Origin: Sclerodactyla briareus
Lineage: Eukaryota > Echinodermata > Holothuroidea > Dendrochirotida > Sclerodactylidae
DNA length: 64,000 bases
Assembly: GCA_026419785.1 (NCBI GenBank)
Contig: JAODTK010000111.1
Location: forward strand, 155,059-219,058
Direction: 5' to 3'
The notes under the pieces are model-generated. The model saw nothing but the letters and a program-made list of their open reading frames with translations. It made no database searches and was not told where the DNA came from. Numbering within the stretch: the first letter of the stretch is position 1; each line of letters starts with the position of its first letter. Shown one piece after another: positions 1 through 64,000 of the stretch. The position numbers and the translations under genes were made by a program.

Positions 1-214
1 GCTTACTTGACCCGTGGCTTTCTTCTTCTTCCTCCACCCCACTACCTTCGTCACTGCTTACCACAACACAGAAATCCCCTAATGCCCTCATTAGGGCTTG
101 TCCATTAATCACTGTTAATAATACCGCAATCTTCCCCTGCCTGTCAAGTAATTTACATCCTGGAGTGTGCTCTTTGCATGCGTATAGGAAAGTGTTAACT
201 TTAATATAAAACAT
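1..214 (-). CDS. Unrecognised ORF fragment running off the left edge
   Basis: Reading leftward from an ATG at about 214, the minus strand stays open for 71 codons to the window edge. The middle of the product reads GCKLLDRQGKIAVLLTVING, followed by QALMRALGDFCVVV and then an acidic/serine tail (SSDEGSGVEEEEE). The composition is protein-like, with a hydrophobic core and an acidic linker, and no stop occurs in AT-rich DNA, so it looks like an exon or the start of a transposon ORF. I do not recognise the family. An in-frame stop lies two codons upstream of the ATG. The downstream part is outside the window, so neither splice signals nor true length can be judged. Confidence 0.35.
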   Translation of the reverse strand, partial: MFYIKVNTFLYACKEHTPGCKLLDRQGKIAVLLTVINGQALMRALGDFCVVVSSDEGSGVEEEEESHGSSK

Positions 215-2129
215 CAGATATCAGTAGAGACGGAGTGCTCACAGAGAATAAGTGGACGACCACTCTCAATCCATCCTCTGAGCATTGGCCATGCCAGGCA
301 CCTTTTCCCCTGATTCGACAGGCAGTCAAAGTTTATTGTTTTTTACTCAGAGTCTCACCCACAACTTGAAGAGAATCCTTTTGGAGATTGCGACCAATGT
401 TGAACAGCAAATTGAAGGCTTATTTATGGTAGACACTCACAATGTAGGCAGTGACAGGAGTAACTGTGAAAACTGATTTTTTTTGCTAAAAAAGTGACAA
501 ACTGTAATGGTAGGGCTCCTGTAAATGAGGGTAGGTGACGCTTTGGTAAAAACATTCATGATGTGAGTCCAGGGTGTCCAAAGTCAGTTGAGGTCAGTGT
601 GGTTAATCTTTTGGGACTAGTTCGTGAATGAGTATGGGGTCATTTTCTCAAATAACATTCATCTGATGCAAGGTCAGTAAGTCAATGAGGGATCATTGTC
701 CTTAGTTTTGAGTGTAAATTCAATTTTGTAGGCATTCTGTTTTCCATTTGGGATCACAAAGGTATGGGTCATCATAGGTGAAAGTTTGTTGGATCACTGT
801 TACAGTGTCCCTGGTCACAGGTCTGACAAGTGTGTACTTTGCTGTGATACTGTTATACCTGAGTGAGAGGAAAGCATAGGCCCCAATACAAACATTTATC
901 TGTTTACGTAATTGGGATCTCACAACTGTCAAATTGAGTGTAAATACGGGGGGTGTGTGACCGTGAGAGAGAAGGTTGTCCCTGTAGTCAGTCTTGTGCG
1001 CACCCAAGAGAACGGGAGCAAAATAAGGCAGGCTAAAAACGCAGTACAATCAAGCCCTCCACCCTCCACTGGTTCGAACATTCATGTGTTCCTGGTTGAT
1101 TATGGGGAAACATACACATGGCACGTAGGAGTTTAGGCCTATGCCATTGCAGTGTACTGCTGACTCATTTGTGTGACCTTTGAGTGGACCTTGTTACCTT
1201 GTCGGCATTTTAAGACATGGAAGGGACAACCACAGATTGCAAACTCATAGGACTTGGGTGAATACAATCCTCCAAGATTCCAACCCAAATTGAAATCATG
1301 CGTGCTAGCACGCAGTAGGAATAGGTGTTGTGTAGTCATGCTTATATAGGCCTACGTTTGGCCTAGCGCAAGACCTAGACTGCGATATGTACATCAAGCT
1401 CAGCCTTTATTGCATGTGGTGAGGGTAGGCCTAATGTTGTTACGACTGTTACTGTTGTGTGCATGAGTCTAATCTGTTCTTCCATGTGAGCCATGCTCTC
1501 AGATCTGTTCCCCTTGCATCAATCTGCTGACTCTCTGCGTGGTGCTTAACGGTCTACCAGCCAGCTTGCATCTTCACCAATTTGCAATTTAGATCAGAGA
1601 AAGGTTCATGTGATGTGGGAAAACATCCACACAAGCATCCCAGTTCAGTTCAAACCTGGTATCAGGAAGGAAATGTGTCATGGGTCATCAGTAAATTTTT
1701 TAGGCCCGTTTTGTCAAGGAATGTAGTATATTGTTTTAATTCTATTCTCATTATACCATGCAAAAGAGCGAAGCCACCGTGGATGGGGTCATGACATCCA
1801 ACGCGGCGAGTCAGAGGCAGGGGGTCACGCCCCTGGGTTACTATATTGATAAGTTATATCAGTATAGTATTTTCTTAACTGAAACACCTCAGGGGTTAGC
1901 GGAGGAGAAGTTGAAATGATTGTGTAAACAATTATGATTATTTTGAATGATATTTTATTACAGATATTCCCGAGCTCTCCACAAGAGCATTGCGCATCTC
2001 GGTTTTGTCTGGAAGTACTTCCTTGACGTTTCACCATTTTGCATTGTGATCTCATTAGTGTTGTGTAATATACATAAACCCAACAACGAAACTACATATT
2101 CGATACATGTTTCTTTTTTTTATTCTCAG
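215..2129. other. Non-coding interval with no recognisable gene
   Basis: I see no convincing exon or RNA gene here. The sequence carries several copies of the palindrome-like word TAGGCCTA (near 1135, 1349 and 1424), typical of the background in the first part of the window. A polypyrimidine tract and AG at 2112-2129 form the acceptor of the first FN3 exon. Confidence 0.5.
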
Positions 2130-2383
2130 CTACCCAGTCCCGTCCAGTGCAAGTAAGCGCTGGGTTGACGCTGTCCGGTTTATTACCGACAGCGATGAGG
2201 AGGAAAGAATGGTGCGGTTGGTGGGGGGGGGGGGGGGGTTGGGATCCTCGAACTTCTGGCCCAACAGAACTTCTTACATCTTCAGTAATTTAACTGTTGA
2301 AGAAACGTATAGTTTCAGAATATCACTCACTACCACTGGGGGTGAGAGTGACGTAACAGATGGCGTAAACCACACTGTCCCAA
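2130..2383 (+). CDS. FN3-domain exon 1 (C-terminal half of a domain)
   Basis: The exon starts after a T-rich acceptor ending TTCTCAG and ends at a possible donor GTAATT. It encodes YPVPSSASKRWVDAVRF, a variable stretch, then NRTSYIFSNLTVEETYSFRI and SLTTTGGESDVTDGVNHTVP. The pattern Y-x-F-x-x-L-x-x-x-x-x-Y-x-F-x-I followed by GGES is the F and G strand region of a fibronectin type III domain, so an adhesion or receptor ectodomain is likely. A poly-G run (about 2223-2238) sits inside the reading frame and codes glycines, which is odd for a structural domain and may be an expansion or a sequencing artefact. The next FN3 exons follow on the same strand at 4.06, 5.14, 6.21 and 6.83 kb. Which FN3 protein it is cannot be told. 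Confidence 0.6.
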
Positions 2384-2579
2384 GTAATTATTATTCATAA
2401 ATTGATAATTATCGTTATCGTTAACATTCGCAGAGATGAGCCTACCAAGGGTACTATCACACTCACATAACACTAGTCCCGAATCCGACGAAAACGGAAT
2501 AAACCCGGGTTATCGGCAGCCCCAGATCAGCTGCTGGCGCGCACCCCTTTTCACGCAGACCTCGAATTTAACAGTCAGC

Positions 2580-3345
2580 TTCCCGAAGCATGGTTTATAT
2601 AGAGCAGAGACCTCACGCTCGAGCGCTCTCAGGACTGATCCTGTTACGTGGGCGCGCCACGAGCCCGTACGGCTAAAGCTGTGAGGGGGAGAACCAAGCA
2701 GAATCAAGCCGAGTACGCGTTAATGCTAGTGTATGGAGTGTACGTGTGCGAATGCCTCGAGGGGTACTGCGCGAGTGCATGATCTGGTTGATTTGCAGTG
2801 CGTGTACGTACATTCGCTTCTTTAAGCTGCTGACGTCCCCCGTCCATCCCTCTCTACGCGGAGCTCGAAACTCGAAAGCATCGTTCATATTAAGTAAGCA
2901 GGGACGTCACGCCCAGGCGCCCACGGGCTGATCCTGCCTGGGAACGCGTCACGTGGTCGGCTGAAGTATTGAGGGCGCGAGCGGAGCCGGGAATCGTCCG
3001 CTGCCTCAACGAGGATTTTATGTACGCGTTAAGGCCCTTGATACGCACTGCTTCGGGAGATAATTTTGATGGGCTAGTGGCATGGGTATTGTGCTATTAT
3101 ATTGCGTTAGGTTGGGGATTAGGATTAGGGTTGATGTAGCCAACCGCAGGGATTCTTAAGGGAAAGTGCGCATTCACCCGATAAGGTAATGCACGTATGT
3201 ATGTACGTATGCATGTAGGACGGCCTCGAAATCCTCTCGGTTGTGCGTGAACATTGAAACTGAGCAGTAGGTTTCCACGAACATCTCTTATAAAAAGCTA
3301 TGCAGTCACGCCCCGCTGAGTGGGGCGCACGTACTGCCAACCCCC
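2580..3345 (+). repeat. Three degenerate copies of a TATA-containing unit
   Basis: Related stretches begin near 2589, 2885 and 3288. Each has GCATSGTT-like sequence, then a TATA-like word (TTTATATAG, TCATATTAAG, CTTATAAAAAG), then GCAG and a GTCACGC or CTCACGC word followed by GC-rich sequence. The first two continue with CTGATCCTG. The region 2490-3010 is locally CpG-rich. This may be a tandemly duplicated promoter-like or small-RNA-like unit, or a repeat family; I cannot decide which. Confidence 0.35.
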
Positions 3346-4059
3346 CTCAGCGCTAACGAGTACCCCGCTGGTACTACTTAGCGTATCGATTGTGAGTATG
3401 CCCTGTATGTAGGCCTATGAACGTACCCACCGTGACGCCCCCAACCTCCTCGCCGTAAACGAAAGTATTATGTAAAAACATGGTATTCTGCGAAAAACAC
3501 ATCGAGAATATTGAAGAAAAGAGAAACACATATAATCAATTACGAATCTAGTATGTATATATATCTACACGTTTACGGGGGAGGGGGAGTATACCTCTGA
3601 GCAAATAAAATCTTCTGTCTTTAATATGAATTTCAGTCTATTGTAAAAATGACGATGATCCTGATCTTGATTTCGTTTTTCATAGCAACATTTAAAAAGA
3701 GTATCCGCAGTACAACACATATAATTCATAGGGTGATCAAGCAATAAAATAGGCCTACATCCACAAAAAATCTCTCTTCGAGAGGAAGAACACCGGGCGT
3801 TATCAAACTTTTCCCATAGAACCAAACCTGCCTAAATCTCCATGACGAGAACGAAGTTGGACACTGAAAATGCAACAAACGGCTCCCTAAAATCATACCC
3901 CCCCCCCTCCCCCATTCTTACTACATTTATATTTTTAGTTGCGCTTCTGTTGCTCGTTATCATTATTATTTTCAGTCACTAATAAATGGCTTCTGCATTA
4001 TCGTTGATCTCATTCATCTCTCCTAACGAATTGTATTTGAGGGCTTCCTGAATACCAAG
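3345..4059. other. Intronic sequence between FN3 exons
   Basis: No coding signal found. A C-rich homopolymer tract lies at about 3898-3913, and TAGGCCTA-like words occur near 3409 and 3749. Confidence 0.45.
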
Positions 4060-4350
4060 CCAAGCCAACGGTCACGTCTCATACGTCGACATCGTTTACG
4101 GTCAACTGGGGGATGAATGGGATGGCGTCATCGGCACCCCTCCTATAGTGGGTTACGTGCTATACTACAGAAAAACTTCACGCCAAGAATGGACGAGTAT
4201 CTCTGTCGAAACAGGCTCAAACACGGAAACAATAACGGACCTCCAGGCTGATAGAGAATATGACGTCAGCATCAGTGCTGTGAGAGAGGGGCAGAAACGG
4301 TGAGGGCGCTAGAGGACCAGTGCTGGAGGGGGAGAAGACACTATGTGACG
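4060..4350 (+). CDS. FN3-domain exon 2 (complete FN3 domain, frameshifted)
   Basis: This encodes a whole fibronectin type III domain: KPTVTSHTSTSFTVNWG (A-B strands with the conserved Trp), then GTPPIVGYVLYYRK (C strand), EWTSISVETGS, TETITDLQADREYDVSISAV (the L..Y.V.I..V signature) and REGQ. The donor at 4351 is GACG|GTAAAT. Two one-base frame breaks are visible, one in the G-run after NWG (a base missing) and one in the AAA after REGQ (an extra base). After correction the end reads NGEGARGPVLEGEKTLCD. Both breaks are in homopolymers, so either sequencing error or gene decay could explain them. The exon is in series with the neighbouring FN3 exons. Confidence 0.7.
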
Positions 4351-4489
4351 GTAAATCAGCCATTTATCATATCATTCCCGCGAGAGATTTCTTTGTTGTC
4401 GCTTCTGTTGTTACCAAGTTAGGCTTTCACATCGGTGCATAGGTTGATGTTTTTCTTCACTCACTCAGTCCCATGACTGGGGAAGTCGT

Positions 4490-4975
4490 CGGGGGGGGGG
4501 GGAATCAATTTGAAGCTGTTATCTTTCTCGATGCTGGTCTGTCAGTAGCCTTGGAAAGCAGTTCCTGCGTCGCAAGACCCGTCCAATATTTGATTTTGTC
4601 TGTCCAGCTTCTCCTCGACTGCGTCCGCCCTCGACGGTGCCCTGGAGGGTGGTCTGGGAGAGGCTGTCCTGTCTCGTGGTGACCAAACCACGTTAATTTG
4701 CGTCTTCTGATTGTAGCAAGGAACGGTTCTTGTGGGCCAACCAAGCTTCCGATATTTCCGTGTACATCACGTTTGTTCTATGTTCAGTATAAGAAATGAG
4801 CAGTTTCCTCGGGCACTTGGTCTCGAAATCGTGGATTCTCCTTTCCCTGTCTGCCAGAAATGTCCATGTCTCACAACCATAGGGTAGAATAGAGACAACG
4901 GGTGACCCGAAGGAACGGAATTTGGCGGTGAAACTGATGTTGCTCTTTCATTGGCCAGATTCATACGTACTCGTG
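4490..4975 (-). pseudogene. LINE reverse-transcriptase C-terminal fragment
   Basis: The minus strand at 4505-4744 encodes GPQEPFLATIRRRKLTWFGH, then a block rich in Arg/Gly and TDKIKYWTGLATQEL with a DRP word. This is the familiar tail of non-LTR retrotransposon ORFs (RRRKLxWFGHV ... GRRRGR ... WxDxIKxWTG ... DRxxWR). Upstream on the minus strand, 4767-4964 in shifted frames gives the ETWTLLAD-like and RIxxFExKC-like words expected just before it. Several frame changes show that it is a dead fragment. It lies in an intron of the FN3 gene in opposite orientation. Confidence 0.7.
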
Positions 4976-5143
4976 TTAGTTGTTACCGTAGTGTCGCTCA
5001 GCCTGTATAGTCCCAACAATGATGTTCAGGAGAAGAATAAGATAGGTATTTTTTATCCTTTGAAAACTGAGTCGAGACTGACAAATTGATTTTCAAAAAA
5101 GGATATTTGGATGAGAATTCCATGTTTTTTTTTTGGAACACAG

Positions 5144-5225
5144 AACCAGTTGAAGGATCAACCCCAACAAATATCAGAGTAACACACACAGGACTACAAC
5201 AAGAACAGGTTAATGTAACGTGACG
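5144..5225 (+). CDS. Short FN3-gene exon (start of a domain)
   Basis: A T-rich tract ending GGAACACAG is followed by an open segment EPVEGSTPTNIRVTHTGLQQ then EQVNVT, ending at GACG|GTAAGT, which matches the donor style of the previous exon (GACG|GTAAAT). The pattern P-x-N-I-x-V ... V-N-V-T resembles the A-B strands of an FN3 domain, but the conserved Trp would lie in the next exon. It is short, so confidence depends on its splice signals and its place among other FN3 exons. Confidence 0.4.
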
Positions 5226-6206
5226 GTAAGTGCCGTTAGCTTGCATCCTGTTTTCTTAGAGCTTACTTCGGGTCAAATCGCTCACTTAAAAAGTATAATT
5301 TCGCCTATACATATCGTTTTTGAAAATCCGTTCTAATCTATTTCCTCTACCTATTTCTTAGTTGTCATATTTTGGCTGATAATTACTTTTATGTGTTACT
5401 CAATGCTGTGGAGTATATGTTTGTCAGGTAAAAATGTAATTGAAGATCGGAATGTTGGTTAATCTGGTTCAGCCAATACCCGATTGGCATAATTCCAATA
5501 TGCCTACAAAATTTGTCCATGTATTTGGGCAATTCTACACCTTATTACCTCTTCGCGAGTTGTAGTTGGTTTCCGTAATATCTATTGTTGGTTATTGTTT
5601 TACGGATCCACGGTGTTTGGAATTTAATGTCGACTATGAAGCTAATAAAGCAGACGTTGTGTCTACAAATAGGCCTGTTTAATGTCTGCAGAACCAGATT
5701 CCAACAGCGACGAGCCACGAAAGTTCGATTCATTCTTCAACCGGTTGACAAACATAACATTAGAGTTAGTCGAATATCGATAGTTAGTCAAATGTCAGTC
5801 AAATGATCAGTCATAGAAGTCGGACGTTCACCATTTATCGGTCAAATCTCACCTTTAGATGGTATTCTCTTCCATAGTCTTGTAATTGGAATCTCACAGG
5901 ATCCTAATGATTACCGATGAAAAACCATCACTGACAAGCACGCCGAAAATAGAATTAGGTCAGATGAACTGAAATTGTAATCATAAAGAAATACAGATCT
6001 TCTTCAGTTTGGCTTTGGTTTTGAATAATCTTCATAAAATTTTGAATAGCCACCAAAATTTGATCACGAGTCTTTTACATAGTTTGTGAAACAATTGGAT
6101 TGCCCTCTCTTTACAATTTTGATGATTTTGTGTATGAGTATGTTAGTACTGAGGCCGCGTAACACTGTCTAAAAAAAACTATCAAACACGGACCGTTGTT
6201 TTTCAG

Positions 6207-6431
6207 CTATCGACTGATGATGTCGTATGCAGTACCGGGGTCGAGTATTTCACAGTCTTCTACTACCGTATAACGAAAATGCGACAGAGGTGTTCGTCGA
6301 TGATCCAGATGCCAGGTGGTACGTTATTGAGACGAGAACCCGGGGAAGTAATACATGTTCAGTGTTACAATGAGACATCGGGAGGAGAAAGTGAAGCTAA
6401 TGAGATCAGTGAAACAACCTTATTACCAGGA
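6207..6431 (+). CDS. FN3-domain exon (C-terminal half, frameshifted)
   Basis: The exon follows the acceptor TTGTTTTTCAG and begins LSTDDVVCSTGVEYFTVFYY, an FN3 C-strand pattern. The next segment, in a shifted frame, reads ENATEVFVDDPDARWYVIET and then RTRGSNTCSV. The original frame resumes with NETSGGESEANEISETT, equivalent to the GGES end seen in the 2.1-kb exon. Two compensating one-base indels are therefore needed to join a single FN3 half-domain. No clean donor was identified at the 3' end. Confidence 0.5.
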
Positions 6432-6826
6432 AGCAATGTTATAATATGTTAACGAAGAAGAAAAGTAATCCTATAGATGAGCTTCCCCAAGTGTCTGGGA
6501 CTGTTGGAAGAGCGCTTTCTATTGTTCGCCATGTTTGGTAGTGGAATAGTTTATAGTAAACAGGTATAGAATATAAGCCCCAGGATTCCCACTGGTCTAT
6601 TAGAGACTGAAAGTAGAGGCGTGCATTGGGAGAAGAGGCCAGAAAAAGTCGATCTCGAAAAAGTAAGTCGGTCCCAATTAGTTCACACACTATGAATCTC
6701 CTGTATATACGCTCTGTCAACTGTACTATTTATTAAATGCTAAACAGTGTATTGCTATTTTTCGTATAAACGAGAATAAAAAACATGGCATTTCTTCACT
6801 CAACCAAATAACCATATTTTGCGAAC

Positions 6827-7158
6827 TTCATGTCTAAACTCCGTTCCGGAAACATATTCAACGTGGCTGTAACTACGTTGTCTATAACGTGGGACAAGTG
6901 GAGAGATGGGGTAGATACCGGAACCCCTCCGATTGTTGGTTACATCCCTTACCACAGAACACAGGTCTCAGATACGTGGATAGCAGATCAACTGATTCCT
7001 CATGATATCCCGGGAGAACAAGTGACGCATGTATTCGAGGATCTTTGCATCCAAACTCTATCTTTAGTATTTCCGTCGTTGAGGGAAGGCTTCATGGAGA
7101 GGAAGGAAGGGAGAGCCGTTACTGGAATCAACGATATCATGCGCATATGATGAAACGG
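6827..7158 (+). CDS. FN3-domain exon (near-complete domain)
   Basis: An open stretch encodes KLRSGNIFNVAVTTLSITWD (A-B strands with Trp), KWRDGVDTGTPPIVGYIPYH (C strand, closely matching the GTPPIVGYVLYY of the 4.06-kb exon), TWIADQLIPHD, QVTHVFEDL, and then FPSLREGFMERKEGRAVTGI before a donor G|GTAAGT at 7159. Near CIQTLSLVFPSLREG the frame probably slips relative to the usual L.pnTxYxIxVV pattern. It is paralogous to the exon at 4060-4350, so the protein has repeated domains of one subfamily. No obvious acceptor is visible upstream. Confidence 0.6.
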
Positions 7159-7349
7159 GTAAGTGACTTGGCATTCAATCGCTGATGGAACAATGTGAAT
7201 TAGCCGTGCAAGATTTTGGTAGGCACTATCGGAAATTACATGACCTGGCGGCTAGTTTCTCACTGGATACATTATATTTATAGTCGACGTCCAAACCGAA
7301 TTATGGGTCATCGAAGCTTGTGCATGTGCAGGAGTGTGTGGGAATGGGA

Positions 7350-7995
7350 TATTTGTTAAACAAGATCCGTCAGAGGAATCATGCAGTCAGGAACAGGGTT
7401 TGCTGTATGTCTGTATGCGGTTGTGTGTGCGTATGTGACGCCAGCTTGTAAACACGTAACCTCGACCCCACCTTGAATGGATAAGCTCTTACTTGGTAGT
7501 GTGTTTTTCCCCATAATGCGTACGCATTTTAGTGTTTGGCGGTAGGTCAGAGTTCATTGAGGTTATCGACGTTGAAGACTGGAAACCTTGTAAACACGGC
7601 AGGTCCAGACAGAATGATTGGGCCGTCTGTGAAAATTTGTGTAACGCTTTTTCTATGGGGGGGGTTCAGGAACCTTGGTTTAGGTTGAGGTAAATTTTGC
7701 GTCAAAAAATATAAAACTTTTGAAAAGTCGATGTTTTGGCCAACATAGGCTTATAAACACGATAACTCGAACTCCACCCGGAGGATCACGCTAATACTTG
7801 GTATGTTGTTCCCATATGAGTACATGAGATACCATTCCTAGGTTAAGTTGAAAGCCTTGATTTAGTGTGTAGCTTCTTATCCAAAGTACAGGTTGGTTTG
7901 GTGGGTTGGCCAAAAATGGGAAAATTTGTAGACGGTACGTCTTCCTTTTGTCTGTGTGACCATAGGTTGTCAGAAAGAGTCAAGAAATCACTAAG
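7350..7995 (-). mobile_element. Inverted single-copy satellite-transposon (copy A)
   Basis: Read on the minus strand this contains, in order, the element's left end (TAGTGATTTCTTGAC near 7979-7993), the half-B and half-A satellite blocks (ACACGATAACTCGA, GCTTGTAAACACG on the plus strand), a short CA-rich tract and the conserved right segment (rc of CAGAGGAATCATGCAGTCA). It is strongly diverged from the long arrays and carries only about 1.5 monomers. It looks like an older insertion, and its right terminus is poorly preserved. Confidence 0.6.
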
Positions 7996-8399
7996 CATTT
8001 TGGCTTCCGGTTTAGGTTCTCGGCGAGGTCACATATTATTGGGCAGTAGGGCCAAACGCCTATTCTGCCCTAACTGGAGCTCTGATGGGTTCTACCTCCT
8101 AGAGGGGCATCATGGGATATTGGATTCCGGTAATAAGATCTGTTTGAGCTGGGGGTCTCACAATATTCATGAACGACGTCCACCTATACGCTGAGATGTT
8201 ATTCTCAGGCTGTTCATGTGATCCCCAACCCAACGATCGATATTTGTCGTTATCGAATACGGTATATGTCATTATTATAACACGTGAAGAATTCGTTGTC
8301 GATACACTGTGTGTCCCAAATTCCGTCGAATCGACGATTATAATCCCTAACTTCCTCTTCAGTTGGAATCCCGGGCTAGATAAGCCTCCGAGTAAGTAG

Positions 8400-11300
8400 G
8401 AAATAAATTCAACACACAAGCTCAAAGAAACGACTGAGATGTCCTGAAAGTTAACAAGTATAAACTGGTTGTATGTATGAAAATTAGCTATCTCGGGAAC
8501 TTTTGCGATTGTGGAGTGGAGCAAAATAGACAATGTGATTTTAAAAAAACAATTTTCACATAATTTTTCGGCTTGTTAAAAGTTTACCTTACGCTTTCTA
8601 CGCTTTTACGGTATTGTCGGGTTTTTCTCGTTGTGCCTGAGATCCCTGGTATCGCTGACCCGCTTTCGATGGATTGGTGAACATACTGTGTCTATACAAA
8701 CGAAGAACCTTGATCACAGGCGTGTTTGGTACTAGGTCCACGGATAACCGCTGGTTGAAGAGATCCGAGTCGTCGGAAATTCAGCCGACACAGTTACGAA
8801 CCCAATCTTATAACCAGCAATATCAAGTTTCCTCTCACCCGACCTTCTGCCTCTAGATCAAAGCCATGATCAGCAGTCTTCCCTTTCCTAAATTTGTGAA
8901 AAAGAAAAATAGAATTCACGACCAGACGGGAATCACAGCATGACTGGCGTCCAACAGTTCTACGAATGGAAGCAAGTCTGCAAATTCTGGCCCCGTAATA
9001 TCGGAAGGGGCACTTGAAGTTCCCCGAAAATTATTTCTCCGAAAATGTGTCTAGGGAATTCGTTAATGTCGTAATTCACTAAGGATCGGATTTATAATTA
9101 CGTAGGGACCGTCAGTATTCGCGGGGTGTTTTGCGAGACAATTTTGCCTCGAAAAGTGAATATAAACAAAGGTGAGGAACCACTGGAAAGGTCAATTAGT
9201 TTTTTTTTTCAACCATTAGGGCCGATTAGTTATTATTAGTTCTTTTGCACACGGAAGGATTCGGTAACGATGTCACGCAAACGACGGCGACGGTCGATGT
9301 ATTCGAATAGAGTGTTCGATACCTTCCCATCTAGCTCTGCGCCATTACCTATGAAGTTTTTCCGCTATATATTTATATAGCTAAAGATGTCTCTTTCCAG
9401 GGAATATACCATATTTGACTGAGTAGCTTATTTTTATTTGTCAGGTACATCAGAAGCAGTAATTGCCATTGCAGTCAATAACGCCTGTATTGTCCTAATA
9501 TAGCATTACTTGGATTCCATGTGTGTGAGTAGGGTTTACTAATTAGCATATGACCGTATAGCCACTTTCAAACAATTCAGCGTTCCCTTGTGTGAAATTG
9601 TAATTACAGAAACACCACACAGAAATAATGCAGTATTACTGCAACTACCTGCAAATGTACCCTGCAATAGACCACAGTTATCTCGACAAACAGGTTGATG
9701 AGATGACAGTAAAACCCCTATAATCTGTTGATCGTCCCCAATATCCACCACAGATGTTCAGCTGAAGACGAAAGTATTATAAATACTCTAGTTGATGAAG
9801 GTAATTACAACAAAGCAAAATCTCATCAGACAATAGACATATACCATTACGTGGTGTGGACCAATTTCGTCCGACATGTCAAGGTTTCATTTTGTAGGGG
9901 TTTTACAATGACATGTCTTGACTTTAGTTAACATAGGGTTCACGACAAAATTTTAATAGCCCACCTCTAAACAAGGATTTCTTATATTTTAGCACGATTG
10001 ATCTCAATCGATTCCAATCGGAGAACATCTAGTGGAGGTGTGTATTAACTGAACAACCAGTAGGTTTTCGAATCAATAGCTGGTCTCGAAATCATTGGTT
10101 TGTTGAGGGATTTTGTTGGGTTTTGACCACGACCCTGTGGTAGAGGGATATGCTTGTTAGTCTATGAAGGATTTTTTGTTTTAAAAAATCATAGAGATGG
10201 CTGCCAGCACCTACTTGCGTTAATATGTTTTGAGTGAAAATACTCATTCCCATTCAGTGCAAAAGTGCAAATATCCATGTCTTGCAACGAGGGCGGTATG
10301 CAAACATTTGTATATCTATTACACGATTCGAGCATCTGTACTAAAGTTCTTATGGAATGCACTCCTACGCAGGGGGCGCGACAGGGGTTTTACGTAGGGG
10401 GGGGGGGGCAGCTTTGGCATGGATGTATGACATGGGGGAGGATTTTTGAGTCATTACTACTGCTTAGATGCAAAAATGGTGCCACATTGATTACCACTTT
10501 GTAAGTGTATCTACGTAACGTAGAACAATAAATCCAAAAATTTCGGAAAAAATTAAAAGTATGATAATTTTTCCAGGCAGGTCATATTTCAAATTTTCGA
10601 TACACCTGACAAAAAATAACACGTTGAACTGTACCGACGTTCTGTACGGTAGGGGTTTTTTAGAAAAAAGGAAGTATGTATGATAAAGATGTGGTAAATA
10701 AAAGCAAAATGACCTAGTTGTTTAGTATTTTTCTGTTAATCCAAATTAGTAATCACTCTAGGAAAAAGCCAATTAGAAGCAGTCGTCTCAAATCAGAATA
10801 TCCACATACATCAAGCTGCAAAAAAATGATATTTTTACTCCTTCACCGTAACTCTAAATACCTAATATAACAAACGGTGGCTCATAATGACCACAGGGTT
10901 TCTCAAACAAAAACAGTAGACATACCGCAACATTTGCGAACGCGATATTACAGCAACGATTGTTTTTGGCGTCTGGATGAGAACGAATAGAAAATAAACA
11001 AGTGGAAACCGTATTTTGACAATCACCCCCCACCCCCGACGAAAACGTTTTCATTAAACTCAATCTAGTAGATTTTATTTTTTCGGCCCCAAACCCGTAG
11101 GGGGAGGCCGCCCTCCCTGCCCCCCCCCCTCCCTGTGGCGCCGCCCCTGCCTACGTACTTATGTGATGTTAACAGTATCAGATGAGTCCTGCCCCTTGGT
11201 AGAACGTTGCGCCGTACGTAAGGCTTGTAAGACATTTGATCGCAAACGCGGCGAGTGTTACTCGTGGGTTTAAATTAACGGAGGTCTTCTGTACGTGGTT

Positions 11301-11850
11301 GATACGTAAGATAATACAATTCGGCCAAAACGCAGCTGTTGCATAAAAAGATAATAAATGTTTGATTCGTTTAAGAACTCGTGATTTGTTAAAGATGTAC
11401 ATGTTTCATATCGAATCGGCTGCACTTTCTTTCACCTCGCGAGATAATAATTATTACCACTCGTGGAATATGAGTAACCAAGCTTTCTGACTCTCAATGT
11501 GGGCCGTGATGCGTCCAGTGGATGTTTTGCCGACTTCCAGATCCATATCCAGAATATTTATTACCGTTGAGATATCCACATGGGTCTCAAAGCCTCTCAT
11601 CCTGATAGCATTAAAATTGAATTTCTCTTGTATATATAGTGAAAGTAGAAACCCAACCGATATGTGAATATTTTCATTTTTCTTCATAGGCAGAGAAAAG
11701 GACGGACGCGTCTACCAAACAGCGGGAGGGGATTAAAGAATGAGGCTTGATGATGCAGTGATACAGAGTAGATACACAATATCAGGTTTGCCGTGAACGT
11801 CTATTGACCCACTCAATTTAGTTTAGTAAAAGGGTCCAGGCAGGACAAAA
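8400..11850. other. Non-coding interval, no gene supported
   Basis: Six-frame reading shows only short, unconvincing ORFs. A weak FN3-like string is encoded near 8760-8850 but has no splice context. Homopolymers include G at about 10397-10408. The interval 11090-11140 is C/G-rich low complexity. Confidence 0.4.
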
Positions 11851-11879
11851 CCCCCATGAAAGAACCCTCAGCACAAAGA

Positions 11880-13180
11880 TCTCAAAAGAGAAGGAATAAC
11901 CCAGAGCCTAACGAGTTCGCCCAAATTATTGAAAAAAAATCGATACTGTCTTTCTTGAACGCATTACATCTTAGACAGAACATCCCAGGAAGGTTATCCA
12001 CTCATTAATGACCCTCTGCGAGATGAAATATTTGCGAATGTCCAATCTACGCGTTGTAACAAGGATTGAGGCAGTGGTGTACATTGGCAAAAACTCAAAT
12101 GAATAGTAAAAGAAAGGCCATCTGAACCATTAACAATTTTAAAAAACCTGAATCAAAGCAGCGTGGATAGTCTCAGCTCAATTCCCTTAATCTTATTTCC
12201 CGAAGGCAAATTTCTAAGACAAGTGAATCAATCTGTAGCCTTCGCTGAACTCTTTCAATTATCTTTTTGTCGGGAAGTAGGATTTCATAATGGACCAGGA
12301 ATACTCCCGGTTAAGTCTCACCATTTGCCAAACAGCCTGACAACAATATCTCTATCACAAGGAAACTGAAATGCGTCGCATTAGCCAATTACCTTGCCTC
12401 GCAAGTCGCACCACTACTCAGAAAATTCAAAGAAGAATATAAAATGAACTACGAGTTCTTTTTCTAAATTCAGCTGGCCTGAATATTTGGCCATGAAACT
12501 TGCAAGAAGGGTGGTTGCGATTGTAGAAAGAAACCAACATGCATAACTTGGCAGTAGTAGTAATCAGCATTGAAAACATTTGCCACTCGAAAGATCATTG
12601 AGATATTCTATCGGGGACCCTTTGAACCATTGCAACATTTCGTTCGAAAGCAACCTACAGATACAACTAGTGTCGTCTCGCAAAAATGTTAACTTTGAAG
12701 CACCGAAATCCCAAGATCGTCATACACGGCAAAAGGAAGCTACGACAGAAACGATCCTTAGGGAACACCACTAGTGGCCTTTTGCCAAGGAGACAACGCC
12801 CATTGATGCGACGTTGTCCTTATTAGGAAAGCCACTGACGAATCCACTTGAAGAAGGAAGGAACAAAAGAAATTCCCATCAATTCCGAAAATTTTCAATT
12901 TGAGGAGAGTGGGAGGAGAGAGTGGACTAATGAGGAACCTTGTCAAAAGCTTCGGAAAGTCTAGCAAAACTTATTTCAACAGCATGCTTTTGTCAAACTG
13001 CACTAGAAACATCTCCCATAAATTCAAACATGAGCGATTTCTCCTAAATCCATGCTGAGAACTCGAAATTAGATATACTCATTGGAAAATATGACAATAG
13101 ATCCAACACCTTGAAGAAGAAACAACATATTAAGAGGTGGCATTCATTCTTCCTCAATCGTTACTTGTGAGGAGCACCAT
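11880..13180 (-). pseudogene. LINE reverse-transcriptase relic
   Basis: On the minus strand, broken frames give successive reverse-transcriptase landmarks in the right order: QHGFRRNRSCLNLWEMF (RT motif QxGFR) near 13050, FARLSEAFDKVPH (the LDFSKAFDKVPH motif) near 12940, then a WAP/VTSGVPxGS-like word (ATSGVPWGS) near 12760. More decayed sequence continues to about 11880. All motifs need frame changes and have lost residues, including the FADD region, which I could not find. The order and spacing fit a CR1/Jockey-type non-LTR element. Confidence 0.55.
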
Positions 13181-13199
13181 GTCCGTCAGCAGGTTCTTT

Positions 13200-16100
13200 A
13201 TGACGTCGTAGGCCCGGTGGCACAAATCGTCAGGTCAAATTCAGTCAAAATCCATCTAGGAATGATCCTGCTTGGGCCTTATAATAACATCTTTTCACCA
13301 GATTTAACCGTTTTAAAACCAATGGGACGAGATGGACGGTTGCATCGTTTTTACTCTATAGCAGATTATGGTTACCTTTGACGTTGCATCAATGTGTGTA
13401 CAAGCTGAAAGTTAGCAATACCCAATCAATATAACATGATTTCAGGAAGATCTAATGCACTTTATAGGAGATAATTTGAAAATGTTTCCCCTTCATCCTT
13501 GACCTTCTTAAGGTCAAGATGTTCCAGTGGGTTGATGAACATGTGTCCAAGATTGGTCAACATCCATGAAATACCGAGTGAACACGGGACCAAACGAAGC
13601 AAACGTGGACGGAAATGGATAGATAGACTGATGAAGCCTTTAGGTGAATTTTGTAGTACACCATTTACTTGCTTCTTGCATGTGGCATATTTATGCTTTC
13701 TTTCATTCCTTGCAGAGAGAAAGAAAGGGAGACCCCGCTAACCCGGGATCTTTCAGTAACATCAGTGCCGAGGCTCGCATATCCAGTGGACACGTTATTC
13801 ACACTTCCAATGCGGAAACATTTTGATTAGGGGCATCGTGGATCTGAGGATGATATTTTACCCGCAGTTTCCTAATCAAATTAAATAGATATGACACGAG
13901 CATCCTTAGATATTATGCACATGCGTTTACCTTGATAGTTATGAGAGGTTAGCTCAAGTCAGAGTATAAGTCGTCTGTTTTTGTTTGTAAACTGAGCGCA
14001 CCCGCAGGGGCGTATCAGGAAGAAAACCCAATAGGGGACACAATGAATTGCCCTCCGAGAGAGGTTTTTGTTTGTTTTTTAAAGAGAGACCGAGATGGAA
14101 AATTAAGCCATGCGTGATCCATTTGTTAGGTTTTCTTATATAGGGAGAGCCTTATGGCCCACTAATCCGACAATATTTTTTTACTCAGACGTTTGGTATT
14201 TTCATGAGGCCCAATAGTGAAGGGGAGCCCTCTATGGTTCCTCTACTGAACCCCTAAAAAAAACGTCTCATTATTGTTTACCATGGGCACAATTTGGCCA
14301 TTTATAGCTTCGAATCTTCATGAAGATAGGGAGACAGCGACGTGAGCCCGCGTAAGGAAGGACAAGAAGGATCTCGAGAAAGTTAGACATTTTCAAGATC
14401 TGGGTAGTTGTGACTGAAGATGAATATTGTAAAACAGAGATCAGAGCAGAGTGGTATGGCCATGGTGACTAAGCAGTGGTAAGGACAAAGAGACTCGAAT
14501 AGAGACAGCCCTTTTTCTACGCTGGTTCGGGGGTTTGCAATTGGGTGAAGAAAATGTATAGTGCGGAAGTCTATTTATGTAGCCTCAGGAACGGCGACAG
14601 AAAGAGTATAGAGACATTGAGATTGGATATGAGGAAGTAGGATCAAAGAAACACCATGTAATCAGACAGGGTTAACGGATAGACAATGTTTGGTGAGCTC
14701 CGCAAGCTGGAAAAAACTATTAGGGAGAGATATGGATGAGCACATGTTAAGGCATGCGCCTCGAAAAAAAAGTTGACCAAAAAAAAAAGGTCAGTGTTTA
14801 TTTTGAGTAGTAGGAGTAGTAGTAGACCCTGGGTACGGGGTCAAGTTGCATATTTACAAGAGTTGCCTCATAGCATTGTGTACAAAAACTGTTTATATCT
14901 TCGGAGCCCATGAATATGTAACACCAGTACTAGTATTATGATAGACATACCATAATACGGAAATGAACTAGTTCATTTACAATATTTGTATGGACTCGTA
15001 ACTATGACGTAAGACATTAAGTAGTTGTGTAGTTTGACGTTCCATACAGTGGAGTGGTTAGAATATGAATAAAGCCAACCAGCAAATAGTACACTCAATT
15101 CAGGCTGGTAATATAAAAATAACAGTATTATAGTCTTGATCCCGGAGACTCTGGCTTTACTACGCGTCCCATTCTCTTTCCCGCCCTTCAACACAGGCAC
15201 GAAAGAAAACCGTTGCGTCGAATTACTGAATTGGTACTTATGGGAGAGCACAGGAACCCTCTTCGGTGTGTAGCGGTTTGTAGTTGTGAGTCATATTTAT
15301 TAAAATGCGGAAAATTTTGAAATTCTGAATCGTAATCACGTTAACTCGACCAGGTTTGCATGGATGAAGTTTATACTTAGTAGATATGTTCCTAATAAGG
15401 CGTACGGGAAACACATTGTTTCGAAGTTAGGTCAAAGTTAATGAGGTCAAATTCTGAGAATCATAGTAAACACTACAAATCCAGAATTACGTGGTCGGAT
15501 CAGCTTGCAATTAGATATGTAGATTTCTTATGCAAGAGTGCAGGACCTGTCGTTTTGGTTCGAGATGTTCATTTAAAAAAATCGAATTAGTTGTGAGAAG
15601 TGTCACATGTTGGTAGGCAAGAATGTAATGTTGAATTCAATGCTGAGAAAAAGAGGGACTATATAATTGAGGGTGACAACAGCTTCATCAAGGTATGAAC
15701 AGTTATGTAATGGTGGGAGTAACACTGCAGTAAACTAGAATTTTGATCGAAAAAAAAAAAAAAATCGTAAACCACGTTGTCCATGGGTATGAAAAATTGG
15801 CAGAGTAGCACGAAACATCTGACTAGCCCGCCACACAAAAAATTGCATGCGGTATCACACCTTCAGAAGTTTGTCTGCAATACCCATATATAATGTCAAT
15901 CAGATTAGCATGAATCATGCAAAATAAAATTTGCATGAATAATTTATGCAGATTAGCAACACTTGATGACCACCACCGAGCCTCGCTTACTGGTAAAATT
16001 CTCCAAACCAAAGATAGATCACATCTACAAACTAGAAATTTGCAGTGAATCATACCATTCATCACATTTAATGAACTTCAATGATTTTGCCTTCCGCTGT

Positions 16101-17250
16101 TCAAATTATACATGAAATACGCTCAAATTTACAAATCAAAAAACTACGTTACTAGTTAGCATACACCACGCATGCTTACACTTCAAGTTGCCATACATAC
16201 CGAACTGCACTCAATCGATCCTGAGATATCTAGTAACACAAGCGTTCGGGACGTAATTGGCCATAATATACCAATGTATATTTCTTGGAACAGTCGTTCG
16301 GGCTGTTTGAGCCGGACTATATCACTTGACCATGTACTCTACCGAACGATGCAGGATATATCGCGACGGGCACAGACAGATTAGAACACAACAAAGTGAC
16401 CACTACTCCTCTTGCGGCAAAGGGCAGGCGAGAGACGAAAGAGACGGGGAAGAAATAGCTACTTGATTGATTGCATCCGCGTTAGGATCCAGAGGCAACC
16501 AACCCGCATTTTTTTTTTCGGAGTAGAAGCTCGCTTGACCGTTTTAAACAAAATAGCCCAAATGACTCGTACTTCACGTTTGACCCAATTATTGATACCC
16601 CATACAAATTGGCCGAAATCGACCCTAAGTGCACGTCGATTCGAATTCTGGACAACCTCATCAGTACTAAATCATTTTGTTCATATAACATCCGCCCCAA
16701 AATGTCCCCTAGATTAGGCCTACCTTTGACCTCAAATACATGAACACAGTGTATGTAGATATCACAAAATGGTCAAAATGTATCCCTAGATTACCTTGAC
16801 CTCATTTTTACAACCCCAGATGACCTTCACTTTATCAATTGTGGCCCATGTTTCATCACGATCCATCAAAAGAGTATGAGTAGCATTTGAATGAATCTGG
16901 ATATCAAATAGACAGGGAAGAATCCCAATAGCAACCCTAGCCACATGGTCGGAGTGAGCTTAAACCACCTCTCGCACCCTTGATAGGAACTGCATTTTGC
17001 GGCCCATTTGCTGGAGAGTTATTTGACGCTTCAGTTAGACCATTCCGCATGCGATTGATTGCAGTGGCAACAACACGACTGCCGCGCCTCTGTATACCTG
17101 GTACTTACTGCAGATACAATATAAGTGTATGTGATGGAGGACAATATGCATTCATTAAGTACAATGGTCATTTAAAGATTCAATTGGAATTGGAATTCCT
17201 TTGCCGTGGCAAAAAAGCATTATATGCAGTAACGCAGAGGTGTTATGTGG
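13200..17250. other. Non-coding interval with old repeats
   Basis: No gene recognised. The stretch 14300-14700 has faint LINE-tail resemblance but is too decayed to call. There is a poly-A run at about 15751-15763, and TTTGACCTC/GATGACCTTC words related to the satellite family occur near 16720-16830. Confidence 0.4.
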
Positions 17251-17329
17251 TGTGGCGGGGATCTCCTTATGAGCACGTATCAACGGAGGAAGGGCAAGCC
17301 TCCTTTCAAGTTTCAAAGTTAGACAGGAA

Positions 17330-17830
17330 ACTTGGTACAGTTTGCTTGTGAGCACGATAACTGTGCAAAGAACGATTGTAGAGATTCTAATACTTGGGGT
17401 GGAGGGTTCCCATATAGATGATCCCCATTGTTCTGGGGTGAAGGTCCAAGGTAACCAAAGTGTCAACAGAGGCGTTTTTGAAAAGCTTGTGGTGGAGCAT
17501 GACAAAATGTTCACAAATAGTATATAGAGTTCATACTTGGGCAACGAGGGGTGGCCACTTGGAGTGGATGATCCCTACTTGGTTGGGAAGGCCTTGTCAC
17601 TGAAGGTTAAAAAGAGGTCAAAGTGGAACGTGAAACGAACTAATGTGGAGCGCTATACTAGACTGAATCATTGCAAAGTGAGTGAGATTATACCTAATGT
17701 TTGTTATTTAGGTCAATGGTCAATGGGGTCAACAGAGGGCCGATTTGAAAAGTTTGTTGAGCTGATAAATGTGTAACAAAATGATGGAGAGAGATCATAC
17801 TTGGCATGGAGGATAGCTTATGGGGTATAG
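17330..17830 (+). repeat. Second tandem repeat family (~200 bp, about 3 degenerate units)
   Basis: Units begin near 17343, 17520 and 17750 and share an ACTTGG word, GGATGATCCC or GATGATCCCC, a GGTCAAGG-like block and a GAAAAGCTTGT/GAAAAGTTTGT end. The first carries CTTGTGAGCACGATAACT, almost the same word as the satellite's reverse complement (CTTGTAAACACGATAACT). It lies directly upstream of the 17.9-kb satellite array. Confidence 0.55.
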
Positions 17831-17869
17831 ATTACAATATTGTCTTGGGGTTAGGTCGGTCACCAATAG

Positions 17870-19213
17870 TCTGATCAGACCAACCATTCTGGACTTATCG
17901 TGTGTAAAAGGTTTTCAGACTTGACCTCTGGTGACATCAGATGACCTAGACCGACCCAAACAATAGGGTCATGTACTATCATGGGAAGCACACGATACCA
18001 AGTATGAGCTTATCCATCCGGCGGGGTCGAGTATCGTGTTACAAACCAAATTGGCCAAAATATCAACTTTTAACAAATTTTCTCATTTTTGACCAAAAAT
18101 TCACTCCGACCTCTACCAAAAACAATAGCGTTCTTGCTCCCAAAAAGGCAAAGATACACACCAAATTTCAACCTGATCAGACCAACCATTCTGGACTTAT
18201 CGTGTTCACAAGGTTCAGACTTTGACTTCTGGTGCCTAGAGACCTCTGACCTTGACCCAAAAACAAAGGGGTTCATTTGTACTCATCATGGGGAAACACA
18301 CAGACCAAATATGCGCTTCATCCATCCAGGCGGGGGTCGCGATATTCCTGTTTACAAGCCAAAATTGGCCAAAATATCAACTTTTCACCAAATTTTTCTA
18401 TTTTGACCAAATTCACTCCCGACCTCTACCAAAAACAATAGGGTTCCTGTGCTCCCCAAAAAAAGGCTATACACCAACTTCAAACTGATCAGACCAACCC
18501 ATTTCTGGATATGTTTTACAAGGTTTTCGACTTTGACCTCTAGTGACCGCAAATGGACCTTTGACGGGACCTCAAAACAATAGGGTTCATTGGACTCATA
18601 TGAGGAACACACATACCAAGTATGAGCTTCACCCATCCAAGCGGGTCGTTTATCATGTTGAAAAGCCAAAATTGACCCAAAATACGACTTTTCAACAAAA
18701 TTTTCTATCTTGACCAAAATTCGACCCCGACCTATACCTAAAAACAAAGGGTTCCTGTGCTCCCCATAAGAAAGCTACACACCACATTTCAACCCCCTGA
18801 TAGACCAACCATTATGGACATATCGTGTTTACAAGGTTTTTCAGACTTTGACCTTTGCGTGACCTCAGATGACCTCTGACATGACCCAAAACAATAGGGT
18901 TCAGTACTTCATCATTGGGGAACAACCATACCAAAGTAATGAGCTTCATCCATCCAGCGGGCGTCGAGTTATCGTGTTTACAAGCCAAAATTGGCCAAAA
19001 TATCAACTTTAACAAATTTTATTCGTGACCACAATTCACTCCCGAACTCCACCAAAAAAAACAATACGGTTCCTGTGCTCCCAATAAGAAAGCTTACACA
19101 AAAATTTCAACCGATCAGACCAACCCTCTTGGACTTATCGTGTTCACAAGGTTTTTCAGACTGTGACCTCTGGTGCCCTAAGATGACCTCTGAACCTGAC
19201 CCAAAACAATAGG
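17870..19213 (+). repeat. ~313-bp dimeric satellite array (left part of copy B)
   Basis: About 4.3 head-to-tail monomers. Consensus landmarks in order are TTATCGTGTTCACAAGG, a TGACCT-rich block, AAAACAATAGGGTTCATG, CATGGGGAACACACATACC, AAGTATGAGCTTCATCC, GGGTCGAGTTATCGTG, TTTACAAGCCAAAATTGGCC, TTTTTGACCAAAATTCACTC, AAAAACAATAGGGTTCC, TAAGAAAGCTACACACC and ACCAACCATTCTGGA. Copies differ mainly by one-base deletions. The array ends abruptly at 19213 in AATAGGGTT, where GC-rich DNA begins. Confidence 0.9.
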
Positions 19214-21645
19214 GTTTTCCTCCGGCCCGGACGGGGGGTGTTACGGCCACCCGCGCCGAAACCGGCACCGACAAAGTCGGCTGTGCGAGACAGCCGAAGC
19301 CGAATAGCGGGCTTTAGGATCACCCGGCCCAAGTCTAGGACCGGGATGATCCAGAGCTCCATGCCCGGGGGAGGTGAAGCAGGCTCCACCGGGCTAACAC
19401 AACCTGGCCCCCGAAGGGCCCGAGGATCGAAGTCTTCTTGGTTACGACCTTCTCCTTCTTCTCCCGGGGTCGTCCTCGAGGACCGAAGACGATGACTTCC
19501 CACTCTGGCGACGATCCCCTGCCTTCTTCACTTCCGACGCTGATGTCCGCACCGGGGGCTTACGGGCTCGGCGCACAAAGACATACCCCTACCTCTCGAG
19601 TCTGCCAGCATCGGGACAACTTGATGAGTTCCGCCTACAAACGGCACACCTCTCCATACCTGAGAGAAAGCCCGCTGAGGAAGTCTTTACCTCCATGAAC
19701 CCTCGTTCACTGACATAAAAAATCAATACAAGGCAACGTAGGCATACAACGACACAACGGCGAACCAAAGTACAAGCGTCCTCCCCCCCTCCCCACCCCC
19801 CTCCCCCCCCGCCCCTTTTCTCAACTAGTAGAAGGGCGCTGCGGAGTCTCTACGTTCATGAACCTCGCTCATTGACTAGAGTCAATACTTGGTAAAGTAG
19901 CATACATAAGTTACACATTGAAATATCGGCGATCAGAGGTGTGAGCATCCCATTTCTCCATAACTGGGAGAGTGGTAAGTGGTATGCCATAATTAATCAT
20001 CAACATTGACGATCGGAGATTGAAACGGCCCACTTCTCCCTAAGCTGCTCTCTCGAGGCGGCTCTCCCGAGCTGAGGGCCGAGGTTCGGCTCTCCCGGCT
20101 CTCCGGAGCCGTAGTCCGACTCTTCCGGACCTCCTTATCGGCTGTTCTCCAGACGCTCTCACGAGCCGCGTGAGTCGCTCTCCCGTCTCTCCGAGGCCGT
20201 GGGCTAACTCTTCGGACCTCCTAATCGCTCTCCGATACGGCCCTCCCGAGCCGAGGGGAGTCTGCTCTTCCCGTTCTCCGGAGCCGTGGGCCGACTCTTC
20301 CTGGACCTCCTATCGCTCGCCGAACGGCTCTCCCGAGTCCGCGGGAGCGTCTCTCCCGCTCTCCGGATTCCGTGGCCGACCTTCCGGACCTTCTTATCGG
20401 CTCTCCGGGACGGCGCTCACGAGCCGAGGGAGAGTGGGCTTTCTCGGCCGCGGAGGGAGCCGTGGGCTAACGACTTCCGGACCTCCGTATCGGCTCTCCG
20501 AGAGAGGCTCTCCGAGCCGAGGGAGTCGGCTCTCCGGGCTCTCCGGAGCCGTGGGCCGGACTCTTTCGGCCCTTCGGATCGACTCTTCCGCCGTGGGGCC
20601 GGACTCTTCCAGAACCTGATCGTCTATCCGAAGCTGGGGCCGAAGCTGCGACCATGATCGACGCCCCAGAGCCGTGGGTCGAAGCCTCCCGGACCTATCA
20701 GATCTCCGCCGTGGATTCGGCTTTCCAGCCTTCCAGATATCTTCGGAGTAAAGTTATTGATCGGCCATGGCCCCCCGACTCCTCTGCGGTCTTCCGAAGA
20801 CACGCCGGCGATACTGAGTCGCGGTTCAGCATCCTAGCCGCGGACTGGTATTCCGGCAATTCGCCGGATCGTGTGGGTACCGTTACACCAGACCCGCGTA
20901 ACCAGTCAGCTTTCCCCCAGCGGTTAAAACGACTCGGAGTGGACGCTCTCCGGAGCCTCGCACTGGCCCCCCACAGAGCCGTTGACCGAATTCCCGTTCC
21001 GGCTCTCCGGAGCGCGGGTCCGTTCTCTTCCGGCCATCCTGGAGCCTGATCAGCTCTGCGAGGATGAGGGTCGGCTCCCCGTTTTCTCCAGAACCGTCAG
21101 TCGGCTCTCCGGAACCGTACGGCTTTCAAGAACAAGGGGCAATATATCAGGGCCGGTGGCTGCCCGGTTCGCGGCGAGCGGCACGTTGCCGGGGCTGTTA
21201 GCACGCTCGCAACGAGGCCGGGGCATACCCTTACACGGCACGGATGGGAACTCGCTGAAGTAGTGCAGTCACGAGAAACTGTCCCGCACCGTCGACCACC
21301 ATTTCCATGTCCAACCGTGATGGAACGGGCCCACCGCCAAAGTGGCCCTGTGTAGTCTGGTGCAGGGTCCATTTGGGGGGTAAGTTGACTATATGAAATA
21401 GACCTTCAACAAAACTTCACTGGTTTGTGAATCGGTGAAGTCATGAATACTTACCCCATATGGACACTACCGCCAAACCGTCCCCACTTTCGGGTCCATC
21501 ACGGGCGTCCCCTCTGTGGAATTTGGGGCCTTCGCCCCCAATTCTTGGACGCCTTCGCCTGGAAAAAAAGAGAGGGCGATGGTTGGTGGCCAACCCGGAC
21601 TTTGTGTTATTGCACGATGTTCAATGGCGCGGGGGTGGGGTGCTG
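19214..21645. other. 2.4-kb GC-rich block interrupting the satellite
   Basis: The base composition switches sharply to GC-rich, CpG-rich DNA at AATAGGGTT|TTCCTCCGG and returns to satellite at about 21646 (CTCATCTGGGGAACAAACATACC region). Since the satellite reads AATAGGGTTCATGTACTCATCATGGGG at this point, the block sits inside one monomer with roughly 10 bases lost. Within it are an approximately 150-bp duplicated segment (ATGAACC..CGTTCACTGAC near 19696 and ATGAACCTCGCTCATTGAC near 19857), a C-rich tract (19785-19815) and the minisatellite at 20040-21120. The tail (21380-21640) has no similarity I recognise. A ribosomal-DNA intergenic-spacer fragment is one possible origin. No protein is supported; the ORFs here are artefacts of high GC. 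Confidence 0.6.
20040..21120 (+). repeat. GC-rich hairpin-forming minisatellite
   Basis: Degenerate tandem units of roughly 80-90 bp are built from GGCTCTCCCGAGCCGAGGG, TCGGCTCTCCGG, AGCCGTGGGCCGACTCTTC and CGGACCTCCTATCGG. The paired words GGCTC/GAGCC and CTCCGGAG make each unit strongly self-complementary. Units become more irregular after 20620. Confidence 0.7.
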
Positions 21646-23330
21646 TCTCATCTGGGGAACAAACATACCATGTATGAGCTCGTCCATCCGGCGGGGTCGG
21701 TATCGTGTTTACCAGACAAAATGCCAAAAATATCAACTTTTCACCAAATGTCTTTTTGACCAAATCACGCCCAGACCTCTACCAAAAACAATAGGTTCCT
21801 GTGCTCCCTAAAAGGGAAAGCTACACACCAAATTTCAACTGATCAGACCGAATATTCTGGACTTATCGGGTTACAAGGTTTTTTCAGACTTTGGCATATG
21901 GCGACCTCAGAGGACCTCTTTCCCTGACCCCAAAACAATAGGGTTCTATGTATCATCATGGGGAACACACCTCCAAGTATGAGCTTAATCCAACCGGCGG
22001 TGGTCGAGTATCGTGTTTACAAGCCAAAATTGGCCAAAATATCAACTTTTCACAAATTTTCTATTTTTGACCAAAATTCACTCCCGACACCTCTACCAAA
22101 AACAATAGGGTTCCTGTTGTCCCCAAAAGAAAGCGACACACCAAATTTCACCTGATCAAACCAACCATTCTGGTTTATCGGTGTTACAGGTGTTAGACTT
22201 GACCTCTAGTGACTCAGATGCCTCTGAACAAATTAGGGTTCATGTACTATTAATGGGGACCAACAATACAACACCATAGTATGAGCTCACCCATCCAAGC
22301 GGGGTCGAGTTAGCATGTTCACAAGCCGAAATTGACCATAAAATATCAACTTCACAAATTTTATATTTTTGACCAAAATTCACCTAGAACCTATACAAAA
22401 CGATAGGGTTCCGGTGCTCCCCCATAAGAAAGCTACAACCAAATTTCAACTGATCAGACAAACCATTCTGGACTTATCGTGTTTACAGTTTTCAGACTGT
22501 GACCTCTGGTGACCTCAGATGACCTATGCCTGACCCCAAAACAATAGGGTTCATGACCTCAATATGGGGAACACACGTACCAAGTATAAGCTTCACCCAT
22601 CCACGCGGGGTCGAGTTACCGTGTTTACAAGCCAAATTGGACAACGATATCAACTGTTCACAAATTTTCTATTTTTGACCCAAAAAGAACTCCCGACCTC
22701 ACCTAAAACATCAGGGTTCCTGTGCTTCCCCATAAGAAAGCTAAACACCAAATTCAACCTGATCAGACCACCATTCTGGACTTAGTCGTGTTCACAAGGG
22801 TTTCAGAACTTTGACCTCTGGTGACCTCAGATGACCAAAATCCACCCCAAAAAATAGGGTTCATGTACTCATAATGGGGGGGAACACAATACCAAGTTGG
22901 TTATCCATCCGGGCGGGTTTGAGTTATCGTGTTTACAGCAAAAATTGGCCAAAATATAAATTTTCAAATTTCTATTTTTGACCCAAAAAATTCATCCGAC
23001 CTCTACAAAAACATAGGGTTCCTGTGCTCCCCAAAAGAAGTACACACCAAATTTCGAACTGATCAACCAAACCATTCTGGACTTATCGTGTACAAGGTTT
23101 TCAGACTTTGAACTCTGGTGACCTATGACCTGACCCCAAAACAATAGGGTTATGTACTCATCATGGGGAACACACCATTTTTACCAAGTAGGAGCCGGAA
23201 CCCTACTCGGACCTGATCAAGTATCGTGTTTTACAAGCTGGGCGTCAACACACGCACCACACACATACACACGCACACCCACAAACGTGACTGCATAGAA
23301 TTCTCCGACTTCGTCAAGGGAACAAGAACA
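21646..23330 (+). repeat. ~313-bp satellite array (right part of copy B) and element right end
   Basis: About five monomers resume in the same orientation and phase as the 17.9-19.2 kb array. The array ends after ACAAGC at 23236 in GGCGTCAACACACGC, a (CA)n-rich tract, GACTGCATAGAATTC and GACTTCGTCAAGGGAAC. This right-end module is shared with the ends at 49.6, 62.5 and 63.2 kb. The example at 22500-22525 holds three intact TGACCT words spaced by 4 and 4. Confidence 0.9.
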
Positions 23331-26300
23331 CATCTCACGGTCTGACCCAAGTCTCAGAGGGACACCAATAGAACAGATGAGTTATCACCAAGATTACAAA
23401 TTAGTCCACTAGAGTTGGAGGAGTGAATTCAACATGTTCAGCCACAGTCAGCTGCTTCAGTTGAGCTGCAGCAAACTGCACGGGATCTACTCCATAAAAC
23501 ATTTGCCCGTCCTCGAATGTTCCTAATTTCTTCCGCAGAAACAAAGGGAAAGTATTCTTATTCAAACAGAGAGATTACATACCATTTAATGACCTGTCTG
23601 TGCTTGGATTTAATAACACCTGTTTTCAGTCAATAGGACCAACACCAGTTTCTAGAACAATGCCAAAGATGGCAATTGCAAATGTAATGTTGCCAACCTA
23701 ACCAGTCGAGCAGCAGGTGCACAGGTGGAACAATCCTGCACTTGTGAACCAAATTACTTCCAGTCGTTTTAGGGGAACCATGTTCTGACTAGGTCCGAGC
23801 ATGCAGTTGCTACGGAATAAGTGTTTGTGTACTGCCTATTGGGAATATCTGCAACATGGGCAACTAACAAAGAACAGAAGTTGACAGTTGTGGTTGTTGA
23901 TATTAGGAAAAGCAGATGTCTGACAGGGCAGTTGAGGGCTGACTCTAGAAATAAGGGCTTAACAATCTTTCTCCACTATTCTCCTATTACTTACCATAAC
24001 GAAATGACAGGTGACTGAAACCACTTAGTAAAGCATGAGGACCCAATGGGCATTAATTATACATTTCATTAGTGCTGGGATTAGGAGAAAAAGTAGTCAT
24101 GAAAACTTACACTACGTAACACCAGAATATGAAAATTTAGTTAGAATTGGGAAGCAATGGGATGGGTTTGCAGAATTAATTTTAGAATGAATAGCACTTT
24201 GAATGTAAATAAAAAGTTCCATTGAAGAAAGGCTAATTAACAGTTGACAATTACAGAGCATAATGGATTGTATCATTACATTATAAAATTATGAAGAATT
24301 AATTGAGACATAAATGTAAGAAAATGTTGTTAACTGAAATGTGTATATTACAATGACTTCTGGATGAATGGCTCTCATCATATACAGACCACTATGAGAG
24401 CTACTGCATCATATGAGAGATACTGCAGTGCCTTGTAGTTGTAGTACCCTTTTTTTTTAGGGAGTAAGCATTGTAAATGATAAGCACTGAAGGGTTCTAG
24501 TGTATTTCTTCCCCCAGTATTGCCTATTTCTCATCATGCAAAGCTATTGTATGTAGGCACGACTGTGGGGGGAAAGCAAATAGATTAATGAAAAATCTCT
24601 TGGTATGGAATACCCAAATGGTGCTGTGAATATTTTTTTTCTTGGCCTTTGTGATGTGGATGCACATTACCAGCAACAAATGCTTATCAATGTAAAATTC
24701 CAACATATATTAAATTTCAATGTATTGAATAAATTTAAGCATTTAAGTTTATAATGATAGAATCAGGCCTATCCTGGTATAGTGAGTACTATGGTCAGAC
24801 ACAGATCAGTACGAAATGGATTTAAGGGATGCTGAAAGATTGCCTTCAACCGAGGTTATCTGTGGTGAATCGAGAACCGCATCGTCGTCCAACACCATTT
24901 CAATGCAGATTTACTATGTTTAGTGTCCATGCGAGAAAATCAGAGTCCCGCTGCCCATCAAGTGTGATCATTACATTTGACCGGTTTTGCAATCTTCAAA
25001 ATGTGTCTTTTCTACATCTGAGCAATCGGATGGAGTATGTCTCATGTTAATTATGTTTCAGGTGTGTAAACCTTGTTTTTGCTGTGTCCGCAGAACTCAG
25101 GTTTTTGGCTTACTCTCATTAGACTACATCCACCCGAGTTCCTGAAATTCCACAAACTTGAGCACACACCCGCCCCAAATTCAAGCAAGGACGCATGCTC
25201 CCAGTCCAAAAATGTGGGGGGGAGGGGATGGGGATTCCCCCTCACAAATTTTCAAAGGGGGTTTATGGAATCTAGGGGGGGGGGTTTCACAGAAATCTGG
25301 CTCAGCGAATCTTTTGGTCATGAAACCGCCTAGGAAGGTGTTACAGCTCTCCCGTGCCAAAGTTTGTCCCCGGACTCCCTCTCTCTGAATGACTACATTG
25401 CAACCTATTGCTACACAATTTATATTGTATTGGCATTGGTAATGTTATATGATTAATGCATACTGCTTCCCATACTACATGACTGTCGCCGAATGGGCAA
25501 ATTCTTCGATGTCACCATTTTTTCTGGACCATAGGGAATGTTCTTTCCAGGCAAAACACTTTTGTGTGCATATATAAGAAAACACGGCCAGTAATTATTT
25601 GCTGGGCTACATCTGAACAACTAGAAGAATGGTTTTACACATTTCTTTTAATGGGTATGGCACTGTTTGTGCATTGGGGCCATGGAGGGTTAGGGCTAGC
25701 TAGGGTGTCTGGCAGTGGCAAAGTTCCGATTTTTTATGTGTGCAACCTAATCTTTTCCATGGTATTACCGATTGTCAGTTGAACAACTGTTCAATTGTAG
25801 GCCAATGGTAGGCCTTGCAAATTGTACACCCCACTAGGAAATGACCAGTGCCATAACTTCCCCCCCAGCTCCAGCAGTCAGTGTAAGGGACCATGAGGTC
25901 TCGTCAATTGTCTTTTTTCCCTCCAGAGCAGCGTCTAAGGTCTATGGCGCATACGGGGCAAACTCAGGGGCCCCCACCAAAGGGGGCCCCCCGCTGCCTG
26001 ATGTACAGAACTTAGAAGAGCGGTACCCTTTTCTTTTTGAAACGCACGTTTTCGTTGGCTAAAGAAACTATAAACGATCAATGTACCTATTTTTTATGTG
26101 CGGGAATGTTTGTCATAATCATATGCCCCTGCAAATCGTGTATCCTTTGGCACGACTGACTCAAGAGTAACACATGGACTTAATAGGCTAACGCTGTGGT
26201 ACATTATTCTGCTGATCGCGCCTCTAATTTCAATTAAGTATCTGTCATGGTTCCACCGTTGGCTGATAACTGGCCACATGACAACCTTTGGCATATTTTG

Positions 26301-26466
26301 AACCCCATTGGCTGATCTTTCCCACAGCTCTCGGCCAAATCGCCGATGCCTAAGATTTGTGTGTGGATTTGTATGTTCTGTATCAGACGTAAATCAAATT
26401 GGCATATTCTACCTATTCGTTCTGGCTGCTATTTCGCACTCACAATTGGCAGGTAACAATACTAGG

Positions 26467-26558
26467 CACGTGTCAGCGAGTTTCAAGTGGGAAGTTCGCA
26501 GAGCAGGGCTACCCACCGATTCCTTTCCCGGATTTCGCGCCTGGAAAGACGGAAGGAT
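26467..26558 (+). CDS. Possible short exon, unknown family
   Basis: Between GTGTCAG and a good donor GAT|GTAAGC the sequence encodes RVSSGKFAEQGYPPIPFPDF followed by APGKTEG. It has protein-like composition and both splice signals, but it is only about 30 residues and I do not recognise it. No neighbouring exon of the same frame was found. Confidence 0.2.
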
Positions 26559-27281
26559 GTAAGCTATTCAATTCGGTTTTATACTGAATGAATCTAGTTA
26601 TATAGCCTACATGGAGGGAATTGTTTTGGCCATCAGTCGTAATCTTTATCCTGGATAGCTATGGTGAGTATAATTATCCGTAATCTTTACGTTTCAATAT
26701 CGGCGTAACTGGTGCAAACGCGTTCTCATGCCTAAAATTCCATGAATGAGAATAAGCTATGTAGCCTAGGCGCTAGGGCCCTTGTCCGTGGCGGAGTTGT
26801 CCCGTAGAATACTGCAACCACAACACCGACGTTCACCTTCTGAACACTGAATGTAACAAATATATAATGAACGCATCCAGGCATTCAAATCAAATTCTGA
26901 AGCTTCAGTGTAGTGTTAAGATTCTTAACACTTTTTTTTCCCCCATTTTAGAACGCCGCCCGGCAAAAAACGACACATTTTGGGAGAAATTTTTATTAGT
27001 GGTGTTTGCTTCAACAGATCCGACTATCATGGGAAAGTCAAACACGCTTCAGGGGCCACCAAAACGAAACAGTCTGGAGCATGCTAAAAGAAAGTCTGAT
27101 ACATCGAACTTCAAAAGAATCAGCAGCTTTGTTCAAACCCGTTAGAGCCGCATTCCCTGGGGATGAGAATCCACGGCCACTTCTCAAGAGCAGAAGTATG
27201 GAGACTGAGCTGTGGACATCACAAACGTCTCAGCTGAACACCTACAAGCCTCCCCAACTACATTGTGCATGGTGCAGTGAT

Positions 27282-27307
27282 GGGGGGGGGGGGGGGGGGG
27301 GGGGGGG
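27282..27307 (+). repeat. 26-base poly-G tract
   Basis: The longest G homopolymer in the window. Shorter G runs occur at about 2223-2238, 4489-4501, 31139-31153, 36711-36725 and 46626-46640. Confidence 0.95.
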
Positions 27308-27639
27308 TGGGTCTTCATAGCATGACACAAAAAAAAAAGGCTTTTGAATCAACTTTCTGGGAAATTAGGGATTGACTACAGGTGATCAAATGAACTGACA
27401 CCACGAGTGTGTATCTGCAGCGTTTGACCGATCTCAATTGTAAGTCAGATGGGTAGACATGGGACAGCAGTGGTTGTTTGAACTTATTGTGGGAATTCAT
27501 TCCGCCGAAGGGGAACACAAGAGCACTAACTAACACTGTTCTTGAGTACCTTACAACATCTGGGCTCGTACACACAAATCATAGGCCAGGGATGATGGCG
27601 CGAGTGGAATGAGTGGACGATAGGGATGTGTAATTCACT

Positions 27640-28890
27640 GCTGTGTTCAGACTACATCAAAGTGTAGGGGAAACAATCACCAGCCGGTTCGTGCATTGTG
27701 CTAGCCATAACCTGAACCTACGTCAACGATGCAGTTGAAAGCACTGCAGACAGTGTCGTGAACTTCCCTCGGCAGATCTACAACTCTTCAATTAAAGTAT
27801 CATCGAACTGCATACTGAACATCATGCGCATCAGTCTCCTGACCTCCGACCTCATAAGGGAGTCATGGGGCCTACCACTGGTGCTGAATCAACGGCCCAC
27901 CCGAAAAAGAAAACTGACACAGTAAACTGTGCTACGAAGATGGCATCAAGGATAAGCTTCGTGAGGGCATGAAGAACCAGTTTAGGGCAGACTTATTGTC
28001 TTGAAGACATTTAGTATGAAGAGAGCCGCCGATATGCAAAGAGCGGCAATAGGCAGCAGCTGTCCTGCTTAAATGAAGTCGTTCCAATTTTTGTCATGCT
28101 CTTAGTATGGGAGAAGGTACTCACTGCAATTCAAAATCCATCATCTGACATCAGCAGTATTTCACTAAAAATGGACTTGAGTTAGTCAGCCAAGGACGGG
28201 ATGTGCCCTGAGCACATTGGACAATGAGGAACCAGTTAGAAGACCATCAAAAAGACGAGTGAAGTACAGTTTGTTGTCGCCTGCCAAGTTTTGTCAAGGC
28301 ATCTAGTGTGACGCGTTCCTTGTTCTCTCTGACGAATTTGCTTCGGACACCAGACCACAGGATTCGGAGGAGCGACTCCACACCAAACGTTCATCAAGTA
28401 ATTGACACCGCTTACATCCAATCGCAGCACGCTTCAGAGGCAGAAGTTATCGCTGATACCCTCAACTTCGTTCTCCCCAAGAATGCCCTTGACATTATTG
28501 AGGTCCGTGAGATGTCAGAATTGTACGCAGACAGATACAAAGGAGACATATGCACAGATGGCGTGGTGTAACAACCTCCACAACTGACCGTGTTAATGTC
28601 AGTTGTCGTCCCTTGGTGCTATGTTGATACTTGAGCGACAGTCACAATTCCTTTCTGAAGTCCTCAGCTTCTTGACGGCCTGTACCTTAGTACCTTACTC
28701 AACGGTTACGGCCATGGTCCTATTTATTACACTTTCACAGTGGCGACCGCGGAAAGATCATTCTCCAAGTTGAACTCATCAAGACTTACCTATGTTCACC
28801 TACGTATAGATGGACTCATCGCTGTTGTTTACCGACAATAAGGGCCAGGCTTCATTAATCAACAAGCTCTATCCATTCCCAGTTCTAGTG
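27640..28890 (+). pseudogene. hAT-family transposase relic (ZMYM1/DUF4371-like type)
   Basis: Scattered frames recall the transposase of the hAT group that carries DUF4371. FVHCASHNLNLR near 27692-27727 corresponds to the conserved VHC.SH.LNL motif of the RNase-H-like core. VATAERSFSKLNSSRL near 28741-28790 matches the C-terminal dimerisation motif (V.TAERSFSKLK.IK..LRS). Between them, the ORF at 28308-28571 (LTNLLRTPDHRIRRSD..., ALDIIEVREMSELYADRYKG) is in the expected position. The many stops and frame changes mean it is inactive. Terminal inverted repeats were not identified. Confidence 0.65.
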
Positions 28891-28899
28891 AAATTTGAT

Positions 28900-31800
28900 A
28901 CATTTGTTCACAAAGTTACACGCCTCGGTGGAAAATAAACAGTGTATTAATATTGACATTGGTCATTTGGTTCTATTGGCCTTTTCCATCAATCTCTTAA
29001 TGTATTCTGGCTTTGCAACACATGGTCCCCCCCCCCCCAGCTCCCATTAATGTTGAGCAAAAACAACGGGACCAGAAATGTGTCTATGAACGCAGATTTT
29101 TCCCCAGAAATCCTCAATCATATAAGAACCACAAATGTTCAACATATGGCTTAGATTGTCCCAGAGAGCTTGTAGAACAATGTCCAACAATGTCCGAACA
29201 TCAGTTGATCGCCGCAGCAGCCAGGGGGCCTTCTTTCCCTGTCTCCAGGGGCCCCCAGACTCATTGTTACGCCACTGTGCCAGAGATGTACCCACCCTCA
29301 AAAAAAGAACAGATTAAAAGTATAGCCAATAGTAACCCTCCATATTAATATTAAGTTCACAACATCTCGTGCCATTACTGTTCTTCCATATAGATCTAGC
29401 AGGACTTCCCAGCACATCTCCTGAATTCCCATCGAGTCCCTTGGTCAATGTTTAAATTTCGCCGAGATGTTGAGAGCTGGACACAGCCCAAGGTTTACGC
29501 AGACCTCGCCCAGGTCATTGCGATTTGACTGTCTGCCAATCTATTTTAGTTACTGTAAGTGCCGGCACAGGTCAATGGAGTGTCTGGCAATAATATGGGT
29601 TATTGTTAAAGCTGCCCTTCTGCCATACTGTTTTTTGGCAGTAACTTCACAACCTTCACAAGACTACCGTGAATGACTCTTTGGTTCGTTCCAAAGAGGG
29701 ATCCAGTCATCACGAAAACAACTAAATGTTAAAATGAGGTCAAAGTATATAATCAGATGTATTTCACCTAGACGAACAAAACTTCCTATAACCTACCAAA
29801 CTGTCCTCATCCTAAATGATGTCACACTCCGAACATCGGACACAGATTTACAGTTGCTAAAGATATTGTTTTTGGTCTGTGCTGTCCTCGAATGACCCCC
29901 AACGATACCAAAACAATAGGGATCTTCTTCACCATACCTGCAACCTACATGTGCAATTTGAACTTCAGTGCTACTTGCGTTCTGTTAACATTATTTTACA
30001 GTGAATTTGGTCCATTCACATTCCACATATTATACTAGATTTGTACATGAATGCACCAGTTTCTGCTAAATCACGTTAATCAAAATTTATCGATGTTGCT
30101 CTTCTGGTAGTGCACATCAAAATATTGCTTTCTCTCATATGCAGTGTTATGATGTCTGAATATGAGAATGCATACATTGTGTCTGACTTACCCACGATTG
30201 TGACTGGTTGAAAACAGTGCAAATTTGTGGGAACCAGTGCAGGAATTTCCCGCATGTAATTTATTTTTGTGCAGGATTTGTAGTTTGTGTACGCAGATTG
30301 CACAATCCTGCACCTCAGCATAACCTCTGCATGCTCCACTCATGTGGCAATGCCCACTTTCGAACCAAGTTTCCACTACAGCAGAAATATGGGCAAAACT
30401 TGAGCTCTATCAGACAGGGTGTTGAGAAGTCATTGCCAAACAGGACCTTGTTGCAAGTGGCGTCTAAAAGGGAACCATATTATCCCCCCGAGTAGGGATA
30501 TAATTTACGCAGACAACCGGTGCCATTTCACTCCAATGAACAAAATTAATGGAAGCAATGTCACAGCTACTGTTTCAAAACCTTGATAGTCCCATGACCT
30601 GACACCACAAGGTAGGCTCTTCAAGTGAGGGCGATATATGTTAATAGTTGATGAATACAACCACAGAGTTCTTGACGCCTCTGATCTGACTGGACGAGAA
30701 AGGGGTACAGTGTGCTTCTTTCCCAGACCTCTTTGCTGTCAGTTGTATTCTGTGTTCCACACGCCATGAGGCTTCACGTTCCCTGTAATGGGGAATGAAC
30801 ATAAAGTAGTAGATTACCAAATATGCAGATTATGCTGAAGCATTATGGTAAGGGAAAATTGAAAAGACATTTTTAACTGTTCTACAGCTAGTCACTTGAG
30901 GTGTCTTAAGGGGTAGATGTGTTTAATTCATAAAAATACAACCTAATTCCTGTGTAAGGTAGAACTGCCTTCAAGGGAGAGATGCTTTCTCAAGGAAGGG
31001 AGACATAGTCCGTTTTGAGAGAATGCCTTTTCCAGGCAAGTAAGAATCATCCCTTAAAGGGGCCAACAGTTCAAGGCAAGAAAGTCAGTTTCCGAGGCGG
31101 GAAGAATTTTCAGGAGAGGGGTGGGTGTGATTGGTGGGTGGGGGGGGGGGGGGTTGCTTCCTCTGAGGCAAGGAAGAATTGACCTCTCCCTGATTTTTAC
31201 ATGTAGACTGCATGTCACTGGAGAAATCCGTGCCCCCCAACAATTTTCCCAAATATATACTGAGGATTTAGCATTTACTGCATGAACCTGTGCACATTGT
31301 CGTGCGAATCGGTCATATCCACATGGTCTTCGCCCGCCTCTGAAAACGTTAACGTTTGTTTCTATAGTCACTGTGGATCTATGTCCAATTAGCGTTTATA
31401 ATATAGGATTTGGCTACTACCCCAAGTGGTATTCCCAGTTAACCCTGACTATAACATCTAAACCTATACTAACTACTTGAGAGTGTTGATTTGTCCTCAT
31501 TCTTAATGTTGTCGCAGCACTGGCCAACAATGAATGTCGGCTCGTAAAACAGTCCTGCAGTATAACGAATACTGTATGGACATATTACAATGCCAATTTC
31601 CGCAATCGCTGTCGCATTGCGTTAGATGGCTTCATGACGTCATGCAAACATCGATCCGTCGCAACATTCCCTAATTGCCCCAACGACATTTTCCCCCTTT
31701 AACAAACGCAATCCTAAACGTCTCAGAGGAGGCTGCATTCTCCAAGCCAGGGTTTCAAACCATTTAGCCACAACACCCTGGTTAATATTCACTCGGGTCA

Positions 31801-32940
31801 CTTTTCAAGTAGACACAATTCTCCTCATTCAATTATTCGTGTCATGAAATGATTGACTCTGTTCAGTTCAGTTGAGTGAGTTAAATGAAATTTGTATTAT
31901 AGTGCTCCAACACTGAAGAACTGTCTAGAAGCTAGCTCATGTCCCTCTAGGCTTCCAAATCGATGCTCACTGATCTTTAAAAGTCATCCAATGAGGTCCT
32001 AAAAACTAACGTTCACAAAAACCCGTGGTGCATGAGGCACAGGGCGGAGGCACGCCTCATCTAAGGGCACATTGGAGCGTACCTTCCGGGCTCTGGACTG
32101 GATGGCCATCTTGCAATTTCTTGATTCCAGGTATGGAGCTCTATCTACCAATCAAGCCAATCTTCATATTCTTAGTGTCATCTATTGTAAACACATACAT
32201 TACAGGGAGGAACAACACAGTCTCAATGCTTCATCCACTATTTTTACCTGAAACTCTCCACTCTATGTCCATCGATGCCAGGTCCTCAATGCGGAACCTA
32301 ACAGTGGTTGAGGGATGAGAGGGATTTCAAGTGGATTCTCAAATTAACAAGCGATGCTGACAGACTGCCCGGCATCCACTTCATCGTCAGCAATCTGTGG
32401 AAACAATGCAATAGTTCTCTGAAGGTCAGCTGGCAAGGGATCTGTTAAATTATCAGAGTAAAGAAAGGTGACACGCATGAAAACAGGTTGACTCCATGAG
32501 AAGGGTTGCCCACAGGTGAAAGGCTGACTACATAACAGAGAGCCCTGTGGGCATGGATGGACTGTTGTGGATGATGATGAAAGGACCTTGCTTTATACAG
32601 TGGACTCAGTTACAAAGATTCACACCCACTAGATGAAACTAAATTGTTGCACTCGGGTTTTGAGCGGCTAACGCTAATTCTAAAAACCGGTAGTACCGAT
32701 TATACAGCACCGGAATGCGGTGCCAGTGCTGGTATTTCGCGTAAATTGGAATGAAATACAACTCAGATTCACACAGCACTGGTGCCTTAATCTCTTTGAA
32801 CAGTAGTATTGCGTATACTTGGGAGGTTGAAAGAATAAAATCCCTGTTGAATTCGTTTCTACGATTTATTATCTACATATAACGAGATTGAACAAACTTT
32901 ATATTATTATGTTATGTAAAAAATGAAGGTCGATAAATTA
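28900..32940. other. Non-coding interval, no gene supported
   Basis: It contains short low-complexity tracts (C-run at 29029-29039, G-run at 31139-31153), a satellite-like word CAAAACAATAGGGATC near 29911, and a purine-rich cluster at 30960-31100 with repeated CAAGGAAGGGA/CAAGGGAGAGA words. An ACCGGT-rich patch at 32684-32745 is related to one at 42.25-42.45 kb. I recognise no coding exon. Confidence 0.4.
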
Positions 32941-32971
32941 CCGAAGTTACCATCGTACCCCTGATGTTAGT

Positions 32972-33415
32972 ATGTGCGATACCATCACACGCGAGCACAG
33001 GGATAACAAAGCAATGGCGATAGAACTAAAACTGGCAGGGCAGCAGCTTGGCGTCCGACGAACGTCTACAGATTCGCAAAAACCACGGGGTGCGGAGTGC
33101 GATTTCGAACTATTTCCCACCAAACTGAGAAAAGGAAAGATTAGCACAACTATAGCAAGGAAAACAGATTCTGATTTTATGCTGAATACCGATTTCTGTA
33201 AAAACTCGACGTTTTCTTGTGTGGACCCACTAATCATTCGCAATCACGACATCGATTACAAGTCCGACAATATTTTGGCGAGATACGTACACACTGTACG
33301 CAACGAACATGCACTGACCCTCCCAGCAATAGCATGGCTCCTGTACTACATATATACGGATCTGCTTGCAGCCTTCACCATACACTCGTATAAAACATAC
33401 AACTCCAGCTGTTAA
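32972..33415 (+). CDS. 147-codon ORF, function unknown, doubtful
   Basis: An ATG-initiated ORF of 147 codons begins MCDTITREHRDNKAMAIELK and ends in TIHSYKTYNSSC. It is among the longest intact ORFs in a window full of frame breaks. No domain, signal peptide or motif is recognisable. The C-terminal third contains a hydrophobic patch (LPAIAWLLYYIYTDLLAAF). The minus strand is also open for 98 codons across the first half, so chance or an exon on either strand are both possible. Confidence 0.2.
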   Translation: MCDTITREHRDNKAMAIELKLAGQQLGVRRTSTDSQKPRGAECDFELFPTKLRKGKISTTIARKTDSDFMLNTDFCKNSTFSCVDPLIIRNHDIDYKSDNILARYVHTVRNEHALTLPAIAWLLYYIYTDLLAAFTIHSYKTYNSSC

Positions 33416-33449
33416 ATTTTTCGCATAATGCCTGTACAACAACTAAAAC

Positions 33450-34680
33450 ATTGACTGCATGGCTGGTTAAAAACGTGAATAACATCATAACAGAAAGTTG
33501 CATTTTATGTGTCAACAAAATATTCTAAATATGTATCGAACATATTTCTGTTAGCTGCCGGAGAAAATTACCACCACAGCCTCACAAGGCCTTATATCAA
33601 TGAAATGTAACAGTTTCGCCCCAAAGATTGCATGGCTACTAACCTAGCCTGGTTGGTGTACGTAGGCACAACACTCACACCCCACCCGCCGGCGTGGCAT
33701 TATGGATCGACAGCAATACAGAATTAGAGTGTTTGCGGACAAAAACTAGACTACTTGGAAATTCTTAGCATAAATTTTTAATTGTAACACTGCCGAAACA
33801 GGTAAAAAAGTAATAAAATTCTCCAAAGAAAATGTATGAGAGCACGATTCAAGGTGATTTGTGCTGAACCAATCATAAAAAACCTCAAATCAAAATCCAA
33901 TGAAATTATGACCTCAATTCCGTAAGATTGCTATGTGTAGCCGAATGTTAATGCCGCATATGCTACAGTAATGTAATTAGGGTACCCATTAGAACCTCAA
34001 TTTGTGATCGTGATTGATAATCCTCTCACTTGTTACCTGGCAAGATAGTAAATACGGCATGATTAGCACTTGAACAAGAATATATTGACTTGATATTCAC
34101 ATAGAGTGACCCGAGTACTAGTCAAAGGAATTGAATGGGTAGATCATGGTTAAATTGTGCAAAAAAATCAATTGCAGTAGCTTCAGCTTAACAGAGTGGC
34201 GGCTTGCTCTAACTATGGGGGTGGGTGTTTGTTCTGAACATGGGGGGGGGGGGCATGATCTCACCAATTCACCACAGGTTACCGAGTAAAAACGTTTCAA
34301 CAACATACCCGGCCACGGCCACTACGTCTGAATGTGTGTGATATCGCTGTTACCGACTGCAGTGCATGTCACACGTTATTCCAACTTGAACTAAGTAATA
34401 ATTATGGTTTTATATGGAAAAGACACGCTCGTCTTTTGTTAGTTTCTTTCTTAATTGTTCCACAGAGGTATGACGAAAATGGGCCGTACTGCCTTAGCAT
34501 GTTATGGGTTATGTTTATACAAGTATTGAGTCTACAACATTAAGGAGGGATGCATATCAATTATTCTACTTCCGAATTCCGATGTAGCCACGAGTACCGA
34601 GTCAGTCAAGAGATAACTTGTTGTGAGAATGGACGGTTTCATGGGAACTTATGAAGATATCATTCAGTCATGTGGCTGAC
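33450..34680. other. Non-coding interval
   Basis: No coding or RNA feature recognised. A G run lies at 34242-34253. Confidence 0.4.
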
Positions 34681-34684
34681 GAAG

Positions 34685-35620
34685 CTAGTCCAAGTTCTTG
34701 GCTAGGAACGTGAACATCCTAACCTTCTCGGGGTCCAGTCGGTTACGTGTCGCACTCACGATATCGCCCGTCTGTCCTTTTGGACGCCGCACCCGAAACC
34801 ACAATGGCACAGGTATTTCACCCACGGTAGCAAGCCACGGGAAAGGGTTCTGAGCTTGTGGCGTCCACAAGCGAGGCGGGTCACTCTCCCAGAGATAGTC
34901 TCCAAGGCAAGGAAGCTCTCAACCTCTCTCGTAAGGATGTCAGAGGCCTTATAAAGGGTTGTCCCTGTCCACCAAGTCCCAGCACGGCTCCCATTTTTTC
35001 GCCTTTGCCAGCATGTCACCAAACTTCCTTTTGTTCGACTGCTATTCCGAAGGCTGGTTCATCTGTTGCGGCGGGTCACTAGCTAAGGGTTACTCACTTT
35101 GCTTTACTGTCTCAACCTGTCTCCTCAATGTTAGTCAGTCTTATATCGCGGGTCAAGAAATGTTGTTTTCTACAGAAAGAGCCCTAAAACTCTTCGTCTT
35201 CATAGAGTCCCTTTATATCTGCTAGCATCTTCCGCTTCACCTGGGTTGTGCGGGTCGTCTGTCCCTCTTTAGGGGCCACGGTTGTCTGTTTCAAAGAGCA
35301 AGAGAGCTGGTTGTCGGCACGAATGGAGCTGCTGGGTGTGACGTGCTCTTATCCGAAAGTAGGTCGGGAACTTGGATCCGAGGTAAGTTAAGGGCCTTGT
35401 CATGCTGTCAAGGATATATTTGTCCTGCCATTGGGAAGCAAGTGTGAAGGCCTGGGATCCATGGCAAGCGTTCATGGCAGACTGGCCTCTCCCTACTCCA
35501 AGGAGTCTATGGGTGAAGCTTGCCGAGACCCCAAGCGTGTGGCATGCTCTGAAAAAAAAAAACGGCTGACTAATGTTGTATGATCTCTTATGCTGTGTTT
35601 TCATTGTGGGTTTCCGTTGC
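34685..35620 (-). pseudogene. hAT transposase C-terminal relic
   Basis: On the minus strand, frames carry TTFLDPRYKTD near 35155 (the conserved FLDPRYK motif), then a WWxxN...FPxLA-like segment (NPFPWLATVGEI) near 34835, and finally GDIVSATRNRLDPEKVRMFT followed by FLAKNLD at 34690-34770. The last is the hAT dimerisation motif (GxIVSxxRNRLxPExVxMLxFLxKNL). Frameshifts and stops separate these blocks. The orientation and order fit the 3' half of the same kind of element whose BED-finger half lies at 38.2-39.35 kb, so the two may be one transposon split by later insertions. Confidence 0.75.
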
Positions 35621-35743
35621 ATTTGAAATCATGTTCCACCACCGTTTTTAATTTTGATGCCGGGTTGCTTTGCTCGATCGAGATGCAGAGGAGGGTCAGA
35701 AGGTTTGAGTTACCTTCATTGATTATTGCCCCTGTGACGTGAG

Positions 35744-35818
35744 TTTTTTTTTTTGATTTTTTTTTTTTTTTTTTTTGATTTTTTTTTTTTTTTTTGATTT
35801 TTGAGTTTTTTTTTTTTT
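35744..35818 (+). repeat. Poly-T tract interrupted by GA
   Basis: Four long T runs are separated by GATTTTT-like breaks. The minus strand reads as poly-A with TCA interruptions, resembling the decayed A-tail of a retroposed sequence. Confidence 0.8.
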
Positions 35819-35829
35819 GGACCAAGCCC

Positions 35830-38240
35830 TCATTCCAAACTCTTCATTACGATGCAGGAGTTGGAACTAGGGCACTGTACCCCCCCTCCTGTAAAGCATT
35901 CAAGCATATTGTATTTCACAAAATTTTTTTACAAGAAGAATGGAACGGAAAGACCAGAGACGGGTTAATTCCAGTCAAATGTGTGATATTTGTGACCCCA
36001 GTCCTGAGCTCAGCGCAGGACCAGCTTACGTGGATCTCTCTGGCGGAACAGCCAAAGTGAAAGCGAATGATATCCCTCCCCCCCTACACCCCCCCCCCAC
36101 CGTCCCAGGAGATCGAACATGCTATCCCTTACTTTAGGCCATTTTTTTTTGTTTTTGTTGAGCTATGAGAATGAACAGTTTTATTCCTATATCGATTATT
36201 AGATATACCCTATTCGTTGATTCCACTCGATATGTTAAGAACTTCCCAGGGGGAGGTCACATGTTATATGGCACCTGGGAAAACAAGCTTGCTGAATAGA
36301 ATCCAGGACTGGTTAATTTTTCTATGTAAATTCCGAAGTCTTTGTTGGACCATTCAACGCCCAAGAAAAAATGAGGTGTGCGCGTGAGTGTGTACGAACT
36401 TGGGGGTGGGGGACGTGACTACGTAAATAGCAGTACGGATGGTGGAACAAGATTTCTGTCCAATAATCAAGATCATCAAACCCGTTCTCCGACCCCTTCT
36501 TGAAGTAACTCAACCGGCACTTGGATTAATTGGAATACAACGGGACTCCGCATGGCTGTTCAAACAGTACCATTCGCCTGATGAATCACTCAAAGTTAGC
36601 GTAAACCCGAAGTTCATTATAATTTTCTGTCACGGGTCACCCATGGCATATAATGATTTAATGTAACTGAGAAGGGCGGACCGAGAAAGGTGCGAAGCCA
36701 GGGCGGGAAGGGGGGGGGGGGGGGGTTAGGAGGCCGTACTAAATATAAAATACATAAATTGCAGTTCAGTTACCGGAACGACGTATTTGGCAGTGACTCT
36801 AGCAATTTCTGGGGGGCCCAGCTCCCCGTCAGGGGTGAGGGGGTCTGCTGGTTCCGGCGGGACGGGGGGCGGGAGTGCTTCGCTATGGTACATCAGTTGT
36901 GCTGCGTTCAGGTATTTACGAGTTTACAGTGAATACAGCGTGAAAGTTTTTCCAGCTAAGAGTCTAAGAAAACTGTCAATTACAATGGGTCAAGCATGAC
37001 CCTAGCCATACAAAAAACTCCATCAATCCTTGCTTTGCATTGCACCTGTTAGGGCAAAAAAAACAACACACGTAGTGACAAGTCTTTTTATTCAAACCCA
37101 TATTGATTCTGTCCAAGTCAGTCTTAAAGAAACTTATGCGGAAACCAGACACGATGGCCTATAATCCGCCGGCCACCGATTGAAAGTATTGTTCTTGCTG
37201 ATTACCATTGTCAGCTTAGCAAATGACTCGGTTGCATTCTGTTGATTTACAACTTCAAGGCCCTTGTTCATCAATTGAAAGAGTGGGACAGCTACGAATA
37301 CAATTTACACGCAGTCACACATGGGAATTAGGCTAGTCAAACTTTTCACCAAAATTCAAAATCACGAAGAACAACAATAAATAATTTAACAAGGGTAGGG
37401 ATAAGTAGACTGTCTGGGGGTGAGATGAGATTATAGGCCCGAACACGAATGCGTGGGGACTATAAACTATTGTACTCTCTATAAATTGACTCTCAAAGTC
37501 TCACACGGATGGCGCTGGTGTGTGAGATGGGGGAAGGGGAGGGGGTGGCATGAGTAGGGTCGTAGCAACGTAAATATTGACACCTCACGAAGTAGGCCAG
37601 TATCACTCACGGTACACGTGAAGAAGATAATCGACTAGATAGAGTGCCGGAAGGAACCGCTTGCAAATTCACCGTTGCACTGTGGTTATGGACAGGCCTA
37701 ATTAAGTTCATATCAACGGTGGCAAATATCAAAAATTAGATTCAATAATCTTTTTTCTTTCTTAAATCGATCTCACAGAACTACCAAAATATAAAAAAAA
37801 TAACAACGGTGCGTCCTAAATGATTGAGGAGGCAGGTCATGAATGGGGAAAAAATATCATTATGATATTTATTCTGACCTACAATTTCAAAGTTCCATTC
37901 AGCCTTATTTCTTGTCCTCCTTCCCAGCCACGAAGCTACCCATACTGTAGTAATATCGTAATTGACATATATAAGAAATACAATTGCATTGGAAAAAAAA
38001 AATCAGTTGCGTGATGAACGATGTATTGGCAAAAGTTGTTATTGTGGGAATAGGGTTCGTGTGGGTGGAACAAGTACTTGTTTTCAGCACCAGCCGGCTT
38101 TTTTGAAAGTTGCGGACTGGTCACCCTATTCTTCAAGAACAGAAATGATTGAGTGCTGTCTTGTGACTGACGTTCTCCGTGGATGAGGGTATCGGCTATG
38201 TCACTCCTTTGCAATATAATATATGCTTATTTGCCAAAAG
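35830..38240. other. Non-coding interval between hAT fragments
   Basis: No gene is supported. A G run lies at 36711-36725, and C-rich runs occur near 36078-36105. It may represent material inserted between the two halves of a hAT element, but no boundaries were found. Confidence 0.35.
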
Positions 38241-38249
38241 GCTGGATGG

Positions 38250-39355
38250 AACTTCAAATAGAATATGAGTAATATGGCTCACGGATGAGGGACTGCGTCT
38301 TTACAATTTCGCGATCTTCCGGTCGGTGACAGATCCCGTCTCTCGTGCCAGGAATGAGAGAACTGGCTCACGAGGTGTCTTGCACACACCAATCGCCCGA
38401 GTAACGCGGGGGGGGTTATCGTTCATGATTTGTTAACGGCTAAGTTGAGGTTATTCCAAAGCAGGACCGTGTGCTGCCCCAAGCTCGTTGGACAGCAATT
38501 GCGAATGTTCCCCAGCATTGTCTGTAGTAAGGCTAACAGCTGTGTCCATTCCCAAGGATCCAAACCGTGCATAACTTCACGAAAAGCATTCGTCAAATTC
38601 ACCGCAGTGTGGTTCTCTGGAATGAAAAACAGTTTCAAGGCAGTGTGTGACAAGCTTCCATTCCGTGATCGATTGTAGTGAGGGACCGAGAAGGCTCATA
38701 TATGGCTCCATTTTACGACTCGACCAGAGGTCCCTAGTGGCAAGAAAGAAGGCCGATGTCCTCTTCCATTGCGTTGCTTGGTTTTTTTACTCTCGAGGCG
38801 TGTCTCTCGTGTACAATCTGAATTGCCGTTTTCCGTAAAATACTTCAGTCCTGGCAGCTAGAGCGTGGGTCGAAGGCTGCAGCATTTCCCACAAGCCGCG
38901 TTTGTCCACTGAATATACTGGCAGAATCTCCTTTGTCAAGCCATAGGTCCTTTGTCCATTAGAGTTTTCCGTTACTTATCCGCTTTGCTGTATTGTCCTG
39001 CTTGCTTGGCCATAAGAACTCGCTCTACACTCCCTTTGGAACTAACTGCTGTCACTTTTCTGCTTTTATTGGTCCCCTCCTTCTGGGTTGTTTTGTTGCA
39101 GATGCTCGAACAGATGTGAAGTGTTCCCCACCTTAGCGTAGTACTGCTTCTTGCACTTTCTACATGTGTGCGTTCCGAATTTTCACTTTCCATCAGGTCC
39201 TTTTTGAAAACCGAAATAAGTCCATACTGCCGATTTCCTGTTCTCTGTCAGGAGCAACTCGCTCTCATATCCCCGAGTAGGATCGCTTGTCGCGTCCGCA
39301 CCACCATCATCAATTTCAAACACGTCTCCTTCTGACTCTGACTCCATTCTCAACT
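38250..39355 (-). pseudogene. hAT transposase N-terminal relic with BED zinc finger
   Basis: Reading down from 39355 on the minus strand gives an acidic leader (ESESEGDVFEIDDGGADA), then SAVWTYFGFQKGPDGK, CRKCKKQYYAKVGNTSHLFE and HLQQNNPEG. This is a BED zinc finger (W.YF ... C..C ... GNTS.LF.HL...HP) except that the final His is Asn. Further down, the catalytic-core words LTTDNA (38490s) and NLAVNK (38425) correspond to the hAT TTDNAxNM ... HxLNLxV region. Frame breaks occur throughout. Orientation matches the C-terminal relic at 34.7-35.6 kb. Confidence 0.7.
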
Positions 39356-39359
39356 CTGG

Positions 39360-41900
39360 CCACTCAAATATCAGTGAATAGCGACGTGTGCGACTTCAAG
39401 GTAACACCGCGAATGGGCCAAGAGGGCCGCCGCAAGAGCCCTGCTTTCAAGACATAAATTCATTCTTGTGTACTACTGTGCGAGCATAAATTTAAATAAA
39501 CGTCTATGGTGGTCGACCCGCGGTGTACCCGGGTGCAAAAGTTGGTGAAAAACATTTAAAATGTTAAAAAAGAGATGTTGAAGTTTGGTGCGTCGATTTC
39601 TTAAATTGTGTTTCACACAGAAATTGTAAGATTTAATAAACTATTCATATTCATAGACACAGCATCACTGTGTGTGTAGACACTGATGGTAATAACCCTG
39701 TAGAAAGAAACACCCAAGAAAAGGATAACATATTTATGTCTTTCTTTCTTTTAACAAATATGTGCGATAAATCGCGGGGTGAAAAGTCCTCATTCAATCA
39801 ACAAAATGCCGACATAATTTCATTAACATGGATTTCTAATGCAATTAAAAATAGTTTTCATTACAATTAGACTGACAAATGTTATATTGACCGTTTCGAT
39901 TACATGAAAAACATATGTGTGTCCATCAGACAACCAGAGAATGAAAGTGGTATTATAACTACATATTACAGCATACGGAAATTACCTTCAGGCTACAAAA
40001 GTACATGCATCGATCTTGCGCGAAATTGGAATTCATAATTTCATTTAGTTGGGGCGCGTTTCAACCAGGATATTGTACCATTGCAAGCACCGAAAACCAT
40101 GTTTTTCATGTCCATGACTTGTTGCTGGACAATGCCTTCGACTTGTTTCGACAATATTATACATCAATTTAGTCAAACTAAAGGTTTGCGCGAATTTCGA
40201 ATTTCCATGCAACCCAGCACATGCAGTATCGAGGCTAATTCTTTAATAACTGCCCATTTCACACTGCGTGATATGAATAGTTTAGCACACGTAAAACCTT
40301 GGATAAAATGGCTGATTTGGCTGCTTGTTACACAGGTCAATATGAACAGCATGTATGGACTGTACTACTATACGTAGTCCCGTGCTACAGTAAATTACGC
40401 ACATGACTGCCGATTAATATAATGAAGCTCACACATCACAGCACAGGCATGCATCTTGCATGTGCAGGTTGGGGGGTCTGACGAGCTACAATCCGTAAGT
40501 ATCAATATCGAGGTACCTTGTACAGCGTGTCACAAAAAAGGATTTTGAGTTTAGAAATATAAATCCTGTTTTCCACCCATTTACGTTTATGACATCTTCT
40601 TAAAAGCTGAAAATGTGACGTCTATTTCTCATCTAAGGACCGAAAGTCGTGTCCTTGCGGAAGGTCAATGTAATATATTATATATTAACCCTGCCCACTC
40701 CAGTGAGTACAGCACTACAGACGAGCCCACGTGCGGCCTATGTCATGTTCACGTGTTTCGTGCAATCATCAGTGAAAAATTAGGCTCACCGAAATGACTT
40801 TCATGCCGATCCGATGCCAGGTGTTCCTTTTTCCACCTCGGGACGATGTTCAATCCGATCCGATGATGGACGGCAAGATTGCACTATTCTGACTAACAAT
40901 GTGACAGTTGGTTTTTTGTTTCATGGGTTATTGTACCGGTGTATAATTATGTCATTGGAGAACTCTTAATAAGAAGTGAGTATCCACGCCCTTCAGATGT
41001 AACCGTCTAAAAATCATTGATGAAACAATTGATCCACCTATCAGCTGAAGGTTTTCAGTAAAGGAAAACTTGAGGTTGTACGATTCGATCACTATTTGTG
41101 TCTTACTACCGTGTATGTGCTAAAGCTAACGTTAGTCACGTAACAGCTGAAACCTGTTGTCACATGTGCTGCACTGCACTGTAGTAATTACATTTTAAGT
41201 GCTTTCCCAGAATATCGCATGTCTGCACTACCTGCCCTCTCACTACAGCTAGTCCTTGCTGCTCTGATTGACTTCCAATTGTGCATGCTCCATAAATTTA
41301 GCTATGTGTTTAGTTGTGCAGAACCTACAGTAGTTTCGCATATTCGCAGTCTATGAGAGGATCGTTTGTTATTGTATGTAGCGTACTTGTGGTTTGTGTT
41401 AGTTGTTGGGCTGCTGCGACAAACTTTTTCAAACAAATCTCATTATGATACCAGCACTCAACATGATACAACGCTTGGATATTTGTTATAAAGTAAACTT
41501 TTTTTACTCTTGAAATGTCTATTTTCGCATTGCTGTGTCTCGGGCGTGCTTATTCTCACTTTTCCAAAACTTATTGACAAATCTTTACGTAACATTGGCA
41601 CTGAAGGACGTTCTCATAGGCCTCCTAATGTGGTGTGCATGGGTGTGTGAAATCAATTAGTGATATTCTCTGTCTAATTTGTAGGGGTCTCGGTGCTCGT
41701 GTTTGGCTCAAACTCCATTGTCTCTGGTCTGAGGTGTATCGCGGGGACATTATTAGGAAGCTGCGATGGGATCAACTAGAGCCTTGCATATGCAGGCAGC
41801 ACCAATGAATTCTTAACGTACAGAGTATGTCACTGCTGGGGGGTTCATATTAGGATAGATTAAGATCGGAACGACGCTCAGGATGGTGAGTTTAACGGAC
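39360..41900. other. Non-coding interval downstream of the transglutaminase
   Basis: No exon recognised. The repeated word CGATCCGATG occurs twice near 40810-40865. If the transglutaminase gene ends near 41.9 kb, its 3' UTR would fall here; I could not identify a poly-A signal with confidence. Confidence 0.35.
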
Positions 41901-41929
41901 AGCGGATGGGGATGGATTATAAATAAATC

Positions 41930-42062
41930 CGACTGTCCGATCGCGTGGGCAAGTTAGCCAGCTGTCTACTTTCACAAGCTGCGGGGCAGCCAGGGGCTTC
42001 ATTCTGGCATTTTCTGCTGAGAAGGGTGATTGGTGGGTGAAATTTGACATTAGCAAAAACAT
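41930..42062 (-). CDS. Probable transglutaminase C-terminal beta-barrel exon
   Basis: The minus strand encodes FANVKFHPPITLLSRKC followed by QNEAPG. This matches the pattern V.F.NPL..PL..C....E.PG of the last immunoglobulin-like (C-terminal) domain of animal transglutaminases. It lies downstream of the other exons in the right order and orientation. The end is unclear: one frame gives PAACESRQLA and another KPLAAPQLVKVDS, so an indel is likely. No convincing acceptor or donor was found, and the assignment depends mainly on position. Confidence 0.35.
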
Positions 42063-42229
42063 CGGTAGAATTCGAGTCATTGCGCCGATCCGAGTTTTGC
42101 CAATAGGCCAAATATTGGGCCCAGTAGATGGTTCGATCCGAGTATCGGTTAAGTAGAGCCCTAGAAGAAAATTGTGACGATGTGAAAGGAAAGTATGCCA
42201 GGTTAAAATGTACGACAAATGATTAGAGT

Positions 42230-42450
42230 TAATGATGTATGAGATGCCGCTCACTTCAATACCGATATAGCACCGTAAATTTAGCAAGCACCGGTATGAT
42301 TTAGCAGCACCGGTATTATTTAGCAGCACCGTATTGCAGCATTAGTACCGGTAATAGTAGGGGAGCGCGTAAGCACGGGTACTGCGAAGTACTGTTCCGT
42401 GATTACCGGTACTGACATGAATACCGATATACCGCGAAACACCCTAGGTT
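42230..42450. repeat. ACCGGT-rich palindromic repeat
   Basis: Short repeats such as TTTAGCAGCACCGGTAT occur three times at 42260-42330, followed by GTACCGGTAATA, TTACCGGTACTGA and ATACCGATATACCGCG. The words are self-complementary around ACCGGT. A related patch lies at 32684-32745 (ACCGGTAGTACCG, GCACCGGAATG). MITE-like or microsatellite-derived; unclassified. Confidence 0.45.
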
Positions 42451-42882
42451 GCACTCATCTTTGATGTTATAGAATATAGCATGGTTACGAACAAAGATCA
42501 ATGGCCCCTCGAAGTAGCAGCTGGTTCCTATTTCTGACGGCGACATCCATCGCGATGGAGTTTTGTTTCAATTTACCGGCTGATGGTCTAATCAATAGTC
42601 TATTCTGGTCTGAAGAAAATTTCTATCCTCTGATTCTGAGGTGTGAAGTCATGGACTAATCAGGATATCACTGTGGGCGGTGATAGGTGGTGGTGGTGGG
42701 GCGGGGGCCTCCATATTTCAATACATCAGCTATCGACTATTCATTTACGCAGTCAGGTTCAAGTCCGACCCCACCCTCCCCCAACTATCCTCAATATTTG
42801 GACCGAGTTGCATGCCTGCTCTTCAGGATATCACCAGTACCCGGACCTTGCCACAGATTTAGGTATACATGTAGCAACTTAC

Positions 42883-43078
42883 CCCGATGGTCAGCAGTGT
42901 TTTCTGGCGGACGAAGCTTCTCTGTGGCTGAAGTCTGGATTGTCCAGAGACATTCCATGATGAAGGAAAGCAAAGCCTCCAACTCTGTCAGTGATGCATA
43001 ATAATAATCCTTCAGCTGGTATCTCACCCTGAAGTCCTTGGCTGTTTGGGGCGAAAATGGAACTATCTCTGTAACAAT
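42883..43078 (-). CDS. Transglutaminase beta-barrel 1 exon (frameshift near end)
   Basis: The acceptor CTGTTCAG|ATTG and donor CATCGGG|GTAAGT frame a 196-base exon. It encodes IVTEIVPFSPQTAKDFRVRY then QLKDYYYASLTELEALLSFI, the pattern E..L.P....F.V.Y..Y...L.......F. of the first beta-barrel domain (V..Y.DY...L.d...... V.ET.q). The end of the exon fits the family only in another frame (RSFVRQKTLLTIG, equivalent to F.LR.P.LTI), so there is a one- or two-base slip around 42960. Order and orientation match the rest of the gene. The longest ORF across it (186 codons, 42791-43351) is an accidental extension into the introns. Confidence 0.6.
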
Positions 43079-44568
43079 CTGAACAGGTGAGTGACCAGGT
43101 CTGGGGCCGACCCCATCCCCATGGAAGCTGCGCCACCATAAGCTACAGGGGTTGCCACACAGGGGCAGCTCCAACCCACTGGATGCTGTCCCAACAAGAC
43201 CCGGCAGCGGTATCATCGGCAGATGGCATGCCGTATACCCACAGCAGTAATCTACCCCAATGTACCGCAGTACTGAGTCCACTTTAGTCCAGTTCTGCTC
43301 TTCTTGGTCTCTGGCAGCATTTGATACCATCATCACCAAGATTTTCATCAAAGTCTACATGACGCTTATGGTATCATGGGCATCGGCTCGCAGTGGGCTA
43401 ATCCAGTTACCAGCAAATCACCTCCAGGAGCGTGAAAACATTCTATTGATAAGATTTTCCCTTGATGCGGCCAGTCTTAAGGAGTTCGTATTGGGTTCAC
43501 AGGTTTTCACCTTGTACACCGCAAACAAAAACTTTGAAACATTTGCATAAATGACTCGAAGGGACTGATATTCATATTTATGACTAACTCAAGATTGAAG
43601 GAAACCACTCAACCAAGGTTTGTGGTAGCCAACAGCACCTCTGAAAATGCCATTAACTGCACATCAGTCACACATAAATCACCTCAGTGATCCTATTAAA
43701 TTTCTCGGCGACAAAGGGTAGACATTTATTCACAAAGAAAACGTACGAGTCCAACAAACTTTTGCATAGAATTATGGGAATTTAGACTGCTCAATTTGCA
43801 AATAAACTCTCCATGACCTGGCTCCCATATACATCTTAGTCCTGAATAACGCTAGTACCAACCTCTTCGTTTCCCTCCATTTCCTGTCCCCACGCCCTCC
43901 ACAAAACGTTCAAAATGTTCAAAAAAATTATTACATGAGCTTTGTTCAACCAGTTAAGAATTTCTGCATGGGGCCTCAGGACAATCAGTGCCCCAGTCAA
44001 AAATTGAATTGGGGATACATACCAGGTAAACAGATACTTGATTAGATGGCTCTATAGTCAGGGTAGCTTGTTGATCGGAATCTCAACAGGTATGAGGGTT
44101 TCAATTATCTGGTATGTCTAGATCAGATTTCGACTCTAGCATACTGGAAGGAGGAATCATCAGTTTATGTTTGAGAACTGACACTGACACCAATGTGTTC
44201 TGGTTTGGCTCTGTAGGAACCACAACAAACGGACTCTGCCCTATGAGGGATGCCCCAGCCTAATTCACCTGAATTCGATGGACGGGAAGAATTGAATTCG
44301 TGATGAATGAACCCAGTATGGCCATGTGAATGAAATCCCTCAGTTCCGAGATGTACAAGTGACTTACAGTGGTGAACATGATGTAATCTTCACTACACAA
44401 TCTCAGGTGAATGCTTTGGGCCCCCCACTAAATTATGTTTTGAAACAGCAGTTTTGGACAAAGTTTTGTTGTAAATTTGCAACTGACCAATTTTAGTTTC
44501 AAAACAGCGAGTAGGGTCCCCCAATTTCACTAAACTGAGCGAATCCTCCACCCCCCATCCAGTATCAC

Positions 44569-44717
44569 AATCCCATGCGAGTAGTTCCAGGGTGGTCTTT
44601 GACTGTGCCACGGAAGCTTTCCTGACCCCGTGTATATACGGTGCTGCCACACAGCGACCATACGGAACGTGAGAGTCGATAGTATTCTCCACCACCACGG
44701 CAAGCTCGATGTCAGAT
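44569..44717 (-). CDS. Transglutaminase beta-barrel 1 exon
   Basis: The minus strand reads SDIELAVVVENTIDSH, then VPYGRCVAAPYIHGVRKASV and AQSKTTLELL. The family pattern is GxDxxLxVxxxNxSxxxRTV, xxxxxxYYTGVxxxx, then a beta strand. The YIHGVRKAS word is the diagnostic Y-x-G-V segment. A possible donor T|GTGATA follows LAWD, and the acceptor (GATTGAG|ATC) is weak. The frame is intact over the whole segment. It would lie between the KAVGS exon (46.9 kb) and the 43.0-kb exon, as expected for this family. Confidence 0.65.
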
Positions 44718-45389
44718 CTCAATCATGAACTATCCGTCTATCTCTACGTTGAACTTAACATCAGTGGTACACATCCTTGAATAAGTTCTTTGCTCCTTGA
44801 ACATGCTTACTTGCGTGAAAACGCCACACGCTCTCTCCGGGTTCCTATCAATTGTTATAAACACATTTGGCCTTCCATATTCTTTCATCACGAATTACAA
44901 TCACATACACTGCCAAAAAAATTTTTGATGGGCAACTTTATCCCCGATGACCCTCGACTTTTAAAAAAAAATTATACACATCGCTATTGCATAAGGATAC
45001 AGTTATGATCAATATTCTCATTGGAGAAGAATCTTGACACAAAGTGAACAACAAATTATCCGTAGAAGAAACTTATTTTTTTTTTTTACCTCAATACACA
45101 AGATGTTGCCCATTTTTTTATGTCATTATTTGACATTATTTAACCAACCATACTTTTTTTCATACAGTTCTGCATACCCAGCACTATACTGTGTTAATGG
45201 TCAAGTCTCCCTATTCCATTGTGCCAATATCTTAGCACAGAGACTGAATGCTATGAGGCATGTAGCCTGAGCATGTAGCAAGCATGCTTCTTCATGGCAG
45301 ACTCCTTTCATGATTACTTCATCAATGTGAGGCCAACATTGGCGATAAAATTGATAACAATAATTGATTAAACTTTTCACATTTGCCTA

Positions 45390-46510
45390 GATACGCATAA
45401 TAACCCCAATTCAATTGTATCTAACTCATACGGATGCAAACGAAGTTGAAAATGTTGCTTTATCATCTTTGTCAAATGGGAAAGTCCCAGTATTCTATCA
45501 GATTCCTCTGATATTTTCAAAGTTAGTGTCCACTCTATATCTCCGTTATTGTACACCGTTTTAATCGGGGGGGGGGGGGGGGGGGGGGGGGTCTGTAAAT
45601 GTTCTCAACAAGCATAATATTTTATCAAATACTCAGTATGGCTTCTGTGAGAAACATGCAACATCTATGGCTCTTGGTAACGTTGTTGATTCCATTACAT
45701 CTGCTATTAGAATGGAGAATTGCAATTGGAATATTTCTTGATCTGTCGAAGCATTTGATACAGTCGATCTAACATTTTGTTCAATAATTATATACACTGG
45801 GCCTCAGATGTAAAATACATGATTGGTTTCAAAATTATTTGAAGAGCCCTTACCGTTTTGTCGCATTACTTATACACCTCTACTTCCCAAAACATTGTCT
45901 GTGGGGCTCCGCAGGGTTCCACTTTGAGACCACTCCTCTTCATAATCTATATGAATGACATTAATGCAACTTTCACAAAATTAAAATTTACAATGTTTGC
46001 TGATGACACAACTATCCTCTATAACTATAGAGACTGACACAGGGATCAAGTGTGGTTAATGAGGAACTTGTTGCCGTCAATAAATGGTCTGCAGAACAAA
46101 TGTTTGTTGAATATGGTAAAACAATTCATTTTTGTCCATAACGTTGTAGAGCGGTTCACAGGTGAAATAAAGAAATAATAAATTAAATAAGGAAAGTTAC
46201 TGAAACGAAAATTTTGAATCACTATACATGAAATTTGAAGTGGATACCCATATCAAAATGTGTGCAATAAGGTTTCAACATCACTAGGTATAATAAAAAC
46301 AACTTAGTCATGGACTTCCAAAAAACAAATTTTATTACATAATAAAATTTAAATAATATAAAAATTAATAATTAATTTATAAAAATATCAGTTGTAGAAA
46401 CTTTCTTCTGGTCTCCATTCACTCCATGTTTATAAGTTCTCCGTTTGGACACAATATATACTGTAGGCTTTTGTTCACTGGAGTGATGAATAAATTGAAT
46501 TGAATGAAAT
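45390..46510 (+). pseudogene. LINE reverse-transcriptase fossil with GAATT-type tail
   Basis: The plus strand carries ILSNTQYGFCEKHATSMALG (RT motif QYGFR), NVVDSITSAIRMEN, an SVEAFDTVD word (SKAFDTVDH), CGAPQGSTLRPLLFIIYMND (GVPQGSxLGPLLF.IYIND) and KLKFTMFADDTTILYN with the catalytic FADD. This is the RT core in correct order, with several frame breaks. The 3' end near 46480-46505 has AATAAATTGAATTGAATGAA, a short-repeat tail typical of CR1/Jockey-type elements. A 25-base G run (45567-45591) interrupts the 5' part. It lies in a transglutaminase intron, opposite to the gene. Confidence 0.8.
45567..45591 (+). repeat. 25-base poly-G tract
   Basis: An uninterrupted G run inside the LINE fossil, replacing or inserted into the sequence between the NYRPIS-like and QYGF regions. 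Confidence 0.95.
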
Positions 46511-46863
46511 GGTCATGTAAGAGATTTCTCCAATGGTGCGAAAAAAGGATATAAAAACCTCACACCCCAAATTTGAGGTTCTGGCTAGAATACGGCGAGT
46601 TATTATAATTCACTGTTTGAGAGAGTGGGGGGGGGGGGGGAGGGGGGGTGATGCAAAGGCTGCCCATAAACTGGGCATAACATAGAGAGGACCATGTTTT
46701 TTTTTTGTATCTGTGAACGTCTATATTTTGTTTGTATACAAGTGTTTTCAAAAGTACAGGTTATACAAAACTAGGAGTGGCTGCCATAATATAATAAACA
46801 ATACCAGAGGTCATATTTGAGAGGTGATATTTACATGACTACGGTACTTTAACATAAACATAC

Positions 46864-46973
46864 CTTCAGGAAACTTGTATGAGTCTGTGATGTCGACCCT
46901 TCTGTAACTGCCAACAGCTTTGGTGCTGAGTTCACCCGAGCTGTCAGACTCGAGATGAAATACAGTTGGTTGG
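46864..46973 (-). CDS. Transglutaminase KAVGS exon
   Basis: The acceptor CTGTCCTGAG and donor CCTGAAG|GTATGT bound the exon. It encodes SDSSGELSTKAVGSYRRVDI followed by TDSYKFPEG. The family consensus here is (I/L)STKAVGxxxRxDITxxYKYPEGS, the segment just after the catalytic core leading into the beta-barrels, so identification is firm. The frame is open. The first few codons (VFHLE) precede it without a recognisable family match, as is usual for this variable linker. It is separated from the GPASV exon by 3.1 kb that contains a complete satellite-transposon. Confidence 0.8.
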
Positions 46974-47720
46974 CTCAGGACAGAAAACCGAATCAACACA
47001 AATGTGTCAAGGCATTTATGCAACAAATTCTCAAACGCTGCAGGGTATGAAAATACAACAGGAAAAAATATCTGTGGGTGGATATATTACATTCGAATTG
47101 TGGTTTAAAAATAGCCTGCCCATGTGGTAATTGTGAGCTATAGTGACAATTGAGGGAGAACAGACCACTTATGGTAATTATGTTCAAAATTATGGACTAA
47201 AGTAGACCGATCTAGCAAGTTTCATAAACTACTAAGTTTGAATAATTTTATGCAAAGTGAGACTATTCATTAGATATTTTCGTGGCAATAAGCTCAAACA
47301 ATGAAATACATGAAATAGGGTAATTACACTACTTAATCATTGACTCTCAGATCAAAATCTAATCAGATCACCAACTATGATACCGGTAAAAAGTGTCATC
47401 AAAATTAAGGTTAGTGTTTTAAGAAATTGTGACATGAACACACCATACAACATGACAAAGTGATAGTTTAGTTCTTTCCTGAATTACCCTAGTAGTCCTC
47501 TAATCATAAGTGATTTTCACCTGTTCAGATAGTATTTTCAATTTGAGACCACACACAAAAAATTTAGTAAATCGCTTACAGTTGACCACAGGAATTCTGC
47601 TAATGGAACAAGAGGTGAACGTACACACATACACACCCTCCACACACAAAAGGTTCAATTTGTTGGTTTTTAAAATTAGTTTCATGATTGCAAGAAAAAA
47701 ACAGGAGAAAGTCATGAGGC

Positions 47721-47814
47721 TTAGTGAGTCCTTTGGACTCTTCCTGACTCCCCTATGTGGACTCAAAGACAAAATGGAGATTGTACAGCTCATTGTGGGA
47801 TCTTAACGTCTGAC

Positions 47815-47854
<40 letters not shown>

Positions 47855-49657
47855 CCCATTTTTTCCTACCAACCAATAGGGTTCCTATATCTTGATAAAC
47901 ATACACACTAATTCAAGGGATTCAGACCTTTGGACCTATGGTGACCTCAAAAACAATAGGGTTCAGGAACTCATCATCAGGAACACACAACCAAGTGAGA
48001 GCTTCATCCATTCAGTGGGTCGAGTAAATCGTGTTCACAAGCCAAAATTGTAGCCAAATTCTTGACTTTTCACAATGTTCTATTTCTATTTTTGACCAAA
48101 ACACCCCCGCCCTATACCAAACAATGGGTCCTGTACTCCCCGTAAGAAAGCTATAAACATCAAATTTGACCCGATCAGACCAACCATTCTGGACTTATTG
48201 TGTTCACAGGCCTTTTCTGACCTCCTGGTGACCGCAGATGACCTCTACCTGACCCTAAAACATAGGGGTCATGTACACATCATGGGGAACACACATACCA
48301 AGTACTGAGCTTCATCATCCAGTAGTATCGAGTTATCGTGTTCACAATCCAAAATTAGCCCAAAATTATGACTCTCACAAAATTTCTATTTGACCAAAAT
48401 TCACCCCGACCTAATTAAACCAGAAAAACAAAGGAGTTCCTGTAACCCCCCGGGAGGAAAGTAACAACAAATTTGAACCCGATCAGACCACACCATGCTT
48501 GATTATCGTGTTTCACTAGGTTTCAGACTTTGACCCCTTGTGGTGACCTCAGGATGACCTCTGACCTGCCCATAAAAACAATAGGGTTCACTACACATGG
48601 GACACCTATCACCAAAAGTTGAGGCTTCATTCCATCTAGGTGGGGTTTCGAGTTATCGTGTTCCACAAGCAAAAATTGGCCAAATTGTTGACTTTTCACA
48701 AATTTTCCAGTTTTTGACAAAAATTCACCAATGACCTTACCAAAAACAGAAGGGTTCTGTACTCCCGTAAGAAAGCTCCCACACCAAATGTGAACCGAAA
48801 TCAGATCCCAACCATTCTGGACGTATCGTGTTCACAGATTTCAGACGTTGACCTCTGGTGGACATCAGCTGACTTGACCTGACCCTAAAACAATAGGGTC
48901 CAAACACATCATTGGGGGAACCCACCACATACCAAGTATTGAGCTTCATTCAATCTCAGGGAGTCGAGTTATCGTGTCCCCAAGCCCCCCCCAAAAATTG
49001 CCAAATTATTGAACTTTTCACAAATTTCTATTTGGACCAAATCACCCCGACCTATACCAAAAAACATGGGTTCCGTACCTCCCCATAAGAAACTACACAC
49101 CAAATTTGAACCCGATCAGACCAACCCATTTCTTGACTTATCGTTGTTCACCAAGGTTCTCAGACCCTTGACCTCTGGTGACCCTCTGACCTGACCAAAA
49201 ACAATAGGGTTCATTATACACATCATGGGGACACACATACCAAGTATGGCTTCATTCATCCAGGTGGTGGTCGAGTTATCGTGTTCACAAGCCAAATTGG
49301 CCAAATTATTGATTTTCCACAAATTTTCTATTGACAAAATGCAACCACCGACCAATACTAAAAACAATAGGGTTCCTGTCTTCCCCATAAGAAAGCTACA
49401 CACCAAATTTGAACCCGTCCCACCAACCTTTAGACTTATCATGTTCACAAGGTTTTCAGACTGACCGCTGGGACCTCAGATGACCTCTGACGTGAACCCA
49501 AAACAATAGGGTTTATGTACGCACATGGGAAAACATACACCAGTAGGAGCTTCATCATCCAGTGTGGTCAGGATTATTTTGTTCACAAGCCAGGCGTCAC
49601 ACACATACACACACTGGCATGACTGCATAGATTCCTGACTCGTCACGGAATAAAACA
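47721..49657 (+). mobile_element. Complete satellite-filled TIR element (copy D)
   Basis: The left end TTAGTGAGTCCTTTGGACTC (47721) is followed by TGGAGATTGTACAGCTCA, a 36-base T run (47819-47854), then CCAACCAATAGGGTTCC and five to six monomers of the 313-bp satellite. The right-end module is GGCGTCACACACATACAC, GCATGACTGCATAGATTCC and CGTCACGGAATAAAACA (ends 49657). The left end in copy E (TAGTGATTCCTTGAC) and the reverse complement of the right end (TAGTTTATTCCTTGAC) are nearly identical, giving short terminal inverted repeats. No coding capacity, so any movement would need an enzyme supplied elsewhere. It lies inside the transglutaminase intron between 46973 and 50116. Confidence 0.75.
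47819..47854 (+). repeat. 36-base poly-T tract in copy D
   Basis: It occupies the place where other copies read AAATTTCTCCCAATTTTTCC, so it looks like an expansion of the T-rich left-end segment. Confidence 0.95.
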
Positions 49658-49796
49658 AGACAAAATATATAAGGTATTAAGCCAGGCAATGCCAGACCCC
49701 TTTTAATAGTTTGGTGTTACCTAACGAGTGCAATCATGGGAGTATCTAACGGAGCCATTCCCCTTTCGCCATCTGTACCTATCAGATAGTCCACTT

Positions 49797-49880
49797 AATA
49801 ATAATAATAATAATAACTAAGTCTATATAGCGCAAACTCCAACAAAAGAGTTGTTCAATGCGGTTTACGGGGGGTTGTGC
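49797..49880 (+). repeat. (ATA)n microsatellite with TATATAGCGC motif
   Basis: AATAATAATAATAATAATAA is followed by GTCTATATAGCGC and, 25 bases on, CAATGCGGTTTACGG. This pairing of a TATAGCGC word with a nearby GCGNTTTAC word after an AT-rich trinucleotide run is a pattern I associate with short interspersed repeats in invertebrate genomes. Family not identified. Confidence 0.4.
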
Positions 49881-49990
49881 TTGATTGCTGATGAGGCAGT
49901 GAAAAATTGAGGACTGGGAAAAGAAAAAAGAAAAGTTTAGTTTACCTTCTTCATATGAAATTTTATAATCGAATGCCTAAACTACTATCA

Positions 49991-50008
49991 CCCCCCCCCC
50001 CCCCCCCC
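49991..50008 (+). repeat. 18-base poly-C tract
   Basis: Uninterrupted C run followed by T6 in a transglutaminase intron. Confidence 0.95.
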
Positions 50009-50115
50009 TTTTTTGTAAGGAGGAATGCCGGTGAAAACGTGTAGATTAACACTACTCAGGAGTCCTATTAGTGTGTCTAACATTCTGTGACACCAGCCTA
50101 CAGCCGTGGGTTTAC

Positions 50116-50240
50116 CTTCTACGGTTGTCATACACCTTCAGTAGACCTTCTCTGCATTGACCTCGGCAAAAGCAAACTTGGTATCATAGTTCAGGTATAC
50201 ATGGCCCTGTTTGATAGCAGTGACAGAGGCTGGACCCATC
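50116..50240 (-). CDS. Transglutaminase core exon (GPASV..FAEVNAE)
   Basis: The exon lies between the acceptor GTTCTTTCAG and the donor AGAAG|GTAAAC (125 bases). It encodes [20 protein letters not shown] then [13 protein letters not shown], the segment following the catalytic His exon (family: GPASVxAIKxGxVxxxYDxxFxFAEVNADxVxW). After KVY the sequence is TGA where the family has Trp (TGG); with one base restored it would continue KVYDNRR to the donor. The apparent stop is therefore a one-base deletion, either a real inactivating mutation or a read error. Splice sites are intact. Confidence 0.85.
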
Positions 50241-50249
50241 CTGAAAGAA

Positions 50250-52370
50250 CCTGAAAACAGAAGAGAGGTGCAGGTGATTTGATAATGAACCTCATTGCAT
50301 CAAAACCTAAATCTATGTCCTAATCATATGTATAAACAGCATCACGAAATGCATCATGTTTCAGGGGGCTTGCAATGTGATTCTCTGATTTGTTATAACA
50401 AGAAATATGATGCATATCGAACAAAAACGCCCCCACAGAGGCTGGGCAAGGTGCATTTAACTCTCCAATAACCTTGGAGCACACAAACCCTGTCTATACA
50501 TGTTTTGATGCCAATCAGTTATGGAGAAGTTTGGAAGAAGCCTGCAAGGAATCGTCAACTGTATGGGCCTTAAAAGATCTTTTACAACACTGTTTAGGCT
50601 ATCCCATATATGCTATACACCTGTGTACAAAAAAATGGAGGTTTGTTTTGACACAGCCTCTACAAAGGAAACCCAGGATGTTTATGAACAAATGTGAAAA
50701 TAGAAACAAAAACAAAGTATGCAAAAGGCTCCTCCATTTAAGATGAAGTCATTTGGTACTCAAACGTGTTTGTTATTATGACCTTGCAACAAAAAGTGGT
50801 TGCACCGTTGCAATGAATGCTGGATGAAGAAAAAAACTGAGGATACATTATTCAGGGGAGAGGACAGGATAGATACAGTGAAAGGAGCATTCAGCCTTGC
50901 AGAGGGAAGAACCTGGGGAGGGTTTGCAGGTAGGAGGAAGGGAAGAGAAATTCAGGTTCAACTGCTAACAATTTGCAGTTATACTGCCACTGGTAAATGC
51001 TACACAAAATTGGTGATTGCTATGCATAACCAATTTGTGTAGCTTTTTTGGCTATGCTAAAAGTTGTACCTTGAATTGGGATCGGGAGAATTGGGTATGG
51101 TATGAAAACGGAAAGTATCACAAATTAAAAGGATATGCCAAAGTAGTCAACTATGTATCATTACAGTCAGTAATATTAGGACGTGGACTTGACATCACGT
51201 GGAAATTGATACACTGCCATTCCCCAATTTTTTTTCTTCTTCCTCACTAGATTTGATAACATTCACTATTGTGTTGAATACTACCATTCTTTCCTTCCCC
51301 CCAACGAATCATTTTCAAACTATTTTCGTAATGGGAAAAACATAACATGTGCAATAATCATTCCCGAAATCGTCAAGTTGGCACAATTGGAACATTCACA
51401 ACAACAACACACATTTTGCTACCATACAACTCTTGGCAAGCTCTGGTGTTCTTCACAAGTTCACAATGCACATACCTCAGTGAAATAACTGACAATCCAA
51501 CACACATTTTGTTGAAACTTCAGGAACACAAATTTTGTTCAGAAACGAAACCTATATGAATACACTTTTTCTGGGATTTCTGGGCTTTGTTTTGGGGTAT
51601 GTCACTTGTATTAGAACATTCGACTGAACCACACATATCCCCAGGCCCTCAGAAAAGTTCCTGATTCACTATCTGGGCCCCCGGAAGGTGTTTTTGGGAA
51701 TACACCCCTGTCCTCGATATAATCTGAGCTAATTGAAAGGATGATTGATAGGCAGTTCAAACACGAGCTCATTATAAATCAGAGTTCTCCATGGTCAACT
51801 TCTGTCCCCAATCCCCATGCTTTAAAAGGATGTGGATCAATAGCAAGAGCCAGCATGGCACAGGATCAAAATAAAAGGGGTCCAAATTCTGTCTTCTTGA
51901 AAATGTTTGTGAAAAGAAACTCTGAATGTGACTTATAGCTTACTTGACAAATGGGAGTCACACTGACACAAGTCATACGGAAGTTACTACTTATTGGTCC
52001 ATTGGGAAGCATATAATTTGATAGTATTGCCCTGAAAGCAGATTTTTTTTTACCTGGGTGGTACATTCACTTGTCTGAGGGCTTGATTCAATCATTTGGA
52101 AATAACCACTGGGTGGAACACGTTAACTTCATAGGGCGCCCCATAAGGGTTGGGATAGTAGATAAGGCCCCCTCCCCCCCTTCATCTCCACCCCCACATG
52201 TAAGATTACACCAAATACCTTGCATTTCAACGTGTCAGCAAGCACAAATAAAAATAAGGCTAAATTAATCCAGAAGTCCTTGTCTTTCTGAAACAGATAT
52301 TAGTCTAAACAGTATGGTTCAGAGTAGGTTTGTGCAACAGATTGAAAAATATTGTCATGGGAGCACCTCA
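50250..52370. other. Transglutaminase intron
   Basis: No exon or recognisable transposon found. Short ORFs here have no family features. A small exon bridging the DATPQE-like end and the RMGPAS start would be expected but was not seen. Confidence 0.4.
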
Positions 52371-52371
52371 C

Positions 52372-52471
52372 TCGACTTGTTTCTGTGTAGTGCCTTCAAC
52401 AGCTTGCCAGCCCCCATAGCCATCAGGGAGGTCAGGACGAGACATCCAGGGCAAGTTCCAGAATGATAGTC
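52372..52471 (-). CDS. Transglutaminase catalytic-His exon
   Basis: The acceptor CTTCCCCACAG and donor CGA|GTGAGG enclose 100 bases. The core reads [20 protein letters not shown] then TQKQVE, the family motif WMxRPDLPxGYxGWQxxDxTPQE. At the 5' end the bases GACTATCATTCTGGAAC can be aligned with the catalytic His motif (NYHVWN) if single bases are missing; in one frame D-Y-H is visible and in the other FWN. The catalytic Asp/His geometry cannot be verified because of these slips. It joins the upstream exon (ends GTC TG|) in phase if one A is restored. Splice signals are clean. Confidence 0.85.
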
Positions 52472-53059
52472 CTGTGGGGAAGAGCGAAAAGGCAAGCAGG
52501 TGGGTGAAAAGATTAGTCCAGCGCAGGTCCATTCATATATGACTGCATCAATTGGCCCAACGGTGAAGCGAGACATAAACGGGTAATATACCTTCTGGCG
52601 TTAGTACGCAGTGAAATCACGGGAAGGCAAATGCTATCAAAATATCCTATGCAAATACACAAATTTCCCCCCCCCCACCCCTCCTTTGGCAGAAGAAATC
52701 AGGACACTCCAAACCATCCGGGTTCGAATTCCAGCAGTCAACCAGACGTTTTTCCCTAGGGGCTGTACTTGACAGTGCGAGAAGCGGGTCTGGTCACCTT
52801 CTGTTTTCTGTTGTAATGCAGTGGACCTTCGGGGATTTGCAAAGAAGTCTTGTCGTTGGTGGGAGGGTTCACTTTGAAGATTATCGCGGTGCTCAATCAC
52901 GATCAATACCGCCAGGGTCCCTTGATGCGCCTCACTGGCTTCCCGGACCCGTAGAATTTGAATATCAAATTAAATCCATGAAGCATTCTGCAAAGTTATA
53001 AAGGTATGTTTTTTTGCTGTACTCTGAAACCTTTCGATGACAATAGCCCTCTTTATCGG

Positions 53060-53130
53060 CATGTGGGACGACCGTTTTCACAAGTGTCTAGACTTTGACC
53101 TCAGATGGCCTTTGACCTGACCACAATACA
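53060..53130 (+). repeat. Fragment of the satellite family
   Basis: TTTTCACAAGTGTCTAGACT, TTTGACCTCAGATGGCCTTTGACCTGACC-like sequence and ACAATACAATCGG correspond to half A of the monomer. It is an isolated old copy next to the 60-bp array. Confidence 0.55.
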
Positions 53131-53394
53131 ATCGGTAATGTGAAACTCAATATTAGATAAACCCAAATACAACCTATACCCACTAGCATTATCCATTTAT
53201 GATAGACAGTTCTGTTTCAATTTTACTCTGATTTAACTGACAGTGTCTGCTACAGGTTCTTTGTTGACACTGGATGGCACTCTATTTCCCAGTGCTCAGC
53301 AGAGCAGCATGAACAATGGTCTATGGTCCTCGGATTCAGATGCTCATCTTCATTGACTACATGGCAACCTCTTTTATGCAAACTTTTCGTCCTT

Positions 53395-55095
53395 CTACTG
53401 ACTGGAGTACTCACCAGACAAAATTATCGTTATGTCAGACATTGGAATGTTGTTCTACCGACTGGGAGTACCAAACCAGAGTACAGACACTTCGTTGTTC
53501 ATGTCGGCTATTGGCATGTGGGCTAATGACTGGAGTACTCCCAGACACATCATTGTTCATGCAGCTATCGGCATGTGTTCTACGACTGGAGAGTACTCAC
53601 CAGCCACGTATCCATTGTCATTCAGCGATTGGCCATGGTGTTTACTGACCTGTAGTACTCACTAGTGGTATATTCATGAAGGTCAGCTATCTGTATGTGT
53701 TCAACTGACTGGAGTACTCACAAGATGCTATCATCATTCATCAGCTATCTGTATGTGTTCAACTGACTGGAGTACTCCCCAGATTGCTATTGGCTTATGT
53801 TCTACTGACGGAGTAACTCACCAGACACTATCATCAATCAGGTCAGATATCAGCATGTGTTCAACTGATGAGTACTCACCAGAGCGATCATCGTTATGTC
53901 AGATATCAGCTGTGTTCAACTGACTGGAGTACTCACCAGACACCATCATCGTTCATATCATCTATTGCTGGTTCTACTGACGGAGTACTCACCAGACACT
54001 ATCATCGTTCATGTCAGCTATTACGCATGTGTTCTACTGACTGGAGTAATCCTCACCAGACATATCATCGTTCAGTCAGCTATTAGCATGTTTTATACTG
54101 ACTGGAGTACTCTCCAGACGCTATCATCGTTCATGTCAGCATCGGCATGTGTTATACGAATGGAGTAATCACAAGACGCTATATCATTCAGTCAGCTATC
54201 CGATGTGTTCAACGACTGGAGTACTACCAGCCGAGATCATCGTTCAGCAGCTATAAAGCACGTGTTATACTGACTGGAGTACACCAGACACTTCATCAAT
54301 CATGTCAGCTATTAGCTATGTGTCTACTGGATGGAGTACTCACCAGACACTATCAACGTTCATGTCAGCTATTACAGCATGTTTTCTACTGACTGGAGTA
54401 CTCTCCAGACGCTATCATCGTTCATGTCGTATCGGCATGGTTACACTGACTTGGAGTATTAACAGATCGCTATATCGTCATTGTCAGCTATCGGCCATGT
54501 GTTCTACTGACTGGAAGTACTCACCAGACGCTATCCATTCATGTCAGCTATCGGCATGTGTTCCACTGACGCGAGTACTTACCAGACGCTATCACGTTCA
54601 GCAGCTATCTGCATGTGTTGCAACGACTGGAGGACTCACCAGACGACTATCATCATTCATGTCAGCTATCTGTATGTGTTCAACTGACTGGAGTACTCAC
54701 AAGACGTATCATCGTTAAGTCAGCTATCGGCATTTTCTACTGACTGGAGTACTCACCAGACACTATCATCGTTCATTTCAGCTATTTGCATGTGTTCCAC
54801 TGACTGGGGTACTCACCAGACACGATACGTTCAGGTCGGCTCTCGGATGTGTTCTACTGACTCGGTACTACAAGACGCTATCATCGTACATGTCAGCTAT
54901 CTGTATGTGTTCAACTGACTGGAGTACTCACCAGACGCTATCATCGTTCATGATAGCTATCTGTATGTGTTCAACTGACTGGAGTACTCACAAGAGCTAT
55001 CAATCGTCATGTCGGCTATCGGCATGTGTTCGACTGGACTGGAGTACTCACCAGACACTATCAACGTTCATGTCAGCTATTGGCATGTTTTCTTC
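53395..55095 (-). repeat. 60-bp minisatellite made of duplicated exon/5' splice-site units
   Basis: About 28 head-to-tail copies of a 60-bp unit, with many one-base indels. Plus-strand landmarks are GACTGGAGTACTCACCAGAC, GCTATCATCGTTCATGTCAG and CTATCGGCATGTGTTCTACT. On the minus strand each unit reads AACACATGCCGATAGCTGAC, ATGAACGATGATAGCGTCTG|GTGAGTACTCCAGTC. This equals the last ~44 bases of the transglutaminase exon at 55052-55190 (codons for HMPIADMNVDSVW) plus its GTGAGT donor and ~16 intron bases. The authentic exon end is the first unit in the transcribed direction. In the coding frame each unit places TGA directly after the Trp codon, across the donor. Confidence 0.9.
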
Positions 55096-55190
55096 ATCAC
55101 AGTGGTAGTCCAGAGTGAGGTTCCCATCCGTGTCGTGCGCAGATTCAAAGTTTGTAAGGTGCCTCGACGGGATCCCCAATGCTCGCATCA
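55052..55190 (-). CDS. Transglutaminase core exon (RALGIPSR..SAHDTDGN)
   Basis: A clean 139-base exon between the acceptor TTTCTTGTAACAG and the donor GTCTG|GTGAGT. It encodes MRALGIPSRHLTNFESAHDT then DGNLTLDYHCDEENMPIADM and NVDSVW. The family consensus is TVMRALGIPSRxVTNFxSAHDTDxNLTxDxxxDxxxxPxxxxxxDSIWNFHVW, located between the catalytic Cys and His, and includes the conserved calcium-site HDTD region. No frameshift occurs here, unlike the flanking exons. In phase, the upstream exon supplies the first base of the first codon (C|TG, Leu). The 3' end is the seed of the 60-bp array that fills the adjacent intron. Confidence 0.92.
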
Positions 55191-55194
55191 CTGT

Positions 55195-56370
55195 TACAAG
55201 AAATTGCAAAACATTTCGGGGGTTTATATCACCAGATTTCACAGTGCAGTCGAAATCTTGTATAGGTGATATAAACGGTTATGACGGTTCAAGGTAAGTT
55301 CAGGGGGTGGAGCAATGCACCATGGTGAAGAATGGAGAACTGCATCGTAGATCCAAACCCCATTTCAATACGATGTCTATGTGGATAATTGACCTTCAAA
55401 GTTGGGCCATTAAGCAGAGAATGGGAAGAATTTCACAATCGCACAATACACGCATGACGCCACAATGGACAACACAGGAACTTATGTCATGGAGTCATTG
55501 GTTTTTGTTGAATAAGTCAACAATTATCAGAAGTTCTGTTGTCTTTCTCTCGTCAACGTAACCCTCCACACCTACCAAGCCACCAAAGCATCCTCCATCT
55601 CCCTAGACTGAATGCTTTTCTGTGTGAAATTAATGTTTGGAATTTCATAGGAACAAGAATGTTTGTAAGGTTAGTATATTGCATGAGGGATGCCTTTCAC
55701 CATATGTACAATCACATGCTTCCAATACCCACCCAACATTTCAAATACTATAACTCTGTAAACGGCAAGTCGTTAAGAACTTCTGTTTTGGACTGTCACA
55801 TTCATTTTTATCGCAGCAATATGTCATCCACTGTGAATCATCCTGTAGTTTCCTTCAAATGGCAATGATCATGTAACAACTGGCACAGGTGAAAAGGTAC
55901 ATCTCAAAACCACACACACCCCCCAAATGGAGAGGTTCTGGTAATTTGGCCTTTGTCAAGTTATTTCCAAGTCCACCTTGGCGAAATCTATATTCAAGGG
56001 GACACAGTCGAGGCCCCAAAAGACTACACAGTGAGTAGATGCTGAAAACTGGTAGTCACTGAGTGAGATTATCCTCAATACTTGTAATGAATTTGTAGAT
56101 CTTAAGTCAGATCCTATTTTTAGTTTTCAACAAAGTAAATGTTTTACATTGCCTCTCTAGTCCAGGCAACCCCGATGTCTTGTTGCAAATTTCCTAAGCC
56201 ATTTCATCTTTCGGCAAAGTCCTTCTATGGGTGTTTTAGCGCAATGAGTAATTAATTACCAGTTTAAGTACCGAACCTAATGGCATATTTTACATAACTT
56301 TAACTCTGATATTAATATCAGATTGGGCTCGCCACAAACATGAAATCATTGAAAAGGGATACATGAGAAA
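55195..56370. other. Transglutaminase intron
   Basis: Mostly non-coding. The stretch 55320-55395 resembles 24838-24930. At 55960-56030 the plus strand is open for VHLGEIYIQGDTVEAPKDYT followed by GTGAGT, which looks exon-like, but I recognise no family and found no partner exon. Confidence 0.35.
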
Positions 56371-56374
56371 CTAC

Positions 56375-56563
56375 GAGTAGTGAAGACGCAACCGAACACC
56401 CAGCCCTGCCGCACGTCCATCCTTGACTGGCTTGACTGGCTTCCCCTGACTCCATGTACTCTTTAAGAATGGCATGGACCCTGTCCAGTCGGGTAGGTCC
56501 TCCATCAGAGAAAGCCATCCGTCTCAATTACCATAGAGCAAACGCATCATGTCACGCTGTACT
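56375..56563 (-). CDS. Transglutaminase catalytic-Cys exon (disrupted)
   Basis: The acceptor CCTCTTCCCAG and the weak donor CTC|GTAGTT bound about 189 bases. Recognisable pieces, in several frames, are LLYGN(stop)DG (family VLxGNWxG), FSDGGPT, WTGSM, AILKEYMESG, KPVK (written twice through a 9-10 base duplication) and WVFGCVFTT. The family order is G.W.G.Y.DG..P..WTGS.AIL.EY...G.PV.YGQCWVFxGVxTT, so homology is certain. The YGQC codons are garbled: read back from WVF the Cys codon position is GGC (Gly), while an alternative alignment keeps TGC with an 8-base insertion. At least four frame changes and a Trp-to-stop (TGA) are present. Confidence 0.8.
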
Positions 56564-56879
56564 CTGGGAAGAGGAAGGTTTCATGCGTGCAGATATAGTA
56601 AAATATAATTTCCTACAGTCAACCAATACCAAAAGTCACAAAAAAAAGAAAAAGATTTCAGGAGTGACCACAACCGGAACCAAAAGGCATAGTGCATCCT
56701 TGACTCATTTTCTGATAACTTCATACATCCAGCAGTCTGGACAAAGAATGAGTGGGAAATTGTATTTGTGCATTTTGGGCACCATTCATTTACACTCACA
56801 GATATTCCTATTTTCCCAGCAAATATGGCACAAGTTGACAAACAACAGTTCCTGTGTGTTGATGATCAGACCAAGCATC

Positions 56880-57290
56880 TTGAACATACTGAGATTTTTC
56901 ACCTCTACTGACCACACTGACCTTTGACCTGAAACCGAATTAATCTGGGTGGGATGGGTCGTAATGTTGACAAGTTTATAATTACCCAGTATCAATTTTC
57001 ACGAATTCCTCTTTTTTTTTTATAGAATTAATCCCCTACCTATACCAAAACAACAGAGCTCTATAAGGAAGCTAACCCTACATTTCAAACTGGACCAGAC
57101 TAAGAATTAAGGACTTAATCAGTTACAAGGATTATCAGATATTTGACCTCTGTTGGCCTCAGATGACTTTGACCAAACTCCAAAACAATAAAATTCAAGA
57201 CTCATGGTAGGAAATGTTTCATACCATGTATAAGCTTGATCCATCCAGGTGGGGTCAGCATTATTGTGTTAACAAGTTAGACACCACACA
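56880..57290 (+). mobile_element. Diverged satellite-element fragment
   Basis: In order: TGACCTTTGACCTGA (56920s), a half-B-like block (CACGAATTCCTC, CCTATACCAAAACAACAG, AAGGAAGCTA), then half A (TTTGACCTCTGTTGGCCTC, CCAAAACAATAAAATTC, ATACCATGTATAAGCTTGAT, CCATCCAGGTGGGGTCAG) and ATTGTGTTAACAAG plus ACACCACACACAGG at the end. About one monomer plus right-end remnant, older than the long arrays. Confidence 0.6.
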
Positions 57291-57499
57291 CAGGAACCTG
57301 GTTGAGTAACTGTTAAATGTACCTTTGAGAACACATTATACACCACATCTCGGCATAGAATGAATTTAATTTTGGTTTGTTTTTTTCCCATTTAAATTGT
57401 ACCGAAGGGCAATGTATAAGAATGAAATTCCTGACAGATATGACTTGGTAGGCAAAGTTTGTGGAATGAACAAAACAGTTCCCCCTGGCTGCAGTCACA

Positions 57500-57810
57500 T
57501 CCCAAATTGAATACTTTTCCTGAATCACTGCGGACCGCACTCTTACAATGTAAGAGAGGGATCTAACGATGTGCGAGCATTCGTATCCCCATTTCCCCAA
57601 AAGGAAAGAGAGATTTCCAATTCCCAATTGAAATCATTTTTTCCCCCCAAATCACTAAGGATCATTCTTCCAATGCAGAGAACAAATCTGACGATATATT
57701 GCCATCACATCCTCGTTTCCACAGAAGAAGAGATTCACAATGATTTCTGTTTTCCCTGAATCACTAAGAACGGCATTCTTACAATGAAGAAGGGATCTGA
57801 CGGAGGGACC
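57500..57810 (+). repeat. Three tandem copies of a CCTGAATCACT repeat
   Basis: Units start near 57517, 57640 and 57752 and share TTTTCCCTGAATCACTAAG, GGCATTCTTACAATG and AGAGGGATCTGACG, with CCCCAAAAGGAAAGAGAGAT between. A single related copy is at 60890-60985 (TTTTTTTCCCCTGAATCACT, GCAGAGAGGGAG), so this is a dispersed, sometimes tandem family. Confidence 0.65.
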
Positions 57811-58099
57811 GAAATAGGGATCATAGTCCAGGGGTTACTTTCAAAAGAAAGAGCCTTTCGTTTGTGGAATCTGGCATGGGACTATGCTAGGGTTATTTTG
57901 GGCAGTACCAGGGGCCTCTGATCAAATTCCTCAAACCTCTTCATCGAGAGGATCAGGGGTTCAACAATGAGGACTGCACATCAGAGGGCTAACAAACCTA
58001 GCTTACATGCATTCTACATACACTGGAGTGTCTGTCTGCTAAAACATTGAAAAATTGCTTGCTGTCGGTAATGAGTTGGCCTACCTACATTGAGACCAA

Positions 58100-58315
58100 G
58101 TGAAGACCCCGGGGCTATTTGCCCTCAAAAAATCGTCCCGTTCATACAATTTCATTAGGACTGGGCAAGACCGGTCGGTTTCCCCGATTGCTAACCGAGT
58201 CAACGCGTTTTTTTTTTTCGTTTTGACCGAGCCTTTCAACAGAGGTATTTTTCGCCAAGGGGGGGACGTACTGCTCCGGACCCCAACCGGTCCAGCCCTA
58301 AGCGAGTGTTAACCT
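58100..58315. repeat. ACCGG/ACCGAG-rich dispersed repeat
   Basis: GACCGGTCGGTTTCCCCGAT, GCTAACCGAGTC, a T run, GTTTTGACCGAGC and CCAACCGGTCCAGCCCTAAG. It shares TTTTTGACCGAG and AACCGGTC words with 60670-60870, so both are members of one family. No function seen. Confidence 0.4.
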
Positions 58316-58319
58316 CAGG

Positions 58320-60880
58320 CGCAATAGACACGCTGTATCGAGTTCAAAGATATGTAATGATCCCCTTAAGAATGATTTCGTTAGTACTAGACTTAATTCT
58401 GAATAAAAAACATCATAAGAAACAGTCCAGCGTTATCGTGATATTATGGGTTCCGTACTTCATCTATTTAATGCCATTAGTGATAAAATCCAAGCCTTGT
58501 TATCCCCTCCATATCATTTATGTCTAGTACAATATTTCACAGCTGGGTAAATACAGGCCATCCTTTTCATCAATCAGACTGTTCCATTATAATCTGGAAT
58601 GAACAATAATAAGCCATTCGGAGTTACAAGCACTGGCGTTGGCGCACTGTGTTCCAGTTGTGACAACTTTCTCAACGGGCCGTCCGCGTCCATGAGTTTT
58701 AACGGTGTGGCGCTCTGCTCCTGAGCTCGCCGAATTATTCAGTACGAAAAATTCTATAATTTTGTTAGACTAGCTGATCCAACAAATAAATAGGTAAATC
58801 TGTCAAATTATTCCCGGAACCTATTAGATCACTAACAAACTTGAGAACCCTCCAGAATAACATTGTATATCCACTACCTCCCAGACTGCCAAATTCGGAG
58901 TGCAGCCAATCAACACCTCTCGTCGCGCGCATACATTTAACAGTTAAGGAGGTTATTCCCTTCTACACCAGGTTCCTAAATCTTAGTATATCTAGAACGT
59001 GTGCGTATGACACTTGACAAGTGGATCAGGTATCACATTTTGCGAATTTTCTTGTTTTTTCTTAATTTAATTAGCATACAGTGAATGCTAGAACTATAAT
59101 ACACTTGTTTTCTTATGGCCGACCCCTATTTGACATTATATAGTTTGAACAAGAAGGAGTAATATGTGAAGTTTCTCGAAGATTCTCAGTTACTCCAACT
59201 CCACTGAAAATACTGTGCATAATGTCCAGGCAGTACAAATTTGTCAAGCAAGCCATCACCGGAGAAAATAACGCATGCGCAAGAGCTATCGGGTATCTCC
59301 GACCACTGGCTTATTGCAAATTAAACCTGCAACGGAGCAGCATACCACTACACGTGTCTCTCTCGATTAAACATGTCACGTGCATAAAAAACTACTACAG
59401 ATTCTTCCACCTAGCTATGTATGTACGCCTGTCGGCATGTACGCATCATAGTACAAACAATCGCCTGTGGCAATAACCGGTGAGCCCACAGCCCCAAGTG
59501 GAACTGTGATTATTTTAGGCGGAAACTGAAGCACGGCACCGTCTAAAATCAGCCCTAATAGTCACCAGATCTGCGCTAAACCCTTATGTATAAATATTTT
59601 CTTGCACCAATTGCCCAATTATTCTCATTAATTCATTCATAGAATCGTAGCCCACACGAAATACATTGCAGTATCGCGGTCGCAGATCGCTAATAATTCC
59701 AGTCTCTAATCACAAGTCCATTAGAAACTCCCCCTAGATGTTAATTGTTCGATAAAAAAGGTTTGCTGTCGCGGCCTGTACCAAATCAGAGGAGTGGCCG
59801 ACTCGGTAGTGTGTAAACGCACTGTACATTATCAGTGGTAATGCATGTCAGAATGCTGTGAACAATAAGTAGTGATTGACGCATGTTTCCAAACAGGGCT
59901 ATGTCTTGAACTTAGTGCACAGCATCGGGCGAGTAAGCTAGCGACATATACTTGGCATGCAGTTTTATATATTACGTTAACCACGAGCTGCGTGGTCCGT
60001 GGGCGGCGGTATATTTTGGCAAATAATGAAAGTACACAAACGCTTCGCAAACACCGTGAGTCAGTTTTATAATTTTCAACAGGTTCGCATTGAGCTGCGA
60101 TGTACGCGGTTGCTGGAATCGCCGAAAAATACATAATTTGTTTTAGTACCGTGTTTTGGTAGCTACGGTAATTAATTCCGAACAGCTGAATGTTGACACA
60201 ATGAGAAGCTGCCAACTTTAGTACACAGTGCTTACAACATCACACAACTCTTTGTGATTTTGTCACCTTGTCATAAATGGAACAGGTCCAAACTGAATGG
60301 GGCGTGGCTAACTTGCAACACAAGAAATGACATTATATTCACTTTACCCCGTCTGGAAGGTGAAAGAGTAAAAGTTAGCAACAATAATTGAGGATATGAT
60401 GTACTTTATAGACGATGTTAATGTAAAAGAAAGGACACAGAGACAACAGCATACTAACTGATAGTCTATTTATTCACTATGAATTTTATTGCTGCAAGGT
60501 AAGTACACATACTCCATCCCCCAGTGACCATTTCATTTGCGCATGGCGTGTGCATGAATGTACATTAATGTTTCAAAGACCCTCCGGGCTCTGCCGCCCT
60601 AACGGCGTGGATTGCGTGCAGATTTTTTCAATGACTTGGTTTTTAGCCATTGGTGTAGGGCCTACTCTGTTTTTTATTTTTCGTTTCGGCGTTTACGGTT
60701 TATCGGTTTTCTGCAAATTTCAAACCGAGTTTAAACCCGAAACCGGTCAATCCGGATTCCCGGTTTTTGACCGAGTAACCGTGCAGCCTAACCCTGGGGT
60801 TTATTTATGTATTTTAGGGGGCAAATGCCCCTGGTCCCCGCTTATCGGAACCCTGATCTGACGCATATAGCGAGATTCAC
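58320..60880. other. Non-coding interval with one repeat
   Basis: No transglutaminase N-terminal exon or other gene recognised. The stretch 60670-60870 (AAACCGAGTTTAAACCCGAA, ACCGGTCAATCCGGATTCCC) belongs to the same family as 58100-58315. Palindromic matches around CCGG make it hairpin-prone. Confidence 0.4.
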
Positions 60881-61224
60881 ATCTCGAACCCCAAAGGAAT
60901 AGGGCTTTCCAATTCCCGTTGAACAACATTTTTTTCCCCTGAATCACTGATGCCATTAATTCTTCACATGCAGAGAGGGAGCTGCAAGTAGCTTGGCCTC
61001 CCCAGTAAGAGTAAGGAATACTCCTGATTTCTTGATCAAGTGGACTGCAGCCTGGATAGCTAACCCCTTCCTCAAACTGTAAAGACTATGAATGAATGCC
61101 CATAAAAACGATCACTAACTGTAAAGAATAGGGGGGGGGAAAAAAAAAATGAATGCACTGAAATAACAAGCAATACTGTAAAGAAAGAGAATAAATACAA
61201 TACACTACCAGAAAGCCACAAGGC

Positions 61225-62516
61225 TTTAGTGATTCCTTGACTCTTTCTGACAACCTACCGCCAGACACAAGGACAATTTGGAGATTGCAAACACCAGCTC
61301 AATATGGGCGACATAACGTCCGACAAATTTCTCCCAATTTTTCCGCAACCAATCTGATATGGCTCCTATATCTCTTGACAAGGAAGCTACACATTAAATT
61401 CAGTTTTCAGCCTCTGAACTCTGGTGACCTCAATGACTCTGACATGACCCCAAAACAATAGGGTTCATGGGGGAACTCGATCATACCAAGGTGTGAGCTT
61501 CAATCATCCGTGTGGGGTCGAGTTAATCGTTTTAACAGCCCAAATTGGCCAGAACTTTTACTTTCCACAAATTTTCTATTCGTGACCAAAATCCACCCCC
61601 TACCTACCCAAAACAATAGGGTTCCTGTACCCCTAATAAGAAAGCGAACCAAAATCCAACCGGATCAGACAACCCATTCTGGTCTTATCGTGTTTTTACA
61701 CATTTTTCCACCTTTGACCTTTTATGAACCTCTGACCTGACCCCAAAACAATAGGGTTTCAATGTACTCCTCATGGGAACCCACTACCAAGTAATGAGCT
61801 TCATCCATCCCAGGGTCCCGGGTGGGTCGAGTATCGGTGTTTACAAACCAAATTTGCCAAATATTGGACTTTTCACAATTTTCTATTGTGACCAAAAATC
61901 ACCCCTGACCTGAACCAAAAACATAGGGTTCCTGACTCCCCATAAGGAAGCTACCCACAAATTTCAACCGGATCAGACAGACACTTCTGGACTTATCGTG
62001 TTTGACAAGGTTTTCAGCCTTTGACCTGGTCTGACGCTGACCTTGATCCCCAAACAATAGGGTTTCCATGACCTCATCATGGGATACCCATACCAAGTAT
62101 GAGCTTCTCCATCCAGGTGGGGTCCGAGTATCGTGTTTACAAACCCGAATTTACCAAAATATTGACTTCACAAATTTTCCTATTTTTGACCACACATCAC
62201 CCCTGACCTTTAACCAAAAACAATAGGGTTCCTGTACTCCCCCATAAGGAATCTACACACTGAATTTCAACGGATCAGACCACCATTCTACTTATTCGTG
62301 TTTACAAGGTGTTTCAAACTTTGCCCTCTTGTGACTCTCTGACCTGACCCCAAACAATTAGGGTTTCATGTACTCATCATGGGGGAACCACACACCAAGT
62401 ATGAGCTCATCCATCCAGGTGGGGTTGAGTTATCCGTGTTTACAAGCCAGCGTTTACATACACACCACACACACTGTCATGACTGGATAGAGTCCTCTGA
62501 CTTGGTCCAAGGAATC
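61225..62516 (+). mobile_element. Satellite-filled TIR element (copy E)
   Basis: The left end TTTAGTGATTCCTTGACTC at 61225 is followed by GGAGATTGCAAACACCAGCT, CGACATAACGTCCGACAAAT and CTCCCAATTTTTCC, then about 3.5 monomers of the satellite. A right-end module is at 62450-62516: GCCAGCGTTTACATACACAC, GTCATGACTGG, CCTCTGACTTGGTCCAAGGA and ATC. A second array and right end follow immediately, so this copy is compound. Confidence 0.75.
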
Positions 62517-63232
62517 AAAAACAATAGGTTCCCTGTACTCCCCAAAAGAAAGTTACACTAACTTTCAAACATTATAAGACCAACTATTCTGGGAACTATC
62601 GTGTTACAAGGTTTTGACCTCCGTTGCCCTCAGATGGACCTCTGACCTGACCCCAAACAAGGGTTTCAGTACTCTCATGGAAACACACATACCAAGTATG
62701 AGCTTCATCCCTCCGGGTTGGGGTTGAGTTATCTTTTTCCAAAGCCAAAATTGGCCAAAATATTGACTTTTCACCATTGTTTTCTATTTTCCAGAATTCA
62801 CCCCCGACCTGAACCAAAAACAATATTGTTCCTGTCTCTCCATGAGGCAGCTGCTATGCACCAAATTTCAATCTGATCGGAACAACCAGTTCTGACTTAT
62901 CGTGTTCACAAGGTTTTCAGACTTTGACCTCTGTTGACCTTAGATTTTTTGACCTCTGACCTGACCCAAAACAATAGGGTCAGTTGTTACATTACAAGGT
63001 TTTCAAGACTTTGACCTCTGTTGCTCTCTGACCTGACCCTAAGAACAATAGGGTTCATGTACTCATCATGGGGGAACACCCATCAGTATAGCGTCATCCA
63101 TCCAGGTGGGGTCAGTTATCGTGTTTACGAGCCAGCGTTACATACACACACCAACACACATACATAAATCCATACACACTGTCATGACTGGAACTGCTAG
63201 AATTCCTCTGACTTCGTCAAGGAATAAACTAG
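62517..63232 (+). mobile_element. Second satellite array and right terminus joined to copy E
   Basis: Directly after the first right end the sequence resumes in mid-monomer (AACAATAGGTTCCCTGTACT) and runs about two monomers to a second right end with ACATACACACACC, GTCATGACTGG, AATTCCTCTGACTTCGTCAA and GGAATAAACTA (63232). The site 62950-62962 is a perfect direct repeat TGACCT-C-TGACCT. Unequal exchange or nested insertion would explain two right ends behind one left end. Confidence 0.7.
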
Positions 63233-63752
63233 AGCACACCAATGGTCCTGTAGCTCACGCTGCACAAATGTACCAAGACGAATGTACTATGTTGTGGATA
63301 ATGTTCAAGATCATGAGCCAAAGGAGTGCAAGTTTTTCAAACCCTGGCCTATTGTTTCCCATTTTACTACTTTTGATCATGCATGTGCCCAAAGATGTCT
63401 TGGCATTCATCACTATTGATGGGCCACCGTGACACTGGGCCTTGGGATCCTAAATCCCTGGGCCCCTGAAGGTACGGCTAAAAGAGCATCATTATGACTG
63501 AACTCCCAATTCGCACGAATTTGGTTCCGATACAATCACAAGATTTTGCAGTATATCATATATGGGCTCTAGGCCCAACTGGACCATATTCCCAACCCCC
63601 CTGATGCCTTCTAACCCAAAGAAGACCATTTACATGTAACTTTGAAGAACATCAACTTAAATCTTGTTGGAGGAGATGCATTTCAGTACCATTTGTGAAT
63701 TTCATAACTGGGCCAATACAGGCCCAAGTGGCAACTTTAATTGCTTTGCTTT

Positions 63753-63775
63753 TGACCTTTGACCTTCACAGGTCA
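63753..63775 (+). promoter_or_regulatory. Cluster of three nuclear-receptor half-sites
   Basis: TGACCT-T-TGACCT is a perfect DR1, followed after four bases by AGGTCA in the opposite orientation. It lies outside the satellite arrays in otherwise unremarkable DNA. Binding is inferred only from the motif. Confidence 0.3.
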
Positions 63776-63879
63776 AACTGTACCCATGTGTCAATGACCA
63801 TTGTGTTTTCAAGTTGGGTCAACATTCATGCTAAATGCTGTTTGGGAGCCAAAAACGCTATTGTTGACACATTGAATAG

Positions 63880-63954
63880 AGAGAGTAGATAGATAGAGTA
63901 GATCAGAGTAATAGATAGAGTAGATAGATAGGTAGAGTAGAGTAGATAGATGAG

Positions 63955-63999
<45 letters not shown>

Positions 64000-64000
64000 C
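63880..64000 (+). repeat. GATA tetranucleotide microsatellite at right edge
   Basis: Interrupted AGATAGAGTAGATAG repeats become a clean (GATA)n run and continue off the window. Confidence 0.95.

Follow-up and report, generated by a model that had tools for sequence, protein, structure and literature searches.

A mirage-type minisatellite of repeated splice donors at an exon-intron boundary of a transglutaminase gene in Sclerodactyla briareus

Mirages are minisatellite-like tandem duplications of exon-intron boundaries that have been described in lancelets, both in the Adh3 and globin genes (PMC3087553) and in the troponin C and PGBD5 genes (PMC3902484). The units are given as 10-160 bp, the globin hosts include BflGb6 and BflGb9, and the units of BflGb6 are 81-100 % identical (PMC3087553, PMC3902484). 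The arrays are described as unstable in length, and splicing is reported to be regular according to Adh3 data and globin RT-PCR (PMC3087553) and accurate (PMC3902484), PGBD5 having 60-bp and 108-bp repeats on its splice sites. A minisatellite with multiple splice donors is also present in the human IFI6 (6-16) gene, two of the downstream repeat donors being used to yield several mRNA species (Turri, Cuin and Porter 1995, as excerpted in PMC4526556). Finally, the Rogers model, as cited in PMC3087553, attributes intron gain to internal tandem duplication across AG/GT proto-splice sites. The array described here clearly adds a further case to the mirages, an uncommon type of repeat that had been reported before, and lies outside the described host group; the first-pass annotation knew of no case like it, a statement overtaken by the lancelet mirages and the human minisatellite already in print. 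No echinoderm mirage was found in print in the open-licence literature.

The 64-kb stretch of DNA analysed (the window) comes from a 219-kb contig, one of 3171 that together make up a genome of 319,486,128 bases. Recognisable exon pieces of a transglutaminase gene are spread over its minus strand from approximately 61.0 kb down to 30.6 kb and, because the contig stops where the window ends, the 5' part of the gene is missing. Exon B (55052-55190, minus strand; 139 nt) reads ...MRALGIPSR...DSVW, its translation being MRALGIPSRHLTNFESAHDTDGNLTLDYHCDEENMPIADMNVDSVW, and is bounded by an acceptor AG at 55192-55191 and by the donor GTGAGT, which runs from 55051 to 55046 in the context CTG/GTGAGT. 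The exon was identified as transglutaminase by a PDB sequence match (E value 9.5e-10); the Pfam Transglut_core model scored only 20 bits on it, below the cut-off of 23, and among the ten window pieces searched against Pfam, six returned nothing and three gave weak, unrelated matches (S4, ScdA_N and Cas9_Topo). Exon A (56376-56541; limits approximate), covering the catalytic-Cys region, lies upstream, and exons C (52380-52471; acceptor AG/GACTATC at 52471, 3' end approximate), D (50114-50250; approximate) and E (46862-46975; 5' end approximate) follow downstream, all on the minus strand.

In a phylogenetic tree, the window transglutaminase falls inside the echinoderms, together with sea urchins and Apostichopus (support 0.90; echinoderms 0.80; Ambulacraria 0.99). 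An alignment of 186 positions gives it an identity of 0.70 with Apostichopus and of 0.61-0.66 with the remaining named echinoderm members of the clade. With the K-like hemichordate sequences that form the sister clade the value is 0.62-0.63, and with Branchiostoma 0.55-0.56. Sequences from Holothuria (two, 0.55-0.57) and Glandiceps (one, 0.56) sit elsewhere in the tree and are likely paralogues. Since the host gene groups with echinoderm and not lancelet transglutaminases, the mirage class extends beyond lancelets.

The tandem array occupies 53393-55089 on the minus strand and comprises 29 units, namely a junction unit (55089-55030) that contains the authentic boundary between exon B and its intron, and 28 copies (mean length 58.4) that continue within the intron as far as 53393. 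The count of full units comes from a wrap-around alignment over 55093-53393, with two 2-base fragments at the array ends excluded, and bears out the first-pass annotation, which had proposed ~28 tandem 60-bp units derived from a transglutaminase exon end and its donor. The division of the unit given there, ~44 exon and ~16 intron bases, needed revision, as the 60-base consensus consists of 38 exon and 22 intron bases with AGAA at its flanks. The intron between exons B and C is 2580 nt long, and 1659 nt of it belong to the array. The exon-derived part of the consensus is identical to exon bases 55089-55052 at 34/38 positions (score 59), whereas the best score elsewhere in the window was 24 and the best of 1000 shuffles 27, a clear excess of identity in the unit-to-exon alignment that had been proposed as a check. 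The 60 exon bases directly upstream of this template are unlike the unit (score 10; shuffles, mean 12.3, maximum 22), so the edge of the array on the exon side is sharp. Among nine splice junctions of the gene tested for nearby recurrence, only that of exon B recurred (score 73 versus a null maximum of 23); none of the other eight, some of them at approximate positions, rose above the null as a further mirage would.

Copy lengths as assembled range from 42 to 68 bases, with exactly 60 in 5/28 and a multiple of three in 14/28; phase is therefore not maintained throughout the array, as had been supposed from the divisibility of 60 by three. Identity to the consensus lies between 0.63 and 0.95 (n=28) and falls with distance from the exon (Spearman -0.43, P 0.024); the greater divergence of the distal copies could reflect less turnover or poor assembly there. 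Adjacent units share more with one another (lag 1, P 0.018 uncorrected), and the repeat finder also returned periods of 119 and 291 for the array. Higher-order blocks of several units were considered and rejected: lag 5 gave P 0.026 on its own but P 0.20 with substitutions only, and the strongest of the 14 lags reached P 0.21 when judged family-wise.

The duplicated 60 bp are flanked by a 4-bp direct repeat, the exon-side AGAA being at 55090-55093 (...GATGA-AGAA-AACATG...) and the distal AGAA, at the intron edge of the array, at 53393-53396 (...CAGT-AGAA-GGACG...), both on the minus strand. The segment that starts immediately after the first AGAA and closes with the second measures exactly 60 bases, 38 of them exon and 22 intron. 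The presence of AGAA at both edges suggests tandem duplication at a 4-bp microhomology followed by expansion; we infer this from an agreement over four bases, which could arise by chance. When the stretch 53395-55190 was compared with its own genome, one match was listed, which was itself, and exon B gave four, one at its own position and three inside the array, with no second haplotype of the exon among the matches listed; this search scores the best candidates only and passes over very common words. No match to the array was found elsewhere in the 64-kb window. With array and exon listed only at this locus, birth in place is most likely and insertion is unsupported, in keeping with the earlier proposal that the authentic boundary was the first unit and was multiplied where it stands. 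A copy away from transglutaminase, which had been named as evidence to the contrary, did not appear among the own-genome matches listed. Since the locus itself was the one genome match listed, we rejected insertion of a repeat and a dispersed satellite as origins; three arrays of ~300-bp units in the window, by contrast, do match elsewhere in it. The consensus in the exon frame still encodes NMPIADMNDDSVW (read by eye) and, as this peptide end is conserved in the transglutaminase family, the array derives from the exon, not the exon from the array.

Like the lancelet mirages, this array consists of tandem copies of a boundary-spanning unit, apparently born in place, with the authentic boundary at one end and the rest intronic; it is specific to its locus among the genome matches listed, and many of its copies, though not every one, carry splice signals. 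The 60-bp unit recalls that of the PGBD5 mirage. It differs in its host, which is not a cephalochordate, although such a host is the described range of mirages and not strictly defining, and in its 29 units, against the 6 and 3 of the BflGb6 haplotypes. Its edges still show the AGAA pair, unlike those of the lancelet globin mirages, the mechanism of which is called unclear in PMC3087553. As in the Rogers model, tandem duplication has spanned a splice site; unlike in intron gain, no new intron is evident and the array lies within an existing one. The human IFI6 minisatellite, with a 12-bp unit, likewise supplies several donors at an exon end, but its repeat donors are used and yield several mRNAs, whereas a downstream donor here would lead to an immediate stop.

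All 13 window occurrences of the motif CTGGTGAGT (0.47 expected) fall within the array, the authentic donor among them. Beyond that donor, a pattern search finds 12 extra CTGGTGAGT (CTG/GTGAGT) and 16 extra GTGAGT, in agreement with the earlier remark that many units keep the site intact. Scored by aligned columns, exact and without insertions, CTGGTGAGT is present in 11/28 copies and GTGAGT in 15/28, and GT at +1/+2 is retained in 24/28. With the 5' end of U1, 10/28 copies equal the authentic site in pairing energy (-10.6 kcal/mol) and one more reaches -10.5. In the donor columns (-3 to +6) there are 21 changes, compared with 27.6 expected for nine random non-CpG columns (P 0.21), and selection on the donors was rejected because this deficit is small and not significant, the columns being no better conserved than other non-CpG columns to a significant degree. 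Substitutions per site amount to 0.28 in CpG columns and to about 0.06 in the others, and this CpG decay, together with the pattern of donor change, is as expected if the copies have aged neutrally. No structured RNA matched in the window at Rfam gathering cut-offs, two sub-threshold matches lying in the array (19.3 bits versus 56 and 15.2 versus 50), and the junction shows no unusual RNA fold (z +0.67).

An in-frame TGA at 55048-55050 (minus strand) is read at once after the Trp codon if the authentic donor is passed over, as had been foreseen. Nonsense-mediated decay (NMD) usually requires a stop more than 50-55 nt before a junction. The distance from this TGA to the junction is 56 nt for the first downstream GTGAGT (54991) and greater for every further one, so that, at 56 nt or more, NMD is predicted for any downstream GTGAGT; this and the loss of downstream catalytic residues from use of an array donor are expected by rule and not from observation.

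Taken together, these data make it quite probable that the array is a mirage-type minisatellite of an exon-intron boundary that arose in place via AGAA and is near-neutral, contributing splicing noise only. A 60-bp segment would have been duplicated through microhomology between an AGAA 42 to 39 bases before the exon end and an AGAA 19 to 22 bases into the intron, slippage or unequal exchange would have carried it to 29 units, and CpG decay and indels would have aged the copies. The spliceosome would mostly use the authentic, upstream-most donor, producing the normal 139-nt exon and removing the array with the intron. Should a downstream donor be used now and then, the resulting W-stop transcripts would be NMD targets and their protein would end before the catalytic His and Asp; if rare, such transcripts would amount to noise and not to a switch. 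We favour near-neutrality because of the unit composition, the AGAA edges, the 34/38 identity, the sole genome listing, the lack of significant donor constraint and the CpG decay, and also because lancelet mirages that duplicate splice sites reportedly leave splicing undisturbed (PMC3087553 and PMC3902484). Counting against it, the donor columns are somewhat less changed than average (21 versus 27.6), the U1 pairing of 10/28 copies makes donor competition physically possible, the distal copies are further from the consensus, and human IFI6, by analogy, uses two downstream repeat donors. The first-pass annotation had left the choice between a decoy or brake, an NMD switch and a neutral expansion; the last fits best, and the others are without positive evidence, the donor columns being unremarkable in their conservation.

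A second explanation, which we consider a genuine though lesser possibility, is that the repeat sits in a decaying or non-catalytic transglutaminase copy, in which relaxed selection would let a boundary repeat expand free of cost. Exon C encodes EGTTQK in place of DxTPQE, in which D, T, P, Q and E are each invariant in 28/28 aligned relatives picked from the proteins listed by sequence searches, the Asp, Pro and Glu reading Glu, Thr and Lys. In the Cys-His-Asp triad, the residues of which are likewise each invariant in 28/28 relatives, Asp reads Glu and frame breaks fall in the His and Cys stretches. The breaks occur in exons A, C and D (one in D), and exon A has a disrupted GQCW catalytic-Cys stretch with several small breaks, mostly in homopolymers, that may be assembly error or real decay. 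The branch leading to the window sequence, at 0.40, is also long when compared with 0.04-0.17 for the rest of its echinoderm clade. On account of these substitutions, the disrupted Cys stretch, the breaks and the long branch, the copy may be relaxed, decaying or non-catalytic. However, exon B is open across all 139 nt and well conserved, the donors and acceptors inspected in the gene keep their splice signals, and several of the one-base breaks, being in short homopolymers, are probably long-read or assembly errors; the exon C substitutions are harder to dismiss in this way.

The frame breaks in the neighbouring exons, the copy lengths of 42 to 68 bases and the 77 deleted positions in 28 copies could also indicate that copy number and the many variants are products of noise in the long-read assembly, the real array being shorter or cleaner. 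We find this improbable, as the array contains many different shared and private variants with CpG-biased substitutions, its distal edge is defined and bears AGAA, and homopolymer columns, in contrast to what is seen for the exon breaks, have no excess of deletions (0.039 per site versus 0.047).

It is similarly doubtful that the array is an unproductive-splicing switch, in which the row of donors would compete under SR/hnRNP control and NMD would destroy the products, tuning enzyme level. The 12 and 16 extra donor motifs, the immediate TGA, the 56 nt to the junction at 54991, beyond the usual rule, and the U1 pairing of 10/28 copies would all suit such a switch, but the donor columns lack significant constraint, exons extended up to about 1.8 kb would be poorly defined, and the copy may not be an active enzyme. 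From other genes, the use of repeat donors in human IFI6 (excerpt in PMC4526556) speaks for the switch, whereas the lancelet mirages are reported to be silent (PMC3087553 and PMC3902484). A length-tunable brake, with more than ten near-identical donors competing and copy number setting the NMD-bound share and the transglutaminase level, is very unlikely; were it true, the array would be a natural donor ladder showing directly how position alone decides donor choice.

The array should not be read as evidence for a novel regulatory system; it extends a repeat class known from lancelets to another deuterostome lineage. Its readable AGAA birth edges and about 29 copies suggest, as a hypothesis, how such arrays begin, which the globin paper (PMC3087553) leaves open. 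It also provides a natural experiment on donor choice, in which many near-identical 5' splice sites share their exonic context and distance is the main difference between them; should splicing prove clean, the donor would have to be chosen by position or by exon definition.

Other repeats were observed in the window. The tandem arrays at 17871-19216, 21653-23172 and 61482-62940 have units of 302-315 bp and about 40 window matches each outside themselves, and look like one dispersed satellite family, while a GC-rich 87-bp tandem array at 20047-20610 has no match elsewhere in the window. Within a transglutaminase intron, reverse-transcriptase-like reading frame pieces at 45565-46037 (plus strand) contain QYGF and FADD-like motifs (by eye) and probably represent a decayed LINE.
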